In this document: in pieces, positions 1-64,000 of the stretch | Numbering within the stretch: the stretch's first letter is position 1 | Layout of the letters: every line of letters begins with the position of its first letter | Assembly: GCF_024704835.1 (NCBI RefSeq) | Contig: NZ_JAMXBE010000010.1 | Span: 1-64,000, forward strand | Length of the DNA: 64,000 nt | Reading direction: 5' to 3' | From: Parapedobacter tibetensis | Lineage (GTDB): Bacteria > Bacteroidota > Bacteroidia > Sphingobacteriales > Sphingobacteriaceae | The notes under the pieces: generated by a model | Told to the model about the DNA's origin: nothing | Seen by the model: the letters and a program-made list of their open reading frames with translations, nothing else | Database searches by the model: none | Program-made: the position numbers and the translations under genes

Positions 1-166
1 TTGATTTCAAATACCCGTCACTTCAAGAAAAAGAAATAACGGTGACCCTTGTTGCCATAATTTGATATTAAGCCATCCCCTCGGATGGCCTTTATTTTTC
101 AAACATATTTTTCTTCCCTTCTCCAGAAGGGAGACCTGAATTTAGCTCGATGAACAGTAAAGACAC
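1..166. other. Intergenic, no feature recognised
   Basis: This stretch precedes the first copy of the dispersed repeat. I see no open frame with coding character and no clear promoter. A short run around 70-105 (gccatcccctcggatggc, then a T-rich run) forms a small hairpin followed by Ts and could be the terminator of a gene lying before the window. Confidence 0.4.
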
Positions 167-372
167 AAAACGATTCACGCTGTTATTCCACGGCAAGTCC
201 CCCTATGCCAAAAATCCGGCGATTCCGGATTAGGGAATGTTTTCTATGGATTCGTGAGTGTTTTTCTGGATTCGTGAGCGGATTTCACGGATTCGTGAAT
301 CCCCTTACAGCATACGCTCCGGGTTGGACGAAGCAATTAATCACACGCATATTAACCTAGGATCTACCCACT
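167..372. repeat. Dispersed ~210 bp repeat, copy 1
   Basis: This block is closely repeated at 8363-8581 in the same orientation. Shared landmarks are the opening aaacgattcacgctgttatt, the phrase ccaaaaatccggcgatt, several iterations of ggattcgtgag, and the closing cacacgcatattaacctag. Copy 1 has one extra ggattcgtgag unit; copy 2 has an extra ~30 bp after the opening. The gattcgtgaatc units can form small stems. An overlapping open frame is conserved between copies but has no start context, so I treat it as non-coding. Together the copies bracket the 0.4-8.3 kb gene cluster. Confidence 0.8.
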
Positions 373-695
373 GGCAGCCAAAAGCTGACAGCCAATTTGC
401 AAATCCCAAAGCCCTTTCCTATCTTGCACCTACAAACCAACAACACTAAATCAATACCCACAGATAAAAGGATGAACAAACAGATTAATTAACCGCTTAC
501 AACCCATCACAATCCACGGATAGACATTACTAAATACTGCCATGCCGTATGAATCCTTGCAATGGTGAGGAAACACCCTCGAGTTCGAGGATGCGGATGC
601 AATGAAACCCTATCTCTAACCACTACCTACTAACAGCAAGTGCCGGTATGTGGTTATTCAAATATAATTATGAGACAATTCAAATACTTTCAACA
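373..695. other. Intergenic, upstream of transglutaminase lipoprotein
   Basis: This roughly 320 bp stretch is without a convincing gene. It must hold the promoter for the lipoprotein at 696, but I do not find a clean TTTG-N19-TAnnTTTG pair in it. Confidence 0.4.
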
Positions 696-2687
696 ATGAG
701 CAAAGCTCGGGTAGCAGGCTACAGATTGGTAGCTGCGATTTTCTTATTGGAATCCTGCATATCGGGCACACCTGATCGGGTGGAAGCAGTTTTGCAACTC
801 TCGGATGATAATAGGCCGGAGCTCCAGAAAGTCATTACGTATTATAAACAAAAGGGCAACAAGGAAAAGTTAGACGCGGCCTATTATTTAATAGGTAACC
901 TGGAAGGCAAGTCTTTTTGGGACGGGGACATCGTGATGGATTTCGATTCCATATTTTATTACCTGGATTCGTTGGACCGGGAAAACGTACTCGTGACCAT
1001 TGGCTCCCCACTTGTGGAACGGCGATGGACATCCCTCGAAGGCTTGTATGGAACCCCCAGTTCCTCGGTGGCCGAACTTTGGCATGACTACGAGTACCTG
1101 AATGCTGATCACTTCATTGCCCACATTGACCAAGCGTTTCGCTTGAGAGAAGAATTGCCGTGGGCCAAGCGGTTGTCCTTCGGGGAGTTTTGCGAGTACA
1201 TACTTCCCCATAGAATTGGTAATGAACGTCCTGAGCTATGGAATGCCAAGATTTACGAGGATTTCCAAGCATTCCGCGACACCGCTGAGGCACAAAACAG
1301 GCTGCAACTGACGGCTAATATCCAAGCATATCTAAAAAGTAAGATATTTTCGAACAGGACTTTCTGGAAATACCCATTTGATATACCCGCAAGTAAAATG
1401 GAAATAGGCAAGCGCGGTGCATGCCGACACCTTGTCATCCATACATCGATGGTAATGAGGGCCAACGGGCTACCCGTAGGGATGGACCATATACCGCTTT
1501 GGGGCAACCGCAATGGGGGGCATTATTGGAATACATTGCTACAGGAAGATGGCAGCTATTTCGCGTTTGATGCTGTCGGTGGGCGGCCATTCGGGCAATT
1601 TGAACGTCCGCATTATTCCATTGCCAAAGTATACCGGCATACGTTCCGCTTGCAAGACCTAGACCTGCCACCGGATGCCGCAGAAGATATTCCTGCTGCG
1701 TTGCTGGCACGCGACAGGATAGACGTTACCGCCGAATACACCGACGTGTATGATTTGGCCATACCGCTCACCTACCCCTTTAAGGAAGGCAACAAGAAGT
1801 TCGCGGTCATCTGCACATTTGACAATAAGAATTGGCAGGCTCAACACTGGGGCGAAATAAATGGTGGAAAGGCTATGTTCAAAGACATGGGCGCAGGGGT
1901 AGTATATATAGCCATGTACTACGATGGAAAAACATACTATCCCGCAAGCGATCCGTTCTTGCTGAACAAAAATGGGGACACAAGGTATTTACACATATCC
2001 CGACACGAGAAACAGGATATGGTTTTAAAAAGGAAATTTCCCCGGTTCCCTGCCATCGAGGACTATCAAAAAACAATGGTAGAAGCGCATTTCCAGGCAG
2101 CAAACAACCCTGATTTCAGTGATGCCATAAACCTATTCAACATTACCCAAACACCGGATAGGGTTGAAGAAGCCACCATCAACAACAGCCGGAAGTATCG
2201 ATATGTAAGGTACTTTTCTGGCCCGTCATACCGCACGGATGTGGCCGAACTTCAATTTTACGGTTCGGCAAACGGGGCATTGGACGGCACCAAACTGTCT
2301 GGACGTATTATGGGTTATCCGGAGGTGCCACCAACCTATGGAACACCTTATGAGCTTGCATTTGACGGCAGCTTGGAAACCTTCTTTTCAGCGTATAACG
2401 ATGAGCAGCCCAGTTGGGTGGGATTGGATTTGGGAAAGCCCCATTACCTGACAAAGGTCAAATTCGCGCCGAGAAGCGATACGAATTTCATCCTCATAGG
2501 CGATACTTATGAACTGTGCTATTGGGATGGGGGCCGGTGGATATCCATGGGTAAGCAAGTGGCTCGGGAGCAGGAGCTCCACTACCGGCAAATACCCGCT
2601 AACGGGCTTTACCTGCTCCACAACCTCACGAGGGGCAAGGAAGAACGTATCTTCACCTACGAAAACGATCGACAGGTATGGTGGTGA
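696..2687 (+). CDS. Transglutaminase-like lipoprotein with C-terminal discoidin (F5/8 type C) domain
   Basis: I chose the start at 696 because it places a signal peptide (VAAIFLLESC) immediately ahead of a lipobox cysteine; an upstream ATG at 648 would add 16 residues. The middle of the protein has a transglutaminase-fold core. Numbered from 648, the catalytic triad is Cys259 in RGACRH, His292 in GGHYWN and Asp308 in FAFDAVGG. The last ~130 residues resemble a discoidin/galactose-binding domain (AFDGS, WVGLDLG). Such lipoproteins are common in Bacteroidota and are presumed to act at the cell surface; the substrate is unknown. The stop overlaps the next gene by 10 bp. Function is inferred; the fold call is fairly secure. 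Confidence 0.8.
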   Translation: MSKARVAGYRLVAAIFLLESCISGTPDRVEAVLQLSDDNRPELQKVITYYKQKGNKEKLDAAYYLIGNLEGKSFWDGDIVMDFDSIFYYLDSLDRENVLVTIGSPLVERRWTSLEGLYGTPSSSVAELWHDYEYLNADHFIAHIDQAFRLREELPWAKRLSFGEFCEYILPHRIGNERPELWNAKIYEDFQAFRDTAEAQNRLQLTANIQAYLKSKIFSNRTFWKYPFDIPASKMEIGKRGACRHLVIHTSMVMRANGLPVGMDHIPLWGNRNGGHYWNTLLQEDGSYFAFDAVGGRPFGQFERPHYSIAKVYRHTFRLQDLDLPPDAAEDIPAALLARDRIDVTAEYTDVYDLAIPLTYPFKEGNKKFAVICTFDNKNWQAQHWGEINGGKAMFKDMGAGVVYIAMYYDGKTYYPASDPFLLNKNGDTRYLHISRHEKQDMVLKRKFPRFPAIEDYQKTMVEAHFQAANNPDFSDAINLFNITQTPDRVEEATINNSRKYRYVRYFSGPSYRTDVAELQFYGSANGALDGTKLSGRIMGYPEVPPTYGTPYELAFDGSLETFFSAYNDEQPSWVGLDLGKPHYLTKVKFAPRSDTNFILIGDTYELCYWDGGRWISMGKQVAREQELHYRQIPANGLYLLHNLTRGKEERIFTYENDRQVWW

Positions 2688-3904
2688 GGAGAGAGGCCTG
2701 GGTACCGATGGGTGTTGCTGTATTTGCGTTGCTGGCCGCCGTCTATCTCGGCAGCCGTGCGTTTGTGCTAGGCTATGCTACGGCAATGGTTTTTCTCCTC
2801 TTCGCACTGAATAAATTCCGTGTAAAGAAGCTCGCAATCATCGGGGCGGCATGCCTGCTGCTGGCGGCGGCCTCCATACTGGCATTGGCTTTTAAGACGG
2901 ACTCATCCAAAGGGCGTATGCTTATCTACAAGGTTTCCTCCAGCATATTAAAGGAACATTGGCCGAAAGGGATAGGCCATGACAAGTTCAAGACGACATA
3001 CCTACACTACCAGGCGGCCTATTTCAGCGAAGGTGAATATACGGAGAAAGAGCTCCTCCTTGCAGGCAACACATACTATGCGTTCAATGACCATTACCAA
3101 TATGCAATCGAATGGGGTTTATTGGGCGCATTGGCAATGTCGGTAGCGATAGGGGTTCTCCTGTATGGCATCGTCCGCGTATACCGGCGGCAACATCAAG
3201 GAAAACGTACGCTATACCACATTGCATGTGTACAACTCATCGCCATCCTTATCGCAGCGTTTTTCACGCATGTATACGATAAATTGCTTTTCCAATTGCT
3301 GGCGCTATGCTGCATAGGTGTCATTGTACGGGAAGCCACAAAGCCCGATAGAGTAGGTGCCGTATTATCCGCCACGGCTGGCCTTGCCATTGCGGTCCTG
3401 TTGCTTTATTATTCAGTGGGCCATAAAGTTCGTCACGCCGATGACCACAGGCATTGGAAAGAAGGCTTGGCCCTTTCGAGGGCTGGGATTGCCCAGGAGG
3501 GGTTGGCCATGTTTGAGACGGCTTACCCAAACTTGCATAACCACGGCCCGTTTCTCGAAAGTTATGGTTATCAACTTTTTTCGCTCAGGCACTATGAAAA
3601 GGCCGCGGCTATTTTGCAGGAGGCGCTGCAATATCGCCTGCACCATCGCATTTACCTAGCATTAGGCAAGTGCTATATGGAAATGGGGCGGGTTCCTGAA
3701 GCGGAAAAAGCACTGCTTAAGGCCGTTCATATGGTGCCTAACCGGTTTGAAAGCCGCCTTGCCCTGTTTGATTTCTATGATCGGACCGGTAGGGACAGCG
3801 ATGCAACCAGATGGGGCGTCTCGATTCTGGAACTCCCCATTAAGGTTCCGTCGCTACATGTAGACAGGATCAGGGAGGAAGTGGCCAACCGCATCAAAAA
3901 TTAA
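2678..3904 (+). CDS. O-antigen ligase (Wzy_C)-like membrane protein with C-terminal TPRs, apparently 5'-truncated
   Basis: The 408-residue product starts with a membrane helix and the family motif GSRAFVLGY. GRMLIYK and KGIGHDKFKTTYLHYQAAYF follow, as in the large periplasmic loop of Bacteroidota O-antigen ligase/polymerase relatives. More membrane segments follow to about residue 250, and the C-terminus is TPR-like (YEKAAAILQEAL, PEAEKALLKAV). Full-length relatives are usually ~550-600 residues with several membrane helices before the SRA motif; those are absent here. The frame opens inside the end of the upstream lipoprotein gene, which suggests a deletion or recombination junction. It may be inactive, and the remnant could still be translated by coupling. 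Confidence 0.7.
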   Translation: MVVRREAWVPMGVAVFALLAAVYLGSRAFVLGYATAMVFLLFALNKFRVKKLAIIGAACLLLAAASILALAFKTDSSKGRMLIYKVSSSILKEHWPKGIGHDKFKTTYLHYQAAYFSEGEYTEKELLLAGNTYYAFNDHYQYAIEWGLLGALAMSVAIGVLLYGIVRVYRRQHQGKRTLYHIACVQLIAILIAAFFTHVYDKLLFQLLALCCIGVIVREATKPDRVGAVLSATAGLAIAVLLLYYSVGHKVRHADDHRHWKEGLALSRAGIAQEGLAMFETAYPNLHNHGPFLESYGYQLFSLRHYEKAAAILQEALQYRLHHRIYLALGKCYMEMGRVPEAEKALLKAVHMVPNRFESRLALFDFYDRTGRDSDATRWGVSILELPIKVPSLHVDRIREEVANRIKN

Positions 3905-4099
3905 GATGCCATGTGATGCAATGGTACGAAAAACACATTCCATGCAGGTTTCTCCGTCCTCGATTGAATATTTGTTGAAATTAATTTTGAAATCCAAATA
4001 CTTTTACTGTATTTAGCGGTAACGTAACCGTAACGAATTTTCATTGATTATACAGCCTTAACGACACCACTAAAAACATCACCTTAACAAAACCTAGCT

Positions 4100-5809
4100 A
4101 TGAAAAGACAGACCCAATTCCTGCTGCTTGCCTTTCTGGTAAGTATATTCTCTTGCCAGAAGGAATTCACCGAAAACATCGATGATGCAGGGAGCAAGGA
4201 AATTGCTGATTTCACAAAGGCCGGCAGGGCCTACTACCACCGGGAACTTAAAGTGAGAATGCAGAAGAGGCTGGCCGATGGGCGCATGCAAATCCTTGCC
4301 ACGAAAAGCCCCGATAGGTTTTCAGCTGATAACGTGCACATCTATTCCATATGGAAAAAGGCCTATACATCACAAGTGGCAGGAACCCTTGCCCTCGAAG
4401 TGCCCATCTCGTACTCCAAGCGCTTGGTGTCGCTGATTGCCGTACCCCGTGATAGCCTTGGTTATATACCGGACCAAACCATGCTAAGCACCATATTTGA
4501 CCGACTGGTCATTTATAAGCAGCAGGGCAAGGAAAGCTTCCAGCAGAAGGTGATCCGATATCATCCCGATAAGGCGTACCTTGAGAGACACAAATACGAT
4601 GTTAGCCACAATTATCTTACCCGGCTCGATGAGGATTTTACCGGATATCTCGAGTACCTCACGCTGGAAGGCGACCGCACTGCCATTGTACGCGTAGTGG
4701 ACGGCAGACCGGTGAAACGGTACATCACGCGCACACCCAACGTGCAGCTATCAATGAAGGCCAAAGACGTGGTGCCGGATAGTGCGGATACCATGACACC
4801 AATGTCTGGTGATTGGGAATGCGTGGAGATATGCGAACCGATTTGGGCCGAGGTCTGTGTCGGAAACCCAGACCCAGACGACCCCGATCAAGATGATATT
4901 TGTTATGAAGAGATCGTCGACGAAGAATGCTGGGAGGATTGCTATTACGTGGACGACCCAGAGGAACCCGAGTTCTGCGATGACCCCTACAACTGGGACC
5001 TGCCAGAATGCGGCGGAGAAGGGCCGGGAGATCCAGGTCATGGTTACGATTGCAATGGGGACTTGAATGGCTCCGCATATATGAGTTACTGCGGATGTAT
5101 TGGAGGGAATACTGGGCTTTCAGATTGCTCAACAGATTCCATCCAAAACGATCCATGTGATGCGGTTACGAAAGCTAACCAAATTAAAAATAAGCCAGCC
5201 GTGAGCACCGGAATAAACAACATAAAAAATAGTAGCACGGAGATTGGATATAAGTTTTTTGTAACTAGCAAGGATAATTACAATACATTTTATGTAGGAC
5301 CTGCGATTAGTGGAGGAACATCAGTTTGGGCTCCTAGCTTTACTTGGAATCCATCAAATGGATACTCGATAGGCCATATGCATAACCATCCCCAAGGGTC
5401 TGCACCTAATCCTACTGATGCGATGGCAGGTATTGATCTAGCGTTTATGCAGTCTTTACATACAACCAGCGAAATCAATTTTTATACAAAGAACTTCAGT
5501 TCGGTTATTGTGACCAGTAGTTATATATATACTATTACCATCAAAAATGCGGCTCAGTATAAAATAGACCAAGCTAATTTCTATGCTAATTCAACATCTG
5601 CAGAAAATACTTGGGTAACTCACGGTCAAAGCTATTTAAATTCAAATGCATCTGCATCGGTTCAAGAAGCAGGAGAGTATGCATTACTCAAAATGTATGG
5701 TAACTCTATCAATCTCACGCGACAGAGTGTAAATTCCAATAATAATAACATAGAATTGAGATTAAACACAAGCAATAAAGTTGTATCTTTTAATCCATGT
5801 AATCCTTAA
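4100..5809 (+). CDS. Lipoprotein with acidic Cys-rich linker and C-terminal JAMM/JAB-like domain (polymorphic-toxin-like)
   Basis: An N-terminal lipoprotein signal (LLAFLVSIFSC) is followed by a ~200-residue domain of unknown function. Next comes a very acidic, Cys-rich linker at about residues 235-355 (repeats such as DPDDPDQDD). The C-terminal ~200 residues contain GHMHNHPQGSAPNPTD, which fits the H-x-H...D metal-binding signature of JAMM/JAB isopeptidase folds. Base composition drops sharply to AT-rich after about 5150, so the C-terminal domain probably came from a different source than the N-terminal stalk. This stalk-plus-exchangeable-tip layout, with a small secreted protein immediately downstream, is what polymorphic toxins look like. 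Toxin activity is inference; the JAB call is moderately secure. Confidence 0.65.
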   Translation: MKRQTQFLLLAFLVSIFSCQKEFTENIDDAGSKEIADFTKAGRAYYHRELKVRMQKRLADGRMQILATKSPDRFSADNVHIYSIWKKAYTSQVAGTLALEVPISYSKRLVSLIAVPRDSLGYIPDQTMLSTIFDRLVIYKQQGKESFQQKVIRYHPDKAYLERHKYDVSHNYLTRLDEDFTGYLEYLTLEGDRTAIVRVVDGRPVKRYITRTPNVQLSMKAKDVVPDSADTMTPMSGDWECVEICEPIWAEVCVGNPDPDDPDQDDICYEEIVDEECWEDCYYVDDPEEPEFCDDPYNWDLPECGGEGPGDPGHGYDCNGDLNGSAYMSYCGCIGGNTGLSDCSTDSIQNDPCDAVTKANQIKNKPAVSTGINNIKNSSTEIGYKFFVTSKDNYNTFYVGPAISGGTSVWAPSFTWNPSNGYSIGHMHNHPQGSAPNPTDAMAGIDLAFMQSLHTTSEINFYTKNFSSVIVTSSYIYTITIKNAAQYKIDQANFYANSTSAENTWVTHGQSYLNSNASASVQEAGEYALLKMYGNSINLTRQSVNSNNNNIELRLNTSNKVVSFNPCNP

Positions 5810-5824
5810 TTTAGTTTGAATAGT

Positions 5825-6379
5825 ATGAAAAATTTAATGATAACAACTTGTCTGATACTTTCAATATTTTTTTGTTTTGGGCAAAAAACATTGAGTGAGG
5901 TTAACTTAAAAAACGAACAGCTAGAGGAAATTAGCTCCTCCTCCATTCCTGATATCCAAGCTTATCAGAGAGAGAAATTTAAAAACCCGAGAGGGGGGTT
6001 CTTTACTGCCGTAGAACTAGGATTAGGCGAACACAGTAAAATTTATAAACTAAAAGGAAGCGATGATTTAATTCAAATCACCCCACGGCTCAATAAAGAA
6101 TTAGTAGCTAATTGGGATAAAGCTGTTTTGGGATATGTTGAAACTCTTACCCCAGTATCCCATAATAATTTCGAGAGATATACGGAACATATTAATAACC
6201 AAAACTCTAAAGCTATTATTTTTTTTATTAAAGATTATAAACTGACCAACTCTAATTTTATTTTGTATAAAAACACAGATAAAAAGATAGCACTTTTAAT
6301 AACATACATCAGTAATTCTCCAGACGACGTCAAAATCGATAATATGCGGAAAATAGTAAATGATTTAAAAATTGAATAG
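5825..6379 (+). CDS. Small secreted protein downstream of the JAB-tipped lipoprotein; possible immunity partner
   Basis: I do not recognise the family. The first ~20 residues form a Sec signal peptide (LMITTCLILSIFFCFGQ), and the rest is a ~165-residue soluble periplasmic-type domain with no recognised motif. The ATG at 5825 is preferred over an in-frame TTG at 5816. It lies 15 bp after the lipoprotein stop and shares its AT-rich composition, so the two are probably co-transcribed. Position and composition fit an immunity protein carried with an exchangeable toxin tip, but sequence alone does not prove that. Confidence 0.6.
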   Translation: MKNLMITTCLILSIFFCFGQKTLSEVNLKNEQLEEISSSSIPDIQAYQREKFKNPRGGFFTAVELGLGEHSKIYKLKGSDDLIQITPRLNKELVANWDKAVLGYVETLTPVSHNNFERYTEHINNQNSKAIIFFIKDYKLTNSNFILYKNTDKKIALLITYISNSPDDVKIDNMRKIVNDLKIE

Positions 6380-6380
6380 C

Positions 6381-6652
6381 CATTTTGAACGTAAGAGATG
6401 TCGCCGTTGCAAGGAGAAATTTACTGTTCACCATCTGTTTGCTAATCTCGGTATTTCCCCTTTTCGTAGAAAAAAGGTTAGCTGCCTATGGTAAACGGGC
6501 AGGTATTGATGCCAGGCTAAGCTGCTTTCCTTAGCAAAATTCAAGTAGACAGAGATAGAATTTTAAATACAATAGCGACCGAACAATATGGAATCGACAG
6601 GAATGGGAACTCAACAATTGATCAACAAAAAGGTGATGCGGGCAGATGCTAG
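6381..6652 (+). pseudogene. Two short start-less coding remnants (possible orphan toxin-tip pieces)
   Basis: Two neighbouring open stretches lack start codons but read like real protein. At 6381-6494 there is a basic peptide with a zinc-ribbon-like CRRCKEKFTVHH. At 6521-6652 there is a 43-residue piece containing DRILNTIATEQYGIDRNGN that ends just as the next lipoprotein frame begins. Neither can be assigned to a family by eye. Their position, each before a small secreted or membrane gene, suggests leftover C-terminal fragments of exchanged effector proteins. Confidence 0.35.
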
Positions 6653-7141
6653 CATTATTTCAATTTTATCATTTCTTCTACTTTTATTCATCTCTTGTAC
6701 ATCGGTAAAAAAAAGCGGCTTACAAAAGTAGCGATGGCCGAATTGACAATTGCGGAAAGTTCACGGTGCGTTATGAATCCGATACGAATATGCAAGACCG
6801 AATGACAATCGTTTGGTGTTGCAAGAACATGCAGCGAGGTGTAGCTGCAAAGGGTACATTGGTATTTGTATATGATCATTCGGGGCGCCTGAAGACGGAA
6901 ACAATTTCCGATGATCATGGGCTGTACGAAGTCAAACTGGAACCAGGCCAATACAATTTCGTTTTTGTAACCCCAAGCGTAGGGAAACTGTCAACGGATT
7001 TGATTGATGTTATCGGGTCAAAAACAACGTGTAAGCTTGGATGTTTATCTTCCTAACGGCGCCGGTTTCATAAATGAAATAGAAGATCCCATACTTAGGA
7101 ACCGACTTGATTCCCTAAAAAGGACTATGAATCCTAAATAG
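6636..7141 (+). pseudogene. Lipoprotein with carboxypeptidase-regulatory-like domain, two frameshifts
   Basis: The reading frame from ATG 6636 encodes a lipoprotein signal (FLLLLFISC) but stops at 6729. The coding sense continues in another frame from the 8-A run at 6707-6714 (DGRIDNCGKFTVRYESD) through a beta-sandwich-like domain (GLYEVKLEPGQYNFVF). A second shift in the A-run near 7018-7024 is needed to continue as RVSLDVYLPNGAGFINEIED to a stop at 7141. Restored, it would be a ~165-residue lipoprotein. Both breaks lie at A homopolymers, so a sequencing error cannot be excluded; genuine decay is equally possible. Confidence 0.65.
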
Positions 7142-7156
7142 TACGACCGTTAATAA

Positions 7157-7336
7157 AACGATTTAAGAGGCTATAAAATTGGTGTTTCAAATCACTCTGT
7201 CAACGCCAATATTCCTAATACCCCGGCAGGGAAATTCACAAATACTCCGGCAGACTTAGGTCAAACGTTGAGAAATTTACCGGGATCAGATACAGGCGGA
7301 GGCGATGCCCCAGCTCGTAAGGGGCCCCGCTATTAA
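7157..7336 (+). pseudogene. Start-less coding remnant, Pro/Thr/Gly-rich C-terminal tail
   Basis: A 59-codon open stretch without a start codon reads as GYKIGVSNHSVNANIPNTP then a GSDTGGGDAPARKG tail. It looks like the C-terminal end of a larger secreted protein rather than random translation. It ends 16 bp before the start of a small membrane protein, repeating the tip-then-partner spacing seen at 4.1-6.4 kb. Confidence 0.35.
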
Positions 7337-7352
7337 CGGAAAGAATTGAAAA

Positions 7353-7736
7353 ATGGCAAAGAAAAAGTGTATTCTAACCGTACTGTTGGTGGTGAGTAGC
7401 TTCTTATTGGGGTTTTCGCCTGAGTTTTCGGTTTATATCCTTTCCATAGAAATCGGTATCATCAGGAGCTTTCCCAATCCCAATAATAGCGCGATATTCC
7501 ATTTACAATTCTTTTTGCTTATTATCGCTCATTTAGGTGTAATAGCGCTGTTATTTCTTCAGTGCTCCCCCAAGTACTTTGATACATTTTTAGCATATTT
7601 CCCTCCACTGCTCGTTGTATCGTATGTATGGATTGCCATCATAGCGGTGGTATTTTATCCCATTCTATGGCTGAGTATTGTTGTGTTTATCACAATATGG
7701 CTTGTTCTCCTAATAATGGATAAAAAAGGAGATTAA
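7353..7736 (+). CDS. Small hydrophobic membrane protein, unknown function
   Basis: The 127-residue protein is almost entirely membrane helices: one at the N-terminus (about residues 6-24), one around residues 50-68, and one or two between 80 and 122, ending in a short charged tail (MDKKGD). I do not recognise the family. It directly follows a toxin-tip-like remnant, and multi-pass small membrane proteins are a common form of immunity protein; that role is only inferred from position. Confidence 0.55.
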   Translation: MAKKKCILTVLLVVSSFLLGFSPEFSVYILSIEIGIIRSFPNPNNSAIFHLQFFLLIIAHLGVIALLFLQCSPKYFDTFLAYFPPLLVVSYVWIAIIAVVFYPILWLSIVVFITIWLVLLIMDKKGD

Positions 7737-7896
7737 TTCGAAAAATTCAACGATCGGCAGCCGCTATTTAGTAAAGGAAGTCGTTGACATCCTTTGTCGT
7801 GTGCAAACGTGTATAATTCTGGGGGATATGTACAGGATTTTGAAACGGCAATATTTTAGATTTTATAAACATACATATCTTAGCAAGTTGACTGTT

Positions 7897-8331
7897 ATGA
7901 AAGTGTTAATTTTATTCACCTATTTTATAATATTAGCTAGCTGCACTTCGGCTCAATCCTTTCAAAACAGGGCAGGTATTATCAGGGAATTTTTGTTAGA
8001 AGTGCAGCGCGCGGAAAAAGCGACTGCGGACATTATAGCGGAATTCTTCCCCGTGCCGGGACAGACTCTTCAAGAACAAGAAAGGGTAAGGATCTTGGAA
8101 TTGCAACTGGAGGATTTGCATAAAAGGTTGAAAGATGTTAATATTGAAGAACTAACCATCCTTGAATATGCGCATATGGATGCAGAAAATAAAAATATCC
8201 TGACGGAACGTCCGGCGGATATTTATATTATAGAATATGAAGGGCAATTTTTTCTGCCAGTGCTTTTTAACGATAAAAAAATTGAATCAGTGAGTGTAAT
8301 GAATAAAGGTGCAAGGAGATGGTTCTTTTAA
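7897..8331 (+). CDS. Small lipoprotein, unknown function
   Basis: The start at 7897 is chosen because it begins a clean lipoprotein signal (VLILFTYFIILASC); an upstream GTG at 7801 would bury the signal. After the lipobox there is a ~120-residue domain. It has a helical, charged first half (LQEQERVRILELQLEDL) and a C-terminal beta-rich half ending in ARRWFF. The family is not recognised. It is the last gene of the AT-rich string that follows the JAB-tipped lipoprotein and lies ~30 bp before repeat copy 2. Confidence 0.6.
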   Translation: MKVLILFTYFIILASCTSAQSFQNRAGIIREFLLEVQRAEKATADIIAEFFPVPGQTLQEQERVRILELQLEDLHKRLKDVNIEELTILEYAHMDAENKNILTERPADIYIIEYEGQFFLPVLFNDKKIESVSVMNKGARRWFF

Positions 8332-8362
8332 ACGTTTGAATATGTATACCAATGGGTATCCT

Positions 8363-8581
8363 GAAACGATTCACGCTGTTATTCCACGGCAAGTCCCCCC
8401 ATTGGCGGAAAGCGGCCGATGCGATAAACACCATGCCAAAAATCCGGCGATTTCGGATTAGGGAATGTTTTCTATGGATTCGTGAGCGGATTTCACGGAT
8501 TCGTGAATCCCCTTTTAGCATACGCTCCAGGTTGGACGGAGCACAATTCATCACACGCATATTAACCTAGCATCCACCCAC
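8363..8581. repeat. Dispersed ~210 bp repeat, copy 2
   Basis: Direct-orientation copy of the block at 167-372, with the same opening (aaacgattcacgctgttatt), ggattcgtgag core and cacacgcatattaacctag ending. It differs by a ~30 bp insertion after the opening and loss of one ggattcgtgag unit. It closes the segment that contains the lipoprotein/toxin-like cluster. Confidence 0.8.
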
Positions 8582-8632
8582 TATCAAAGCCTTAGGAGAA
8601 GAAATTATTTTTATTTAAACAAACTTATTTCT

Positions 8633-8677
8633 TATCTTTGTACCGGAGGCTTTGCCAGCAGTGGCATTGCCTTTTTT
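8633..8677 (+). promoter_or_regulatory. Promoter -7 element followed at once by an intrinsic terminator
   Basis: A TATCTTTG box (8633-8640), matching the Bacteroidota -7 consensus TAnnTTTG, is followed within 7 bp by a GC-rich hairpin (8647-8671; arms aggc..gcc and ggc..gcct) and a run of six Ts. The expected -33 TTTG is only TTTA at the right distance. Transcription from here would stop after ~35 nt. The purpose is unclear; it may be a remnant or an attenuated promoter. Confidence 0.45.
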
Positions 8678-8679
8678 AT

Positions 8680-9519
8680 TTATACAACCGATATACTCCA
8701 TATTTCGTATTCTTCACCGTCATTGATTTCCCGGAATGTACGATAGCGTAAGGGTTTGATAATATTCAGGAACGAGTCGAGTTCGCGTCGGCATGTCTTG
8801 TCTAATTTGCCAGATCGGAAATTCCAAGAGAGAATGTAAGCCATGAAATCCACGATTTGGATTCCGGTTGTCAGGTCGCTATGTACAAAGAACGGTTCGG
8901 GGATGATTAAGCTAGACCGGGTCCGTCCCTTTCGAGTACGTTTGAAGTATTTTTCCATCTGATCGAGCACCAAATGGCTTGCAGATTTATCCAGTTCGTC
9001 GAACACTACGATTCCCTGATGTTCATCGTGTTTATCTTCCAGAAAATAATAAAACCGTTCAAATAAATACACATAGTCCTTACGCAGCATATGATCTTCG
9101 TCTGGTAACGTAGTATGGTCATGTACGATAGAGGCGAAAACCTTACAACGGAATTGGTGACATAGTTCAAGGAGTTGAGTCACGTAGTCCAGCTTGGCCT
9201 GAGCCAGTGCGGTTAGGCTTTCTTTGGTAACCTGTTCTCCGTTATCCAATGCCGATTTTGCCAACATCGTTCGGCTTTCTAACGGAATCGTTGACATTTG
9301 GTTAGCCAAACGGAATGTCTTGCGTTTCAAAAACTTCTTTGCCTTAATTTCGTTCCGCGTATCACGGTATTTACGACCGAAACACTTCATCTCTAAATCA
9401 TGAACGGCTTTAATCATCGTCCACAAATCGTCGTCAAGGATGGCAATACCGGCTAAAACCTCGTAAGGAGAATCGTGATGATCCTGCCCACTTTCATCGA
9501 TGAACATAAAATAGGCCAT
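8680..9519 (-). CDS. DUF3800 domain protein (RNase H-like fold)
   Basis: The 279-residue product begins MAYFMFIDESG, the signature opening of DUF3800, whose members have an RNase H-like fold with conserved acidic residues. Further expected elements are VVFDELDKS near residue 172 and GIQIVDFMAYI near residue 225, where an Asp completes the putative active site. Family members are scattered in genomic islands, prophages and defence regions; no defined reaction is established. The gene is transcribed alone, and a TACATTTG -7-like box lies ~40 bp upstream within an inverted repeat. The family assignment is secure; function is unknown. Confidence 0.85.
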   Translation of the reverse strand: MAYFMFIDESGQDHHDSPYEVLAGIAILDDDLWTMIKAVHDLEMKCFGRKYRDTRNEIKAKKFLKRKTFRLANQMSTIPLESRTMLAKSALDNGEQVTKESLTALAQAKLDYVTQLLELCHQFRCKVFASIVHDHTTLPDEDHMLRKDYVYLFERFYYFLEDKHDEHQGIVVFDELDKSASHLVLDQMEKYFKRTRKGRTRSSLIIPEPFFVHSDLTTGIQIVDFMAYILSWNFRSGKLDKTCRRELDSFLNIIKPLRYRTFREINDGEEYEIWSISVV

Positions 9520-9554
9520 AAGTCGAAGGTCAATGTTATTGGCAAAACTTAGTT

Positions 9555-9601
9555 GCTAACAAATGTAGTAAATAAGATTTAGATATGGAATAGTTGTTAG
9601 C
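9555..9601 (-). promoter_or_regulatory. Promoter -7 box within an 8-bp inverted repeat, upstream of the DUF3800 gene
   Basis: On the minus strand, TACATTTG (9560-9567) matches the Bacteroidota -7 element. Perfect 8-bp arms GCTAACAA (9555-9562) and TTGTTAGC (9594-9601) enclose the promoter region, as an operator would. No matching -33 TTTG is at the ideal distance. Confidence 0.45.
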
Positions 9602-9629
9602 TTAGTTTTTGAAGTGTGTTAGGGGGTGG

Positions 9630-9932
9630 TTAGTTTCTCTTGGCAAACACGGTCTCGTAGTGCTCTATCGTTGGGAATGGGTCGTAGTAATGATGCAGCA
9701 GGCTTTTCCATTCTAGGTATTCAGGTGATGAACGGAAACCCACGGTATGATCCGTCAAGGTTTCCCAATCCACCAATAGGATATATTTGCCCGGTTCTTC
9801 CATGCATTTTCGCAACGTGTGGCCTTTATATCCGACAATGGCACTTATGAATCGGCTGGCCAGGACAAAATCCTGTTCAAACTTATCTTCAAGTCCCATC
9901 TTCACATTCAATATCGCTACTTCGTGAATCAT
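9630..9932 (-). CDS. Antibiotic biosynthesis monooxygenase (ABM)-fold protein
   Basis: The ~100-residue product starts MIHEVAILNVKMGLEDKFEQ and continues with GHTLRKC, GKYILLVDWETLTDH and a final FRSSPEYLEWKSLL. This is the pattern of dimeric ferredoxin-like ABM proteins, which act on small aromatic or quinone substrates or as stress proteins. The start at 9932 is preferred because the family begins at MIHEVAIL; an ATG at 9962 would add 10 residues. It is a single gene, convergent with nothing obvious. Substrate unknown. Confidence 0.75.
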   Translation of the reverse strand: MIHEVAILNVKMGLEDKFEQDFVLASRFISAIVGYKGHTLRKCMEEPGKYILLVDWETLTDHTVGFRSSPEYLEWKSLLHHYYDPFPTIEHYETVFAKRN

Positions 9933-10214
9933 CAATCTTTGTTTGTTGCCAAATTTAGCCAATTATGCTAGCTACGCAAGTTTGGCCGGTGATTAGGTAT
10001 CACCTTCCGGTTTCCCGTAATGTCCTCACCATTCCTTCCGTTACCTTTGGCTAATCAAAATTTGTAATTGTCAATCGGATGTTTTACCTTGCATGTTATA
10101 ACGACCATATAAGCCAATAGGCCTAAGAAATACATTTAATGAGACAACAACAACATATAATCAGCCCAATTCACTAACCATTAACTATCAATAAAACGAC
10201 CAACACAAACCATC

Positions 10215-10748
10215 ATGCGTAAGCGTATCGTCTACCTTTTCCTCGTATTGGGGTTCCTACTGCCTGCGGCTTCGAATGTGCAGGGTAGGGAAGTGGCCTA
10301 TACCACTACCGAGCAAAAGGACGCCACGGTATATATTACCAAAACAGGGGAGAAGTATCACCAGGCAGGGTGCCGGTATTTGGCCAAAAGCCAGATTAAG
10401 ACCACCAAGAAGGAAGCTGCGAAGAATGGATATGGAGCGTGTAAGGTGTGTAAGCCATTATGGAAGTGGTTGACGCAATTATATACCCCATTCACCAGTT
10501 TATGGGAAACCGTAAGGGAATGGGTTTTCGTAGGGTTAGTTTTGGGAAATTGGAAAGCCGGAGGCGGTTGTATATCTAGGTTTTCAATAGGACGGGATGA
10601 GTATGACCTTATAATAGTGAGAATAATTATGACAATGAGAGTTCGAGTCTCTCTCTGGGCCAATCCAAATTGCGTGTCACGGAATAATGTAAGTGGCCCC
10701 TCGATACAAACAAAGAAAACGAGGACGATAAAACACTTAATAAGTTAA
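10215..10748 (+). CDS. Secreted protein with Ada-like Cys motif; C-terminal half probably not original
   Basis: A signal peptide (residues 1-24) is followed by a short domain with Cys53 in YHQAGCRYLAKS and Cys76/Cys79 in GACKVCKP, the metal-binding pattern of small Ada-like proteins. Homologous proteins normally stop soon after the CxxC, near residue 82. Here the frame runs on for ~95 residues, through a tRNA-Leu fragment at 10612-10661, to a stop at 10748. The tail is therefore most likely fortuitous translation of unrelated DNA joined to a truncated gene. Confidence 0.55.
   Translation: MRKRIVYLFLVLGFLLPAASNVQGREVAYTTTEQKDATVYITKTGEKYHQAGCRYLAKSQIKTTKKEAAKNGYGACKVCKPLWKWLTQLYTPFTSLWETVREWVFVGLVLGNWKAGGGCISRFSIGRDEYDLIIVRIIMTMRVRVSLWANPNCVSRNNVSGPSIQTKKTRTIKHLIS
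10612..10661 (+). pseudogene. 3' fragment of a tRNA-Leu gene (possible attachment-site scar)
   Basis: Positions 10637-10653 form a perfect T-arm: stem GAGAG/CTCTC around the loop TTCGAGT. The next bases TCTGGGC match the 3' acceptor strand of Bacteroidota tRNA-Leu genes, whose 5' strand is GCCCAGA. The preceding ~20 bases resemble the long variable arm of tRNA-Leu. No 5' half or GCCCAGA is present upstream, so this is a fragment, as left when an integrative element uses the tRNA 3' end as its att site. Confidence 0.55.
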
Positions 10749-10813
10749 TGAACATCCTCCACACCGCCGATTGGGTATTGGGCCAATTCTTCCCCGATTA
10801 CGACCATACGAAC
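10748..10813 (+). pseudogene. sbcD: N-terminal stub of sbcD (exonuclease subunit)
   Basis: The first 22 codons read MNILHTADWVLGQFFPDYDH, an almost exact SbcD/Mre11 N-terminus (normally ILHTADWHLGQ...YDR). The metal-ligand His after Asp-Trp is replaced by Val. After ~10813 the composition turns AT-rich and the homology ends, although the frame stays open to 10969. The rest of the gene is not found in the window, so this is a broken gene end at the border of the AT-rich island. Confidence 0.6.
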
Positions 10814-11047
10814 ATGGGTGGAAACTTAAGAGAATTTAAGAAATGCAATTTATTTTATGTCTGGAATGTTAATATAAAGACCTCATCATCCACTCTTTTT
10901 ATTTTTTATATAGATATGAATTCATATTTAAGCTCGAAAGTGATAGAAACATTTAGCAATATGTACTGAAAGAGGAAGAGATGACAGTAGAGGAAGTATT
11001 AAATTATCCTTTTTAAATAGGCAAACTATTGAGTAAATAATTTCAAT
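10814..11047. other. AT-rich leader of the drt3 operon
   Basis: About 230 bp of AT-rich sequence between the sbcD stub and drt3a. It should carry the operon promoter, but I find no exact TAnnTTTG box. A tiny frame at 10981-11016 (MTVEEVLNYPF) and a short one at 10917-10969 are too small to support as genes. Confidence 0.4.
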
Positions 11048-12559
11048 ATGATAGACCAATCATTTTCACGGAAAAACATAGAAGAAATCTTTGATGCTGA
11101 AAATAAGAGAGGAGTAAATATTGAGCGCATGTTTGAAGGTGCTTTCCGTGAAAGTATCGCGCTTACTGCTGACTTAAAGAGTATAAGAAAGCAAATCAAG
11201 TTTACCCATGATCTTGAAACTAGAAAATCACTAATTGACGACCTAAACAATCAAACGGAAACTCGAAAAGAAATATTAACAGATATTTTTGAGAATATTT
11301 CTAATCATTTAAAAGGCTATAATCCAGAAGTTATTCATAAGCTAATTGACTCCAAGAGTTGTTATACCTTAAGCCCTACAGTTGAAAGCTTTTTTTATTC
11401 TAAAATAATTCAGAAAAACCTCCGAGATACCTATAAAATCAAGCAACTTTCGAGATATCATATTTTAAAGTCTGTTATCCATTTTGTGTCGGATAAATTC
11501 CCAAAAGTTATCATTAGAACTGACATTAAAAACTTCTACGAAAGCATCCCTCAAGAAGATATCATCAATCAATTGAGCAACGACCATCTTGTCACAGTAA
11601 ACACAAAGAGATGCATCCTAAATATATTGGAGAGCTTCAACAGTTTAACTGGGAATACTGTAAAAAAAGGTTTACCTAGAGGCATTGGCATTAGTGCTTA
11701 TCTGTCTGAGATCTACATGCGGCAAATAGATAAGCAGATTAATAAGATTGAAGACTTAGTTTATTTTGCACGGTATGTTGATGATATTATCGTAATATTT
11801 GTTCCTTCCCAAAAGAATCTATATACCGCAGAAGATTACATAAATGAAATTAAAAATATCATCCAAATAGAATCTAATGGGGCATTAGTAATAAATGAGG
11901 AGAAAACTAATGATTTTGACTTGCAATCTGATTCCAAGGAGATTGTTATAATAAAGAATGAATTTAACTCAGCATCCTATTCCATAAAAGATATCAAATA
12001 CGACAAAGGAATTCAATATCTAGGTTATTTCATTGGATTAAAAGAAACCAAAATAATAAGGGATGGCACGACAAAACTATCTTACGAAATCGCAGTTGAC
12101 ATATCAGACAAAAAGGTAAAAGACTATAAAACTAAAATCAAATTGTCGTTTGAGTATTTTATAAGAAAAAAGAAACACAACCCTAAATATGCATTCGAAT
12201 TATTAAGGAGTCGATTAATATATTTAATGACAAACACTCAATTAAGTAACAACAAATCAAATGTTTTCGTAGGGCTGTATTATTCCTATCCATTTATTAC
12301 CGAAAATCTGAATCTGAAAAAACTTGACAGATCATTGGTTTATTACACAGGACGAAGCAGATTGAGTTTTGATGAAAAACTAAAATTGAAAAATCTATCC
12401 TTTGCTGAATATTATAGTAAAAAGGAGTTTATGAAACATTGTTTGAGTAATAAGAAATATAAAAATTATAATGCCGTTGATTCGAATTCAATTAATTTAG
12501 AAAATAATGGCGTTCTGAAATTTGGTATAAGAGAAATCACATCTATCTGGAAAAAATGA
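11048..12559 (+). CDS. drt3a: Antiviral reverse transcriptase Drt3a (UG3-type), DRT type 3 defence
   Basis: The 503-residue product has reverse-transcriptase motifs in order: IIRTDIKNFYESI with catalytic Asp159, the LPRGIGISAYLSEIY stretch near residues 209-224, and FARYVDDIIVIF with the YVDD box at 243-246. A helical N-terminal region (1-120) precedes the palm and a ~230-residue C-terminal region follows. The stop overlaps the ATG of a second, larger RT gene by 4 bp (ATGA). Tandem small-plus-large RTs with a downstream RNA are the defining layout of DRT type 3 (UG3+UG8). Composition is far more AT-rich than the flanks, indicating transfer. The assignment rests on architecture and motifs, not on a database search. 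Confidence 0.85.
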   Translation: MIDQSFSRKNIEEIFDAENKRGVNIERMFEGAFRESIALTADLKSIRKQIKFTHDLETRKSLIDDLNNQTETRKEILTDIFENISNHLKGYNPEVIHKLIDSKSCYTLSPTVESFFYSKIIQKNLRDTYKIKQLSRYHILKSVIHFVSDKFPKVIIRTDIKNFYESIPQEDIINQLSNDHLVTVNTKRCILNILESFNSLTGNTVKKGLPRGIGISAYLSEIYMRQIDKQINKIEDLVYFARYVDDIIVIFVPSQKNLYTAEDYINEIKNIIQIESNGALVINEEKTNDFDLQSDSKEIVIIKNEFNSASYSIKDIKYDKGIQYLGYFIGLKETKIIRDGTTKLSYEIAVDISDKKVKDYKTKIKLSFEYFIRKKKHNPKYAFELLRSRLIYLMTNTQLSNNKSNVFVGLYYSYPFITENLNLKKLDRSLVYYTGRSRLSFDEKLKLKNLSFAEYYSKKEFMKHCLSNKKYKNYNAVDSNSINLENNGVLKFGIREITSIWKK

Positions 12560-14739
12560 GATACAAGAAATCAATTGGCTACAAAGATGCTAGAGTAGTA
12601 TTGTCTGATATATTACCATATGAAGTACCTCCATTCTTCAGTAATAGAAAATTTTATGATTTCATTGTTCAATTCAACATTCATATTGAAAATAATAAAC
12701 TTAAAATAAAAAAAGGTTTATCTGATGAAATCAGAAACATCATTATACTACTGTTTGGGTTAGATTTTAGAAATAGTAATTTTGTCCGAACTGATTCAAA
12801 TGAAAAGTATGACTATTTTAAGATACCAAACAAACATAATCAAACTATTCCTTTTGATTTTAAGATCTCGCATAAAGATAATGATTATAGGAGATTATTT
12901 GTCATCCATCCCTTTAGTCAACTTGAGATAATTGATTTTTATAAAAAGCATAATTCTACAATGCTTTACTATACTTCTCGATCTAAATTTTCCCTCCGAA
13001 AACCACATAGAATCGCCTCATTACGATTCTTTAAAAACACACTTAAATCTCAAAAGGCAAAAGCAGAAGAATTCATTGAGCTAGATAAAAAGGAATACAG
13101 AAGCTTAAAAACATACTTCTCTTATGAAAAATATAGCAATATTTATAAGTATTATGAATCTTACGACTTTCAAAGAGCTGAAAAAAAATTCAATTTCCTC
13201 TTGAAATTTGATATTTCGAGATGCTTCGACAGTATTTATACTCACTCGATTATATGGGCCACAATTAATAAAAAAGCTTCAAAAGACAATCTGAACTGCA
13301 AGGCGACCTTTGGACATGACTTTGATACACTAATGCAAAGGCATAATTACAATGAAACAAATGGCATTGTAATCGGGCCAGAATATTCAAGAATTTTTGC
13401 AGAAATCATCCTGCAAAAAGTAGATCATAATGTAGAGAACACACTTGATAAAAGAGATAAAAAGAATAACCTTGATTATGAAATTGCAAGATATGTTGAT
13501 GACTATTTTATTTATTACAACGATCAAGATGTTAAAGAGCTTATAATCTCTACTTTCAAGAAGGAGCTTCAAGAATACAATCTATATTTTAACGAATCGA
13601 AAACAAAAGAATATTCCAAACCCATTATCACGGAAATATCTATTGCTAAGGAGGAAATAAAAAAGCTCCTGAATAATTCTATCATCTTCAAATTTAACGA
13701 GAATAAACCAGAAGGAATAAGGTATTATCTTGCGAAGGACATTATAACAAACTATAAACGTATTCTAAAAAGCACCCAAACTAGTTATAAGGATTTACAA
13801 AACTATTTTTTAGCGAGCATATACAGAAATTTGACTAAGCTCTTTAAAGAAATATCTAAAGAGCAAAATGCATTGATAAAAATCTATAAAGATTTAAGAA
13901 CAGCTCCGTCATCGGAGGATCTCAACCTAAGGTTTGCAGAAGTTTCGTCGGATTTAAAAAAAAAGCATAAAAGCTTGGTGAATAAGATAATGGAAATCAT
14001 TGAGCTTTCATTTTTTATTTATACCGTTTTGCCTAGAGTCTCCTATTCAATAAAGCTATGTCAGGTTTTAATTACTATCATTTCTTTCATAAAAAATGCT
14101 GAAAAAACAGTCAATATGCTGAAAATGAATGGTGTAATAATTAAAGACAGTAATATTCTTCTAACGTTTGATTTTGACACTAAACATGATATTTTTAAAC
14201 GAATATATGATGGAATAGCCACAATATTAGGCAAGAAGGTCATTAATGAATACTCTGAGATCGAAACATTATATTTATTACCAGTCATTGAAAATCTCGG
14301 TAAAGAGTATAGTGTCAGTAACGATATATTAAACAAACACTTTTTATTAGATCAACCAGAAAAAAGTACAAATTATTTTACTATCACCTTCTTGCTAACA
14401 TTTCTAAAGGGCGACTCAACTTATAAAAGTCTTATTGAAATATTGCAGGGCAAAATTCTATATAGATTGAAGCATTTCAACCCAAAGGAGACAGAACATA
14501 TCTTCCTCTTATTTGAAACTTTAACAAACCCGTATTTTGGCTATAACAAGAATAATCTTAATGAGTTTAAAACCAAAGTTTTGGATTCCATACGTTTTTT
14601 TGCGAACAATATATCTAGTGCTGACAAGAATAATTTCATATCTTCGATTTCAAATTTTAAAAAAATGTATTTTTTTGATTGGAGAAATCCTAACTTTGGA
14701 AAAGAGCTTAATACTAAAAGAGGGCACGAAGTTTACTAA
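12556..14739 (+). CDS. drt3b: Antiviral reverse transcriptase Drt3b (UG8-type), DRT type 3 defence
   Basis: The 727-residue product has FDISRCFDSIYTHSIIWA with catalytic Asp219, NGIVIGPEYSRIFAEIILQ at about 269-287 and EIARYVDDYFIYY with the YVDD box at 313-316. A distinctive N-terminal segment (RLFVIHPFSQLEIIDFYKK, residues 113-131) precedes the palm, and a ~350-residue helical C-terminal region follows. It is translationally coupled to drt3a. From memory of recent work, Drt3a copies an AC-repeat template in the ncRNA into poly(GT), and Drt3b makes the complementary poly(AC) without a nucleic-acid template. Nothing in this sequence contradicts that, and an AC-repeat lies just downstream. Confidence 0.85.
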   Translation: MRYKKSIGYKDARVVLSDILPYEVPPFFSNRKFYDFIVQFNIHIENNKLKIKKGLSDEIRNIIILLFGLDFRNSNFVRTDSNEKYDYFKIPNKHNQTIPFDFKISHKDNDYRRLFVIHPFSQLEIIDFYKKHNSTMLYYTSRSKFSLRKPHRIASLRFFKNTLKSQKAKAEEFIELDKKEYRSLKTYFSYEKYSNIYKYYESYDFQRAEKKFNFLLKFDISRCFDSIYTHSIIWATINKKASKDNLNCKATFGHDFDTLMQRHNYNETNGIVIGPEYSRIFAEIILQKVDHNVENTLDKRDKKNNLDYEIARYVDDYFIYYNDQDVKELIISTFKKELQEYNLYFNESKTKEYSKPIITEISIAKEEIKKLLNNSIIFKFNENKPEGIRYYLAKDIITNYKRILKSTQTSYKDLQNYFLASIYRNLTKLFKEISKEQNALIKIYKDLRTAPSSEDLNLRFAEVSSDLKKKHKSLVNKIMEIIELSFFIYTVLPRVSYSIKLCQVLITIISFIKNAEKTVNMLKMNGVIIKDSNILLTFDFDTKHDIFKRIYDGIATILGKKVINEYSEIETLYLLPVIENLGKEYSVSNDILNKHFLLDQPEKSTNYFTITFLLTFLKGDSTYKSLIEILQGKILYRLKHFNPKETEHIFLLFETLTNPYFGYNKNNLNEFKTKVLDSIRFFANNISSADKNNFISSISNFKKMYFFDWRNPNFGKELNTKRGHEVY

Positions 14740-14947
14740 CATAAAGATTCATGGAGAAATCTAAAAGCCTTAAAATTATTGGTAGAGTTTCTAATTTTGA
14801 TGTGGACGGCTTTTCTCAATTTCTTCATTGAAATTTTGAGTGGCTTTTTAAGTGAAAATTAGTGATGGATAGGTAACCAACACACACAATCTCCCAAAAA
14901 GCAATTATTGTTTTTATGAGACGAGCTTAGAGAACTCGTCTCTTTTT
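14740..14947 (+). ncRNA. Candidate DRT3 non-coding RNA with ACACACACA template-like motif
   Basis: The ~208 nt after drt3b has no coding frame, but it has hairpins (arms aaaatta/taatttt at ~14772-14798; ctcaatttc/gaaattttgag at ~14815-14840), an exposed ACACACACA at 14880-14888, and a strong terminator at 14918-14947. A TAATTTTG box at 14792-14799 could be a -7 element giving a ~140 nt RNA. A TAACTTTG inside drt3b at 14691-14698 is a second candidate. DRT3 systems carry an ncRNA, and an AC-repeat template is what the known mechanism requires. The 5' end is unproven. Confidence 0.7.
14918..14947 (+). terminator. Intrinsic terminator of the drt3 operon/ncRNA
   Basis: A perfect 8-bp stem, GAGACGAG (14918-14925) with CTCGTCTC (14935-14942), closes a 9-nt loop and runs directly into TTTTT. 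It ends the AT-rich island. Confidence 0.9.
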
Positions 14948-15156
14948 GTTTACAATAGATTCAGAGATCACATTGTAATGTTGCCCCGCCCCATTGTTCT
15001 GCAAGTCGATTTTAGACCAGTCAGGGCAGCCGTACTGGTAGTTACGGCACTTTTGACTGCTTTATTGTCGCCTTATCATCATGCCAGATGCGGCTTTATC
15101 TAAACATCTACCGCATGTAACCAACATGGTTGTTTAGCTTTATTCAGCCACCTCTG
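14948..15156. other. Intergenic between drt3 and abiE
   Basis: About 210 bp. A 41-codon frame at 14978-15103 (+) has an ATG and a hydrophobic middle (VLVVTALLTALLS), but nothing else supports it as a gene. The abiEii gene ends at 15157 on the other strand, and I see no clear terminator for it here. Confidence 0.35.
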
Positions 15157-15948
15157 CTAAATCCTCTCCAACAATTCCGATTTTACCAATTCGTAAGCCT
15201 TCTCGTTATCGTATTCCACGCCGGGGCGTAGTATAAAGCTGATGTCCTTTGTGAACTCAGGATCTTTCATTTTTTCTTCCATGTTGAGTATGAACATTTT
15301 TTGCGTCGGCGGCTGGGCTACCGAGAAGTCCATATATGCTTTATAGCATTCGATTATTTTGCCTGTATCCAGCTTCATGTTTTCCAAAGCCCAATACAAG
15401 TCAAAGAGATCGCGTCCTTTGCGACGCTGGTACAGCGCACGAAGCTTGGTGCTCAATAATTCTTCCGGAAGGTACGTGTGTAAGGTGCATTCACCCGTGA
15501 ACCAACCATTGTTCACTACAAAGGGATAATTCTCAAATCCGAATACGCTGAAATGTTCTTTGCAATTGATTTCGATTTTTAACCGCATATTAATCACCGG
15601 CGCAATCTCCGAATCGAACCGGTAAATAATGGTGTTGTTATGCGCACGTGGCATCACGGTACGTTTCAACCCAAGGAACTTCAACCGGTCACGGATGCGT
15701 TTCAGTATGGGGCCAATGGCACCTTCCTTCACTTGTACCAGATCAATGTCCTCGGAATATCTGATTTGGGGTGACAGGTAGAGCTTGTGTAGCGCCGTTC
15801 CTCCCCGGAAGGCGAGATGCTCATGCAACATTTCATCGGTGAACAATTCCACCAATGCACGCTCGATGACAAGGTCTTGCTCCACCTGTGCGTTGTCAGG
15901 CCATGGCGCATGGTTTTTCCATTCTTCGATATACCGGCGTGGGATCAT
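15157..15948 (-). CDS. abiEii: AbiEii/AbiGii-family nucleotidyltransferase toxin
   Basis: The 263-residue product shows the nucleotidyltransferase core typical of AbiEii: LAFRGGTALHKLYL followed by RYSEDIDLVQV (the GGTAL and S-E-D-I-D active-site elements, about residues 48-74). GRDLFDLYWAL near residue 178 follows, as expected. In type IV toxin-antitoxin systems the AbiEii protein is an NTP-transferring toxin whose action aborts phage infection. The gene overlaps its cognate abiEi antitoxin by 4 bp and is co-transcribed with it. It sits directly beside the DRT3 operon, forming a defence cluster. Confidence 0.9.
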   Translation of the reverse strand: MIPRRYIEEWKNHAPWPDNAQVEQDLVIERALVELFTDEMLHEHLAFRGGTALHKLYLSPQIRYSEDIDLVQVKEGAIGPILKRIRDRLKFLGLKRTVMPRAHNNTIIYRFDSEIAPVINMRLKIEINCKEHFSVFGFENYPFVVNNGWFTGECTLHTYLPEELLSTKLRALYQRRKGRDLFDLYWALENMKLDTGKIIECYKAYMDFSVAQPPTQKMFILNMEEKMKDPEFTKDISFILRPGVEYDNEKAYELVKSELLERI

Positions 15949-16751
15949 AAATCTGCCTCCAGTTCCGTGTTCACGATGATTTTCCAGCGGTTATCCGAAT
16001 CGCCTTCTTTGCCCTTATTGGGGGATAGAGGGGTCAGGTAATACCGTTGTCCCTCCAAAACTCGGTATAGCGCTTCTGCCAATTTCTCCTCTCCGAGTTT
16101 GTCCAGTAGAAAGCCTAATCGCTGTATTGCTGCTATTTGCGGGTAGCGCTTAGCCGTTTGCAAAAGGCTGTTTATCTTGAACTTTTCGACCAGTTCTATT
16201 ATAATAGTGTAGCTTCGATTCAATCCGGTGCTTTCCAAATAATACAACAAATCCAGTGCGGTCAGTTCCGGTGTTGATACATTGATATAGCCCGCATCCG
16301 TTTTGATTTGGACAATGTCAGTTTCGTCCCATTCCTTTTTGACGTAGAAATTTATTTTCAAGCCATTGTTTTCGACAGCCCTTAATGGTGGCCGCTCAAT
16401 GACGACGAAATATTCCATCGGCTGTTGGTGGCTTGCACCATGTAGGGCGGACGCAGAAAGCAACCCTACATAATAGGATCTTTCAAGTGCTACCATCATG
16501 TCGTCGATAAACAACGCTGGAGGAATCATGCCTTGCCGAGCATACTCTGGGGATATAATTACATAATATCCTTTACGGATCTGTACAATACGGTTCTTCT
16601 GCTTTAGTCGGAAAAGCGCTTGCAGAAGCGCTTTTCCAGTCAATTCGAAATGTGCTTTGGTCTCTTCCAGCGAAAAGGCATGTCTACCTTGTGAACGCAG
16701 GTCATCCACAAAATCTTCTAACGTGCTGATATGCTGAATCAATGCGGGCAT
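15945..16751 (-). CDS. abiEi: AbiEi-type antitoxin and autorepressor
   Basis: The 268-residue product has an N-terminal winged-helix region (FSLEETKAHFELTGKALLQ through LKQKNRIVQIRKGYYVI). An AbiEi antitoxin domain follows (YYVGLLSASALHGASHQQP near 92-110, then TPELTALDLLYY). AbiEi proteins neutralise AbiEii and repress their own promoter by binding inverted repeats. Here a textbook promoter lies 35-65 bp upstream and a perfect 26-bp-arm palindrome immediately behind it. It is the first gene of the abiE operon, overlapping abiEii by 4 bp. Confidence 0.9.
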   Translation of the reverse strand: MPALIQHISTLEDFVDDLRSQGRHAFSLEETKAHFELTGKALLQALFRLKQKNRIVQIRKGYYVIISPEYARQGMIPPALFIDDMMVALERSYYVGLLSASALHGASHQQPMEYFVVIERPPLRAVENNGLKINFYVKKEWDETDIVQIKTDAGYINVSTPELTALDLLYYLESTGLNRSYTIIIELVEKFKINSLLQTAKRYPQIAAIQRLGFLLDKLGEEKLAEALYRVLEGQRYYLTPLSPNKGKEGDSDNRWKIIVNTELEADL

Positions 16752-16785
16752 TGGCGTATTTGTCTTTGCGTTTTTTAAGGTTAAG

Positions 16786-16816
16786 CAAATGTATGTTTTA
16801 GGTTTGGTATATCAAA
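16786..16816 (-). promoter_or_regulatory. Promoter of the abiE operon
   Basis: Read on the minus strand, TTTG (16813-16816) and TACATTTG (16786-16793) are separated by exactly 19 bp, a perfect match to the Bacteroidota -33/-7 consensus. It lies 35 bp ahead of the abiEi start. Confidence 0.85.
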
Positions 16817-16824
16817 GTTTATTG

Positions 16825-16879
16825 TAGTTTTTGTTTGCGAAACACTACGATTTTCGTAGTGTTTCGCAAACAAAAACTA
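16825..16879. repeat. Perfect 26-bp-arm inverted repeat, likely AbiEi operator
   Basis: Arms 16825-16850 and 16854-16879 are exact reverse complements of 26 bp with a 3-bp centre (ttt). Each arm contains GCGAAACACTACGA. It abuts the -33 side of the abiE promoter, where an autorepressor would bind; it could also form a cruciform. Confidence 0.85.
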
Positions 16880-17033
16880 AAGTAGTTTAGCGGTCGAACT
16901 GCGGATCACCTCATCACTCAAACCCCAATCTTCCTCAACAACTCCCGCAGTAGTTTTTGAAAACGCATTAAAATCGTTGTGTCGGAGGTTCAGGCATCAA
17001 ATAAAGAAGGTATTCTATGATACTCATTAGTGA
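16880..17033. other. Intergenic between abiE and XRE gene
   Basis: About 150 bp. On the minus strand a short start-less frame reads FQKLLRELLRKIGV before a stop at about 16919, which looks like the C-terminal end of a lost gene. No promoter or terminator recognised. Confidence 0.3.
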
Positions 17034-17402
17034 CTAAAAGGATTTTCGTAAAAAAAATTCCTCGATTTTGTCTTTTAAGTTTGAGTAATATTTCTTTTTT
17101 TCTTGAGTTAGTTTCGTTTCAAGTGAATAACATTCATCTACAATGCAAAGTAGCTCTTCTTTAGACTTCAAAACGAATAGTTTTTCAAATTCTACACCTA
17201 AAACATCGCATATCAGCATTATTTTATACCAAGCAGTATTATACTCTGCTCTTTCAATTCTTCCCACAGATATGCTGTCAGTTCCGCTCTTTAGACCAAC
17301 TTGATGCTGGGAAAACTTTCTTTTTAATCTTTCAAGCCGAAGCATGCAGCCTACGTGAACACTAATAATTTTGATATGTATAGGCGTATTCTTTTGTGAC
17401 AT
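17034..17402 (-). CDS. XRE-family helix-turn-helix regulator
   Basis: The 122-residue product has a Cro/CI-like HTH at about residues 18-70 (LRLERLKRKFSQHQVGLKSG, VGRIERAEYNTAWYKIMLICDVLGVEF), followed by a short helical, lysine-rich tail. It is a probable DNA-binding repressor. It is divergent from a strong promoter (17445-17475) that drives a structured untranslated RNA, and only ~40 bp separate its start from that promoter, so it may regulate the RNA. No other partner gene is adjacent. Confidence 0.8.
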   Translation of the reverse strand: MSQKNTPIHIKIISVHVGCMLRLERLKRKFSQHQVGLKSGTDSISVGRIERAEYNTAWYKIMLICDVLGVEFEKLFVLKSKEELLCIVDECYSLETKLTQEKKKYYSNLKDKIEEFFLRKSF

Positions 17403-17444
17403 GTGGTAAAGGTTTCGATAAACAATATTTTTATTCGATACATA

Positions 17445-17475
17445 TTTGTATTGAATATGATTTTTATTATATTTG
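17445..17475 (+). promoter_or_regulatory. Perfect promoter for the 17.5 kb RNA
   Basis: TTTG at 17445-17448 and TATATTTG at 17468-17475 are spaced by exactly 19 bp, matching the Bacteroidota consensus. Transcription would begin near 17482. Confidence 0.85.
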
Positions 17476-17481
17476 CATCAG

Positions 17482-17747
17482 TTAATAGATGTCCCTTAGG
17501 GGAGAGGTGTTAAACAAAGAGTCTCGGTCGCAAATCCGACATTTAAATCCAATCGAGACGGTAGATTAATGCCCGTGGCGAATTTTGCGTACTTTTGTAC
17601 GACTATAGCGCCATGGGCTCTATCGTAAGACGTATTGGAGGGGTCGGACCTTGCGACACGCAGATAGAGCCCGCTATAGTTTTCGTGCTCTATCATAAAC
17701 GGGACTCGTTTTCAAACTAACCATTATGAAAACGAGTTTTTTATTTT
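17482..17747 (+). ncRNA. Structured non-coding RNA of unknown family
   Basis: Between a perfect promoter and a strong terminator lies ~265 bp with no plausible plus-strand gene but heavy secondary structure. GTCTCG pairs with CGAGAC (about 17521-17559), with an inner GTCG/CGAC. GCCCGTGGCG pairs with CGCCATGGGC (about 17571-17618), with an inner GTAC/GTAC. A competing long stem joins ACTATAGC..GGGCTCTATC to GATAGAGCCC.GCTATAGT (about 17602-17680). A third GCTCTATC at 17687 could exchange partners. I cannot match it to RNase P, SRP, tmRNA, 6S or a known riboswitch. Confidence 0.65.
17704..17747 (+). terminator. Intrinsic terminator of the 17.5 kb RNA
   Basis: ACTCGTTTTC (17704-17713) pairs perfectly with GAAAACGAGT (17728-17737), followed by TTTTTATTTTT. 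Confidence 0.9.
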
Positions 17748-17854
17748 TACAGCTTGCCAGTTTTTCCGATCCAATAGGAGAGGGGAGAGCGGTATGTTCA
17801 AAGGCGTGGAGTATCTCCACTAAAAATCTCTTTAAAAATGTTATAAAAGTGCCG

Positions 17855-17912
17855 GTTTGATTTAGGTGATTAATCTGAATGAATTAACGATTTCTTACAC
17901 CTAAAATCAAAC
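17855..17912. repeat. Inverted repeat, near-perfect 14-15 bp arms
   Basis: Arms GTTTGATTTAGGTG (17855-17868) and CACCTAAAATCAAAC (17898-17912) are complementary except for one extra base. They lie just before the GC-rich mosaic tract. They could be an operator, a hairpin in a leader, or an element end. Confidence 0.6.
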
Positions 17913-18971
17913 AATACGATGAAGCAAAAAATACGCTTAATGGCCGGGCTATGGCCTTTGCTAAGGCTATTGGCCTTAACCAAGAAATATAAACGAAAGC
18001 CAATCATTCTAAAATCATCCAAAACAGCCGAGCAACCTCCGTTACATCTTCGGTCATCCTCCGATGGTTCTTCGCTGCTGCTGGATACCCGAGCCTTAAC
18101 AGCCCCGTACTTAAAACGTGTTTTCTCCGCTTGTTCTCCGCTGCTCCTTCGGTGCTTCTCCGCTGTTCCTCCGCTGCTCAAGCGTAGAAGCAGCGGAGAA
18201 CGAGCGAACAATGAGCGGAAAACCACCGAAGCGGGAGCGGCGCAGGTGCGCAGCGGGTATTGCTTAGGTAATGGCAACCAGCGGAGCATAAACGGAGCGG
18301 AAGCGGACAAGGTTAGGCGACGGGTTCGAGATGGCTCCCAGACTGCTGCGGTCTCGCTGGCGATGCGCGAGCTGTCGGCTAGGGGTCACAGTGCTGTTTT
18401 TAAGCAGCGAACCCCGGGCGAGACAGCCGGTATACTGCACGAAGACCCGACCATGATGCGGAGCATTTTGGGCACTGGTGCGCTTGGGGATAAACTGCAT
18501 ATGGAAGCATGTTCCCGTCCACCTTCCCTTACCCTTCCTTCGGTCCTTATCCGCATATGTCCCGCATATACTTCGGTAAAAAGGCCCAAAAGCGGCACTT
18601 TAGCGAAGAGTAAGCGGCTATATAGCGGGAGAAAGGCGCATACGGAGGGGCATGGAATGGGGTGGAACGTGGCGCGCCCGTCAACCGCTTGGGGTTGTCT
18701 TCAGACCGGCTTGGAGATGGCTTCGGATATAAGTGCGGTGCTGAACGGGTTTTTGACGGGGCTTGTTCGGCCGAAAGCGGAACGAGACCCGAAGGTGTCC
18801 CGTTGGAGTGCCGTAGAAGCCCCGTCCGAGCGGCAAAGCCGTATGCCGGATGGTTCCGGAGCTGAGAAGGGTATGCCACGTTGGCTGCCGGCCAAAAGAG
18901 ATTCCGAAGAATCATGTGTTTGTACCCATGCGAAGGCACCAGCCCGCAGCGGGCTGGGCCTCGCTTTGGGG
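17913..18971. other. GC-rich mosaic tract upstream of the TlpA-SusC-SusD operon, probably non-coding
   Basis: The frame that encodes the downstream TlpA protein stays open for 351 codons upstream (from 17919), but the translation is Arg/Ser/Pro-rich without domains. Several overlapping frames on the other strand are also open, as expected for GC-rich repetitive DNA. The tract has an internal 13-bp inverted repeat (GTTCTCCGCTGCT 18133-18145; AGCAGCGGAGAAC 18189-18201). Near its end (18925-18976) there is a palindrome-rich stretch (agcccgcagcgggct) like the short repeats found inside other genes here. I do not annotate a gene. Confidence 0.5.
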
Positions 18972-19550
18972 ATGACCTTGTTTTTCTTGTTAGCCTTGTT
19001 CAGTGGCCTGTGTGCACAACCGAGCACGCAACGCGCAATGGAAGTAGACAGTATTACGCCATTGCAGATAGGTGACACCATCCCCGAGGCGCTATGGCGT
19101 CTGCCATTGCAGGTGATAAACCATCCGGATGGAAAGGAAACGATTACGCTGAATGACTATCGGAATAGTAAACTGATTATACTGGATTTTTGGGCCACGT
19201 GGTGCAAGCCGTGTCTGCAATCGCTCAATAAGCTGGATGCTATTAGGGACTCGGCATTCCAAGCCGAACTGGCGGTCATACCCGTGCAGGCTTTTGACAG
19301 TGAACGCCGGGCTTTGGAATTTATAGACCGGCATCATTGGACGCGCTATTCCGTGGTGAATGACCCTGCATTGCACAGTGATGTTTTTTCCCGATACCTG
19401 ACGGCCTTCGGCACGGTGTGGATAACCGATGGAAAGCTCTACGCCATCCCGCAGTATGAGGCCATCACAGCAGAAAACATCGCTAAGGTCATTCAGGGAC
19501 AACCTGTCCATATGGAAAACCAGCCAGAACAACCTATTTCGAACAACTAA
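18972..19550 (+). CDS. TlpA-like thioredoxin-fold protein, exported
   Basis: The start at 18972 gives a signal peptide (TLFFLLALFSGLCAQ) directly followed by the mature domain; upstream codons lack protein character. The 192-residue product has LIILDFWATWCKPCLQSL, the CxxC active site of TlpA/ResA-type thiol-disulfide oxidoreductases. Later elements are AVIPVQAFD and the cis-Pro-like region near the C-terminus. It lies 10 bp before susC and is the first gene of a TlpA-SusC-SusD operon, an arrangement common in Sphingobacteriaceae. The target thiols are unknown. Confidence 0.85.
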   Translation: MTLFFLLALFSGLCAQPSTQRAMEVDSITPLQIGDTIPEALWRLPLQVINHPDGKETITLNDYRNSKLIILDFWATWCKPCLQSLNKLDAIRDSAFQAELAVIPVQAFDSERRALEFIDRHHWTRYSVVNDPALHSDVFSRYLTAFGTVWITDGKLYAIPQYEAITAENIAKVIQGQPVHMENQPEQPISNN

Positions 19551-19560
19551 ACCACTTGAA

Positions 19561-22500
19561 ATGAAAACAACCATATCACTGATACTATTCCTATGCTTTG
19601 CCGGAATGGCAGCATTTTCCCAGCAGGAAGTAATGGGAGTTGTACGATCAGCGGAAGACCGTGCTTCACTTAGCGGTGCCAATGTCCGTTCCATCTCATC
19701 TGGCGGTTCGGCCACTACAGACAGCGAAGGCCGTTTCCGGCTTTCTGTATCTGCGGGTACGGATACCATACAGGTGACCTATATAGGCTATATCACACAG
19801 CGTATACCTATTAACAAGATGCGGATCCCCGAAACCATCGAGATTTACCTCGAAGCAGATGCATCCACATTAGAAGAGGTGGTCATCAACACCGGCTATT
19901 ACAAGGTGCCGAAGGAAAGGGCTACGGGTTCATTTACCCATGTCGATAACAGCCTGCTTAATCGCAGCGTGGGGTCCAATATCCTCCAGCGGTTGGAAGG
20001 TATCGCTCCCGGCGTACAGTTTGTCAATGCTAACGGCGCCTCAGCCTCGGACATCCGTGTGCGTGGTGTGGCCACCATCGAATCGGACGAGACCCCGCTC
20101 ATCGTGGTTGATAATTTCCCCTATGAGGGGGATATCAACAGCATCAACCCCAACGATGTCGAGAGCATCACCGTACTACGCGATGCGGCAGCAGCCAGTA
20201 TATGGGGTGCCCGGGCCGGCAATGGCGTGATTGTGATCACCACCAAACAGGGACGGTACAACCAGCGAGCCAAGATCTCCGTCAATAGCAACTTCACGAT
20301 GGGGGAGAAGCCGGACCTGTTCTACAGCCAGAGTTGGCTGCCGAGTGCCACGGTGATGGATATCGAGAAGGAATTATTCGAACGAGGTGGGTATTACCTG
20401 GAATCGACCAACCAGCGTCCTTTCCCGGCTTACGTGGAGCTGCTCATCAAACATAAAAATGGATCGATCGATGACGCGGAACTGGCCCGGCAGGAAGCCA
20501 TCATGCGCAAGACGGATGTGCGCAACGAGGCCATGCGCCACCTGTACCGGGGAGAGTCCCACCAGCAATATGCAATCAACATCAGTGGGGGCGGTGAGCG
20601 CTACCGCTATTACCTCTCCACCGGATATGACCAAAACCGCAGCATACTGGTGGGCAATGGCAACAATCGCCTGAACATGAATTTGCAGAATACCTTTCAG
20701 CCGATCGATGGCTTGGAAATAACGGCGGGCATCTGGTATGCCCAACAACGGGCGACCAATAACGGATTGTCGCTGAGCAACCTCAATCCGGCCGCGGCAC
20801 AACAGGTATCCACCTATGTGCGCTTGGCCGATGAACAGGGCAATACGCTTGCCATTCCCCATGAACGGCGATTGGCTTACTATGACAGGGCAGAAGCTGA
20901 TGGTCTGCTCGACTGGCACTACCGTCCACTGGACGAATTGCAGCTGACCGACAATACTTCCACCGGCAATGAATATCGGCTGAACGCCGCGTTGCGCTAC
21001 CGGTTTCTTGACCACTTCAACCTGAACGTGACATACCAATACCTGCAGAGCAGCAGCACCGGCAAAAATTATTATGACGCCGATAGCTATTTCGTGCGCA
21101 ACCTGGTAAACCGTTTCACACAGGCCGACGGAAGCCGCATGGTGCCGCACGGGGCGATCCTGGACGGCGGGCGCAACACGGTTGGACGGAGCCAATCAGG
21201 GCGGGCGCAGCTCAACTACAGCCGTGATTTCGGCAGTGACCACAGCGTGACAGCCCTGACCGGTGCGGAGATCCGGGAAGCGGTCAGCGAAAGCTCACCG
21301 GGCTACCGGATCTACAACTTCGACCGCGAGCTGCTGACGGGCACGGCCACCTATAATTACAACCAGGCCTATCCGGTTCGGCCTTCGGGCAGCTCCCGTT
21401 TGCCCACGCCGCCGACGGGTTTGACCCATTACACCGATCGCTACCTCTCTTACTTCGGCAACGCGGCCTACACCTATACCGGTCGCTATACGCTCTCGGG
21501 CAGCCTGCGCTGGGATGGAAGCAATCTCTTTGGGGTAAAGACCAACCAGAAGGGGGTGCCGCTGTGGTCCATAGGCGGTAGCTGGAATGCGAGCAAGGAA
21601 CCCTTTTACGGGCTGGGCGATATCCTCCCGTACCTGCGTCTGCGGGCAACGTACGGAAGCGCAGGCAATGTCAATAAGCAGGTAAGTGTGTTCCCGGTTG
21701 TGCGGTTTACCACCAATTCCACTACGGGGCTGCCGGTGGCCAACGTGCAGAGCGTGGGTAACCCTTCATTGCGTTGGGAGCAAGTGAATACGTTGAATTT
21801 CGGAGTGGATTTCGCCAGCCGGAACAACCGGATACAGGGAAACGTCGAATACTATACCAAGTACGCGGAAGATCTGATTGGGGAGGACTTTATGGCCCCG
21901 TCTACGGGTATCAACAGCGCGGCTCGGCTCTCCAACCAGATCAACTACGCCAACCTGCGTACCCACGGCTGGGACGTGCAGGTCACCACGCGCAATCTGA
22001 CAGGTGTGTTGAACTGGCAGACAGGCTTTCAATTTAGCCATGTCCGCAACAAGGTTACGCATTTCAGCACCGCCGAAGTAAATACCATTGGTACGTATTT
22101 CACTAACCCACCCCCGGTTATCGGCCAATCCAGGGATGCGGTATATGCATTGCCTTGGCATGGGCTGGATGGCGACACAGGGATGCCGCTGGTGGACGTG
22201 GATGGACAAATGGGTATGGATTACGATGCTTATATCCGAAACTACGATGCAGATAAACTATTGATTGCCGGTATGCGTGTGCCGCCGTTTTACGGAGCGC
22301 TCCGGAATACCCTCGAATGGAAAGGAGTGCAGGTGGGGGTGAACATCGTCTGGAAGGCCGGTTACGTTTTCAGAAGGCAGTCCATATCACCGGGGCAGGA
22401 ATACAGCACCTCAGGATACCATATCGACTATTTCAGGCGGTGGCAGCGTCCCGGGGATGAACTGCATACAGACGTCCCCGCCTGGGCCGAGACGGTACAA

Positions 22501-22758
22501 CCTTACCGGAGCCAGTCGTACCTATATTCCGAGGCATTGATAACCGACGGCGATCAAATCCGCTTGCAGGATGTCAACTTATCGTATGATTTGCCCGTTA
22601 ACCAGACGCTGCTACTGCGGCGCATGAGACTATACGCGTATGCACGCAACCTGGGGATATTGTGGAAAGCCAACCAAGATGACATCGACCCGGACTATGT
22701 CAATGCAGAATACATCGCGCCAAGGATGTTTTCCGTTGGTGTGCAAGTGGATTTTTAG
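19561..22758 (+). CDS. SusC/RagA-family TonB-dependent outer-membrane receptor
   Basis: The 1065-residue product has a signal peptide (ISLILFLCFAGMAAFSQ). A carboxypeptidase-regulatory-like domain follows (VMGVVRSAEDRASLSGANV to about residue 100). The TonB plug begins near EEVVINTGYYKVPKERATGS and contains the SusC signature SITVLRDAAAASIWGARAGN, and a large beta-barrel ends in VGVQVDF. It imports oligomeric ligands across the outer membrane with its SusD partner, 38 bp downstream. No glycan-degrading enzymes are adjacent, so the ligand may be a peptide or another polymer. I chose the ATG at 19561, after the TlpA stop, since upstream in-frame codons overlap tlpA. Confidence 0.95.
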   Translation: MKTTISLILFLCFAGMAAFSQQEVMGVVRSAEDRASLSGANVRSISSGGSATTDSEGRFRLSVSAGTDTIQVTYIGYITQRIPINKMRIPETIEIYLEADASTLEEVVINTGYYKVPKERATGSFTHVDNSLLNRSVGSNILQRLEGIAPGVQFVNANGASASDIRVRGVATIESDETPLIVVDNFPYEGDINSINPNDVESITVLRDAAAASIWGARAGNGVIVITTKQGRYNQRAKISVNSNFTMGEKPDLFYSQSWLPSATVMDIEKELFERGGYYLESTNQRPFPAYVELLIKHKNGSIDDAELARQEAIMRKTDVRNEAMRHLYRGESHQQYAINISGGGERYRYYLSTGYDQNRSILVGNGNNRLNMNLQNTFQPIDGLEITAGIWYAQQRATNNGLSLSNLNPAAAQQVSTYVRLADEQGNTLAIPHERRLAYYDRAEADGLLDWHYRPLDELQLTDNTSTGNEYRLNAALRYRFLDHFNLNVTYQYLQSSSTGKNYYDADSYFVRNLVNRFTQADGSRMVPHGAILDGGRNTVGRSQSGRAQLNYSRDFGSDHSVTALTGAEIREAVSESSPGYRIYNFDRELLTGTATYNYNQAYPVRPSGSSRLPTPPTGLTHYTDRYLSYFGNAAYTYTGRYTLSGSLRWDGSNLFGVKTNQKGVPLWSIGGSWNASKEPFYGLGDILPYLRLRATYGSAGNVNKQVSVFPVVRFTTNSTTGLPVANVQSVGNPSLRWEQVNTLNFGVDFASRNNRIQGNVEYYTKYAEDLIGEDFMAPSTGINSAARLSNQINYANLRTHGWDVQVTTRNLTGVLNWQTGFQFSHVRNKVTHFSTAEVNTIGTYFTNPPPVIGQSRDAVYALPWHGLDGDTGMPLVDVDGQMGMDYDAYIRNYDADKLLIAGMRVPPFYGALRNTLEWKGVQVGVNIVWKAGYVFRRQSISPGQEYSTSGYHIDYFRRWQRPGDELHTDVPAWAETVQPYRSQSYLYSEALITDGDQIRLQDVNLSYDLPVNQTLLLRRMRLYAYARNLGILWKANQDDIDPDYVNAEYIAPRMFSVGVQVDF

Positions 22759-22795
22759 TTAGTTGTACTATTGCGAAACCACCAAATAAAAGACC

Positions 22796-24178
22796 ATGAA
22801 ACAAATAAATATACTGCTGTTAATTGTTGTGTTGTTTCTTTGTTCCTGCGGCAAAGAATTTTTAAACATAAAAAGGGACGGGAGTCAAATAATACCCTAC
22901 ACATTGGCCGACTATCAATCGATATTGGATAATGTCAATGTATTTAACTTCGATTCGGGTAACAGGTTGGCCATCATCGGAGGTGATGAATATTTCCTTT
23001 CCGATCAATCTTATGCGTCGCTCACTGCCCCTTATGAAAAGAATGGATATCTGTGGGGAAAAGACGTGTATGAAGGGCAGTCCGTACACGACTGGAATAT
23101 TGGTTACCATCGTATATTGCTAGCAAATCTGGTATTGGAGGGCGTAGATGGAATTGAGCCCAATGTTGACGAGGGGGTATTGAACAATGTCAAGGGCAAC
23201 GCCTTGTTTGTTAGGGCATACAATTTCTATCAACTTGCCCAACTCTTTTGCCATCCTTATGACGAGCGGAGCGCTTCCACGGATTTGGGTATTCCGATAA
23301 GACTGGAATCGGATATTACGATAACTACTCCGCGCTCCAATGTTGAGGCGACGTATGAGCAAATCATTGTTGATTTTAGAGAAGCAGCTGATTTACTGCC
23401 GGTATACTCGGGCAATCTGTACCGCCCTTCCAAAGTCGCAGCATATACAATGCTTGCAAAGGCATATCTGCACTTGGGAGATTATATTAACGGTGCTGAA
23501 GCGGCTGATCGGGCTTTGGCATTGAAAAATGAATTGATAGATTACAACGATATCGATGTCGACTCGGATTTGCCCTTTCCTATGCTTCCCGTTAGTAGGG
23601 AAGAAAACAAGGAAATTATCTATTTCTCAATGATGTCTAATATTCCTGTCATCCAAGTGAGTAGATTTAACGCGGATACGATACTATTGGGCTTATATGA
23701 AGCGGAAGATTTAAGGCGGAGGGCTTATTTTTATGAAGAAAATGACGGAAGGGTTGTGTTTAAAGGGTCATATGTCGGAGGTGGGCCGTACGCATTTTTT
23801 TCAGGACTTGCAGTAGATGAGTTATATCTCATTGCGGCCGAATGCCATGCTAGACAGGGAAATTTGCAGGAAGCTTTGGAACACGTGAACTTCCTGAGGA
23901 AACACCGCTTTTTAACGGCAACTTTTGAGCCCTTAGCCAATTTAACCAAGGAAGGCATACTGACATATATCATCGAGGAGCGGCGTAAAGAATTGGTGTT
24001 GCGAGGAAACTGCTGGGAAGACGTGAGGAGATTAAGACGAGATACCATGTTTTCGCGATCTCTTAAACGGATTATTGAGGGAGAGACGTATTTGCTAGAA
24101 CCCGGGTCTCCAAAATTGGCGTGGCCTATCCCAGAGGATGAAATCGCAATAAATAATATGCTTCAGAACGAACGGTGA
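22796..24178 (+). CDS. SusD/RagB-family outer-membrane ligand-binding lipoprotein
   Basis: The 460-residue product starts with a lipoprotein signal (LLLIVVLFLCSCGKEFLNIK). SusD features are the early YTLADYQSILDNVN region, TPR-like helices (FVRAYNFYQLAQLFCHPY, YTMLAKAYLHLGDY), and the C-terminal RRKELVLRGNCWEDVRRLRRD plus LAWPIPEDEIAIN ending. It caps the preceding SusC barrel and delivers ligand. A strong terminator follows at 24190. Confidence 0.93.
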   Translation: MKQINILLLIVVLFLCSCGKEFLNIKRDGSQIIPYTLADYQSILDNVNVFNFDSGNRLAIIGGDEYFLSDQSYASLTAPYEKNGYLWGKDVYEGQSVHDWNIGYHRILLANLVLEGVDGIEPNVDEGVLNNVKGNALFVRAYNFYQLAQLFCHPYDERSASTDLGIPIRLESDITITTPRSNVEATYEQIIVDFREAADLLPVYSGNLYRPSKVAAYTMLAKAYLHLGDYINGAEAADRALALKNELIDYNDIDVDSDLPFPMLPVSREENKEIIYFSMMSNIPVIQVSRFNADTILLGLYEAEDLRRRAYFYEENDGRVVFKGSYVGGGPYAFFSGLAVDELYLIAAECHARQGNLQEALEHVNFLRKHRFLTATFEPLANLTKEGILTYIIEERRKELVLRGNCWEDVRRLRRDTMFSRSLKRIIEGETYLLEPGSPKLAWPIPEDEIAINNMLQNER

Positions 24179-24189
24179 TGTTTATCATT

Positions 24190-24220
24190 AAGGCAGTTCT
24201 CCGGTTTGGAGAACTGCCTT
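24190..24220 (+). terminator. Intrinsic terminator after susD
   Basis: AAGGCAGTTCTCC and GGAGAACTGCCTT form a perfect 13-bp stem with a 5-nt loop, followed by a T-rich stretch. It also separates susD from the convergent gene at 24228. Confidence 0.85.
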
Positions 24221-24227
24221 CGTTTGT

Positions 24228-24584
24228 TTAGGGGTAGTTTGAGTCTTGGCCCACAGTGACATCATCATCCGCCTCTGCTTCAGAAACCGTACTCGGAACA
24301 TCTATTGCTTCAGCATCAAATGTGAGATGTATGGCGCAACGGTCTCCGGAATTGGCGGTAGCACATCCTGAACCGACTGCAGGAGGATCATTGTCCAGCT
24401 TTTCGCCGATTTGTTGCAGTGATTCATCATCCGGATCGGTGGCGTCGGACGTTATCTCATACCACCCATCCTCGGGTTGCTGGGTAGACTCGACATACTT
24501 AAACGCCGAAAATCCGATAAACGTGGCCGCCAGGGCCAACGCGAAAAAATACTGCTTAATAAATATTGCTGCTTTACTATGCAT
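24228..24584 (-). CDS. Small exported or anchored protein, DUF6520-like
   Basis: The 118-residue product has an N-terminal hydrophobic segment (YFFALALAATFIGFSAFK) and a very acidic remainder with two cysteines eight residues apart (GSGCATANSGDRCAI). Its size, position and shape resemble the small DUF6520-type proteins often encoded beside MauE-like genes in Bacteroidota, but the similarity is only by eye. Function unknown. It is the distal gene of a minus-strand group with the MauE-like protein. Confidence 0.6.
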   Translation of the reverse strand: MHSKAAIFIKQYFFALALAATFIGFSAFKYVESTQQPEDGWYEITSDATDPDDESLQQIGEKLDNDPPAVGSGCATANSGDRCAIHLTFDAEAIDVPSTVSEAEADDDVTVGQDSNYP

Positions 24585-24740
24585 AACAGGAACTTTTTTC
24601 TAACACATCGAAAAAAGGGTACCAAAAATGTTTAGTGAAAAAATGAATAATTATTGTCCGGTCACTGACGTGGAGATTCCGGTCACGTGCCGTTGGCCAT
24701 TTCGCTGGAGATGGCACATCGGCAGGGTAGGACGGATGCA

Positions 24741-25436
24741 CTAGGCCCTGCGCCGGAAAAGGGCGAATTTCCTCGGAAAGCGGATACGCCTTTTAATCTC
24801 GTATACGTTGGATTGCTTCACGCCACTACCCTTGTCCAATGCACGGGTTCGCAATGACGATGAGGAATGGCTGTCCGCTGACGGTTTGCGCTGGGGCCGG
24901 GTGAGCCAGATGCCGAGAATAGAGAGAAGTAGGAAACCGAGGTTGAACCACAGGTGCTCATTCCACGAAAGGCCAGACACGATGGATCCGCATCCACACG
25001 GCTTTTTGGCGTACCAGCCCAATACACCGAAGAGGATGAATAGCGTGAAGCTGAGCATCAGGATGGCGGAGAGCCACAAGCCGAGCCTATGGAGGGATTC
25101 GGGGATTGGGATGAGTGAAAGCAATTTTCGTCCAAAAGTAGGCTGCTTCGCTCCTCCACGGTACCGCGGGCTCTTGCTCGCAGTGACGAAAAGATTTGCT
25201 TGCGATGACGGGAGGTTTGGCCAAGCGATAAGCACACCGGCCAGTAGCTCCAAGAGGGGCAACAACCAGAAAAGCACATCGGCCCACCAGTCCGGGAAGG
25301 GTTGCCGCAGCAGGGTGCTGTAGAATCCTTGAAGACCCCACAGCTTTTCCACTGCGACCGGAACCCACAGTAGCAGGAGGGTTAACCGGACCGAGGCGAC
25401 GAGAGGTGAAGCGATATGTTTTCGAGTAATCGACAT
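24741..25436 (-). CDS. MauE/DoxX-like membrane protein with repeat elements inserted in frame
   Basis: The start at 25436 (MSITRKHIASPLVASVRLTL) is preferred over 25511. The product has four membrane helices: LTLLLLWVPVAVEKLWG, VLFWLLPLLELLAGVLIAW, LSAILMLSFTLFILFGVLGW and LGFLLLSILGIWL. It also has the CGCG motif KPCGCGS typical of MauE-like proteins, which supply or transfer electrons in thiol chemistry. Between helices 2 and 3, about 40 residues (from SSQANLF to PESLH) are translated from a short palindromic repeat element at 25141-25210. The C-terminal tail after RPQRKPSA comes from a second element at 24811-24860. The insertions kept the frame open; activity is uncertain. Confidence 0.75.
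   Translation of the reverse strand: MSITRKHIASPLVASVRLTLLLLWVPVAVEKLWGLQGFYSTLLRQPFPDWWADVLFWLLPLLELLAGVLIAWPNLPSSQANLFVTASKSPRYRGGAKQPTFGRKLLSLIPIPESLHRLGLWLSAILMLSFTLFILFGVLGWYAKKPCGCGSIVSGLSWNEHLWFNLGFLLLSILGIWLTRPQRKPSADSHSSSSLRTRALDKGSGVKQSNVYEIKRRIRFPRKFALFRRRA
24811..24860. repeat. Short dispersed repeat at the 3' end of the MauE-like gene
   Basis: Read on the minus strand it begins cgtcattgcgaacccgtgc and ends gcgtgaagcaatcc, the cgtcattgcga...gaagcaatc pattern typical of a widespread small bacterial repeat. It forms the coding sequence of the protein's odd C-terminal tail (LRTRALDKGSGVKQS). Confidence 0.6.
25141..25210. repeat. Short dispersed repeat inside the MauE-like gene
   Basis: On the minus strand it contains cgtcatcgcaagcaaatc, then cgtcactgcgagcaagagc, and closes with ggagcgaagcagcc. 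It lies in frame between the codons for membrane helices 2 and 3. Related ends (gtcactgcgag) occur in the element at 58994-59119. Confidence 0.65.
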
Positions 25437-25516
25437 ATCACAAAAGTAGCCCATGGGAGGCCCCACCAATGTTAAGCGGTTTACATTCTCCCGGTTAAAG
25501 GTTAACATCACAGCTG

Positions 25517-26152
25517 TTAACTTTTAACATCGACGGCTAGTAATTTGAGTTTCTTGCTGTAGGTTTGCCGGGAGAGGCCGGCATGCATGCAGCGCGTCTC
25601 CACGGTGGCCACATGGGCAAAGGTGGGGTACCGCTTTTCAAAAGTGGCTACGCGTTGCAGGGGTGTGAGGCGCAACAAATGGTCATGTGCCTGCCGCTGC
25701 CGTTCCTGTTGGCGGGCCAGTACGGTGATGGCACGCTCGATGACCGCATAGTCGGCCATAAAACGATGTAGTGCGGGATAGCGGATGCTGAGATAGGGGC
25801 TAGGCTCCAGTGCCTGTACGTAATCGGTACGCGCCTCGCCATCATGTAAGGCGGCGGGGTTGAATATCAAGGTACGACGGCGCCAGATTTGGGTGCCGAT
25901 ATAACGTATGGCCGGTCCTTGGTCGATGATCTGAAAACTGTGCGCCACGGATTGCAACAGCAGGATGGCGTGCCCCTCATCAGCGGTGCCGGGCTCTTCC
26001 ACATACTGGCGTGCCACAGCTTGCCGGAGCTGGCAGCGCTCGGCCAACCCTCCGCAAAAGCGGTCATGGAGCGCCGCGGGTAGGGTGTCCAGTAGGGGTA
26101 GGAGGTGCTGCCGGATGAGCTCGTACTTTTGGTGTGCAGATGGAAAGTTCAT
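25517..26152 (-). CDS. Crp/Fnr-like regulator, divergent
   Basis: The 211-residue product keeps the overall shape of Bacteroidota Crp/Fnr-like regulators. It has an N-terminal sensory half with a beta-rich stretch (YVEEPGTADEGHAILLLQS), a long central helix (FMADYAVIERAITVLARQQ) and a C-terminal HTH-like segment (LQRVATFEKRYPTFAHV to LSRQTYSKKLKLL). Conserved cAMP-binding residues are not evident, so it probably responds to something else or is ligand-free. It lies 81 bp from the MauE-like start and 8 bp from the response regulator end, suggesting one transcription unit. Confidence 0.6.
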   Translation of the reverse strand: MNFPSAHQKYELIRQHLLPLLDTLPAALHDRFCGGLAERCQLRQAVARQYVEEPGTADEGHAILLLQSVAHSFQIIDQGPAIRYIGTQIWRRRTLIFNPAALHDGEARTDYVQALEPSPYLSIRYPALHRFMADYAVIERAITVLARQQERQRQAHDHLLRLTPLQRVATFEKRYPTFAHVATVETRCMHAGLSRQTYSKKLKLLAVDVKS

Positions 26153-26160
26153 GTGGTATT

Positions 26161-26835
26161 TTACTTAGCCTTTTTTAACGGGACGAGGCCACATTCATGG
26201 GCCCGGGCTATCAATGCGGTGTTGTCCTGCACCCCGAATGTATTTCGCAGGTGCTTTACATGGCCCCGAACGGTGTAAATGCTTATGCTATTTTTTGCGG
26301 CAATTTCCTTTTGCGAATAGCCTTCAGAAAGGAGATGTAGCACGTTCATTCGCTTAGCCGGAATGTCTGCAATTCCACGGCCCAATTTTCCCTGTTCGGC
26401 CAAGCTGAGATCGCGTTCCGTAACCAATGCATTTACGTACCGGCCGGATTTGTAAAGGTGGTGTATCGCAGTAGCCAGGTCGTCCGTGTCTGACGCCTTG
26501 GCAATGAACCCACGCGCCCCGCTACGGAGCATCCCCTGTACAGCCGCTTTTTCTTCGGAAAACGTGTATACCAATACATGGGTTTCAGGAAAATGTTTGG
26601 CAAGCCACTTGGTGGCCTCGTACCCGTTCATGTGCGGCATGCGAATATCCATGATCATCACATGCGGTGCACCGTACCTGTGGATTTGATCTTGCATTTC
26701 CAGTCCGTTTTTGGCGGTGAAGATGACCGTAATGCCATTTGGTTGTGCATTGAGGTATTCGGCGGTATAGCGATTGATGGGTGTTTGGTTGTCGATGATT
26801 CCAACCGTAATCTGGGATATGTTGTTTTCAGTCAT
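26161..26835 (-). CDS. NarL/LuxR-type response regulator
   Basis: The receiver domain (residues ~8-125) has the phospho-acceptor Asp63 in VMIMDIRMP, and Lys in the FIAKASD position. A C-terminal LuxR HTH (VLHLLSEGYSQKEIAAKNSISIYTVRGHVKHL, about 165-200) follows. It lies 21 bp downstream of a histidine kinase gene and is its evident partner. Target genes are unknown; the neighbouring Crp/Fnr-like, MauE-like and DUF6520-like genes on the same strand are candidates. Confidence 0.92.
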   Translation of the reverse strand: MTENNISQITVGIIDNQTPINRYTAEYLNAQPNGITVIFTAKNGLEMQDQIHRYGAPHVMIMDIRMPHMNGYEATKWLAKHFPETHVLVYTFSEEKAAVQGMLRSGARGFIAKASDTDDLATAIHHLYKSGRYVNALVTERDLSLAEQGKLGRGIADIPAKRMNVLHLLSEGYSQKEIAAKNSISIYTVRGHVKHLRNTFGVQDNTALIARAHECGLVPLKKAK

Positions 26836-26856
26836 GTCATGAATAGGTTTTGTTGA

Positions 26857-27687
26857 TCAATTGGAGGTCGTAAACATGGGCACGTAGAGGGTAATCTGTG
26901 TGCCTTTATTCGGTGCTGATTCGATGCGGAGGGTAGCATTGACACAGTCAGCCCGGAACTGCATATTGCTAAGCCCCATGGATTCGCCAAGGGGTAGCCT
27001 TTCGACGTCGAAACCCTTGCCATCGTCTTTCACGGTAAGCTGAAATGTATCCTGGTCGTACATCGCGAGTGAGACGGTGATTACCCGCGCTTGCGCGTGC
27101 TTCGTGATATTGGCCGCGACCTCCTGCAAAATGCGGAAAATGTGAAGTGCTACACCATGTTCCAGATCATCACGGCAATCGGGTTTGATATGTACGCTCA
27201 CTTGTAGACTGAAGTGGCGTCGCAGGAGGGCCGCTTCGGCTTGAATAGCGCTTATAAGACCTGCTTCAACAAGCTGCTCTCCTTGGATAACACGGTTGAA
27301 ATCCCGGAAGTCCGCCAAGGATTCCCGGGCAAACTGCCGACAAAATTGCACCTGTTGCGCAGTGATGGGCTGGTCGTGTTGGAGTTGCTTGGAAAAATCG
27401 CCCAACAACGTGTTGAGGAATGCGAGCTTGTTGCCCAGGTGGTCGTGTAGGGCACCGGTGATTTGCATGATTACCCGGTCCGCTTCCTGAACACGACTGG
27501 CCTGGAGGGCAATTTCATGTTCTACGTCTTGCCGTTTGGCGGTTTCCTCCGCAAGTTGTCGCTCCCGGTTATATAGTACCACGAGGAGCACGATGGCGGT
27601 GCAGCACATTAGCATAGCGATGGTACCGACAATCATAATGCTGATCAATGCCAATTTCGATAATTGCACGTATACGAAAAAATCCAT
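26857..27687 (-). CDS. Sensor histidine kinase, LiaS/NarX-like (HisKA_3)
   Basis: One N-terminal membrane helix (ISIMIVGTIAMLMCCTAIVLLVVLY) is followed by a coiled-coil. The phospho-acceptor box is ITGALHDHLGNKLAFLN (His near residue 81). The HATPase domain has the N-box VAANITKHAQA and the G-box VKDDGKGFDV. There is no large sensory domain, so the stimulus is probably membrane-linked. It pairs with the LuxR-type regulator immediately downstream. Confidence 0.9.
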   Translation of the reverse strand: MDFFVYVQLSKLALISIMIVGTIAMLMCCTAIVLLVVLYNRERQLAEETAKRQDVEHEIALQASRVQEADRVIMQITGALHDHLGNKLAFLNTLLGDFSKQLQHDQPITAQQVQFCRQFARESLADFRDFNRVIQGEQLVEAGLISAIQAEAALLRRHFSLQVSVHIKPDCRDDLEHGVALHIFRILQEVAANITKHAQARVITVSLAMYDQDTFQLTVKDDGKGFDVERLPLGESMGLSNMQFRADCVNATLRIESAPNKGTQITLYVPMFTTSN

Positions 27688-27824
27688 AGGCTATAACGTT
27701 TTAGGTTCAACAGCAAATAAATAGCATCCGTAAAGCGTGCATAAACCAATGAGGTAAAACAAATAATTCTTCATGTGCGAAATAAGTTTTGGTGACCGGC
27801 AAAAATAACGGTTGTGTCCAACAA

Positions 27825-27853
27825 AAAAAACACCCAATATTGGGCATTTTTTT
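27825..27853. terminator. Bidirectional terminator-like palindrome
   Basis: CCCAATATTGGG (27833-27844) is a perfect palindrome flanked by an A-run on the left and a T-run on the right, so it can act on either strand. It lies between the kinase gene and the HTH gene. Confidence 0.6.
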
Positions 27854-27949
27854 ATCGGAAGAGGGTTTATAACTTTGTCTTACACATACCTGTAGACCGG
27901 AATAATGCAATTATATGGTTAACATTGTTTATCAAACTAAATTTCGAGT

Positions 27950-28252
27950 ATGGAACAAAACACCTACCTCGCTCAGCATCATCCCCTAGGGGGAGAGCTG
28001 GCAAATGCAATTTTACCGTTGTTAAATCTCTTAGTGGAGCTGCTCAAAAGGCTATTGGCCGGGCTGGGCAATCCCGCCCATAGGCATGGGCTGCTGTTGC
28101 CCGAAGAGGTCACCATGATGCTCCGTATCAGCGCACGCACATTAAGACGATATAATGAGCTGGGGATACTGTGTCCCCTCAAGATCGGTAGCATGCGTTA
28201 CTACCTGATGAGCGATATCATCGATGCCGGAAGGAACGACGATACCGCCTGA
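27950..28252 (+). CDS. Small MerR/excisionase-like HTH protein
   Basis: The 100-residue product has a helical N-terminus (ANAILPLLNLLVELLKRLLAG) and a C-terminal winged-HTH of the excisionase type (LLLPEEVTMMLRISARTLRRYNELGILCPLKIGSMRYYLMSDI, split here by function). Proteins of this type act as recombination directionality factors or transcriptional regulators of mobile elements. The last 26 codons and the terminator are duplicated at 57314-57446. No integrase is nearby. Confidence 0.75.
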   Translation: MEQNTYLAQHHPLGGELANAILPLLNLLVELLKRLLAGLGNPAHRHGLLLPEEVTMMLRISARTLRRYNELGILCPLKIGSMRYYLMSDIIDAGRNDDTA

Positions 28253-28306
28253 TTTTAGCCCATTAAAAAACGCCGCTTTCCGGTGGCGGCGTTTTTTATG
28301 GGTATC
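28174..28306. repeat. Segment duplicated at 57314-57446 (HTH gene 3' end plus terminator)
   Basis: About 133 bp, from tcccctcaagatcggtagca through the hairpin and tatgggtat, occurs again at 57314-57446 with only a few substitutions. This copy is the intact gene end. Confidence 0.85.
28258..28302 (+). terminator. Intrinsic terminator after the HTH gene
   Basis: AAAAAACGCCGC and GGCGGCGTTTTTT enclose a short loop (tttccggt); outer bases agccca/tatggg extend the stem. The same terminator recurs at 57392-57441. Confidence 0.9.
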
Positions 28307-28363
28307 CCTAGCTATAATAGTAAATATGTTTCCCTTCATTGTCGAGCCTTGGCTTTAAATTTA

Positions 28364-28494
28364 TTGATGGTTATCAATGATATTCCAGTCGGAGATATAG
28401 AGACTATAGACGTATTGAAGATGCGTCATCTACTGCTATTTACGGAGCACAGGGCGCAAATGGTGTAATTTTGATGAAATATTTGGATATATAG
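28364..28494 (+). pseudogene. Fragment of a SusC plug domain, frameshifted
   Basis: Translation gives NDIPVGDIETIDVLK and, after restoring one missing base near 28421, DASSTAIYGAQGANGVILM. This is unmistakably the SusC plug signature. Only ~43 codons remain, and both ends are missing. It marks a lost TonB-dependent receptor immediately upstream of the sialidase gene. Confidence 0.8.
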
Positions 28495-28557
28495 AAAATA
28501 TTTAACATATTTGATATGTACTACATAACTACTATTAGTAAGCCAAATATAAATCCT

Positions 28558-29838
28558 ATGTATCACATTAAGAAATTAAGTGTTAGCAGAAACGAGGTTT
28601 CAATTCTTTGCTATCTGAGTTTTATTTTATGTATTGTAACGGGCTGTGCCAAAAGTCCGGAGGTCATGCAATCTATTGAAAAGCAGGCTATGTCGAAAGA
28701 AGAACAGGTAAATGTTGCCCCCCTGGCAACACCTGTATACTCCAGAATCACTGTATTTAATGGTGGTAATGAAGGTAACAATGGAGTTATCTACCATTCC
28801 TTCCGCATCCCATCAATTATTAAAACCAATAATGGTACGCTGGTCGCATTTGCAGAAGGCAGAAGATGGAGTCCGAGCGACTATGGAGACATTAATATTG
28901 TTTTTAAGCGGTCGACCAATAACGGTTCTTCATGGTCTGCCTGTGGAGAAGTAATCGGAAGCGGACCCGGTAGCTGGACCAATCCGACGGCTGTTTATGA
29001 CAGGAGTAAAGGTACAAATGGCAGGATATGGCTTTTCATGGAATGGAACGATGAGCATAAGCAACAATGGTCTGATTTCGATTCATGGGGTGATAGAAGA
29101 ATCCATACTTCGTATAGTGATAATCATGGTTCTACCTGGTCTACACCGGTAGACCGAACTGCTACGCTTACCCCTTCAAACTATAAATGGGACTGCGTAG
29201 GCCCTGGAATAGGAATAAGAACGGTATATAACAGTCCCGGAAGACTCATTGTGCCTGCTTACGGTAGAAATATCTATAGTGACGACAAGGGGACAACCTG
29301 GCAGTATCAACGTATTCCGGGAGGCACAGACGAAAGTACAATTGTAGAACTGATGAACGGCAGTTTAATGCGAAACGACAGACCTGGAACTGCGGCGTGG
29401 AATACTTCTAAAAGAAGGAGAAAGACTTGGGGCTCTATTAGCGGAGGATTTGTTCCCTGGATTGCCGTTGCTGCCCTTCCAGATCCAAAATGCGAAGGTT
29501 CAATGTTAAGGTATAACACCGATCTGCCAAACAGAAGGATTATCTTCTTAAATCCCAACGGCGTTGATAAAAGATGTAACATGACGGTTCGCATCAGTTA
29601 TGATGACGGTGTGACCTGGCCTAAAAGCCGGGCATTGTATAGTGCTGCAAATTGTAATTATGCAACAAGTACTGTTGTATACGGTGGTTATTCGAGCATG
29701 GCAAAAACAGACGATTATTGCGTAGGTGCCTTAATCGAATATAATGAGAACGTGAATAGCAGCGGAAGCAATAAATCGATATCATTCAGCAAGTTCAATC
29801 TGGCCTGGATATTAAACGGCAGTTCAGAACCTAATTAA
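28558..29838 (+). CDS. Exo-alpha-sialidase (GH33-like) lipoprotein
   Basis: The start at 28558 is favoured over 28516; both lead to a lipoprotein signal ending FILCIVTGC. The mature part has the sialidase FRIP motif (YHSFRIPSI) with its arginine. Asp-boxes follow: STNNGSSW, SDNHGSTW, SDDKGTTW and YDDGVTW. An acidic segment, ESTIVELMNGSL, supplies the expected Glu. Family members release terminal sialic acids from glycoconjugates, six-bladed propeller fold. It acts at the cell surface or periplasm. It stands alone next to a SusC fragment, so it may be the survivor of a sialoglycan-utilisation locus. The composition is lower in GC than its neighbours. Confidence 0.88.
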   Translation: MYHIKKLSVSRNEVSILCYLSFILCIVTGCAKSPEVMQSIEKQAMSKEEQVNVAPLATPVYSRITVFNGGNEGNNGVIYHSFRIPSIIKTNNGTLVAFAEGRRWSPSDYGDINIVFKRSTNNGSSWSACGEVIGSGPGSWTNPTAVYDRSKGTNGRIWLFMEWNDEHKQQWSDFDSWGDRRIHTSYSDNHGSTWSTPVDRTATLTPSNYKWDCVGPGIGIRTVYNSPGRLIVPAYGRNIYSDDKGTTWQYQRIPGGTDESTIVELMNGSLMRNDRPGTAAWNTSKRRRKTWGSISGGFVPWIAVAALPDPKCEGSMLRYNTDLPNRRIIFLNPNGVDKRCNMTVRISYDDGVTWPKSRALYSAANCNYATSTVVYGGYSSMAKTDDYCVGALIEYNENVNSSGSNKSISFSKFNLAWILNGSSEPN

Positions 29839-29907
29839 GCTGTTCTTGGAAAAATACATTGGTAAACTCCGCGGGCGCTATGCTATGGCCGGGGGGTTAA
29901 CTAAAGC

Positions 29908-31074
29908 TTACCGGTTGCAGCTGCTGGGTTTCCGCCCCCGACTGAAGCCGAGCAACTTCCGGCAATTCAGCATCAAAGCCAGGGAAAATAGGGCAATTCC
30001 GCCTAATAATACCTGGTGTATCCCGAAATGCGCGATGATAAATCCGCCTAAAGCGGCTCCGAAGGCTATGCCTATATTCGCTGTTGATAAGACCAGGCTG
30101 TTCACGAACTCAGGAGCCTCAGGTGCAGCTGAACTGATCCATGCCTGGCTGATCACGAAACCGGCCATGTGAAAAAAGCCCCAGACGCCAATGATACCCA
30201 CATTCAGCAGATAGCCGGCATTCATATGGTATAAAAGAATAAAGATCACGCTCATGGAGATCATATAGATCAGTATGGCCTTAGGGATACTTTTACTTAA
30301 AGCCCTACCGGCAGCCCAGTTCCCCAGGATGCCGGTGAACCCGAACAGGATCAGCATCAGGCTGACCTGGGGTCCGCTCATGTCAAATACCTTCTCCAGG
30401 TAATCGGCAAAATAACTGTAAACAGAAAAGGCTCCGGCAGCGATCAGTACCACGGTCAGGATATTTATCCATAAGACTTTCTTTTTCAATACGCCCAGCT
30501 GTCCGCCATAGGAAAGTTTCTTCCCTCCCGGCATGGAAGGGACAACATACCAGATGCCCGATAACGCGATCGTGTTAATACCCGCTGCCATCCATAAAGA
30601 TGCCTTCCATGTGAACAGATCTGCCATATAAGCGGTCAAAGGGATCCCTATTACGGTAGCTGTACTCAACCCTCCATATACCGTTGCAACTGCTTTAATG
30701 GCATTTTTCTTCCCGGCCGACTCCGCCGCCATGACCAGCCCGTTTGAAAAATAAACAGGTAAGAAAAAGGCCGGCAGCACCCTGGCCAGCAGCAGGGTTG
30801 CAAAGGAATCCGAAAGCGCTGACAAGATATTTGACACGATAAAAATTGCCACTACTCCCTGAACGAGCCGCTTCCTGTCAAAACCCGAAAATAGCAATGT
30901 CATGAACGGGCTTGAAACAGCCACCGCTAGGGCGAATAGGCTCACCAGCAGCCCCGCCTCATTAGTGCTTATCCTGAAGTAGTCTGAAATCTTCGGTAAG
31001 ATGCCTATAATGCCGAATTCTGTCGTGATAATGCCAAAAGCGCCTAATGCCAGTACATAAGTAGTTCTGCTCAT
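29908..31074 (-). CDS. MFS transporter, DHA1/AraJ-like drug or sugar exporter
   Basis: The 388-residue product has 12 predicted membrane helices. It opens with LALGAFGIITTEFGIIGILP and contains the DHA1-type motif FSGFDRKRLVQG between helices 2 and 3. It resembles AraJ/PbuE-type exporters. It is 57 bp downstream of an SDR gene on the same strand, and both are divergent from an HxlR regulator, suggesting an inducible detoxification operon. Substrate unknown. Confidence 0.87.
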   Translation of the reverse strand: MSRTTYVLALGAFGIITTEFGIIGILPKISDYFRISTNEAGLLVSLFALAVAVSSPFMTLLFSGFDRKRLVQGVVAIFIVSNILSALSDSFATLLLARVLPAFFLPVYFSNGLVMAAESAGKKNAIKAVATVYGGLSTATVIGIPLTAYMADLFTWKASLWMAAGINTIALSGIWYVVPSMPGGKKLSYGGQLGVLKKKVLWINILTVVLIAAGAFSVYSYFADYLEKVFDMSGPQVSLMLILFGFTGILGNWAAGRALSKSIPKAILIYMISMSVIFILLYHMNAGYLLNVGIIGVWGFFHMAGFVISQAWISSAAPEAPEFVNSLVLSTANIGIAFGAALGGFIIAHFGIHQVLLGGIALFSLALMLNCRKLLGFSRGRKPSSCNR

Positions 31075-31131
31075 GATTCAAAGGGTCGTCTCTTCCGGAT
31101 CATCCGGACGTTGTCCCGCCTTATCGGTGTA

Positions 31132-31875
31132 TCAGACATTTACACCTCCGTCGATGGTGAAGGTTGCTCCTGTAATAAACTGGCTCTCTTCACCGGCGAA
31201 ATAAGCCACTAATCCGGCGATTTCCGCCACAGTTCCATAGCGTCCGATAGTCGTTTGGCTGATCAACGCAGGAGCATGATCGCTGTCGGCCGGGTTCATA
31301 TCCGTATCGACCGGGCCCGGCTGGATCAGGTTGGCCGTTATATTCCTCGGACCCAGATCCCGCGCTATTGCCTTCGTTAACCCGCTGAGCGCGGATTTAC
31401 TCATGGCATAAAGGCTGCCTCCCTGAAACCCAACCCGGTCGGCCATGTTGCTCCCTACCGTGATGATCCGGCCGCCTTGTTTCATGTGACTGGCTGCAAA
31501 CTGCGCAGCCACAAAAACAGCCTTCACATTCACACCCATCATCTGGTCATATTCCTCCAAGGTATATTCATTGATAGGTTTGTTCGAATAAATCCCGGCA
31601 TTATTTACCAGAATATCCAGTCTTCCAAATTCATCGACGGTCGTTTCCAATGCCGTCAGCAGCGCATCCGAATCCTCATTGCCGGCCACCAGCGCCCTGA
31701 CCCGGTTTCCGTTCTGCCGAGCAGCAGAGACCACTTCATCAGCCTTTTGCGGATTCCTTCCCGAATGGGTGAAAATCACATCCGCCCCTTCCTGCGACAA
31801 ACGCTTGGCGATCGCGGCACCCATGCCCCGGCTTCCACCGGTTATAAAAGCTACTTTTCCTGTTAGTTTTTGCAT
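31132..31875 (-). CDS. SDR-family NAD(P)-dependent oxidoreductase
   Basis: The start at 31875 (MQKLTGKVAFITGGSRGMG) places the Rossmann glycine motif TGGSRGMG at the N-terminus. Further hallmarks are LDILVNNAG, the catalytic Ser in TVGSNMAD and the YAMSK Tyr-Lys pair. A C-terminal GATFTIDGG ending also fits classical 3-oxoacyl reductase-like SDRs. It is the first gene of the operon with the MFS exporter and is divergent from an HxlR gene with a palindromic operator between them. The substrate cannot be told. Confidence 0.92.
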   Translation of the reverse strand: MQKLTGKVAFITGGSRGMGAAIAKRLSQEGADVIFTHSGRNPQKADEVVSAARQNGNRVRALVAGNEDSDALLTALETTVDEFGRLDILVNNAGIYSNKPINEYTLEEYDQMMGVNVKAVFVAAQFAASHMKQGGRIITVGSNMADRVGFQGGSLYAMSKSALSGLTKAIARDLGPRNITANLIQPGPVDTDMNPADSDHAPALISQTTIGRYGTVAEIAGLVAYFAGEESQFITGATFTIDGGVNV

Positions 31876-31905
31876 GATCATTTGTTTTTTATTTACCTGT
31901 AAACT

Positions 31906-31948
31906 TTTGCAAAACTAACTGACATACTGTACATTTGTAAGTACTTAC
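31906..31948 (+). promoter_or_regulatory. Promoter and palindromic operator of the hxlR/SDR divergon
   Basis: TTTG (31906-31909) and TACATTTG (31930-31937) are spaced by 20 bp, close to consensus, facing the HxlR gene. The perfect 12-bp palindrome GTAAGTACTTAC (31937-31948) overlaps the start region, with further TACTTAC and GTAAG half-sites to 31978. It is the likely HxlR binding site. Confidence 0.7.
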
Positions 31949-31995
31949 CGATTTATTAAATACTTACTAAAAAGTAAGAAATGGGGAAAAGGACC

Positions 31996-32424
31996 ATGAG
32001 AAAAGAAACGTCAACCAACTACTCCAACGAAAAAAGAATCCTGGCCGGCTGCGGCATGGCCTATGCGCTGTCCCTGATAGGAGGCAGGTGGAAACCGGGT
32101 ATTCTGTGGCAGCTCCTGCTGGAAGGTAAAATGCGGTACAGCGAACTCAAGAAGACCCTGCCCGGTATCTCCGAACGGATGCTGGTAGCCCAGCTCCGGG
32201 AGCTGGAAAAGGACCGGCTCGTAAGCAGGATCGTGCATCCCGAAGTGCCGCCCCGGGTAGAGTATGAGCTCACCGAACTGGGTTATTCCATGCAACCCAT
32301 GCTGCAAAGCATCTCCGATTGGGGCGATCTGCAACGTCAGGCCGTGGCCGGAAGCCTGAGCCGTAGCTCGTATATACCATTGCTTTCATTCGCTGTTGCA
32401 TTGTTCTTTCTGACTACATTATAA
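31996..32424 (+). CDS. HxlR-family winged-helix regulator
   Basis: The start at 31996 (MRKETSTN) is preferred over 31981. It shows the HxlR signature: CGMAYALSLIGGRWKPGILWQLL, GKMRYSELKKTLPGISERML, LVAQLRELEKDRLVSR and PPRVEYELTELG. Family members sense electrophiles or quinones. It is divergent from the SDR-MFS operon it probably controls. The C-terminal ~20 residues are unusually hydrophobic (LLSFAVALFFLTTL), which is atypical and might be an altered 3' end. Confidence 0.88.
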   Translation: MRKETSTNYSNEKRILAGCGMAYALSLIGGRWKPGILWQLLLEGKMRYSELKKTLPGISERMLVAQLRELEKDRLVSRIVHPEVPPRVEYELTELGYSMQPMLQSISDWGDLQRQAVAGSLSRSSYIPLLSFAVALFFLTTL

Positions 32425-32581
32425 AACCATCCGCAAATATTTTACCCATACCTTCTCGCACGATATTCTCGTCAAACTGATCCGCCCGGTCTATTTTTCC
32501 ATTTTTCAAAGATTTGTACCAGATGTCGCTCCTGTTCATAATCAGCCATAATACATCATACAGTCCGGCATGGAGTGGTGG
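32414..32581 (-). pseudogene. C-terminal fragment of an unidentified protein
   Basis: A 55-codon start-less minus-strand frame reads like genuine protein (YDVLWLIMNRSDIWYKSLKN, later DQFDENIVREGMGKIFADGF) and overlaps the end of the convergent HxlR gene by a few bases. A stop codon precedes it. I cannot name the family; it looks like a truncated gene tail. Confidence 0.35.
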
Positions 32582-32595
32582 TTACCGAAATAGAC

Positions 32596-32973
32596 CTAAG
32601 AAGTCAGTCGAACAGAAATTTCCTTGCCGCCCGTATAAACTTTTCCCCAGTTGCAAAGACCTTCTAAAATCGGAATCAGGTCTAAACCTTTATTGGTTAA
32701 TACATATTCAATTCCGACGGGAACGGTTTCGGGAAGTTCTCGTTTGACAATAATTGCGTGCGTTTCCAACTCTTTGAGTTGACGGCCTAAAACCTGTTCC
32801 GAAATCTTTGGCAATTTCCTTTTCAGTAAGTGAAACCGGTTGTATCCCTGCGAAATGGAAAAAACAATCTGACATTTCCAGCGTCCGCTTACCATTGAAA
32901 TCGCTGAATTCAACTCACAAACCTGAAACAAAAACTGTTCATTGATAGCATTGGTGGAATTTTCTTTCCGCAT
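32596..32973 (-). CDS. HxlR-family winged-helix regulator
   Basis: The 125-residue product shows the usual HxlR pattern: AISMVSGRWKCQIVFSI, NRFHLLKRKLPKISEQVLG, RQLKELETHAIIVKREL and GIEYVLTNKG, with an N-terminal Cys (QVCELN) often used in redox sensing. It is divergent from a DHFR-like reductase at 33130. A 13-bp palindrome lies in the shared spacer. It likely represses that gene. Confidence 0.9.
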   Translation of the reverse strand: MRKENSTNAINEQFLFQVCELNSAISMVSGRWKCQIVFSISQGYNRFHLLKRKLPKISEQVLGRQLKELETHAIIVKRELPETVPVGIEYVLTNKGLDLIPILEGLCNWGKVYTGGKEISVRLTS

Positions 32974-33043
32974 AATCTTCCGGCTTTCTATGGACTAACA
33001 ATTTTGTTCGTTATTGCGAAACCAAAGTGGCTTGCTGAACTTT

Positions 33044-33056
33044 GTAACAAAGTTAC
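33044..33056. promoter_or_regulatory. Palindrome GTAAC-AAA-GTTAC, probable HxlR operator
   Basis: A perfect 5-bp-arm palindrome lies midway between the divergent HxlR and reductase genes. It resembles the GTAAG..CTTAC site of the neighbouring HxlR divergon. Confidence 0.5.
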
Positions 33057-33129
33057 TAAATGAAATCTCTAAATAATAATAGAGAAAAATGCCCTGGTCA
33101 ACAATGAACGAACAAATAACTAAAAAACG

Positions 33130-33651
33130 ATGAGAATCAGCATTTATATTGCAGTTTCCGCCAATGGATTGATTTCGAATTTCAGAAACGTGCCCGACTG
33201 GCTATCCCCTGAATATGGCCAGGGTTTTATGGAAATATGCCAAAAAACAAAAGCTGTGATTATGGGCAAAACGACCTATAACATCCTTGCGCCGGATTAT
33301 CTGCCGCTCCAAAAGGAAGGGACAATCGTCGTCCTGACAACGGATGAACAGGCAAAGTCTGATAACCCAACGGTGGTTTTCACAAAAAGCAACGCACCGG
33401 AAATCGCAAAAATGCTTGCGGGAAAAGGCCATGACGAAGCCGTAATCATCGGGGGTACAATGACAATGAGTGAATTCATCAATGCCGATCTGGTGGATGA
33501 TATTTATTTCGTTATGGAACCCGTGCTTTTCGGAAGCGGTTTGCCGCTTTTAAAAAATGTGGAACTTGAATTCAAACTCAAGCTATTGGAGGTAACGAAG
33601 TTGAATAACAACTCGGTTCAATTGCACTACGAAATACAAAAACAATCTTAA
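33130..33651 (+). CDS. Dihydrofolate reductase / RibD C-terminal-fold reductase
   Basis: The 173-residue product begins MRISIYIAVSANGLISN, then AVIMGKTTYNIL, TIVVLTTD and DEAVIIGGTMTMSEFI near residue 110. This is the NADPH-binding pattern of the DHFR/RibD-like reductases common in Bacteroidota. They reduce pterin- or flavin-precursor-like substrates; the precise one here is unknown. It is divergent from an HxlR regulator. Confidence 0.88.
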   Translation: MRISIYIAVSANGLISNFRNVPDWLSPEYGQGFMEICQKTKAVIMGKTTYNILAPDYLPLQKEGTIVVLTTDEQAKSDNPTVVFTKSNAPEIAKMLAGKGHDEAVIIGGTMTMSEFINADLVDDIYFVMEPVLFGSGLPLLKNVELEFKLKLLEVTKLNNNSVQLHYEIQKQS

Positions 33652-33659
33652 TTTTCAAC

Positions 33660-33905
33660 GAGATCAAAAAAAGCGAATCGGACTGAATCGATCGCCACCG
33701 AAACATCAAAATCGGGGATCGGCGCCACCTGCATGTGGCGCTGCACGTAGAACAGGTAGAAGTGCTTGAAACAGCGGAAACCACTGAGGTGGAACAGGAG
33801 CAAAACGCACATGACCTCGCTGTCGCTCATTACGGGCGGTCTCTTGGAAGCTTTGCCCAGGATGAACTTTTTGGTGGTGTCTGCTTTTCCCGTTGTGTTG
33901 ACCAT
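33660..33905 (-). pseudogene. IS982-family transposase fragment
   Basis: The minus-strand product contains RPPVMSDSEVMCVLLLFHLS and GFRCFKHFYLFYVQRHMQ, characteristic of the N-terminal part of IS982-type transposases. The catalytic DDE core is missing, and the last residues are unrelated. No terminal inverted repeats were seen. It is a remnant lying between the DHFR-like gene and the PUL. Confidence 0.8.
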
Positions 33906-33914
33906 ATTCTCGAA

Positions 33915-35783
33915 TTATTCTTCCTCAAATAAAACGATTCGGCCATCGACACTACTAGCCAATAAAATACCTTTTGAGAAGCGTGACAGCGTATTCACCA
34001 TGTTATCGCTCATGTCAAAAGACCAATTGATTTTCTTTTTGGAGAGGTCTATCGAATAGACCGCTCCCGAATTGGAGCCAAAAAAACCGCTATTCTTGTG
34101 AATAATGGGTATGGAGGGAGATAAATCACTTGCTGTCCCAAGGTTTATTTCCAGGAATTTACGCGGAGACCCACTGTCGATTTTCCAGCCAACTACCGCG
34201 CTTTGGTTTGTTTTCGCTAATAGCCTTTTTTTCTTGATGTCGCCACCTAAAGACTCCCACAAGCCTTGCTCCTCTATTTCTGAAACAAGGTCGCCGGTAG
34301 CTAAATCAAACCCTCTCAACAGACCTTCTGGCGTAACTACGTAAACCACGGTATCCATAATTACCGGGACACAGATAGCAGGTGAATAATACGGGCTGCG
34401 GTCCGGATTTTCCCAGAACCAAGACAAGGAACCATCATTTTTATCTAAGGCGTAAAGTTTATTGTGCCAGGTACCGAATACAATCGTTTTGCCGGCAATT
34501 GAAGGTTTCATAAAAACAGCACCTTCCATGTCATGGAAAATCCAGCTTATTTCTCCACTGTTCAATTCGATAGCCCTGAATTTATTGTCACTTCCTCCGA
34601 TAAACACCATGTCCTCTTCAATGATAGGGGAAGCAATAATGGGAGCATCTGTTTTCAATTCCCATAGCTTTGCACCGGTGAGTACATCCAGGCAGTAAAT
34701 AGTACTGTCAACCGATGCAAAAACCACTTTGTTTCCCGATATTGCGGGTGAGGAATAAATTGCTCCTTCTGTTTTATACGTCCAGTTGATCTTGGAATTT
34801 TGCGTACTTACGGATTTAAACTCCCCTAGCATATTTCCGAACAAAATGTTCTTCCTGGAAGCAATGGGAGTCGAAATAATGTTCCCATTATCCATATAAC
34901 TCCATGTTATTTTTACTGACTCCGGCCGGTCAGTTTCTGCTTCCGAAACGTTTAATTTTGATAGCTCTGCCTGAATATCCGCTTTGTTCATTAAGGCCAA
35001 GGTGGTCCAGACTGTATCTTTGCCCGCTTCCGGAAAGATAGCCTTTGCAGTTAAGGAATCGTTAGCAATGGTGATTTGATTATATGTGGTTAAACCGTTC
35101 CTGAACTGGGTGGTCGTCGTCATTAAACTTTTAAAACCAGCTTCATTGATTATTTTATTTGAATGGCCATGGCCTGAAAAAACCATCAGGACATTATGAT
35201 CTTTCAGCACGGATAGGACTTCTTGATAATTGCTGATATATGTATCCAACAAAGGGATATGAGCTATTAGTATAATCGGTTGGTGTAGAGGGGTAGAAGC
35301 CATGGTCTTCTCAAGCCAATCCAACTGTCCCTTGGGAACATAACCTTTTATAGTCGCGCGTGCATAGGGGCCGGTGCTTATCCCTATAAAACGGATCCCG
35401 TTTATGTCTTTGATAAATTTCTGCCCCCCAAAAAGTTCCGTAAAAGAAGCGCCTGCATTATCAGACCAATAGGTATCATGATTTCCGGGAACAATCATAT
35501 ACGGCTTGTCCAATTTATCCAATATTCTTTTGGCTTCCTTCAATTGACTATGGGAACCAAAATCACTAGCATCTCCTGCATGTATTACAAAACTTATCTC
35601 AGAATTTTGATTAATCGCGTCAACTACAAGTTCAAGCGAAGTATCATTACCGGGTTTTCCAATATGGCTATCCGAAAGAACGGCAAATGAAACAGATCCT
35701 GGAGGAGTGGACTGACCTAAACAAACTGCTGTCGAGATATAAAAGAAAACTAAACTCAACGTTGATTGTAAATGAATGTGCAT
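33915..35783 (-). CDS. Secreted metallophosphoesterase fused to PQQ-like beta-propeller
   Basis: A signal peptide (LVFFYISTAVCLGQ) is followed by a calcineurin-like phosphoesterase domain. Its metal motifs are VLSDSHIG, HAGDASD, VPGNHDTYW, LIAHIPLL and FSGHGHSN (residues ~35-210). From about residue 285 on, repeated IYSSPAISGNKVVFAS-like units form a PQQ/WD-type beta-propeller. The gene is the last of the minus-strand polysaccharide-utilisation locus, 19 bp after the GH97 gene. It may remove phosphate from a glycan or nucleotide substrate; the propeller may bind polysaccharide. The assignment of domains is secure, substrate unknown. Confidence 0.88.
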   Translation of the reverse strand: MHIHLQSTLSLVFFYISTAVCLGQSTPPGSVSFAVLSDSHIGKPGNDTSLELVVDAINQNSEISFVIHAGDASDFGSHSQLKEAKRILDKLDKPYMIVPGNHDTYWSDNAGASFTELFGGQKFIKDINGIRFIGISTGPYARATIKGYVPKGQLDWLEKTMASTPLHQPIILIAHIPLLDTYISNYQEVLSVLKDHNVLMVFSGHGHSNKIINEAGFKSLMTTTTQFRNGLTTYNQITIANDSLTAKAIFPEAGKDTVWTTLALMNKADIQAELSKLNVSEAETDRPESVKITWSYMDNGNIISTPIASRKNILFGNMLGEFKSVSTQNSKINWTYKTEGAIYSSPAISGNKVVFASVDSTIYCLDVLTGAKLWELKTDAPIIASPIIEEDMVFIGGSDNKFRAIELNSGEISWIFHDMEGAVFMKPSIAGKTIVFGTWHNKLYALDKNDGSLSWFWENPDRSPYYSPAICVPVIMDTVVYVVTPEGLLRGFDLATGDLVSEIEEQGLWESLGGDIKKKRLLAKTNQSAVVGWKIDSGSPRKFLEINLGTASDLSPSIPIIHKNSGFFGSNSGAVYSIDLSKKKINWSFDMSDNMVNTLSRFSKGILLASSVDGRIVLFEEE

Positions 35784-35802
35784 GTTAAATACTTAAAATT
35801 CC

Positions 35803-37785
35803 TTAAAACTTTGTTAATTTTATGGCATTTCCGCCATCAGGCGCCAGCTTTAGGATTATTTTATCCGAATTAGTTAATTCCAGCGTATAAATCTCGAGAT
35901 TGTTGGGGTTTTGTTCCACATCCGGGGCGTCTGCATAGATTTCTGCTTTATACTTACCCGGAGGCAAGAAATCCAAGGAGACTTCAACACGTTTGGCCTT
36001 ACTGTTGTTTAGCGTCCCGATATACCAGCTATTCCCTTTTCTACGGGCAACAGTGACAAATTCATCTATTTTGGCTGTAGGGACCACAGTCTCATCCCAA
36101 ACGGTAGGAACCGCTTTTAAAAATTTAAATCCGGGCTCGCCTTCATAGGCTTCCGGATAATCGCATAGGCTGCCGAGGTAGCTTTCCATCACGACATACA
36201 TGGCCAGCATATGTGCACGTGTACCGATCATAAGCGGGCGTGTATAATGTTCTTTCCACTCCGATTCGGGGACGGCCCTGAAGCCGCCCAGATGGTAGTC
36301 CGTTGGTCCGGCAAGCAATCGCGTAAAGGCGATATTAAGATCATGCGCTGTCGTAATCGGCTTCTGGCTGAATTTATTGTATTCATAGTTGTAGGCCGCC
36401 TCCCGGGTAAATTCATTCGGATAGGTGCGGCTCAGCCCGGTAGGTTTATTCGAACCGTGAAACTGAATGTAAAGTTTGTATTTTGCAGCCTTTTGCAAAA
36501 TTTCCTCTTGGATGTTGATCATTTCCTGATCATCGCGGTTCATAAAGTCTACCATCATCCCGTTGATACCCCATTCATTAAATTGTTTAAATGCTTTTTC
36601 CAGATCAGGATAGATGGCTTTCCAATGAACCCATACATGTATACCTACGCCTTTCCCTTTAGCATAATCAGCGATTTTTTTTATATCGATCGTTGGAACG
36701 GTTTCGGTAACATCGGTGTGCTCACCTACTATGCTGTACATTGCAGCATCACTTTTATACCACGGAACACCACCGTAGCCGATTACTGCATGATATTCAA
36801 TATGATTGCGCGCCGCAAAATCAATATAGTATTTATTGGTTTCAAAATTATTGCCCGGAGCAAAGCTGGTATCCGGGATAATATCGCCGTTCCACCAATG
36901 AAAGGTGGTTTTCCCGGGCTTAATCCAGGAAACGTCTTCAAACCGGGTTGGCTCATTTAAGTTGGCCAAGATATTCGATTCGATCAGTCCGCCTATCCGG
37001 TCTCCTATCATGATTACCCGCCATGGTGTGCGGTGGGGCAGGGTCGCTTTGACCTTTATCGCTGTTTGACTCGGTAAGGGCGACAGCTGGCTTCTTAATT
37101 TGCCACCCTCCTTTTTTAAGTACAAGCTAGCATAATCCCTTAGATTGGCCTCGGTAATAGCCATGAACGTACTATTGGAAAATTCAAATAATGCCGGGAG
37201 GTCTATTAAGGTATCTTGTTTTACTTCTTCATAAGGGACTTTGTGAACGAACCCCTCGTGACTATTGGTATAGTTATCCCAGAATATCCCACGCACGACA
37301 GGGTTTCCGTTGATGTTAAAGGTGCTTTCTTCCTCCAATAGTTCATATGATTCCCAGTTTTCTTGTTCAGGAATTTCATACCGAAATGCTAAACCGTCAT
37401 TAAAAGCTCTCACTACCAGATTAATTTTTCTTTTTGCTCCGCTGCGTTCGGCCAGTGGGATTATAACCTGCTTATGGTAGTCCCTTACTTCTTTTACCTT
37501 CCCCACTATCAATTCATACGATTGGTTCACTTCGGTAAATTCAGGTTTTCCCATACTTAAGTTTGGGGCAAAGCTTCCGTCTTTTTTGAAGGCAAGCCCA
37601 AGCTTGGATTCATTGAGCAGTTTATCCCCCTTAAATACGATCTCGTAAACGGGTGAGCCCGTTGTTAAACGAAAGGTAAAAACCAACTTCCCATCCGGTG
37701 ACGCTAATCTTAGCTCATTTTTGGGGAAAGCTTGAAAAGAGGTGAGAATGAATAGCAATAGGATATTTATTTTCAGGTATTTCAT
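35803..37785 (-). CDS. Glycoside hydrolase family 97 enzyme
   Basis: The start at 37785 gives a signal peptide (INILLLFILTSFQAFP). The N-terminal beta-sandwich (to ~residue 280) precedes a TIM barrel with GIHVWVHWKAI, GINGMMVDFMNRDDQ (Asp416) and YIQFHGSNKPTGLSRTYPN with the following EFTREA. These are hallmarks of GH97, which hydrolyses alpha-glucosides or alpha-galactosides with calcium. An Asp at the VDFM position, rather than the SusB-type Glu, suggests the retaining alpha-galactosidase-like branch. It lies between susD and a metallophosphoesterase gene in a single operon. Confidence 0.92.
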   Translation of the reverse strand: MKYLKINILLLFILTSFQAFPKNELRLASPDGKLVFTFRLTTGSPVYEIVFKGDKLLNESKLGLAFKKDGSFAPNLSMGKPEFTEVNQSYELIVGKVKEVRDYHKQVIIPLAERSGAKRKINLVVRAFNDGLAFRYEIPEQENWESYELLEEESTFNINGNPVVRGIFWDNYTNSHEGFVHKVPYEEVKQDTLIDLPALFEFSNSTFMAITEANLRDYASLYLKKEGGKLRSQLSPLPSQTAIKVKATLPHRTPWRVIMIGDRIGGLIESNILANLNEPTRFEDVSWIKPGKTTFHWWNGDIIPDTSFAPGNNFETNKYYIDFAARNHIEYHAVIGYGGVPWYKSDAAMYSIVGEHTDVTETVPTIDIKKIADYAKGKGVGIHVWVHWKAIYPDLEKAFKQFNEWGINGMMVDFMNRDDQEMINIQEEILQKAAKYKLYIQFHGSNKPTGLSRTYPNEFTREAAYNYEYNKFSQKPITTAHDLNIAFTRLLAGPTDYHLGGFRAVPESEWKEHYTRPLMIGTRAHMLAMYVVMESYLGSLCDYPEAYEGEPGFKFLKAVPTVWDETVVPTAKIDEFVTVARRKGNSWYIGTLNNSKAKRVEVSLDFLPPGKYKAEIYADAPDVEQNPNNLEIYTLELTNSDKIILKLAPDGGNAIKLTKF

Positions 37786-37820
37786 TGCGAACATTTTTTT
37801 GGGTTTGAGACGTTTGACGT

Positions 37821-39413
37821 TTAGTAGCCGGGGTTCTGTGAAAGGTTCGGATTAGCGTTCAAAGCGGTTTGGGGTATGGGGAACACGTTATGATGATCGC
37901 CATTGGGTTTGTGCGACAACCAGCTTTTTGTGGAAAATATTCCGAAGCGGATCATATCCCGTCTCCTATGGGCTTCCCAGGCAAATTCCCACCCCAGTTC
38001 ATCCAAAAACCGCCCATAAGCTACCGGGCTTGTATCTCCCTCATCGGTGATCTCATAGTCTTCAACATATCCATAATCATAGCCCGAATCCTGGGTTAAT
38101 TCATTCCCGGTAACGGTTGCCTGTTGTGGTTCATCCTTAAACGCCCGCTGCCGGACTTGGGTCACTAACTCGGCCGCTTCGTCAGTTCTTCCCAATCTTA
38201 ATAAAGCCTCTGCTTTTATCATTAGCACTTCAGCATAACGGAAAAACGGGAAATCGTTGCTTAAATTGGCAAGAGAACCCTGCTTTACCTCAAATTTATT
38301 CACTCTGTATCCTTCATTTGATGCCGTGAAACGGCCATTGGGGATTTCTTTGGTAAAATCCAGTTGTACACCTTCTGCCATGATGAGATTCCCGTCAAAA
38401 TCAAACTGCTGCCCCCCTAACCAGGTACTTTCCAGCCGGGAGTCGCCGCTATCATAGGTGTTTAAAAATTGAGTAACCCCCTTGGCGGCCCCAGGACCCC
38501 ATGGCAAGGCTTTCAACTCATACTTCTGAGCCAAGGCATTATGCCATGACCATCGTTGAATGTAAAACCCTGTTCCCAGGTTTTCGTCAAAAGGAATGGC
38601 AAAAACTATCTCCGGAGACCCTTCATTGTCCGTACGAAAAACATCGCTGTAATTGGTCTCCAATGCATATTTTCCGGAGTTTATAATATCATCGGTTTGT
38701 ACAAGGCATTCCTCCCAATTTGGTTGTCCAACATACACTTCCGAATTAAGATAGACGTTTGCCAATAAAATTTTAGCAGCCCATTTATTAAAACGCCCAT
38801 ACATAAGGCTATTTTTCTCCTCATTCAGATTGGGAAGGGATTCGTTTATTTCGGTGACTATGAATGCATAAATTTCTTCACGAGTAGCGCTTTCAGGCAG
38901 GTCCTGTGATGTTGATTTCACCAAAGGGCCATTTCCGAAATTGTCCATAATCAACCAATAAAAAAAAGCACGTGCAACCCTCATTTCAGAAAGAATAGCC
39001 TCTTTACCTGCTGATATTGGAAGAGCCCCGCTTTCAATCAGCTCGATGACCCGGTTCGAATAAAAAACGCCTCGATAAAATCCTTCCCACATATTTGGAA
39101 TAGATCGTTCCAACGAATTCCAGTTGTGCAAGTGTAAATTCCTATAGATACCTCCATCATCCCATCCTGAAGGATTTGCAGGCATTACAATGGCGTCACC
39201 AGGAAGTTCTTGGGCCATATAAAAATGCTGATGGTTCCACCATGGACGCATGCTGGCGTATACCGTCCCAATGGTACTCTGTAGATCTTCTTCCGAAAAC
39301 TCGTAGGTTTCTTCTGTAACCGAAGAAAAGACAGTGGGATCAAGATCATGATCACATCCAAAAATTAAAACCGACAAAAATATAATAAGTATACGTTGTG
39401 TATTTTTCATCTT
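37821..39413 (-). CDS. SusD/RagB-family ligand-binding lipoprotein of the GH97 PUL
   Basis: The start at 39413 (MKNTQRILIIFLSVLIFGCDH) gives a lipobox Cys. SusD traits are NWNSLERSIPNMWEGFYRGVFYSNRVIEL, EMRVARAFFYWLIMDNFGNGPL, FFRYAEVLMIKAEALLRLG (each named in part) and the C-terminal FAWEAHRRRDMIRFG and NVFPIPQTALNANPNL. It partners the SusC encoded 88 bp upstream. Function is oligosaccharide capture at the cell surface. Confidence 0.93.
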   Translation of the reverse strand, partial: KMKNTQRILIIFLSVLIFGCDHDLDPTVFSSVTEETYEFSEEDLQSTIGTVYASMRPWWNHQHFYMAQELPGDAIVMPANPSGWDDGGIYRNLHLHNWNSLERSIPNMWEGFYRGVFYSNRVIELIESGALPISAGKEAILSEMRVARAFFYWLIMDNFGNGPLVKSTSQDLPESATREEIYAFIVTEINESLPNLNEEKNSLMYGRFNKWAAKILLANVYLNSEVYVGQPNWEECLVQTDDIINSGKYALETNYSDVFRTDNEGSPEIVFAIPFDENLGTGFYIQRWSWHNALAQKYELKALPWGPGAAKGVTQFLNTYDSGDSRLESTWLGGQQFDFDGNLIMAEGVQLDFTKEIPNGRFTASNEGYRVNKFEVKQGSLANLSNDFPFFRYAEVLMIKAEALLRLGRTDEAAELVTQVRQRAFKDEPQQATVTGNELTQDSGYDYGYVEDYEITDEGDTSPVAYGRFLDELGWEFAWEAHRRRDMIRFGIFSTKSWLSHKPNGDHHNVFPIPQTALNANPNLSQNPGY

Positions 39414-39501
39414 AATAAATTGTTTGTTTAAGGCGATGAAGCTATCAGATTTATTCGTCACACTGTGGATGAATAAATCGTGATGGTTTCATGATTCCAG
39501 T

Positions 39502-42500
39502 TTAAAAAGTTAACGATAGGCCAAGAATGTAGGTCCTAGCTGAGGGATATCGGTATCTATGGTCAATTCCAAGATCAAGACCTACACTGTTCACCTCAGG
39601 GTCAATTCCGGAGTATCCCGTTAGGGTTGCAAGATTAATTCCTGTGGCACTAAACCTTAATACTTTAAAAAATGCGGAATGCTTTAAATCCATATTGTAT
39701 CCCAAGGATACATTGCTGATCTTCCAGTAATCACCGCGTTCTACGTAATGGCTAATGTACTGCAATTCTTGGTCGAGGGCCAATTGTTGTCCATAGACAG
39801 GATCGAAGGTCGAGTTAAGGACATTACCCCGTGTCAGCATGGTGGGTGTTTCGTAGAACATCCTGGCCATATTCAGAATCTGGAACCCAAAAGCCCCTCG
39901 CATTTGTATGCTGAGATCAAGATTTTTATAGGTAAGGGTGTTGTTCCAGTTCAAGTAGTAGTCTGGAAGGCCGTTACCTAAAACACGCTTATCGTCACCG
40001 GTTTGTTCCGATATGGGCTTAGTTTCCCCATTTTCCCCTGCTATTAACCAATGTCCTTCTTCATCAACCCCTACTGAATGATAGCCGAAGAAATTACCGA
40101 TGGGTTCCCCTATTTGTATCCGGTGTGTGGTTTGTAAAATAGGTTCGCCGGTAGCTCCGACATCAAGGTAACCACTGGCTAGTTGAAAATTGTCGTTGGT
40201 CAGTGAAATAACTTCATTGGTATTGGTGGCATAATTTACCGCTGTGTTCCATTGGAAGTCCGACCGTTCAATAACGGAGGCATTCAACGTTATTTCCAAG
40301 CCTTTGTTCTTCATCGTTGCGGCGTTGGCAGTAATGGAATTGAATAAATAGGGGGGTACCGGTACACTGTAATCCCATATCATATCCCGGGTTGTCCGCT
40401 GGTAAAGGTCTACGGACCCCCAAATGCGTTGTCCAAAGAGGCCGAAATCAATACCCAGATTGATCTCCTCTTTGGTTTCCCATCGTAAATTAGGGTTCGG
40501 GTTGGTCGTAGGTTCTATGGTTTGGATCCAATTTCCGTCAATATAACTCCGGGTATTGTAATTCAGTGTGCTTAGGGAGGGATATGGATCTTCCGGGATC
40601 GTCCCGGTTAGGCCGAATCCTACACGTAATTTCAGCTGGTTCAAAATTGTACTTGAGCTTAGGAAAGGTTCCTTGTGCAGATTCCAGCCTGCAGATATCG
40701 CAGGAAAACTCGCCCATTTATTGTTAATTCCAAATTTTGACGAACCTTCACGCCGAATACTTGCGGCGAGTAAATATTTGCCCATGAAATTATAGTTTAT
40801 CCTGAAGAAATAACTGATTAATTTATTTTCAGATTGATAAGAGGACTGGATTGCTTCCCCCCTGGTAAGGGCAAGTCCTGTTTGTATGAGGTTATAATCG
40901 TATTCATCCGTTGGAAAATCCCAATTCTGCAACCCGGCATCCTGATAATTTTGGGTAAACCAGGTATGTCCGATCAGCGCAGCGATGTTATGATCCTCAA
41001 AAAAAGTTTTATCATATTCCAGGGTAGCCTCAAAGAGATCCTCCTGTGTTCTTATGTTCCTTCTTGAAGCAAAGCCGTTTCGTCCGTCCCGCAGCGTAGA
41101 GGTATGGGCCTTGGTTTCGTAATAGCCCAGCATTTCCTTCGTTACATCCCTCGAACCCAGTATCCTGAGGGATAAGTCCTGTGTTGGATTAAATGTAGCC
41201 GTACCGTAGTATTTAAGTTTGTTATTTTGATTTATACCCCTCGTTTCCTCCAGGAGGGCCACCGGGTTATCATACGCATGCCTGCCCAGGTTTTGGAACC
41301 AGCTGCCATTTTCATTCGTTAAGGGAGCTGTTGGGTTATAAATAAGGGCGTTGTAATAAACGGCCTGATTATACCCGCCACCAGGAGACCCTGCAAAAGA
41401 TTCTTGTGTGTACGCATTAATATTGGCAGTAATCTTTAGCATATCATCAAACATGGAATGATTTACCTCGAAACGCGGATATATTTTTTTGTCATTGGAT
41501 TTCTTCATGATTCCATTTTGACTACTATACCTAAGGCTCGCAATATAATTACTGGCCCTGTTTCCGCCCTGAAGGCTTATATCATGAATTTGTGAAATAG
41601 GCGAGCGTGTTACCTCTTTCAGCCAGTTGGTACTCGCCCCCTGATCAATAGCGCCCGGCAATCCTTCCTGAACTTTTTCCCGGTATTCGTCGGTATTCAA
41701 GAAATCCAGTTTTCTGGCGATGGCTTGAACGTTCAAGCTGCTTTTAATAGAAATTGTTGGTTTTATATCTCTTTTTACGCTCTTGGTGGTTAGTAGAATA
41801 ACACCGTTGGAGCCCCTGGTTCCATAAATGGCTGCCGCCGAACCATCCTTTAGCACATTGATCGATTCGATTTCTTCTGGTGAAACTTCGTCAAGATCGC
41901 CAGGAACCCCATCTATCAATATCAAAGGTTGCGACCCCGACGCTAGCGTAATAACACCCCTTAAATTGATCTGGGAAGTGCTCAAGGGATCAGCATCTGG
42001 CGTAGTGATGTTTAAACCCGCTACTTTTCCCTGTACCAGTTCTGCTGCATCTGTAAAGGCACCTTGGTTGAAATCGGCTGCATTAACTGTGGAAACAGCC
42101 CCTGTTACTTCCTCGGCTACCTGTGTTCCATAGCCGATCACCACAACCTCGTCCAATTGGGAAAGTGAGGCGCGGAGTTCGATGACCAAGCGTTGCCGCC
42201 CATTAATGGAGATTTCCTGTGGTTCGTAGCCTATCCGCTGTACTTCGAGTATGCCGTTGGTCGGTACGGCCTGCAGGGTAAATTCCCCCAGTTGATTGGT
42301 ATAAGTTGCGAGTGGGCTGCCCTTGAGCCGTATGGTGACGCTTTCAACTGGTGTGCCCAGTGTATCGGTGACGACACCCGTTATGGTTTTTTGCTGTACA
42401 TCGTTACCGTCCTTCCCTCCATTGCCAAAGGAACCCCCGATTCGTTCGGGAATGGTTTTTTCTTTTACCACAACCAATTTCAATTCATCCTTTATCTCAA

Positions 42501-42897
42501 AGGTGAATGGCCGGCCGGAAAAAAGCTCTTCCAACGCTTCGTCAAGGAGAACGTTCTTAAGTTCCAGCTCGATGGCCGGTTGAGCCTGCATCAGATCTCC
42601 TTTCATAATGAAATTGAAACCGGTTTGCTCACTGAACGATGTGATGACGTCCTCAAATGCCATTGTTCTCTTCTCCAACGTCACCCGCTGGGCGGTTGTT
42701 TCTGCTGCAAAAGCGGAAATCATTACGATGGTCAGTAAACTGAAAAGGGTATAAATACGCATAAGCCATTTTTTGACGATGGTCAGGTTTCCCACCCTTG
42801 CTCCGTTAATGGGGCTGACATCGGGCAGGAGATTCGGCAATTCCAATACATTCAATGTGTCTTTCGTGAGACCGCATTCCTCTAAATTTTTAATCAT
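39502..42897 (-). CDS. SusC-family TonB-dependent receptor with N-terminal STN signalling domain
   Basis: After a leader and membrane helix (YTLFSLLTIVMISAFAA), an STN domain (residues ~80-150, VTLEKRTMAFEDVITSFSEQ) allows signalling to the FecR/ECF-sigma pair encoded just upstream. A carboxypeptidase-regulatory domain (~175-250), the plug with ESINVLKDGSAAAIYGTRGS, and a large barrel ending in TYILGLSLTF follow. It transports the glycan captured by the adjacent SusD. The start is uncertain: ATGs at 42912, 42897 and nearer the membrane helix are possible. Confidence 0.93.
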   Translation of the reverse strand: MIKNLEECGLTKDTLNVLELPNLLPDVSPINGARVGNLTIVKKWLMRIYTLFSLLTIVMISAFAAETTAQRVTLEKRTMAFEDVITSFSEQTGFNFIMKGDLMQAQPAIELELKNVLLDEALEELFSGRPFTFEIKDELKLVVVKEKTIPERIGGSFGNGGKDGNDVQQKTITGVVTDTLGTPVESVTIRLKGSPLATYTNQLGEFTLQAVPTNGILEVQRIGYEPQEISINGRQRLVIELRASLSQLDEVVVIGYGTQVAEEVTGAVSTVNAADFNQGAFTDAAELVQGKVAGLNITTPDADPLSTSQINLRGVITLASGSQPLILIDGVPGDLDEVSPEEIESINVLKDGSAAAIYGTRGSNGVILLTTKSVKRDIKPTISIKSSLNVQAIARKLDFLNTDEYREKVQEGLPGAIDQGASTNWLKEVTRSPISQIHDISLQGGNRASNYIASLRYSSQNGIMKKSNDKKIYPRFEVNHSMFDDMLKITANINAYTQESFAGSPGGGYNQAVYYNALIYNPTAPLTNENGSWFQNLGRHAYDNPVALLEETRGINQNNKLKYYGTATFNPTQDLSLRILGSRDVTKEMLGYYETKAHTSTLRDGRNGFASRRNIRTQEDLFEATLEYDKTFFEDHNIAALIGHTWFTQNYQDAGLQNWDFPTDEYDYNLIQTGLALTRGEAIQSSYQSENKLISYFFRINYNFMGKYLLAASIRREGSSKFGINNKWASFPAISAGWNLHKEPFLSSSTILNQLKLRVGFGLTGTIPEDPYPSLSTLNYNTRSYIDGNWIQTIEPTTNPNPNLRWETKEEINLGIDFGLFGQRIWGSVDLYQRTTRDMIWDYSVPVPPYLFNSITANAATMKNKGLEITLNASVIERSDFQWNTAVNYATNTNEVISLTNDNFQLASGYLDVGATGEPILQTTHRIQIGEPIGNFFGYHSVGVDEEGHWLIAGENGETKPISEQTGDDKRVLGNGLPDYYLNWNNTLTYKNLDLSIQMRGAFGFQILNMARMFYETPTMLTRGNVLNSTFDPVYGQQLALDQELQYISHYVERGDYWKISNVSLGYNMDLKHSAFFKVLRFSATGINLATLTGYSGIDPEVNSVGLDLGIDHRYRYPSARTYILGLSLTF

Positions 42898-43018
42898 AAA
42901 ATTGTAATGCAACCCCTTGAATCAGCAATTATTGCTAACTTCGCAGGGTCTGGATTTATTAATTAAATTATCACCACAGTTTGATTAACCCCGCCTAGCG
43001 GGGGATATTCCCAGGCAT

Positions 43019-43047
43019 TCAGGCTTCCGGCTGCAATCCGGAAGCTT
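43019..43047. terminator. Hairpin between fecR and susC
   Basis: AGGCTTCCGG/CCGGAAGC arms with a 6-nt loop are followed on the plus strand by seven Ts. For the minus-strand operon no T-run follows, so its role there may be RNA processing or partial attenuation between the fecR and susC messages. Confidence 0.5.
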
Positions 43048-43070
43048 TTTTTGGGAATGTTGGTACACGT

Positions 43071-44237
43071 TTACCTCATTACGCTAATCCTCCTTTCTTT
43101 CCCATTCGTTGTCACTTCAAACCGGGCGTCAGATGCGGCTTCGAGCATTTTAAGCACATCTCCAAGCGTCCATTTCCGGTGCACTATTCCAAAAATCTGT
43201 TCGCCCTTTAACGATTCGTCTTTAAACGTTACGCTTACGTCGTACCATTGGGATACCTGCTGCAAGATGCTTTCGAGGTCTTCTGAGAAACGGAAGTAGC
43301 CCTTTTTCCAGGCAATGGCATTCTCGATTTCAGCGTCGCCGATTTCGATTTCACCATCACTGTTTATGGCTTGCTGCCCGGGTTTGAGTATTTCACGCAC
43401 CGCATTACCTTGCTGCATCCCCGTATAGGCCGTCACTTGCACTGTACCATTGACCAGGGTGGTCGTTATATCCTGTTGGTCGTTATAGGCCGAAATGTTG
43501 AACTCCGTGCCCAATACCCTGACTTCCTGCCCCTTGCTTTTTACGATAAAAGGTACCCTTTCATTTTTGTATACTTCGAAATAGGCTTCTCCTTCCAATT
43601 CGACCATCCGACGGTCCTCAGTAAACCGGGAGGGATATTTCAACGTTGAGCTTGCATTGAGCCAAACTTTTGTGCTGTCGGAAAGTGTGACCTGGTATTG
43701 GCCACGCAACGAAGTCGAAAGCGCGAGTTGTTGGACCAACTCGGTTTCGCCCAAATTGATAGCTCTCAAGGATATGTTGTCTGCATATCTGATAGTCCCT
43801 GCTGCCATGATGATTCCCGTTTGGTTACTGTCTAGGCTTATCTGCCTGCCATCTGCCAGGGCGAGTACCGCCCGGTTACCGCCTGGACTGATTTCTGACG
43901 CAGCGATGGTCCGCCAGTCGTCAGATCCGCTATTCCTGAAAAAAAAGAGGCCGACAGCCGAGACGAGAAGCAGGGCGGCAGCCATTGACCAGTATTGTGC
44001 AGACTTACCCCAACGGAGACGTTCCGGCTTGTGCGGGGTATCCGCGTGAAGCAACGTTTTGCGCAAACGGGCAAGCACCATTTCACGGTCATGGGTCATT
44101 TTGCTTTCCGGAATATCAGGGCGTAGGTCGCTGGCCAAAGCGTCGGCATACCATTCTTCGATCATTGCCTTTTCGTCGCGTGTACAAGTGCCTTGTCGAT
44201 ACTTTTCAAACAATATTTTCGCTTGTTTCGTTGTCAT
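43071..44237 (-). CDS. FecR-family anti-sigma factor with DUF4974
   Basis: The 388-residue product has a cytoplasmic N-terminal region and a single membrane helix (WSMAAALLLVSAVGLFFF, about residue 83). The periplasmic FecR domain includes SDSTKVWLNASSTLKYPSRF and VELEGEAYFEVYKNERVPFIVKS (quoted in part). The C-terminal DUF4974 segment includes FRFSEDLESILQQVSQWYDV. It holds the ECF sigma factor encoded 120 bp upstream until the STN domain of the downstream SusC signals ligand. Part of the GH97 PUL. Confidence 0.95.
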   Translation of the reverse strand: MTTKQAKILFEKYRQGTCTRDEKAMIEEWYADALASDLRPDIPESKMTHDREMVLARLRKTLLHADTPHKPERLRWGKSAQYWSMAAALLLVSAVGLFFFRNSGSDDWRTIAASEISPGGNRAVLALADGRQISLDSNQTGIIMAAGTIRYADNISLRAINLGETELVQQLALSTSLRGQYQVTLSDSTKVWLNASSTLKYPSRFTEDRRMVELEGEAYFEVYKNERVPFIVKSKGQEVRVLGTEFNISAYNDQQDITTTLVNGTVQVTAYTGMQQGNAVREILKPGQQAINSDGEIEIGDAEIENAIAWKKGYFRFSEDLESILQQVSQWYDVSVTFKDESLKGEQIFGIVHRKWTLGDVLKMLEAASDARFEVTTNGKERRISVMR

Positions 44238-44357
44238 ACCTAATAAATTTAGCCAGGTATTTTCTAACTTATCCCGCCATTGGTTATTTGATAATACACC
44301 AAAAGTGCATTGCGGTTGTAGACCGAAATGAAAGAAAATTAAGTGAAGAACCTTAGT

Positions 44358-44945
44358 TTAATTCAAAGTTCTGATTATCAAAAATATAAGAATGGTTGAA
44401 AATTTCTTCCAAAGCCTATAGATGGCATTGTGCATTTGGGTTTTGACAGTCAGTTTAGAAAGATTTAACTTTTCAGCAATTTGTGCGTAGCTGAGCTCCT
44501 CGTTTCGGCGTAGCAAAAATATCTCCCGCATACGGTCAGGAAGACCACCTATTTCCTTATCAAGGGCAGATTGAGTCTGTGCGTCCACCAGCTGCTGATC
44601 GGGCGCGGTCATCCTCGTCGACGCATAACGGGCAAAATCGCGTTGATTTTTCTCCAGGTATCGCTTACGGCGCAGGTCATTCAACACAGCATTACGGGTG
44701 GCCGCGTAGAGGTAATATTTCAGCGCAGATCCGGAGATGTTGATCAATTCTCTCCTTCTTACCCATAGGTTGGCAAACACGTCGTGGACAAGATCACAGG
44801 AACCGTCATCACCGTATGTCATTTTATAGGCATGCCTGTCCAACACGTCGAAATACCGCCTGTAAACTTCCGTAAATGCGGCTTCGCTATCCTGGTTCAG
44901 CAGGCCGATCAATTGACCATCGGATAGGTGATAAAGCGATTCCAT
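44358..44945 (-). CDS. ECF sigma factor of the GH97 PUL
   Basis: The 195-residue product has sigma region 2 (AFTEVYRRYFDVLDRHAY, CDLVHDVFANLWVRRREL) and region 4 (GLPDRMREIFLLRRNEELSY, AQIAEKLNLSKLTVKTQM). The last ~20 residues are hydrophobic, typical of the FecI-like subgroup in Bacteroidota. First gene of the minus-strand sigma-FecR-SusC-SusD-GH97 locus, so the locus is autoregulated by ligand-triggered sigma release. Confidence 0.94.
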   Translation of the reverse strand: MESLYHLSDGQLIGLLNQDSEAAFTEVYRRYFDVLDRHAYKMTYGDDGSCDLVHDVFANLWVRRRELINISGSALKYYLYAATRNAVLNDLRRKRYLEKNQRDFARYASTRMTAPDQQLVDAQTQSALDKEIGGLPDRMREIFLLRRNEELSYAQIAEKLNLSKLTVKTQMHNAIYRLWKKFSTILIFLIIRTLN

Positions 44946-45103
44946 ATTCTTCGAGTAACATAGCCAGCCAAAATTACTAAGTAAATTGTTAATGAGGTGT
45001 TAAAATAATGAAAACTTTTTCAAACTCTCAGAGAGATACAGGTTAGAAGATTCTGGGTACTTCCTATTTACTTCGGCATTTATCGAGAACTCAAATTCGA
45101 AAC

Positions 45104-45820
45104 ATGGAGGCCTCGATAGGAGCTCGCTGCATTTGGGAAATAATGAATGATCGAAAGGCTTATAAATGTAAAATGTTATCAAAATACCGGGGACAGCTGC
45201 GGGTTTGGGCCGTAGGTGAACCGTTGGCGGTAAACCTTTTTCAACGAGTCGGTAATCCCGAGGAAAAGATTGGTTTGGAAAGAGGTGATATTTTGGTCCG
45301 TGCCCTAGGCCATCCGGAAACGGCCGTGCTTTTTAAGGCGGATCCCAAACCATTGGACTTGCTTTGTGTTGCCATTGCCTCAAAGGTAGGATGCGGGTTT
45401 CTCCCGGATCTCCTCCAAAAGAAACGGAACACGACAAAGCTAACGGGGCTGAACCGCTTTGAACGGGAACGGGAATTGGAAAACGTGTATAAATTGGGGA
45501 ATGTTTTTGGCTGGGGTAAAAAACGGGTTTGGATAATCGATGACGTGGTCACTACCGGCGCTACTATCAGGGCAGTTGCTACCGTACTAAAAAAACGATA
45601 TGCTTCGGTTGAAATTTACGCGTTTTGCTTAGCACGGACAGATGCCAATCCTTTTGGGAGTGACCCTATACTTTTGGGACATGATTATATCTGGGATCAG
45701 CAAGGTTCATGGATGCTCAGGGAGAGCTGGGCCGATTATATGGATGACTTTTTGCCTCGGCATAATAACCTTTCATCATCGGTGTTTAAGAATGAGGGTG
45801 CCTTTCTTATTAATCGCTAA
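45104..45820 (+). CDS. ComF-like phosphoribosyltransferase-fold protein
   Basis: The C-terminal half has RVWIIDDVVTTGATIRAVA, the PRPP-binding loop of type I phosphoribosyltransferases, preceded by a KLTGLNRFERERELENVY-like segment as in ComF relatives. The N-terminal ~35 residues before MLSKYRGQL are poorly supported, so translation may start near 45176. Role uncertain: ComF homologues take part in DNA uptake, but others act in nucleobase salvage. Single gene, ending exactly at the 82-bp direct repeat. Confidence 0.75.
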   Translation: MEASIGARCIWEIMNDRKAYKCKMLSKYRGQLRVWAVGEPLAVNLFQRVGNPEEKIGLERGDILVRALGHPETAVLFKADPKPLDLLCVAIASKVGCGFLPDLLQKKRNTTKLTGLNRFERERELENVYKLGNVFGWGKKRVWIIDDVVTTGATIRAVATVLKKRYASVEIYAFCLARTDANPFGSDPILLGHDYIWDQQGSWMLRESWADYMDDFLPRHNNLSSSVFKNEGAFLINR

Positions 45821-45903
45821 CAAAAAAATCTAATCCGTTTTTGGAAAAATTTGCAGAATTTAATTCTTAGCGGTGTTTTCTAAGCAGTTTCTGCAAGGAT
45901 GCC
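45821..45903. repeat. 82-bp direct repeat, copy 1
   Basis: The stretch from caaaaaaatctaatccgttt through gcagtttctgcaaggatgc is repeated in the same orientation at 52509-52591 with about nine differences. Both copies contain the inverted repeat TTGCAGAA...TTCTGCAA. It sits 1 bp after the phosphoribosyltransferase gene and marks the left edge of the sigma/FecR/TonB module. Confidence 0.85.
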
Positions 45904-46123
45904 AGCTTTTTGGGTGGATTACCTCCCTCCAAAAAAAAGACCAATAGCTCAAGATTAACTGACAGTTAACCGCAGTCAATACTAAAGGCTTCTATTGATT
46001 TTCATCATGAAACGGGCAGTTCGCAAACGCGCGCGGAAGAAATCCTACAAAGTCAGATTTGACACTACATACCTCCGCAAATGACTTAACATACCGATAA
46101 CATTAAACCTGTAGATTTGCGAA
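45904..46123. other. Leader of the second sigma/FecR module
   Basis: About 220 bp without a gene. A TAGATTTG -7-like box at 46112-46119 sits only 5 bp before the GTG start, so if used the mRNA would be leaderless or start inside the annotated 5' end. No -33 TTTG at the ideal spacing. Confidence 0.4.
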
Positions 46124-46690
46124 GTGACAAAGAGAATTGATATACAGGACAGAGAGCTCTTGCGAAGGATTTCTGAGGGCGATACGGTAGCGTTTGACCA
46201 GCTGTTCCTAACCCATTACAGCGGATTGCTCCGCTTTGCCAAGAGCTTGATGCCTTACCCAAGCGATGGTGCAGAAGATAGCGTGTGTGCCGTATTCGGC
46301 TATATATGGGAACGCCGTCATGGGCTGGATATTTCCGCGTCTATCGCAGCATACCTCTATACCTCGGTTAAAAACAGGATATTAAAGGAACTTAACAGGG
46401 AAAGGATCTACGAACGCAAAGCGGATCGTACGGAACATACAGCTATTGCCGATAGCATTCATAACGAACCGGACAGTATTTTACAGTATAAAGAACTTGA
46501 TGAGTGTATCAGGCACCTAATTGGCAAACTGCCGGAGCGTAGCCGGATGGTGTTCCTGATGAACAGAAATGATAAGCTTACCTATGAAGAGATCGCCGCA
46601 TTATTGGACATCTCAATCCATTCGGTGAAAACACACATGTACCGCGCATTATTATTCCTGAAAACAGCCGTGTTTACATTAGGTAAATAG
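46124..46690 (+). CDS. ECF sigma factor of the second TonB-receptor module
   Basis: A GTG start is used; no ATG gives an equally complete region 2. The 188-residue product has FDQLFLTHYSGLLRFAKSLM and AEDSVCAVFGYIWERRHGL (region 2), and LPERSRMVFLMNRNDKLTYE and IAALLDISIHSVKTHMYRAL (region 4). It heads a plus-strand set of sigma, FecR, TonB receptor and lipoprotein, and would activate it on receptor signalling. Confidence 0.92.
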   Translation: MTKRIDIQDRELLRRISEGDTVAFDQLFLTHYSGLLRFAKSLMPYPSDGAEDSVCAVFGYIWERRHGLDISASIAAYLYTSVKNRILKELNRERIYERKADRTEHTAIADSIHNEPDSILQYKELDECIRHLIGKLPERSRMVFLMNRNDKLTYEEIAALLDISIHSVKTHMYRALLFLKTAVFTLGK

Positions 46691-46819
46691 AAACCTAACC
46701 TTTTATTCACAATACTCCCTCTTATATTATCTTATCATTAATCTTCATTTTTCCTGTAAGGAGTTAAAGCTGTCTGTGGCTCTTCGTATATAGTAGCCAG
46801 AAAATGGCAGCTATATACT

Positions 46820-47833
46820 ATGGAAGATCAGGAAGTCTATTTACTCATTACCCGTTACCTTTCCAAGCAAACCACGCTGGATGAAAATGAAAAACTCGCC
46901 GACTGGATTGCGCTGTCTAAAGGGAACGAAACCGAGTTTGAGAACATCAAGACGATATGGCTGGCCGGATCAAGTGCCAGCGATGCGCTATCAGCTTTAA
47001 GTGCGCTACACAAGACAAAGGAAAAATACGGTATCACCGATGTGGCACCATATCCTGCCCAAAAAAAGACACGAGGCAACCGATGGTATTATTGGGGAGC
47101 TGCCGCTGCCACGATTACCATCTTCTGCTTGCTGTTTCTTTTTCGATACACATCCGAAAACCAGTCTGGGGCAATTGTATACATCGAAAAAAATACGCTG
47201 CCCAAACAAAAACTGAAATTGATACTGGCAGATAGTACCGTAGTTTACCTTGCCCCGGAAAGTAGGCTACGGTACCCGGAAACATTTGCCGGGGACAAAC
47301 GGCAGGTCTTTCTGGAGGGAGAAGCCTTTTTTGAAGTGAAAAGGGATACGCTCCATCCGTTCCTCGTAACAACCGAACTATTGACTACGAGGGTACTGGG
47401 CACATCGTTCAATATCGACGCATTTGCAGGCAGCCCGGACATCCGAATATCCCTCTTTAGCGGCAAAGTGGAAGTTTCGAAAGAAAACGAACCCGAACAT
47501 AGCTACGCCCTCCATCCCGGACAGCAACTCCTGTACGATCGCAACGAAGGACGCATATACCGGCAGGACTTCAACGAAGCCACCGTCAATGGCTGGATCA
47601 CCAACAAATTGGTGTTCAGAAATACGCCTTTGGAGGAAGCCGCCCGGAAGATCGAAAAGCTCTATAGCGTAAAAATCGTATTGATCGACAAAGACATGGC
47701 AGATCGCCAATTATGGGCCAGCTTCGAAAACGAATCCCTTGAAAAAGTTCTCGGATACCTCAAAATGGCCGGAGGGGTACATTTTAGAAAAGAAGGAGAT
47801 GTAATCTATTTAACAAGCAAAAAAGGAATGTAG
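46820..47833 (+). CDS. FecR-family anti-sigma factor
   Basis: The 337-residue product has a short cytoplasmic domain, one membrane helix (WGAAAATITIFCLLFLFRY near residue 95) and a periplasmic FecR domain (LADSTVVYLAPESRLRYPET, VFLEGEAFFEVKRD). The C-terminal DUF4974 region includes FRNTPLEEAARKIEKLY. It controls the sigma factor encoded 130 bp upstream and would be signalled by the STN domain of the receptor downstream. Confidence 0.94.
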   Translation: MEDQEVYLLITRYLSKQTTLDENEKLADWIALSKGNETEFENIKTIWLAGSSASDALSALSALHKTKEKYGITDVAPYPAQKKTRGNRWYYWGAAAATITIFCLLFLFRYTSENQSGAIVYIEKNTLPKQKLKLILADSTVVYLAPESRLRYPETFAGDKRQVFLEGEAFFEVKRDTLHPFLVTTELLTTRVLGTSFNIDAFAGSPDIRISLFSGKVEVSKENEPEHSYALHPGQQLLYDRNEGRIYRQDFNEATVNGWITNKLVFRNTPLEEAARKIEKLYSVKIVLIDKDMADRQLWASFENESLEKVLGYLKMAGGVHFRKEGDVIYLTSKKGM

Positions 47834-47883
47834 GCATACAGAAAAGAACAATCGGTCGACCCTTGCCAGGCAATGGCTACCAT

Positions 47884-47914
47884 AAAAAAACCGGCATCTG
47901 ATCCATGCCGGCTT
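47884..47914. other. Hairpin in the fecR-receptor spacer
   Basis: CCGGCAT and ATGCCGG pair around a 7-nt loop, preceded by an A-run. There is no downstream T-run, so it is an RNA hairpin in the leader of the TonB-receptor gene rather than a terminator for the plus strand. Confidence 0.45.
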
Positions 47915-47964
47915 AACAACGTCATTCAAATCAGTGAAACTTAAAAAACGTATTCGATAAAAAT

Positions 47965-50900
47965 ATGAAAAAAAAACACCCTGGCAAAATATTCGGGGCC
48001 AAAAATCCAAACGCTTCTGTTATTCTATACTTTATGAAAATAACTGTAATCGGGTTCTTCATCAACATGATTTTCCTTACAGTGTCCCCGGCAGCAGGAC
48101 GTGCACAAAATTTAGAGCATGTACCCTATGCTGCCCAGCCTGGACAGAAAACACTGGCTATGCTTTTTGAAGACATAGAAAGCCAGACAGGCTACTCTTT
48201 CCTGATGATGGACCAGCACGCCAATGCCCTGCTCAACAAACCAGTAGCACTTGATAAGGTAGGAAACAACCTTGCGGCTGTGCTGAGCCAATTGGAACAA
48301 AGAACCCTATTGGAATTCACGGCTAAGGATAAAAAAATCATCGTAAAACGAAAAGAAGAGCCGGAGGCCAAACCCCAGCAACCCGGCCGCATCTCCGGCA
48401 AGATTATGGACAACCGTGGCGAAACCCTGGCCGGAGCCACGGTAAAGGTAGTAGAATTAAACCGCTCTGCCCAAAGTGCTGTTGATGGCAGTTATTCATT
48501 CCAGCTTGCTGCGGGCGCTTACACCATCGAAGTCTCTTACCTTGGATATCAGACGAAGCGTGTTACGGGCGTAAACATACGAGCCGGGGAAATGACCCCG
48601 CTGGCTATATCCCTATCGGTATCCACCGCAGAGCTAGGGACGGTCACGGTAACAGCAGGCTACAAGAAAGCGTCGGTGGAAGGCCTTTATGCCGCGCAAA
48701 AAAATGCGGCGTCGGTGACCGATGGCATCAGTGCCGAGCAAATAGCCCGTACACCGGATAACGATATGGGGCAGGTGCTGAAACGTATTTCGGGCCTGAC
48801 GACCATCAACAACAGAAACGTGGTGGTGCGCGGCATGTCCGACAGGTACAACCAAGCCATGCTGGACGGCGTGGCGATACCCAGCACCTCCATGAACAAG
48901 CGTGATTTTTCGTTCGACATCATCCCCACCGAGATGGTCAGCAGCGTGGTGGTCAACAAAACGGCCACGCCTGACGTGTCTTCGGAGTTTTCCGGCGGCC
49001 AGGTATCCATTAACACGCTGGATATCCCCGACCGGAACTTTACGAGTATACAGGTGGGATCGGGCTTCAACAGCCAGTCCATCGGAAGCGACATCTACCA
49101 GTTGGGCCAGCGGCATGCCAGCGAATATTTCGGGTTTTTCGATAAATCGGCCAAGCAGCCTGAAGGGATCCTTTCCTGGAGTTTCCAGAATGAAGACGTG
49201 CCGCCGCCGGGAATACCCGGCTCCAATACCGATGACATGGAACTCTACCCGGGTGCCGGCATTCCATATAGCAGCCTAGATGCCGTAGGCCAGTCGAAGC
49301 GCCTGTCGGCAGAACCGCTGAAACTCCACAAGACCTCCGGAAGGCCGAACCAGAACTACCGCTTCAGCCTGGGCCGGGTATATAATTTTGCTGATGGGAT
49401 GCGCTTCGGTTTTTCGGCCAGTGCCAGCCTGCGCAACGACCAGCAGCTGTATGAATTCAACAACCTGAGGGGCACGCCATTCGGTGGCGCGCAGTATGCC
49501 GATAGCACGAAGTATGGATACAACGGCGCCGGCAAATCCTTCCGCTTCAACAGCAATAGCGGCCTGGTGGCCAACCTCGGGCTGCAGGGCAGCGGCTTCA
49601 AGGTGGTCCTGAAAAATATGTATGCCCGCACGTACAGCAATAACTACAACGAGGCTGTCCGGCTGAATTATCCGGATCTTGGCCACAATCCGAAGCCATA
49701 TAAGGAACAATACCAATTGCCGGAAGCAATGGCGTTGCAGCAGCACCAGCTGAGCGGTGAATACCAGCTGCCCTGGGACATCAAGGCCACCGGGATGGTC
49801 GCCTTCAATAAGATTACCCAGCGCATCCTCGATGAGCGCAAATTCAAATACCAGCTCACCATGCAGCTCGGCGACCAATATTATTTCCAGACACCCAATA
49901 TCGCTAACCATGGACAAGCAGGCACGGATGCGCTGTCGGAAGATTCGCGCATGTGGACGCACGTAGATGAAATGGACTACAACTGGGCGGCCGGTTTCTC
50001 GAAGACTTTCGGCACGGGAAAGGCCGTCAGCACGCTGGTAAAACTGGGTTACCAGGGGTATGACAAACAGCGCGACCTGAACATCCTGCGGATGATTCCG
50101 TTTTCATCGCGTGGCAGCCTTATCGAAGCGCCTTATGAAGAGGTGTTGGATCCGGCCAACATGGGCAGTGGTGTCAACCAGGCCTATTACTGGGCCCAGC
50201 AGACCAACGGCCCGGTGTTTGACGGACGCATCCAATCGCATTCGGTCTATGTAATGGCCGACCAGAAACTGTGGGACAAGCTGCGCCTAGTGTATGGTGT
50301 ACGGGGCGAGTCCTTCGAGCTGAACAGCAGCCAGGAGGATATGCTGAAGCGGCTGTACGGGCCCAACCCTGATGAGTTCATCAGTTTCCGGAAGGGGGTG
50401 ATGGAAAACGGCTGGCGCTGGCTGCCTTCGGTCAATGCCACCTATGAGGTGACCGGCACCTTCAATGTACGCTCGTCCTATTCGCGAACGGTTATCCGTC
50501 CCGATTTCCGGGAAAGCTCCTTTTTCGGGTTCTACGACTATGAGTTGGATGCCAACATCAGCGGTGACCGGGTGGAGTCTACCCTGATAGACAACGTGGA
50601 TGTGCGCCTGGAATGGTATCCGTCGCCCGGCGAAATCGTTTCCCTAACGGGCTATCATAAATACCTGGACAGGCCGATTGAGTTGATCATGAATCCGGCA
50701 TTTCAGAGCGGACAGTACACGATGACCAACATGGAATCTGCAACCAACCTGGGTCTGGAAATGGAATTCCGTAAGCACCTGGGCTTTTTGGGCGATCAGC
50801 CTTGGTGGGAGGATATCTTTGTCTATGGTAACGGAAGTTTACTGAAATCCAAAGTGAAGGTGATGTCGCCCTGGATGGCAGAGGTTATCGATGACCAGGG

Positions 50901-51345
50901 TAATTCCGAATTCAGGCAGCAAAGATTAGGGGAACAGGACCGGCCGCTGCTTGGGCAATCGCCCTGGCTGCTCAACCTCGGAATGGGGTATTGGGGAGAC
51001 CAGTTTGGCGCTACGGCGAGCTACAACCAACGGGGATACCGGACCAACCTTACGGCGGCTATCGAGAACGCCGTGGAATATGAAAAGGCACCCGGTCAAT
51101 TGGATGCGCAGCTGTATGCCCGGTTTTTTAAGAAAAGGGCAGAGCTAAAGCTGAATATGGCGAACCTGCTGAATAAATGGACGTTTTTTTACCGTAACTC
51201 TGAGTTAATGACCGGAGGTGGCGAAGAAAGCGACTGGGTGCACCATAAGGGAGACAACAAATTCAATAAGGAAGACGGCGACACCATCATGTACCGCCGG
51301 AAGGAAGGACAACGCATCAGCTTGTCGTTGACCTATAATTTTTAA
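47965..51345 (+). CDS. TonB-dependent receptor with STN domain
   Basis: The 1126-residue product has a membrane leader (ITVIGFFINMIFLTVSPAA), an STN domain (LAMLFEDIESQTGYSFLMMD, ~50-120) and a carboxypeptidase-regulatory domain (GRISGKIMDNRGETLAGAT, ~140-225). The plug has IARTPDNDMGQVLKRISGLT and VVVRGMSDRYNQAMLDGV, and the barrel ends ISLSLTYNF. The plug is not of the SusC type (no LKDASA..YG motif) and no SusD follows. It is more like the outer-membrane receptors for peptides, siderophores or other small ligands. A lipoprotein gene follows after 12 bp. Confidence 0.9.
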   Translation: MKKKHPGKIFGAKNPNASVILYFMKITVIGFFINMIFLTVSPAAGRAQNLEHVPYAAQPGQKTLAMLFEDIESQTGYSFLMMDQHANALLNKPVALDKVGNNLAAVLSQLEQRTLLEFTAKDKKIIVKRKEEPEAKPQQPGRISGKIMDNRGETLAGATVKVVELNRSAQSAVDGSYSFQLAAGAYTIEVSYLGYQTKRVTGVNIRAGEMTPLAISLSVSTAELGTVTVTAGYKKASVEGLYAAQKNAASVTDGISAEQIARTPDNDMGQVLKRISGLTTINNRNVVVRGMSDRYNQAMLDGVAIPSTSMNKRDFSFDIIPTEMVSSVVVNKTATPDVSSEFSGGQVSINTLDIPDRNFTSIQVGSGFNSQSIGSDIYQLGQRHASEYFGFFDKSAKQPEGILSWSFQNEDVPPPGIPGSNTDDMELYPGAGIPYSSLDAVGQSKRLSAEPLKLHKTSGRPNQNYRFSLGRVYNFADGMRFGFSASASLRNDQQLYEFNNLRGTPFGGAQYADSTKYGYNGAGKSFRFNSNSGLVANLGLQGSGFKVVLKNMYARTYSNNYNEAVRLNYPDLGHNPKPYKEQYQLPEAMALQQHQLSGEYQLPWDIKATGMVAFNKITQRILDERKFKYQLTMQLGDQYYFQTPNIANHGQAGTDALSEDSRMWTHVDEMDYNWAAGFSKTFGTGKAVSTLVKLGYQGYDKQRDLNILRMIPFSSRGSLIEAPYEEVLDPANMGSGVNQAYYWAQQTNGPVFDGRIQSHSVYVMADQKLWDKLRLVYGVRGESFELNSSQEDMLKRLYGPNPDEFISFRKGVMENGWRWLPSVNATYEVTGTFNVRSSYSRTVIRPDFRESSFFGFYDYELDANISGDRVESTLIDNVDVRLEWYPSPGEIVSLTGYHKYLDRPIELIMNPAFQSGQYTMTNMESATNLGLEMEFRKHLGFLGDQPWWEDIFVYGNGSLLKSKVKVMSPWMAEVIDDQGNSEFRQQRLGEQDRPLLGQSPWLLNLGMGYWGDQFGATASYNQRGYRTNLTAAIENAVEYEKAPGQLDAQLYARFFKKRAELKLNMANLLNKWTFFYRNSELMTGGGEESDWVHHKGDNKFNKEDGDTIMYRRKEGQRISLSLTYNF

Positions 51346-51357
51346 CTGCACTGAAAC

Positions 51358-52197
51358 ATGAAAAAAAAAGCAACTATTTGGTGGGTGGCCCTAATGGCAG
51401 CGGGGTTGTCTTCCTGTGAAAAAGGGGACTACGTGAAGTCATACCACGAGTTTGTGGATGTTTATTTCGATCCTTTGCGCACCGCACTCCGATCGAATCC
51501 AGAAGGGGTGTTTATCGCGATGCGATACAACGGCGCTCCAATCGATTGGAACGCTGGCGCTGACGGGAAAGTCAGGGTAGTGGAGGGAGAGGGGACTTTC
51601 GAGTTTTATGATACCCGCAACAATCAGGTGGTATGCGACACGACGGTCAATGTGATAGCTGATGGAAAACAGGTGTATTACCTATTCCAACCTACGATGG
51701 ACGCTCCGGTTACATTTATCGATCCGGATGGGCAGGCCTCGGAGGAAACCGCACCGGATGGCCATATCAAACTGAGAATCGCTAATTACGCGCAGGATCT
51801 CATCCCATTTGCGCAGACCGACATCAAGGTATTTGTGAAGATTGCCGACGAAGAATGGAACGAAACCGTTGTTGAGGTGGGGACCATCAGTAACCTTGCC
51901 GGGCAGATAGACGAAGCTGCCTATGTGACTTTACCATATGATGTTCCTGATGGTACCATTGACTATCAGTATTATTTTGAATTTGTCGATAGCGCAACGG
52001 GAGAACCGCTGCTTGATTACGGCGGTTCACCCTATCGGACCTCCGGTTTCAGCCCGGGCTATTTGGATCCGCTACCGGTCAAAAATGTATTTACACTCTA
52101 TTTAACCTCGCTGAAAGCCTGGGGTGAAGCCCCTCCATTCATTAAAAAAGGGGATGATTTTTACGAAGTAGCGATCAACGTGCTCTATGCGGATTAG
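51358..52197 (+). CDS. Lipoprotein of unknown function, partner of the TonB receptor
   Basis: A lipoprotein signal (WWVALMAAGLSSCEKGDY) is followed by ~260 residues of beta-rich sequence with no recognised catalytic motif (VDVYFDPLRTALRSN, HIKLRIANYAQDLIPFAQTD). The 12-bp spacing from the receptor gene implies co-translation, and by analogy it may be a surface cap or accessory binding protein, replacing the SusD of classical loci. The family name is unknown to me. Confidence 0.75.
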   Translation: MKKKATIWWVALMAAGLSSCEKGDYVKSYHEFVDVYFDPLRTALRSNPEGVFIAMRYNGAPIDWNAGADGKVRVVEGEGTFEFYDTRNNQVVCDTTVNVIADGKQVYYLFQPTMDAPVTFIDPDGQASEETAPDGHIKLRIANYAQDLIPFAQTDIKVFVKIADEEWNETVVEVGTISNLAGQIDEAAYVTLPYDVPDGTIDYQYYFEFVDSATGEPLLDYGGSPYRTSGFSPGYLDPLPVKNVFTLYLTSLKAWGEAPPFIKKGDDFYEVAINVLYAD

Positions 52198-52508
52198 TAA
52201 ACGATAGTGCTGTTGGCAGCAACATTCTTCTGCCGCCATGGTTGGTGGCAGAAGAATGTATACTGTACTTCTACGGCGATACAGGGTATATGGTCAGGGG
52301 AAACCTAATGGATCAGTCGGTCACCTCCTGCTTATCCATATCAAGCTCCTTCCCAAGCGCGGGCAACCCCCTCTTGCGATTTTCAATACCGATTCCATAA
52401 ATGTTAAACACAGAAGCGTACCACGTATGGTGGTACGGTCTATGGTTTCCTGCATCTTGAGGCGGATGCAATTTTCCTATGGGGGCTGCAGGCAGGGTTG
52501 ATTCCCAT
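52198..52508. other. Intergenic after the receptor module, with a hairpin
   Basis: A strong inverted repeat at 52222-52259 (CATTCTTCTGCC with GGCAGAAGAATG, 12-nt loop) lacks a T-run but may end the module's message. The rest, to the direct repeat at 52509, shows no gene. Confidence 0.5.
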
Positions 52509-52591
52509 CAAAAAAATCTGATCCGTTTTTAGAAAAATTTGCAGAATTTAATTCGTAGCTGTATTTTCGCGGCAGTTTCTGCAAGAATGCA
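52509..52591. repeat. 82-bp direct repeat, copy 2
   Basis: Same-orientation copy of 45821-45903 (caaaaaaatctgatccgttt ... gcagtttctgcaagaatgc) including the TTGCAGAA/TTCTGCAA inverted repeat. It marks the right edge of the sigma/FecR/TonB module. Confidence 0.85.
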
Positions 52592-52913
52592 TAATGATAG
52601 TAGGAACTCGTTCTAATTTTTGCAAAGTACTTTACAAATACTTTACAGCAATAAAAAGAGTGAAAATGAAAATGAGAAATCCGACTGTTAACTAACTCAT
52701 TTTCAGAAATATAAAACACACTCCTCAGTAGTTCAGCAGGTTAGAACTTCTGACTGTTAATAAGATACTCCATACGGCAACGCGGATGCTGTGGCCGATC
52801 GACAATTTGAATGATTTCATTGTTTTCATAATATTCGTTGTTATGTATGATGCAATGATAACCGGTTGTCGACGATGATGAGTTCGGATGGATGCATCTG
52901 AACGAAAAACACG
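52592..52913. other. AT-rich intergenic region
   Basis: No gene recognised. The frameshifted AraC gene reads through part of it only because of its 3' frameshift; with that corrected the gene ends at 52914. Confidence 0.4.
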
Positions 52914-53812
52914 CTATCTTGAAGGTTTTGAACGGGCTTTTAGGTATGCCCGGGGTGTCGCCCGTGGCTTTCTTAAATGTGGTATAGAATGTCGTTTTGG
53001 AGTTGAAACCGGCCCGTGTCGCAACGCCAAGCATATCAAGATGGCTGGTTTCTTTTGATAGCAAGAGCGATTTTGCTTCCTCCGTCCGCAGCTCGTTGAT
53101 GAACTGGTAAAAATTTTTATCCAATCCGTTATTCAGGACATAGGAAAGTTCGTGCGCGCTTATCCCTGTTTTATCCGAAAGCACCGAAAGGGTGAGACTG
53201 GGGTCGAGGTGTAGTTTTTCTGCCGTCGTTTTTATTAACACCCTATTTTTTAGTTCGTCTACCTGTTGCGGTGTAAGCCGTTCGTACAATGGTTTTTTCT
53301 GAAAACCCTCGTCGGTGGCCACGGGTTGATAGGGTTCTATGGCGTAGATCGAACGCTGTGTCAGCGTAAGATAGGTGAGTGCGGTAACCCCAAAAAATAC
53401 AGCGCCGGGGAAACATAGACTACCTGCATGCTGAACAACCCCAATATTGAAAAAACTGGGCAGCAGGTATACGAGCGAAAAAACAAGGAAAAACAGAAAG
53501 GGGACAAAGTGTAAGAACCAAATTTTTTTTGGGCGCAGTAGGAGCCACAAAATAGGCTATGGCCATATAAAAACATGGAAGCATAGCCCATCTGGGCAGC
53601 TCAAGTAGATAGAGCAGCAGACGTTGCCCAATTCGCAAATTTTCCAGGAAAAGCTGGGAAAACATGCAGGCCAGAATGCAGTAAAACACACCAAGCCATC
53701 GATTACCGGCCACGTTTACGCCGTTTACGTTGAACAAAAACAAAACGCCGAGCAACCACAGGGCGCCTGCGGTAAACGCGTTAAAGAAGGTTAGCAAATT
53801 GATGTCAAGCAT
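52914..53812 (-). pseudogene. AraC-family regulator with N-terminal membrane domain, two frameshifts
   Basis: The N-terminal part (53812 to ~53530) encodes membrane helices (LLTFFNAFTAGALWLLGVLF etc.). At an 8-base homopolymer (53523-53530) the sense moves to a second frame that continues IWFLHFVPFLFFLVFSLVYL and then the AraC HTH (LSVLSDKTGISAHELSYVLN; AKSLLLSKETSHLDMLGVAT; FNSKTTFYTTFKKATGD). A second shift near 52950 would restore AYLKARSKPSR and a stop at 52914, instead of an aberrant tail to 52741. Either a decayed gene or two homopolymer sequence errors. Family membership is certain. Confidence 0.8.
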
Positions 53813-54032
53813 TGGACCGCGTCTAATGTTTCTGCTAATGTACTGTGTTTGCTCGAAACATACCGCTTAGTGCGTCCAGATGAGGACTCCGCCATAGTTG
53901 TACTTTTTTGCCAAAGTACAGGCGTCTTTTTTTGGGTTAGTTCGATACTATCCAAACGAACTAATTGGGGCTCGATTTTGGGTTAAAACGTATGATTAGC
54001 TGGTTTATTTTTGCCTTGAATAAAATATTAAT

Positions 54033-54556
54033 ATGATGCAAACATTGGTAATCGTTACCCACCCGGATATTAAACATTCGGTCATCAATAAACGATGGGT
54101 AGAAGAGTTGAAAAAATTTCCTGAAAAGTATGTCATTCACCAGTTGTACGAGGCTTATCCCGATGAGAAAATTGACAGAGCAGCGCCTTGTCGAGCGATA
54201 CAATCGGGTCGTATTCCAATTTCCGGTATATTGGCATAGCTGTCCGTCATTTATTAGAAAATGGATCGATGAAGTACTGGTGCATGGTTGGGCTTATGGC
54301 AGCAAAAGCGGTTACAAGCTGTCCGGTAAGCATATAGCCCTCGCGATATCGGCCGGAATAGACGAACACGAATCGCCCCAACGAAAAGTATAAATATATC
54401 CTTGCCGAATTGACCCGGCCTTTTGAACTGACTGCTGAATATGTAAGAGCAGATTATCGGCATTTTTTCGCGTACTATGGGATGGAGTATAATGCTTCTC
54501 CGGAATGGGTTGAAAAAAGTGTGCCGCTGTATTTGGAGTTCCTGAATGCTTTGTGA
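54033..54556 (+). pseudogene. NAD(P)H-dependent quinone oxidoreductase (flavodoxin-like), two frameshifts
   Basis: Three consecutive frames together encode one protein. MMQTLVIVTHPDIKHSVINK is in frame 1. EQRLVERYNRVVFQFPVYWH and RKWIDEVLVHGWAYGS are in frame 2, from about 54180. After a C-run near 54376, ILAELTRPFELTAEYVRADY to FLEFLNAL follows in frame 3, with a stop at 54556. This is the Kef/MdaB-type NAD(P)H oxidoreductase pattern. With two shifts it is probably inactive, unless they are sequence errors. Confidence 0.8.
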
Positions 54557-54699
54557 ATCGGGGATATGATTAGGCGTCCGCCAAAATGCCGGCGATGCGG
54601 CGTGAATAGCAGATGGAATACCTATATTTAAAAAAGATGTCCAATTCATGGGATTTCAATCATTATTGGAGTATATGTAAACCATAAAAAATAAAAAAG

Positions 54700-55041
54700 A
54701 TGAAAGAATTTATGCTATTATTCCGTCAACCCAATTATGACTACAGCAATGCTTCTCCCAAAGAAATGGAAACGCTTTCCAAAAAATGGAAAGACTGGGC
54801 GGGGAATATCGCTTCCCAGGGAAAATTGGCAAGTCATGGCCCACGATTGGCTATGGAAGGTAAAGTACTAAAACCCGGGGGCATGATTACCGATGGTCCC
54901 TTTGTGGAAATCAAGGAACAATTGGGTAGTTTTATTATTATCAAGGCAGAAAATCTTGATGATGCGACGACCTTGGCGCACGGTTGCCCCGCAATTGACG
55001 AGGGCGGTAGCGTGGAGATCAGACCGATTTATGGTTCTTAA
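54700..55041 (+). CDS. YCII-family DGPF-domain protein
   Basis: The 113-residue product has the YCII-like fold with the family hallmark ITDGPFVEIKEQLGSF near residue 65. An N-terminal KEFMLLFRQPNYDYS precedes it. DGPF proteins are genetically linked to ECF42-type sigma factors, one of which is encoded 64 bp downstream. The biochemical role is unknown. Confidence 0.9.
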   Translation: MKEFMLLFRQPNYDYSNASPKEMETLSKKWKDWAGNIASQGKLASHGPRLAMEGKVLKPGGMITDGPFVEIKEQLGSFIIIKAENLDDATTLAHGCPAIDEGGSVEIRPIYGS

Positions 55042-55060
55042 CAAGGATATAGCAAAAAGC

Positions 55061-55094
55061 AAAACCCACGTTCCCGAGTGGAACCGTGGGTTTT
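55061..55094 (+). terminator. Hairpin with T-run between the DGPF gene and the ECF42 sigma gene
   Basis: AAAACCCACG (55061-55070) pairs perfectly with CGTGGGTTTT (55085-55094), with an inner TTCC/GGAA extension. It is terminator-like but lies only 11 bp before the sigma-factor start, so it may attenuate read-through into that gene. Confidence 0.7.
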
Positions 55095-55105
55095 GTAATT
55101 AAATT

Positions 55106-56341
55106 ATGGAAACGGAACACGAATCTTTAAAAACAATATTTCAACAGGAATTTTCAAAAATGGTGGCGGTCATCAGTAAGATGTATGGACTGCAACATAT
55201 AGAAATTGCCGAGGATATTGTGAGCGAAACCTTTTTATTGGCCGCGGAGACTTGGGGCGTGAAAGGAATCCCTAAAAATCCGGTAGCGTGGTTATATACC
55301 GTGGCCAAACAAAAAACGCTATACCATTTTAGACGGCATAAAATTTTCGAGGAAAAAATTGCTCCTGAACTGATGGATAACCACAAGGCCAAAGAAATAG
55401 GGGAATTGAATTTTTCGGAACAGAATATAAAAGATAGTCAACTACAAATGCTCTTTGCCATCTGCACCCCGGTTATAATAAGTGAGGCCCAAATCGGATT
55501 GGCACTTCGCATCCTTTGCGGGTTTGGTATTGACGAAATAGCCGAAGCCTTTTTATCAAAAAAGGACACCATTAACAAAAGACTTTTTAGGGCGAAGGAA
55601 AAGCTAAGGACAGAAAAAGTTGAATTGGAATTCCCTGCTGAAACTGAAATACCCGATAGGTTGGACAATGTGTTGCATGTTATTTACCTGCTGTTTAATG
55701 AGGGGTATTATTCCAAAACGCAAAATCAAATCCTACAAAAGGATTTATGTCTGGAAGCCATGCGCTTGGGTATTATGCTTACCGAATATGAAAAAACAGA
55801 CCAACCAAAAACAAATGCATTGATCGCCCTGATGTGTTTCCATGCTTCCCGTTTTGATGCCAGGAAAGGCCTTGATGATGCGTTGATTTTGTACGAACAA
55901 CAGGATGAATCGTTATGGGAAATGGGATTGGTACAGAAAGGGATTCATTTTCTAAACCGCTCAGCAGAAGGGCACGAAATGAGTTCATACCATGTGGAGG
56001 CAAGGATTGCATACTGGCATTGTATCAAACAGGACAGCGATGAAAAATGGAAAGATATATTGCAATTGTACGACCAGCTTCTCTTGATCAATTATTCCCC
56101 AAGCGTGGCTTTAAACAGGCTTTTTGCCTTTTATAAAGTACATGGGCCACAACCAGCTTTGGTAGAAGCCAAAAAGATAAAATTGGAGAACAACCATTTT
56201 TATTTTACACTGCTGGGCCTGCTCTATTCCGGTATTGATGACCAAGAGGCAAAAGTGAATTTTCAGAAGGCGATTGCATTGGCCAAAACGGAAGCTGACA
56301 AACAAACATTAGTGCAAAAAATGGAACGTTTAAAAGATTAA
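55106..56341 (+). CDS. ECF42-type RNA polymerase sigma factor with C-terminal TPR-like extension
   Basis: The 411-residue product is about twice a normal ECF factor. It has region 2 (FQQEFSKMVAVISKMYGLQH, IAEDIVSETFLLAAETW) and region 4 (LRILCGFGIDEIAEAFLSKK, DTINKRLFRAKEKLR). A ~220-residue helical extension follows, with DNVLHVIYLLFNEGYYS, SPSVALNRLFAFYKVHGP and FYFTLLGLLYSGIDD. These are hallmarks of ECF42 (SigJ-like, DUF6596), where the extension replaces an anti-sigma factor. It is paired with the upstream DGPF gene. Confidence 0.93.
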   Translation: METEHESLKTIFQQEFSKMVAVISKMYGLQHIEIAEDIVSETFLLAAETWGVKGIPKNPVAWLYTVAKQKTLYHFRRHKIFEEKIAPELMDNHKAKEIGELNFSEQNIKDSQLQMLFAICTPVIISEAQIGLALRILCGFGIDEIAEAFLSKKDTINKRLFRAKEKLRTEKVELEFPAETEIPDRLDNVLHVIYLLFNEGYYSKTQNQILQKDLCLEAMRLGIMLTEYEKTDQPKTNALIALMCFHASRFDARKGLDDALILYEQQDESLWEMGLVQKGIHFLNRSAEGHEMSSYHVEARIAYWHCIKQDSDEKWKDILQLYDQLLLINYSPSVALNRLFAFYKVHGPQPALVEAKKIKLENNHFYFTLLGLLYSGIDDQEAKVNFQKAIALAKTEADKQTLVQKMERLKD

Positions 56342-56408
56342 GCTCTCCATTTGTCCAATTTCAAAGTGTTCAATCATTATTGAGGTATAAACATAAAATA
56401 TTTCAGAA

Positions 56409-56852
56409 ATGATGAACGCAGAAAGCAATTCAAAAACAGGTTCAGCAAGAACCCGCAACATTATCTTTAAGATTACTACCGCCATTACCATCATCGGGAT
56501 GCTTGTCGGCGGAGCAAGTCAATTCTTCCAACTAGCCTATCAAGTCGATGTTTTTGAACAATTGGGCTACCCGCTGTATGCGATGTCAATAATAGGGCTT
56601 GGGAAAATTCTTGGGGGAATTACGTTGAGCATACCACGGATCCCTGCGCTTTTTAAAATCAGTGCCTATGCAGGCTTGTTTTTTGTGACAATAGGTGCCG
56701 TAATCTCACACCTGGCAACAGGTATGTATGGGGATGCCCTATCACCTTTGATTGTAGCTGGCATAGCGGTTACTTCCTGCCTGTTAAATCCGCAATTGAA
56801 ATTTGCATTGGAGCGGCTGAAAAGTTTTCCAACACCCTCCTTGGCGAAATAG
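56409..56852 (+). CDS. DoxX-like membrane protein
   Basis: The 147-residue product has four membrane helices: FKITTAITIIGMLVGGASQ, AMSIIGLGKILGGITLSI, AYAGLFFVTIGAVISHL and LSPLIVAGIAVTSCLL. The LGYPLYAMSIIGLGKILGG phrase is typical of DoxX-like proteins. Function in redox or detoxification is inferred for the family. It is 26 bp upstream of a second DoxX-like gene and 67 bp after the ECF42 gene, probably its target operon. Confidence 0.85.
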   Translation: MMNAESNSKTGSARTRNIIFKITTAITIIGMLVGGASQFFQLAYQVDVFEQLGYPLYAMSIIGLGKILGGITLSIPRIPALFKISAYAGLFFVTIGAVISHLATGMYGDALSPLIVAGIAVTSCLLNPQLKFALERLKSFPTPSLAK

Positions 56853-56878
56853 CAAACAGATTTAAGATAAAATAGGGT

Positions 56879-57331
56879 ATGCAAAGAACAATCAAACTAT
56901 ACCTGCGGCTGGCAATTGCTGTCGGGTTTTTGTCGGCGGTGGCAGACAGGCTCGGATTTTGGAACGAGGACGTGACTATTTGGGGCAATTGGGATAGTTT
57001 TTTGGAATACACCCAATTGTTAAATCCATGGGTTGCAGCTGGATTAATACCGACGATAGGATTTATCGCCACGGCGGCTGAAGTAGTGTTCGCCTTGTTT
57101 CTCCTGATTGGTTTCAAAACGGAATTGTTCGCAACACTCAGTGGTGTTTTATTGCTGTTGTTTGCGCTATCGATGACATTCTCTACGGGCATCAAAGGGG
57201 TATTCGACTTTTCAGTCCTGACCGCTTCGGCAGCTTCCTTTGCGCTGGGAACCATGCGAGAAAAATATTTGGAACTCGATAGTTTGCTATTCAAGTACCG
57301 AAAACCGCACTCATCCCCTCAAGATCGGTAG
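56879..57331 (+). CDS. DoxX-family membrane protein with chimeric C-terminus
   Basis: The 150-residue product has four helices (YLRLAIAVGFLSAVADRLGF, VAAGLIPTIGFIATAAEVVF, LFATLSGVLLLLFALSMTF, FSVLTASAASFALG) as in DoxX. The last residues (HSSPQDR) are encoded by the first bases of a duplicated fragment of the HTH gene (57314 onward), so the natural 3' end was replaced. The loss is only of the final few residues and the protein may be functional. Confidence 0.82.
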   Translation: MQRTIKLYLRLAIAVGFLSAVADRLGFWNEDVTIWGNWDSFLEYTQLLNPWVAAGLIPTIGFIATAAEVVFALFLLIGFKTELFATLSGVLLLLFALSMTFSTGIKGVFDFSVLTASAASFALGTMREKYLELDSLLFKYRKPHSSPQDR

Positions 57332-57446
57332 CATGCGCTACTACCTGATGAGCGATATTATCGACACGGGAAGGAAAGACGATACCGCTTGATTTTAGCC
57401 CATAAAAAAACGCCGCTTTCCGGTGGCGGCGTTTTTTATGGGTATT
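57314..57446. repeat. Partial copy of the 28.2 kb HTH gene end plus terminator
   Basis: The same ~133 bp as at 28174-28306, with a few substitutions. It carries the last 26 codons of the HTH protein (KIGSMRYYLMSDIIDTGRKD, stop at 57391) and the CGCCGC/GGCGGCG terminator. The 5' three quarters of that gene are absent. Confidence 0.88.
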
Positions 57447-57459
57447 CTTAGTAGACAGG

Positions 57460-58008
57460 CTACTTAAACATGATGTTGAAGGTGGTGCCAATACCAAGGT
57501 ATTGGATGTGGCCTCCGTTTTCCTCTTTACGGAAGATGCCGTTGTAAAACCCAAAAATATTCCAAAGCCGGTTGTGGTAGCCCACCTGGGGCCGTACATA
57601 CATGCCGCCATTACCATTCAGCTCGCTGCCCGTCTGGAAGCTGTAGCCCAAGTCCGTACCTACGAAGAAACCCTGCCTTGCCGGATAATACCGGGCAAAT
57701 ACACCCACCGGTACGGAGCCGAAATTTTCATGCCCCTCTTCTGGAAAGTAATGCGTATACCCGCTGGTGAGGCCGAGCCCCCAATGCGGGGTAGACATCA
57801 ATTGCCCCTTTACCTCCGCGCCTAATGTAAAGGTACTCTGGTCGGCCAAATCCGCGATGGGAATACCCGCATTTACCCCTGCTTTTATCCAGGAATTCTT
57901 CCGTGAGATATTCGTGGTACGCTGTTGCCCATACACCATTACGGTGGCCATCACGGCCAATATGGCCAAAGCGAGATGTTTTGATTTGTTGCTGTAGTTG
58001 TTGTTCAT
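57460..58008 (-). CDS. Small outer-membrane beta-barrel-like protein
   Basis: A signal peptide (HLALAILAVMATVMVYGQ) is followed by ~155 residues of alternating beta-strands (AGVNAGIPIADLADQ, GLGLTSGYTHYF, GVFARYYP, GTDLGYSF, VRPQVGYHNRLWNIFGFYNG). It ends IGTTFNIMFK with an aromatic C-terminus, as in eight-stranded OMP family porin-like proteins. Function unknown. It is convergent with the duplicated terminator. Confidence 0.75.
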   Translation of the reverse strand: MNNNYSNKSKHLALAILAVMATVMVYGQQRTTNISRKNSWIKAGVNAGIPIADLADQSTFTLGAEVKGQLMSTPHWGLGLTSGYTHYFPEEGHENFGSVPVGVFARYYPARQGFFVGTDLGYSFQTGSELNGNGGMYVRPQVGYHNRLWNIFGFYNGIFRKEENGGHIQYLGIGTTFNIMFK

Positions 58009-58148
58009 ACAGCCTGCATAGCAAAGGTTATACCAAATCTTGTGCGGACAATTCCGGCCACACGCGGCCAGCGGCGGACAATGCTGGCCATGCCCTTTTC
58101 CCGATAGGTGACCCCCATTATGTTTGCTCCATCAAATCGAAAATTGAA

Positions 58149-58598
58149 ATGGAAACAATCGAATTCAGAAATGCACCGTCTTCATCCAGGATGGCGATGG
58201 TGCCGGGGCTTACAAAGCTCCAAAAGGAAACGATGGGCTGGCTGAAATGGCTGCGTGCGCTGGTTAGCCCCGCGATGGTGAAGGCGGCTTTCATGCTGGG
58301 CTTATGCATGGCCTTCGTGTTCAGCGGTTGGTGGCTGCGCTGGCTGGATCCCACGGCCGCCGTGGTGGATGTGGGGGCGCTCTCCTTGCTGTTGCTTGCT
58401 GGGCTCTCCTTGCTTGCTTTTCTAACCGTAAGCCATTGGCTACTCGGGCTGCTCTGGCCGGTGTTGCGCGACTATCAACGGCATTATTTTACCAACAACT
58501 TCAAATCCTTACAATCATGGCAAAAAATCACGTTTTACCTCGGTATCTTCTTTGGGCTGCTGTATGCGTTTGTGTGCTGCTTGGTAGCGGTGTTTTAG
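58149..58598 (+). CDS. Three-TM small membrane protein, holin-like
   Basis: The start at 58149 (METIEFRNA) begins the sensible protein; the frame is open further upstream without character. The 149-residue product has three membrane segments: MVKAAFMLGLCMAFVFSGW, LSLLLLAGLSLLAFLTVSHW, and FYLGIFFGLLYAFVCCLVAV. Charged N- and C-proximal regions flank them. It overlaps the endolysin-like gene by 82 bp in another frame. Size, topology and position beside an endolysin-like and a spanin-like gene suggest a holin-type role, but no sequence motif proves it. Confidence 0.55.
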   Translation: METIEFRNAPSSSRMAMVPGLTKLQKETMGWLKWLRALVSPAMVKAAFMLGLCMAFVFSGWWLRWLDPTAAVVDVGALSLLLLAGLSLLAFLTVSHWLLGLLWPVLRDYQRHYFTNNFKSLQSWQKITFYLGIFFGLLYAFVCCLVAVF

Positions 58599-59359
58599 TT
58601 TTGTTTCACGCAAAGCGCGCTAAATTGCTTCGCTCCTTCGCAGAGGACGCGAAGGTTTTTTACCAGCACGGCTCCCCTGAACATTTCCAAGAAGACATAG
58701 AAGAAAAATTCTTTGCGGCTTTTGCGGAAGATCCTTTGCGGACTTTGCGTGAACCATCAACCCCGACTTTGCGTGAAATCTACACTTCCGAAATCGGCGT
58801 CCGCGAAGCCACCGGCAACAACGACGGCGATCGGGTAGCCGAATACCTCCGCTACTGCGGGCTAGGGGAGGGTTACTCATGGTGTGCAGCCTTCGTGAGC
58901 TGGTGTTTCGGGCAGGCGGGATATGCCGAGCCTAGGAATCCCTGGAGCCCGGCGCTTTTCCCGGAGAAACGGGTGGTGTGGCGTTCTTCTGCCGTCACTG
59001 CGAGCAAGCACGCAGGGAATGTGCACAAGAGCGAGGCAGTCTACGCAACGGACCGGATGGTTTCCTTCGGAGCTGCTTCGCGGTCAGCTCGCACTGCCCA
59101 TCGCCTGCCTCGCAATGACATTCAGGTGGGCGACATCTTCGGCATCCACTACAGCAATCTCCGGCGTATCGCCCATGTGGGCTTCGTGGATAACTGGGAC
59201 GGCACGTGGTGCATCACCGTAGAGGGCAACACCAACAACACCGGAGCCTTGGGCAATGACAGCAGCATCGCCAACCCCATACGTGCTGGCCCAGACGGTG
59301 TATACCGCAAGCGACGGCCGGTCAGGACGATCCATGCCGTCGCACGATGGATAGATTGA
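58517..59359 (+). CDS. TIGR02594-type CHAP/NlpC-like cell-wall hydrolase with in-frame repeat insertions
   Basis: The start at 58517 gives a membrane anchor (YLLWAAVCVCVLLGSGVLVL). The catalytic core reads REATGNNDGDRVAEYLRYCG, YSWCAAFVSWCFGQAGY with the nucleophile Cys, then IAHVGFVDNWDGTWCITVEG with the His, and a C-terminal YRKRRP. This matches the TIGR02594 peptidase family associated with phage-like lysis. Two stretches look foreign. About residues 30-86 (FHAKRAKLLRSF to TLREI) come from a repeat bounded by TTTCACGCAAAG and CTTTGCGTGAAA. A 42-residue loop (about 160-201) comes from the element at 58994-59119. Confidence 0.75.
   Translation: MAKNHVLPRYLLWAAVCVCVLLGSGVLVLFHAKRAKLLRSFAEDAKVFYQHGSPEHFQEDIEEKFFAAFAEDPLRTLREPSTPTLREIYTSEIGVREATGNNDGDRVAEYLRYCGLGEGYSWCAAFVSWCFGQAGYAEPRNPWSPALFPEKRVVWRSSAVTASKHAGNVHKSEAVYATDRMVSFGAASRSARTAHRLPRNDIQVGDIFGIHYSNLRRIAHVGFVDNWDGTWCITVEGNTNNTGALGNDSSIANPIRAGPDGVYRKRRPVRTIHAVARWID
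58604..58778. repeat. Repeat element inside the endolysin-like gene, 12-bp terminal inverted repeats
   Basis: TTTCACGCAAAG (58604-58615) and CTTTGCGTGAAA (58767-58778) are perfect inverted repeats; an internal CTTTGCGTGAA at 58743-58753 is a third half. The enclosed DNA encodes the linker between the membrane anchor and the catalytic domain without breaking the frame. Confidence 0.65.
58994..59119. repeat. 126-bp element inserted in frame in the endolysin-like gene
   Basis: It starts GTCACTGCGAG and ends CTCGCAATGAC, an 11-bp inverted repeat with one mismatch, and is 126 bp, exactly 42 codons. Its end sequence matches the elements in the MauE-like gene (gtcactgcgag, gtcatcgc). It inserts 42 residues into a loop between the Cys and His motifs. 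Confidence 0.7.
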
Positions 59360-59487
59360 ACGCAGATACCTATACGCGGTCATCCGCTCCATCGGTGTCA
59401 TCCGTGTTCAATCAAAAAAAACGCTGCGAATGCAGCTAACATAAACAACGCTGACAGCCGAAAGCTGATAGCAAAAGACAAAAAAAA

Positions 59488-60120
59488 ATGAGAAAGCCAA
59501 AATTAAAAACGAATTACAGTTACATGACTGACGGGGAGCTCGCCACACTGGCGACGCGCACGATAGACGCATTGAGTACGAACACCAATTTCCCCGACAT
59601 GAACCCTCCGCTTTCGGAATACCAACCGGCGGCGCAGGACTACCTCAACAAGCATGGTATAACGTCCAAGGGAGGGAGTATTCAACAAAACCGGGAGAAG
59701 GATGAAGCCCGCGAGGCGTTGATCGTAATGATGCGCCGGGTAACCAGCTACGTCAACAATTTCACCGATGTGAGCTCCACGCAGCTAAGTTCGGGATTCC
59801 ATCCCGTGGAGCCGCCCAGTGAGCTGCTGGCACCGGGGGAAGTGGGTTGGATAAAATTCCGCGATGGGAGGCAGCCCGGAGAGCTGATCCTCGACTGGGA
59901 GGCCGTGAAAAGAGCCGCCGAGTATGAGTACACCACGGCCGACCAGAAGGATGAGCAAGGTGAACCTGTTTGGGGCGAAATCCGCCGTGTCAGCCGCAGT
60001 AAGGGCAACCTGATCACGCCTGTGGAAAACCGCCGGGAGTACTACGCTCGCGTCCGGACCCGCAACATTAAGGGCGAGAGTGCCTGGAGCCCGACGGCCG
60101 TAGCGTTTACCCGCTGGTAA
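59488..60120 (+). CDS. Protein with C-terminal fibronectin type III-like domain
   Basis: The 210-residue product has an N-terminal helical domain (YMTDGELATLATRTIDALST, ALIVMMRRVTSYVNNFTDVS) and a C-terminal beta-sandwich-like part (PGELILDWEAVKRAAEYEY, NRREYYARVRTRNIKGES, AWSPTAVAF). No signal peptide is seen. Homologues in Sphingobacteriaceae occur near phage-lysis-like genes. It lies between the endolysin-like and spanin-like genes. Role unknown; binding to peptidoglycan or other protein partners is possible. Confidence 0.65.
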   Translation: MRKPKLKTNYSYMTDGELATLATRTIDALSTNTNFPDMNPPLSEYQPAAQDYLNKHGITSKGGSIQQNREKDEAREALIVMMRRVTSYVNNFTDVSSTQLSSGFHPVEPPSELLAPGEVGWIKFRDGRQPGELILDWEAVKRAAEYEYTTADQKDEQGEPVWGEIRRVSRSKGNLITPVENRREYYARVRTRNIKGESAWSPTAVAFTRW

Positions 60121-60205
60121 GCATATCGGGCAATAATCAGTAGGAGGGTGGTGCTGCCATGTGCAGGGCCACCCTTTTTTTGGAAAAACTTCAAATCCAC
60201 TTCAA

Positions 60206-60679
60206 ATGATACGTTACATCCTTTTTGTTCTGCTAGTCTTCGCTTCATGCGCCAGCAGGAAAACCCGCAACACGGAGCGGAAGCACCAGCAACAGGTCAG
60301 TTACCAGCAGGTGAATCGATTGGACAGCCTGCATACCTTGCAGTTTGCTGCACAAGCGCAACTTGCCATCACCAACTACAGGGAAGCGGTCACCATTATT
60401 CCCGTCGGGCCGTTCAGCTACCATCCGGATTCGGGCTATAGCGGGCATGCCACCCGTGTGGAGGTACAACGGGAGGGCATCCGCACGAAACACCTTTCCA
60501 CCCGTGGCAGCACGCAACAGATCCGACAAACGTCCAGCTGGGAAACGGACAGCTTGGCCATCCGGCAAAGCCATGAAGAACAGCATACCGATACGCGCCG
60601 TAACCCTTGGCACTGGGTAATGGCTGCCCTGGCCTTGGCTAGCCTCGGAGGGGTTGTGCTGCACTGGCTATGCCGCTGA
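60206..60679 (+). CDS. Lipoprotein with C-terminal TM helix, u-spanin-like
   Basis: The start at 60206 gives a lipoprotein signal (YILFVLLVFASCASRK). The body is hydrophilic (~120 residues, Gln/Ser/Thr-rich), and the C-terminus is a membrane helix (WVMAALALASLGGVVLHW). An outer-membrane lipid anchor plus an inner-membrane helix in one chain is the architecture of unimolecular spanins, which fuse the two membranes at the end of phage lysis. It is third in the row after the holin-like and endolysin-like genes. Sequence similarity to any spanin cannot be checked. Confidence 0.6.
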   Translation: MIRYILFVLLVFASCASRKTRNTERKHQQQVSYQQVNRLDSLHTLQFAAQAQLAITNYREAVTIIPVGPFSYHPDSGYSGHATRVEVQREGIRTKHLSTRGSTQQIRQTSSWETDSLAIRQSHEEQHTDTRRNPWHWVMAALALASLGGVVLHWLCR

Positions 60680-60757
60680 TTTCCTAACAAACCTCACCCG
60701 ATCTATCGTTCACCCGATATTGGTTTACACCGCACCGAACCCTGTCTACACCGGATA

Positions 60758-61570
60758 GGGTTCGGGTGTATTCCACCCAAGCCCGTCCAGACTTCAACTG
60801 GTTTGCTGTCTACGTTGTAAGGATGCCGGTTAGGCTCCGAATGGGTTCAGGTGCATTTCACCCAAGCCCGTCCAGACTTCAACTGGTTTGCTATCTACGT
60901 TGTCAGGACATCGGTCAGGCTTCGGATGGGTTCAGGTACATTCCACCCAAGCCTGTTCAGACTTCAACTGGTTTGCTGTCTACGTTGTAAGGACATCGGT
61001 CAGGCTTCGGATGGGTTCAGGTGCATTTCACCCAAGCCCGTCCAGACGTCAACTGGTTTGCTGTCCACGTTGTCAGGACACCGGTCAGGCTCCGAATGGG
61101 TTCAGGTGCATTTCACCCAAGTCCGGTCAGACTTCAACAGGTTTGCTGTCCACGTTGTAAGGATCCCGGTCAGGCTTCGGATGGGTTCAGGTGCATTTCA
61201 CCCAAGCCCGGTCAGACTCCAACGGGTTTGCTGTCTATGTTATAAGGACATCGGTCAGGCTCTGAATGGGTTCGGGTGCATTCCACCCAAGCCCGTCCAG
61301 ACTTCAGTTGATTTGCTGTCCACGTTGTAAGGGTACCGGTCAGGCTTCGGATCAGTTCGGGTGCATTCCACCCAAGCCTGTCCAGATTTCAGTTGGTTTG
61401 CTGTCCATGTGGTAAGGATACCAGTTGAGTTCCGGATGGGTTCGGGTACGTTCCACCTAAGTCCGGTCGGATCTCAACAGGTTTGCTGTCCACGTTGTAA
61501 GGGTACCGGTCAGACTCCAGATGGGTTCATGTCCATGTGGAAGCATACCGGTCAGCCGTCGGATGGATCC
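60758..61570. repeat. Tandem array of 85-bp units, about 9.5 copies
   Basis: The marker gggttc recurs at 60758, 60843, 60928, 61013, 61098, 61183, 61268, 61353 (as cagttc), 61438 and 61523, each exactly 85 bp apart. A unit runs through caccca, gtccagacttcaa, ggtttgctgtc, ttgtaagga and ggtcaggctccgaat. The units differ by ~5-15% and degrade at the right end. Unit length is not a multiple of three, so no protein repeat is encoded, although several frames are free of stops. It is not a CRISPR, as there are no unique spacers. Confidence 0.95.
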
Positions 61571-61593
61571 ATGAATACGCTCCCTGTACCAAG

Positions 61594-62325
61594 TCAACCT
61601 TCAACATCGTACTTTTGAAATAAAGATTTTAATTGTTCAGCGGTTAATCCCAACTCCTTCAACCGTGTTCTGCATTCCTGTGCAAGGTCTGGCTCGTCCA
61701 TAAAAGTTGCCAGGTCCAACTGCAGTATCCATGCTTCGGCGATGTCTGTTTTGTCTTCATTTTCCGCTTTCCGCAAGGCTACATCCAGGGTCTTCGCTGC
61801 CGCTTGTTCATCCTCCTTGTAATCACGGAACCTGATAGCCATGGCAATGGATTTTTGCAAGGGGCTTTGGTCTTTGTTGTCCGCTTTCTCCCAGGTTTCC
61901 TGGTCTTTGTCTGTTTCTCGGCCATCAACGAAAATAATGGAATTACCGGAAACATCCGTTAACGTAAATCGGGTTGTACCCGGTTTCATCCGAGAAATCC
62001 TTGGTATGCCTGAGTGCGGCACTTTGCCCAGCTTCTCCTTGAATCGCGCCCTGAATTCCTGATACACCTTTCCTGCGTCGGGCACCATCACGAGACAACC
62101 GCTGTATTCATAGTTCACGGCTTCCATACCCCTGACACGTCCGAAATGCAATTCGGAACCGCCCCGTGCTACCACACCGTATTGATAGGGGCGGGTTTGT
62201 TTATAAGTAATCTCAAATCCCAGCATTTCCCAGAAGGATAGCGTTTCCACTATGGATACACACGGCAGGATTGGGACGGTGGTCCATTCTTTTTTGTTCT
62301 TTTCATCGGTCATTTCCATGATCAT
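61594..62325 (-). CDS. VOC-family (glyoxalase/bleomycin-resistance fold) protein with helical C-terminus
   Basis: The start at 62325 (MIMEMTDEKN) is preferred. The N-terminal half is a VOC domain (VPILPCVSIVETLSFWEMLG, ELHFGRVRGMEAVNYEYSGC, TRFTLTDVSGNSIIFVDG). The rest is a ~100-residue helical domain (AAAKTLDVALRKAENEDK, ECRTRLKELGLTAEQLKSLF). It may bind a toxic electrophile or antibiotic. It is 87 bp downstream of an HxlR gene with a palindrome in the spacer, so it is probably HxlR-controlled. Confidence 0.85.
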   Translation of the reverse strand: MIMEMTDEKNKKEWTTVPILPCVSIVETLSFWEMLGFEITYKQTRPYQYGVVARGGSELHFGRVRGMEAVNYEYSGCLVMVPDAGKVYQEFRARFKEKLGKVPHSGIPRISRMKPGTTRFTLTDVSGNSIIFVDGRETDKDQETWEKADNKDQSPLQKSIAMAIRFRDYKEDEQAAAKTLDVALRKAENEDKTDIAEAWILQLDLATFMDEPDLAQECRTRLKELGLTAEQLKSLFQKYDVEG

Positions 62326-62368
62326 TTTATTTGATGCAAACCTAGGCACTATGATTTACAAGGCCATT

Positions 62369-62392
62369 TTTATATACTTTTTTGTATATAAA
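62369..62392. promoter_or_regulatory. Palindrome upstream of the VOC gene, probable HxlR operator
   Basis: TTTATATAC (62369-62377) and GTATATAAA (62384-62392) are perfect 9-bp arms with a 6-nt centre, between the hxlR gene end and the VOC start. An A/T-rich core also suits a promoter. Confidence 0.6.
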
Positions 62393-62412
62393 GGAAAAAG
62401 CAGGCAAAGCCC

Positions 62413-62766
62413 TCAAGGCGTGTGATCAATTCCAGCTTCTTTCATTAGGGAAATACCATATTCGGCCAATTGGTCAATGACCGGCAAGGCCATTTCGGCC
62501 TTCGCTGTCAGTTGGTACTCCACCCTTGGCGGCTTCTCTTGGAAAGTCTGCCTGGTAACCATGTTTTTTTCCTCCAATTCACGCAATTGGGTAATCAGCA
62601 TTTTATGGGAGATGTGAGGTATGGATTTTTTCAAGTCGCCATACCGCAGTGCCCCGGTCCGTAGGCAATTTAATATCGGGATTTTCCACGTACCGCCTAT
62701 ATGTGCCATGGCAAACTCAACGGGGCTGTAAAAAATCCGCTTGTTGTAAAGGAAATCGTTCATCAT
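62413..62766 (-). CDS. HxlR-family winged-helix regulator
   Basis: The 117-residue product shows FAMAHIGGTWKIPILNCLRT, GALRYGDLKKSIPHISHKML, ITQLRELEEKNMVTRQTF and PPRVEYQLTAKAEMALPVI, the full HxlR pattern, without the usual N-terminal Cys. It is the third HxlR gene in this window and lies upstream of a VOC gene on the same strand. Confidence 0.9.
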   Translation of the reverse strand: MMNDFLYNKRIFYSPVEFAMAHIGGTWKIPILNCLRTGALRYGDLKKSIPHISHKMLITQLRELEEKNMVTRQTFQEKPPRVEYQLTAKAEMALPVIDQLAEYGISLMKEAGIDHTP

Positions 62767-63144
62767 ACTATTTTCAAAACAGGTTATCCGGTGTTGCCGG
62801 ACTCACGCGCTACGAAATTATACAAATAACCAATGCCTCGCATTTCTTTAGCCTTGCAAAATGGATATGGTTTTATAAATTAGCCAACCCAACTGCGATG
62901 ACCTAAGCTAGGAATACACCACTTGAGTATGGATTAACTGGATAAACCTTGATGAACACCAAATTGCGGTGGATACAGGAATATCCGTATAATTGGTGAA
63001 TGGGTAAGCGGTATATTTCCACAATGGGAGGCACAAAACACCGGATTTTCCGAGCTGATTTGGAGTATATTTTTCTTTTGTCCTACATATTCAAAAAAAA
63101 TATCCCATTTTTGCTGGCACTATGATTGTTTAACCCTAATTCAC
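62767..63144. other. Intergenic between hxlR and fadR/gntR
   Basis: About 380 bp with no gene. It must contain the promoters for two divergent regulators. I find no exact TAnnTTTG pair. A possible -33 TTTTTG is near 63111. Confidence 0.35.
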
Positions 63145-63849
63145 ATGGCAAGCAAGAATTTAAGTAACGATATTGAAAAAATCGCCTCCACGACGATGGC
63201 CGACGTAGTCGAAACCCGATTGCGCGAGTACTTGAAGAAGAAAGCCTTCAAACCGGGCGATGCCCTGCCGAAAGAGCTTGAGCTGGCCGAGGCCTTGGAC
63301 GTGAGCCGGAATGTGGTGCGCGAAGCATTGAGCAGACTGCGCATGCTGGGCATGATCGAGTCACGGAAAAAGCGCGGCATGATTTTGGCCGAACCGGACA
63401 TCCTGGGCGGATTCGAGCGTGTAATGGATCCGCTCATCCTCGACCAGAAAACCCTGAAGGATCTGTTTGAATTGCGCCTGGTGCTGGAAATGGGGCTGGC
63501 GGATCTGCTTTATGCACGGATGACCGATAAGGACCTGAAGGAACTGGAGCAGATTGTGAATAAAGAGGTCAATAAAGTGCAAAAGCCTTTCAAGGTGAAA
63601 TATGAAATCGCTTTCCATGGCAAGCTCTACCAGATGACGGGCAACGAAACCTTCACCCGTTTCCAAAATATGCTCTTGCCGGTATTTGAGTATGTGGTAA
63701 ACGAAGAAGAAAAAATAAACGGTGCGGCCAAAGTGGGCAAAGTGACCCATCGGGATCTGCTCGACCTGCTGAAAAGCGGTAGCCCGGAGGATTTCCGGCA
63801 TGCCATGAAGGAGCACCTCAGTCCGCATTTTGAAAAATTAAGCCGCTAG
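63145..63849 (+). CDS. FadR-family GntR transcriptional regulator
   Basis: The 234-residue product has an N-terminal winged HTH (ALPKELELAEALDVSRNVVR, EALSRLRMLGMIESRKKRG, residues ~40-78) and an all-helical FCD ligand-binding domain (DLFELRLVLEMGLADLLYAR, KYEIAFHGKLYQMTGN, HRDLLDLLKSGSPEDFRHAM). FCD-type members usually control catabolic loci for sugar acids or organic acids. A promoter -7 element 118 bp downstream, at the window edge, suggests a target operon beyond it. Confidence 0.93.
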   Translation: MASKNLSNDIEKIASTTMADVVETRLREYLKKKAFKPGDALPKELELAEALDVSRNVVREALSRLRMLGMIESRKKRGMILAEPDILGGFERVMDPLILDQKTLKDLFELRLVLEMGLADLLYARMTDKDLKELEQIVNKEVNKVQKPFKVKYEIAFHGKLYQMTGNETFTRFQNMLLPVFEYVVNEEEKINGAAKVGKVTHRDLLDLLKSGSPEDFRHAMKEHLSPHFEKLSR

Positions 63850-63966
63850 TAGCCCTTGCCACCACACACAAGGCAAGCCACCGTTAGGCTCGTACAGAAA
63901 ACCAAGGATAGGTATCCGGATGGGATGCAAGTACCATTGCACCCAGTCAATAGCATATTATAATCA

Positions 63967-63974
63967 TATCTTTG
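63967..63974 (+). promoter_or_regulatory. Promoter -7 element at the window edge
   Basis: TATCTTTG matches TAnnTTTG. The best -33 candidate is a TTG at 63937-63939, farther than 19 bp. It probably serves a gene just outside the window, plausibly the target of the FadR-type regulator. Confidence 0.5.
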
Positions 63975-64000
63975 TAAGAAGAAGCACAAGGAAACCAAGC

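Follow-up and report, generated by a model that had tools for sequence, protein, structure and literature searches.

The closest described system is EcoDRT3 of E. coli (Wang et al., PMC13174585). It consists, like the locus presented here, of Drt3a, Drt3b and a downstream RNA with an AC template. Drt3a copies ACACAC into poly(TG), Drt3b makes poly(CA) on Tyr666, and both reverse transcriptases (RTs) are required; template mutants lose poly(TG) as well as defence. The DRT3 duplex is restrained by RecBCD, and phage Gam sets off abortive infection. Relatives of this E. coli system served as seed for the published DRT3 RNA model (all PMC13174585). The two strands of the duplex are made by two rules, one read from RNA and the other set by protein side chains.

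A second DRT3 system, that of Deng et al. 2026, also resembles the locus in having the same two RTs and the template motif, as described in PMC13314766 and PMC13213688. Its Drt3b is 650 aa long, compared with 667 aa in EcoDRT3 and 727 aa here. DRT10 (UG17) differs: its RNA lies upstream of a SLATT gene and its RT is serine-primed (PMC12632851). A 2026 review lists as open whether there is one DRT3 architecture or subtypes with other repeat outputs (PMC13314766). A literature search in a collection with few subscription papers turned up no article that, by its title or abstract, dealt with the DRT3 RNAs of Bacteroidota.

Judging from its sequence, the window (the whole 64-kb stretch of DNA analysed) very likely contains an intact DRT3 antiphage system, probably acquired horizontally by its Bacteroidota host. 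The first-pass annotation had described a complete DRT3 operon with an RNA candidate, and the features that can be tested on sequence were all recovered: the RTs, YVDD boxes, gates, priming tyrosine, RNA and template. DRT3 itself is already known; the family-wide comparison refines the limits and structure of the RNA. This comparison shows the start of the RNA and the bounds of the template in most sampled loci, with one candidate exception, and the window adds a DRT3 case whose host has no detectable RecC.

The two reverse transcriptases and their conserved residues

The first gene, drt3a (11048-12559, + strand), encodes a Drt3a (UG3) RT of 503 aa, and the second, drt3b (12556-14739, + strand), a Drt3b (UG8) RT of 727 aa. 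Both frames are open over their full length and overlap by the ATGA at 12556-12559, as had been read at first. The start of the system had been placed at 10814; no assignable feature begins there, and the first coding base is 11048.

The assignment to UG3 and UG8 held up in profile searches, in which the UG3/Drt3a and UG8/Drt3b profiles scored above other RT classes. Against PADLOC, the top profile for the first protein was Drt3a (1.7e-91, 305.7 bits), with RT_UG17 as the next other class (1.7e-19, 68 bits), and for the second Drt3b (1.5e-179), with Drt6 next (2.2e-45). Both proteins passed the NCBIfam equivalog cut-offs, with 334 bits for NF041747 (cut-off 200) and 659.7 bits for NF041748 (cut-off 350). 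DRT10 was considered as a label for the system and rejected, as the RT is best matched to Drt3a and not to UG17. Furthermore, the top sequence matches in the PDB are the solved Drt3a for the first protein (9z6y_A, 2e-20) and the solved Drt3b for the second (26cz_A, 6.7e-67; 9z6y_H, 1.5e-66). Entry 9z6y is presumably the DRT3 system of Deng et al. 2026. From its residue numbering, 26cz is taken to be the EcoDRT3 protein of Wang et al. (PMC13174585).

The Asp motif and YVDD box noted for each RT in the first pass are both in place. In Drt3a, the Asp motif RTDIKNFYES starts at aa 157, and YVDD occupies aa 243-246 (11774-11785); in Drt3b, the catalytic Asp is D219, and YVDD lies at aa 313-316 (Y313/D315/D316). 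Four residues of E. coli DRT3b are named in PMC13174585: E22, R71, R241 and Y666. In the 26cz/9z6y match alignment, the first three align with E23, R112 and R279 of the window protein. The counterpart of Y666 is Y727, the last residue, which stands in the invariant terminal tyrosine column of the family alignment. The gates named for the second solved system, Glu26 and Arg253 (PMC13213688), align with the same E23 and R279.

These positions hardly vary among the 116 aligned loci. The E22 column contains E in 106, D in 5, R in 1 and a gap in 4; the R71 column, R in 111, N in 1 and a gap in 4; the D182 column, D in 114 and a gap in 2. The Y and both D of the YVDD box are present in all 116, and the C-terminal column holds Y in 113, a gap in 2 and A in 1. 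R241 is found in 116 of 116, an invariance partly due to ascertainment, since one of the two peptide patterns in each relative search contains this residue. The gaps and the R trace to broken, cut or misread frames (L005, L007, L110, L112, L115 and L116), and the protein with A in the C-terminal column (L047) still ends with Y. Loci found by profile searches (except L127) or by tblastn against plasmids (H1-H8) agree on the Drt3b residues; L127 proved to encode another RT and was dropped as a Drt3b relative. A Drt3a homologue is located in the same locus as drt3b in 113 of the 116; in the other three (L005, L101 and L115), none was seen and drt3b lies at the edge of the available stretch.

Two observations concern individual relatives. 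The longest Drt3b proteins in the sample (L053, L069, L074 and L089; 781-792 aa) keep the terminal tyrosine. In the E. coli plasmid CP083496.1 (L007, 3483-5526), drt3b is split into two annotated reading frames; drt3a is present, as is a 7-nt AC run behind drt3b.

The AC run and the candidate RNA behind drt3b

The candidate template of Drt3a, ACACACACA, lies at 14880-14888 (+ strand), exactly where the first reading had put it. It is the sole copy in the 64 kb on both strands; the chance expectation is 0.30, and at least one copy occurred in 24 of 100 shuffles. By itself, the nonamer is therefore weak evidence; its position and the conservation of the AC run are what make a strong sequence-based case for a putative template.

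For this comparison, L001 (the window itself) was left out and L110 and L112 were dropped because of their broken drt3b frames; the remaining 114 loci, among them the window, were thinned to 106 on the basis of 3'-region similarity. The genome-contig part of the sample comprises the best 80 of 372 relatives, so that the sample leans towards the window. A run of alternating A and C of at least 6 nt is found within 300 nt behind drt3b in 106/106 loci, vs. a mean of 8.0 in the coding controls and 221/2120 shuffles. For runs of at least 7 nt, the figures are 99/106 loci, 3.67 and 65/2120; for at least 8 nt, 71/106, 1.17 and 20/2120; and for at least 9 nt, 17/106, 0.33 and 1/2120. The antisense GT run of at least 7 nt occurs in a single locus of the 106. 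Within 400 nt, the longest run measures 6, 7, 8, 9 and 10 nt in 6, 28, 55, 13 and 4 loci, respectively; the 6-nt run of L006 lies inside the next gene and is probably due to chance. In L124-L126, three additional loci from the profile searches, the runs measure 10, 7 and 7 nt. Conservation of the motif, on which the first-pass annotation had staked its reading, was thus borne out for the alternating AC run but not for the exact nonamer, since the runs vary from 6 to 10 nt. In DRT10, on the contrary, the template loop is described as poorly conserved (PMC12632851).

Downstream of drt3b, 208 nt (14740-14947) contain no recognisable gene, in line with the non-coding tail of ~200 nt with hairpins noticed at first. 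The candidate DRT3 RNA covers 14743-14947 (+ strand; ends approximate), on the basis of a clade covariance model and covariation. It is larger than first proposed: the structured part begins at about 14743-14753 and not at 14790. The stem P1 is formed by GGAGA (14753-14757) and TCTCC (14890-14894). It is followed by the P3 hairpin (14899-14913; strands 14899-14904/14908-14913) and the terminal P4 hairpin with T5 (14918-14947; strands 14918-14925/14935-14942), in which 5/6 and 7/8 pairs, respectively, are changed on both sides among relatives. An extra hairpin at 14815-14840 sits in an insertion common to the window, L015 and L016, and folds in these three sequences. A possible long-range P2 between TTGGT (14779-14783) and ACCAA (14876-14880) is suggested by complementarity. 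All these elements are on the + strand. The RNA differs from that of EcoDRT3 by this extra hairpin domain and by a stem placed directly after the template, with its 5' strand 14 nt behind the stop codon.

P4 has a perfect 8-bp stem, a 9-nt loop and TTTTT at 14943-14947, and its stem begins 30 nt past the last template base; the perfect terminator seen about 30 nt past the nonamer is therefore real as a structure, and P4 probably doubles as a terminator. Five sites with a perfect stem plus T run exist in the window on both strands, P4 among them; P4 is absent from a simple terminator scan because that scan takes loops of up to 8 nt. Elsewhere on the + strand, an identical 31-nt hairpin with a T run occurs at 28269 and 57409.

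The minimum free energy fold of the window RNA includes P1, the insertion hairpin, P3 and P4, and leaves out the long-range P2. This fold is modestly stable (z -1.73; 8/200 shuffles equally good). At gathering thresholds, Rfam gave no match in the window. A promoter scan of sigma-70-type sites returned 21, vs. 23.6 expected from shuffling, and none ahead of the RNA; the RNA may hence be cut from the drt3b message.

Across the relatives, the 5' strand of P1 starts a few nt past the drt3b stop in most loci, and its 3' strand comes after the template, usually 0-2 nt away. The distance of the template from the stop varies from 24 to more than 200 nt. P1 was scored as the helix that the first 22 nt after the stop can form with the first 8 nt after the AC run. 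Over the 106 loci, the score is 12.45 for the loci's own pairs vs. 6.84 (sd 0.43) when the 3' flanks are permuted (0/500), with the relatedness among loci left in place by these permutations. In the 82 loci with a template less than 90 nt from the stop, it reaches 13.69 vs. 7.67 (0/500). A P1 helix with 4 or more pairs is found in 77 of these, which between them show 45 distinct forms, and is missing from 5; keeping a single locus for each form, together with one that lacks the helix, gives 13.41 vs. 7.01 (0/500). For the 24 loci with a template at least 90 nt from the stop, including the window, L015 and L016, support for P1 is weaker, with 8.23 vs. 6.75 (8/500), and with a wider 5' window, 1/500 permutations reaches the score in the 20 distal loci without the window, L015, L016 and L006. 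When the 5' strand was sought anywhere up to the template, the mean was 15.26 vs. 12.61 with swapped flanks, and 26/106 loci stood out at the 5% level; the 22-nt limit is post hoc, having been set after this weak result. For a local P2 hairpin immediately 5' of the template, there is support in the 82 stop-proximal loci (10.74 vs. 7.8; 0/500) but none in the 20 template-distal ones, where 105/500 permutations reach the score.

The alignment of the window clade has 12 rows, 11 of them distinct. P1 is 98% paired, with 2/5 pairs changed on both sides. For P1, P3 and P4 together, 93.7% of the cells are paired and 14/19 pairs have changes on both sides (matched in 1/500 shuffles); covariation is 0.619 vs. 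0.258 in shuffles (0/500) and no more than 0.240 after sliding. As for further pair types, 37/500 shuffles reach their number, i.e., no clear excess. As P3 and P4 were first derived from the same clade alignment, these values are biased in their favour. RNAalifold on the clade alignments recovers P3 and P4 and misses P1, probably because MAFFT gaps the 3' strand of P1 and the enclosed length varies; P1 was afterwards tested by name in the clade and by permutation over the 106 loci.

A covariance model built from L017-L024 only, i.e., with the window, L015 and L016 excluded, matches the window at 14830-14952 (59.1 bits, E 5.7e-9; next match 0.78), so that the search proposed for the tail found the RNA with a model from relatives. 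The 5' strand of P1 is misplaced in this match because of the insertion. Over 92 loci, all 12 clade members are found; outside the clade, two weak matches are correctly placed and oriented (L055, E 0.46; L002, E 0.81), and there is one antisense match, in L019. In view of the few outside matches, this is a clade model and not a family model. Whether the RNA might extend into the 3' end of drt3b was also examined. The identical-codon fractions of the last two bins are 0.59 and 0.57 vs. a gene mean of 0.516 in the clade, and 0.50 and 0.47 vs. 0.431 in 67 stop-proximal loci, a rise too small for a claim.

An ordinary 3' UTR with a terminator at 14743-14947, behind genuine DRT3 RTs and with an AC run that is not a template, would account for P4 and its T5, which resemble a common terminator, and for the nonamer, which alone is not rare in 64 kb. 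This explanation is highly improbable given that the AC run is conserved, strand-specific and located beside a covarying stem, and that the E. coli template mutants cited above lose both product and defence.

Putative mechanism, host nuclease and a divergent locus

The preferred reading remains an intact DRT3 system, and since the named residues and the template are kept, the same chemistry as in E. coli can be expected by analogy. Drt3a would repeatedly copy 14880-14888 into poly(GT), probably stopping at the structure 5' of the template. Drt3b would prime poly(AC) synthesis from the Y727 hydroxyl, and E23 and R279 would make A and C alternate; these steps are transferred from the E. coli systems. 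Poly(GT) and poly(AC) would then anneal to repetitive double-stranded DNA. Normally cleared by a host nuclease, this duplex would accumulate once a phage had knocked that nuclease out, and the infected cell would stop growing.

In the host genome, no match to RecC (PF04257) was found, while the E. coli control matched, and recD (TIGR01447) gave no match above the cut-off. Adjoining helicase-like and PD-(D/E)XK nuclease genes are present, AddAB-like as judged by domains only. With no RecC detected and this pair present, the published RecBCD control cannot apply unchanged; the restraining nuclease may be AddAB-like. Alternatively, the undetected RecC and a promoter scan below the shuffled expectation could point to a relic whose sequence is intact but which, lacking a promoter or the right host partners, is not expressed or does not work in this host. 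This is very unlikely: both frames are open over their full length with all the named residues, the RNA retains compensatory pairs, and the host has a GreA homologue. Moreover, RecC is present in only 1/9 Bacteroidota-phylum genomes with Drt3b matches (the window's included), so its absence is usual for such hosts.

To return to the preferred reading, the comparison indicates that the sampled relatives, which come from very different bacteria, keep the AC template together with the gates and priming tyrosine of Drt3b. The RNA scaffold varies freely, yet the AC template and the Drt3b gates stay. A tentative reading is that the DRT3 template stays frozen because protein encodes the strand that partners it, and that in hosts without detectable RecC the duplex would guard an AddAB-type nuclease and not RecBCD. 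In DRT10, which has no second templating enzyme, the template reportedly varies (PMC12632851).

A divergent DRT3 pair (L006; L128, 3500-3630; genome G039, contig C14) would offer a natural test of the frozen-template rule. Its Drt3a-like protein scores 239.3 bits, and also 171.9 bits against RT_UG17; its Drt3b-like protein scores 386.2 bits and keeps the gates and the terminal tyrosine. No AC run of at least 7 nt lies just behind drt3b. The likely RNA, directly upstream of drt3a, has a fold z of -5.41 (0/200 shuffles equally good), with a stem GGGCGAGG/CCTCGCCC around a loop and ACACAACACA adjoining the 3' strand of the stem. Although a single case, the locus may represent a subtype whose RNA has moved and whose repeat is five bases long, with ACACAACACA as the template. 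Among 164 genomes of its order, the only match is the locus itself; relatives were found neither in viral contigs nor, at 80% coverage, in plasmid records.

Relatives, origin and surroundings of the operon

The closest relatives among the matches listed belong to Sphingobacterium (70-71% identity). Together with a SusC/RagA receptor at 19558-22755 (TIGR04056), they fit the Bacteroidota host proposed from the letters. Single-protein scans of the genome contigs and viral contigs gave no relatives; an alignment query did recover them. Drt3b matches at E 1e-40 are rare: 6/395 genomes in a sample of the phylum have one, counting that of the window, and 7/395 in a sample of the class, one of these being the other RT L127; the two samples overlap.

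In a midpoint-rooted FastTree of 104 Drt3b proteins, the window groups with L015 and L016 (support 1.0), within an 11-member clade (support 1.0). A group of 17 loci with distal templates is set apart (0.82) from the other 87, of which 81 have the template less than 95 nt behind the stop. Within the distal group, L105 matches EcoDRT3b both in protein length (667 aa) and in where the tyrosine lies (Y666). Near relatives of the system of Deng et al., e.g., L099-L102, also have a distal-template RNA, unlike the window.

The operon with its tail has a G+C content of 29.7%, compared with 45.7% for the window, and no Drt3b match at E 1e-40 turned up in the genus's 8 other genomes; both fit acquisition. 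Directly behind the operon, an AbiEii toxin (PF08843, 3.9e-34) and an AbiEi antitoxin (PF09407, 2.2e-24) are encoded at 15157-16751 (- strand), which suggests a small defence island at this site. Ahead of the AbiE genes, an inverted repeat at 16820-16884 has 31-nt arms, 94% complementary and 3 nt apart. On the opposite side of the operon lies a DUF3800 protein (8680-9519, - strand; PF12686, 1.7e-20). The stretches at ~8360-8909 and 10002-10456 have several similar copies (~80-98%) on other contigs of the same genome, and part of them is also present in other genomes of the genus, a repeated cassette beside the operon.
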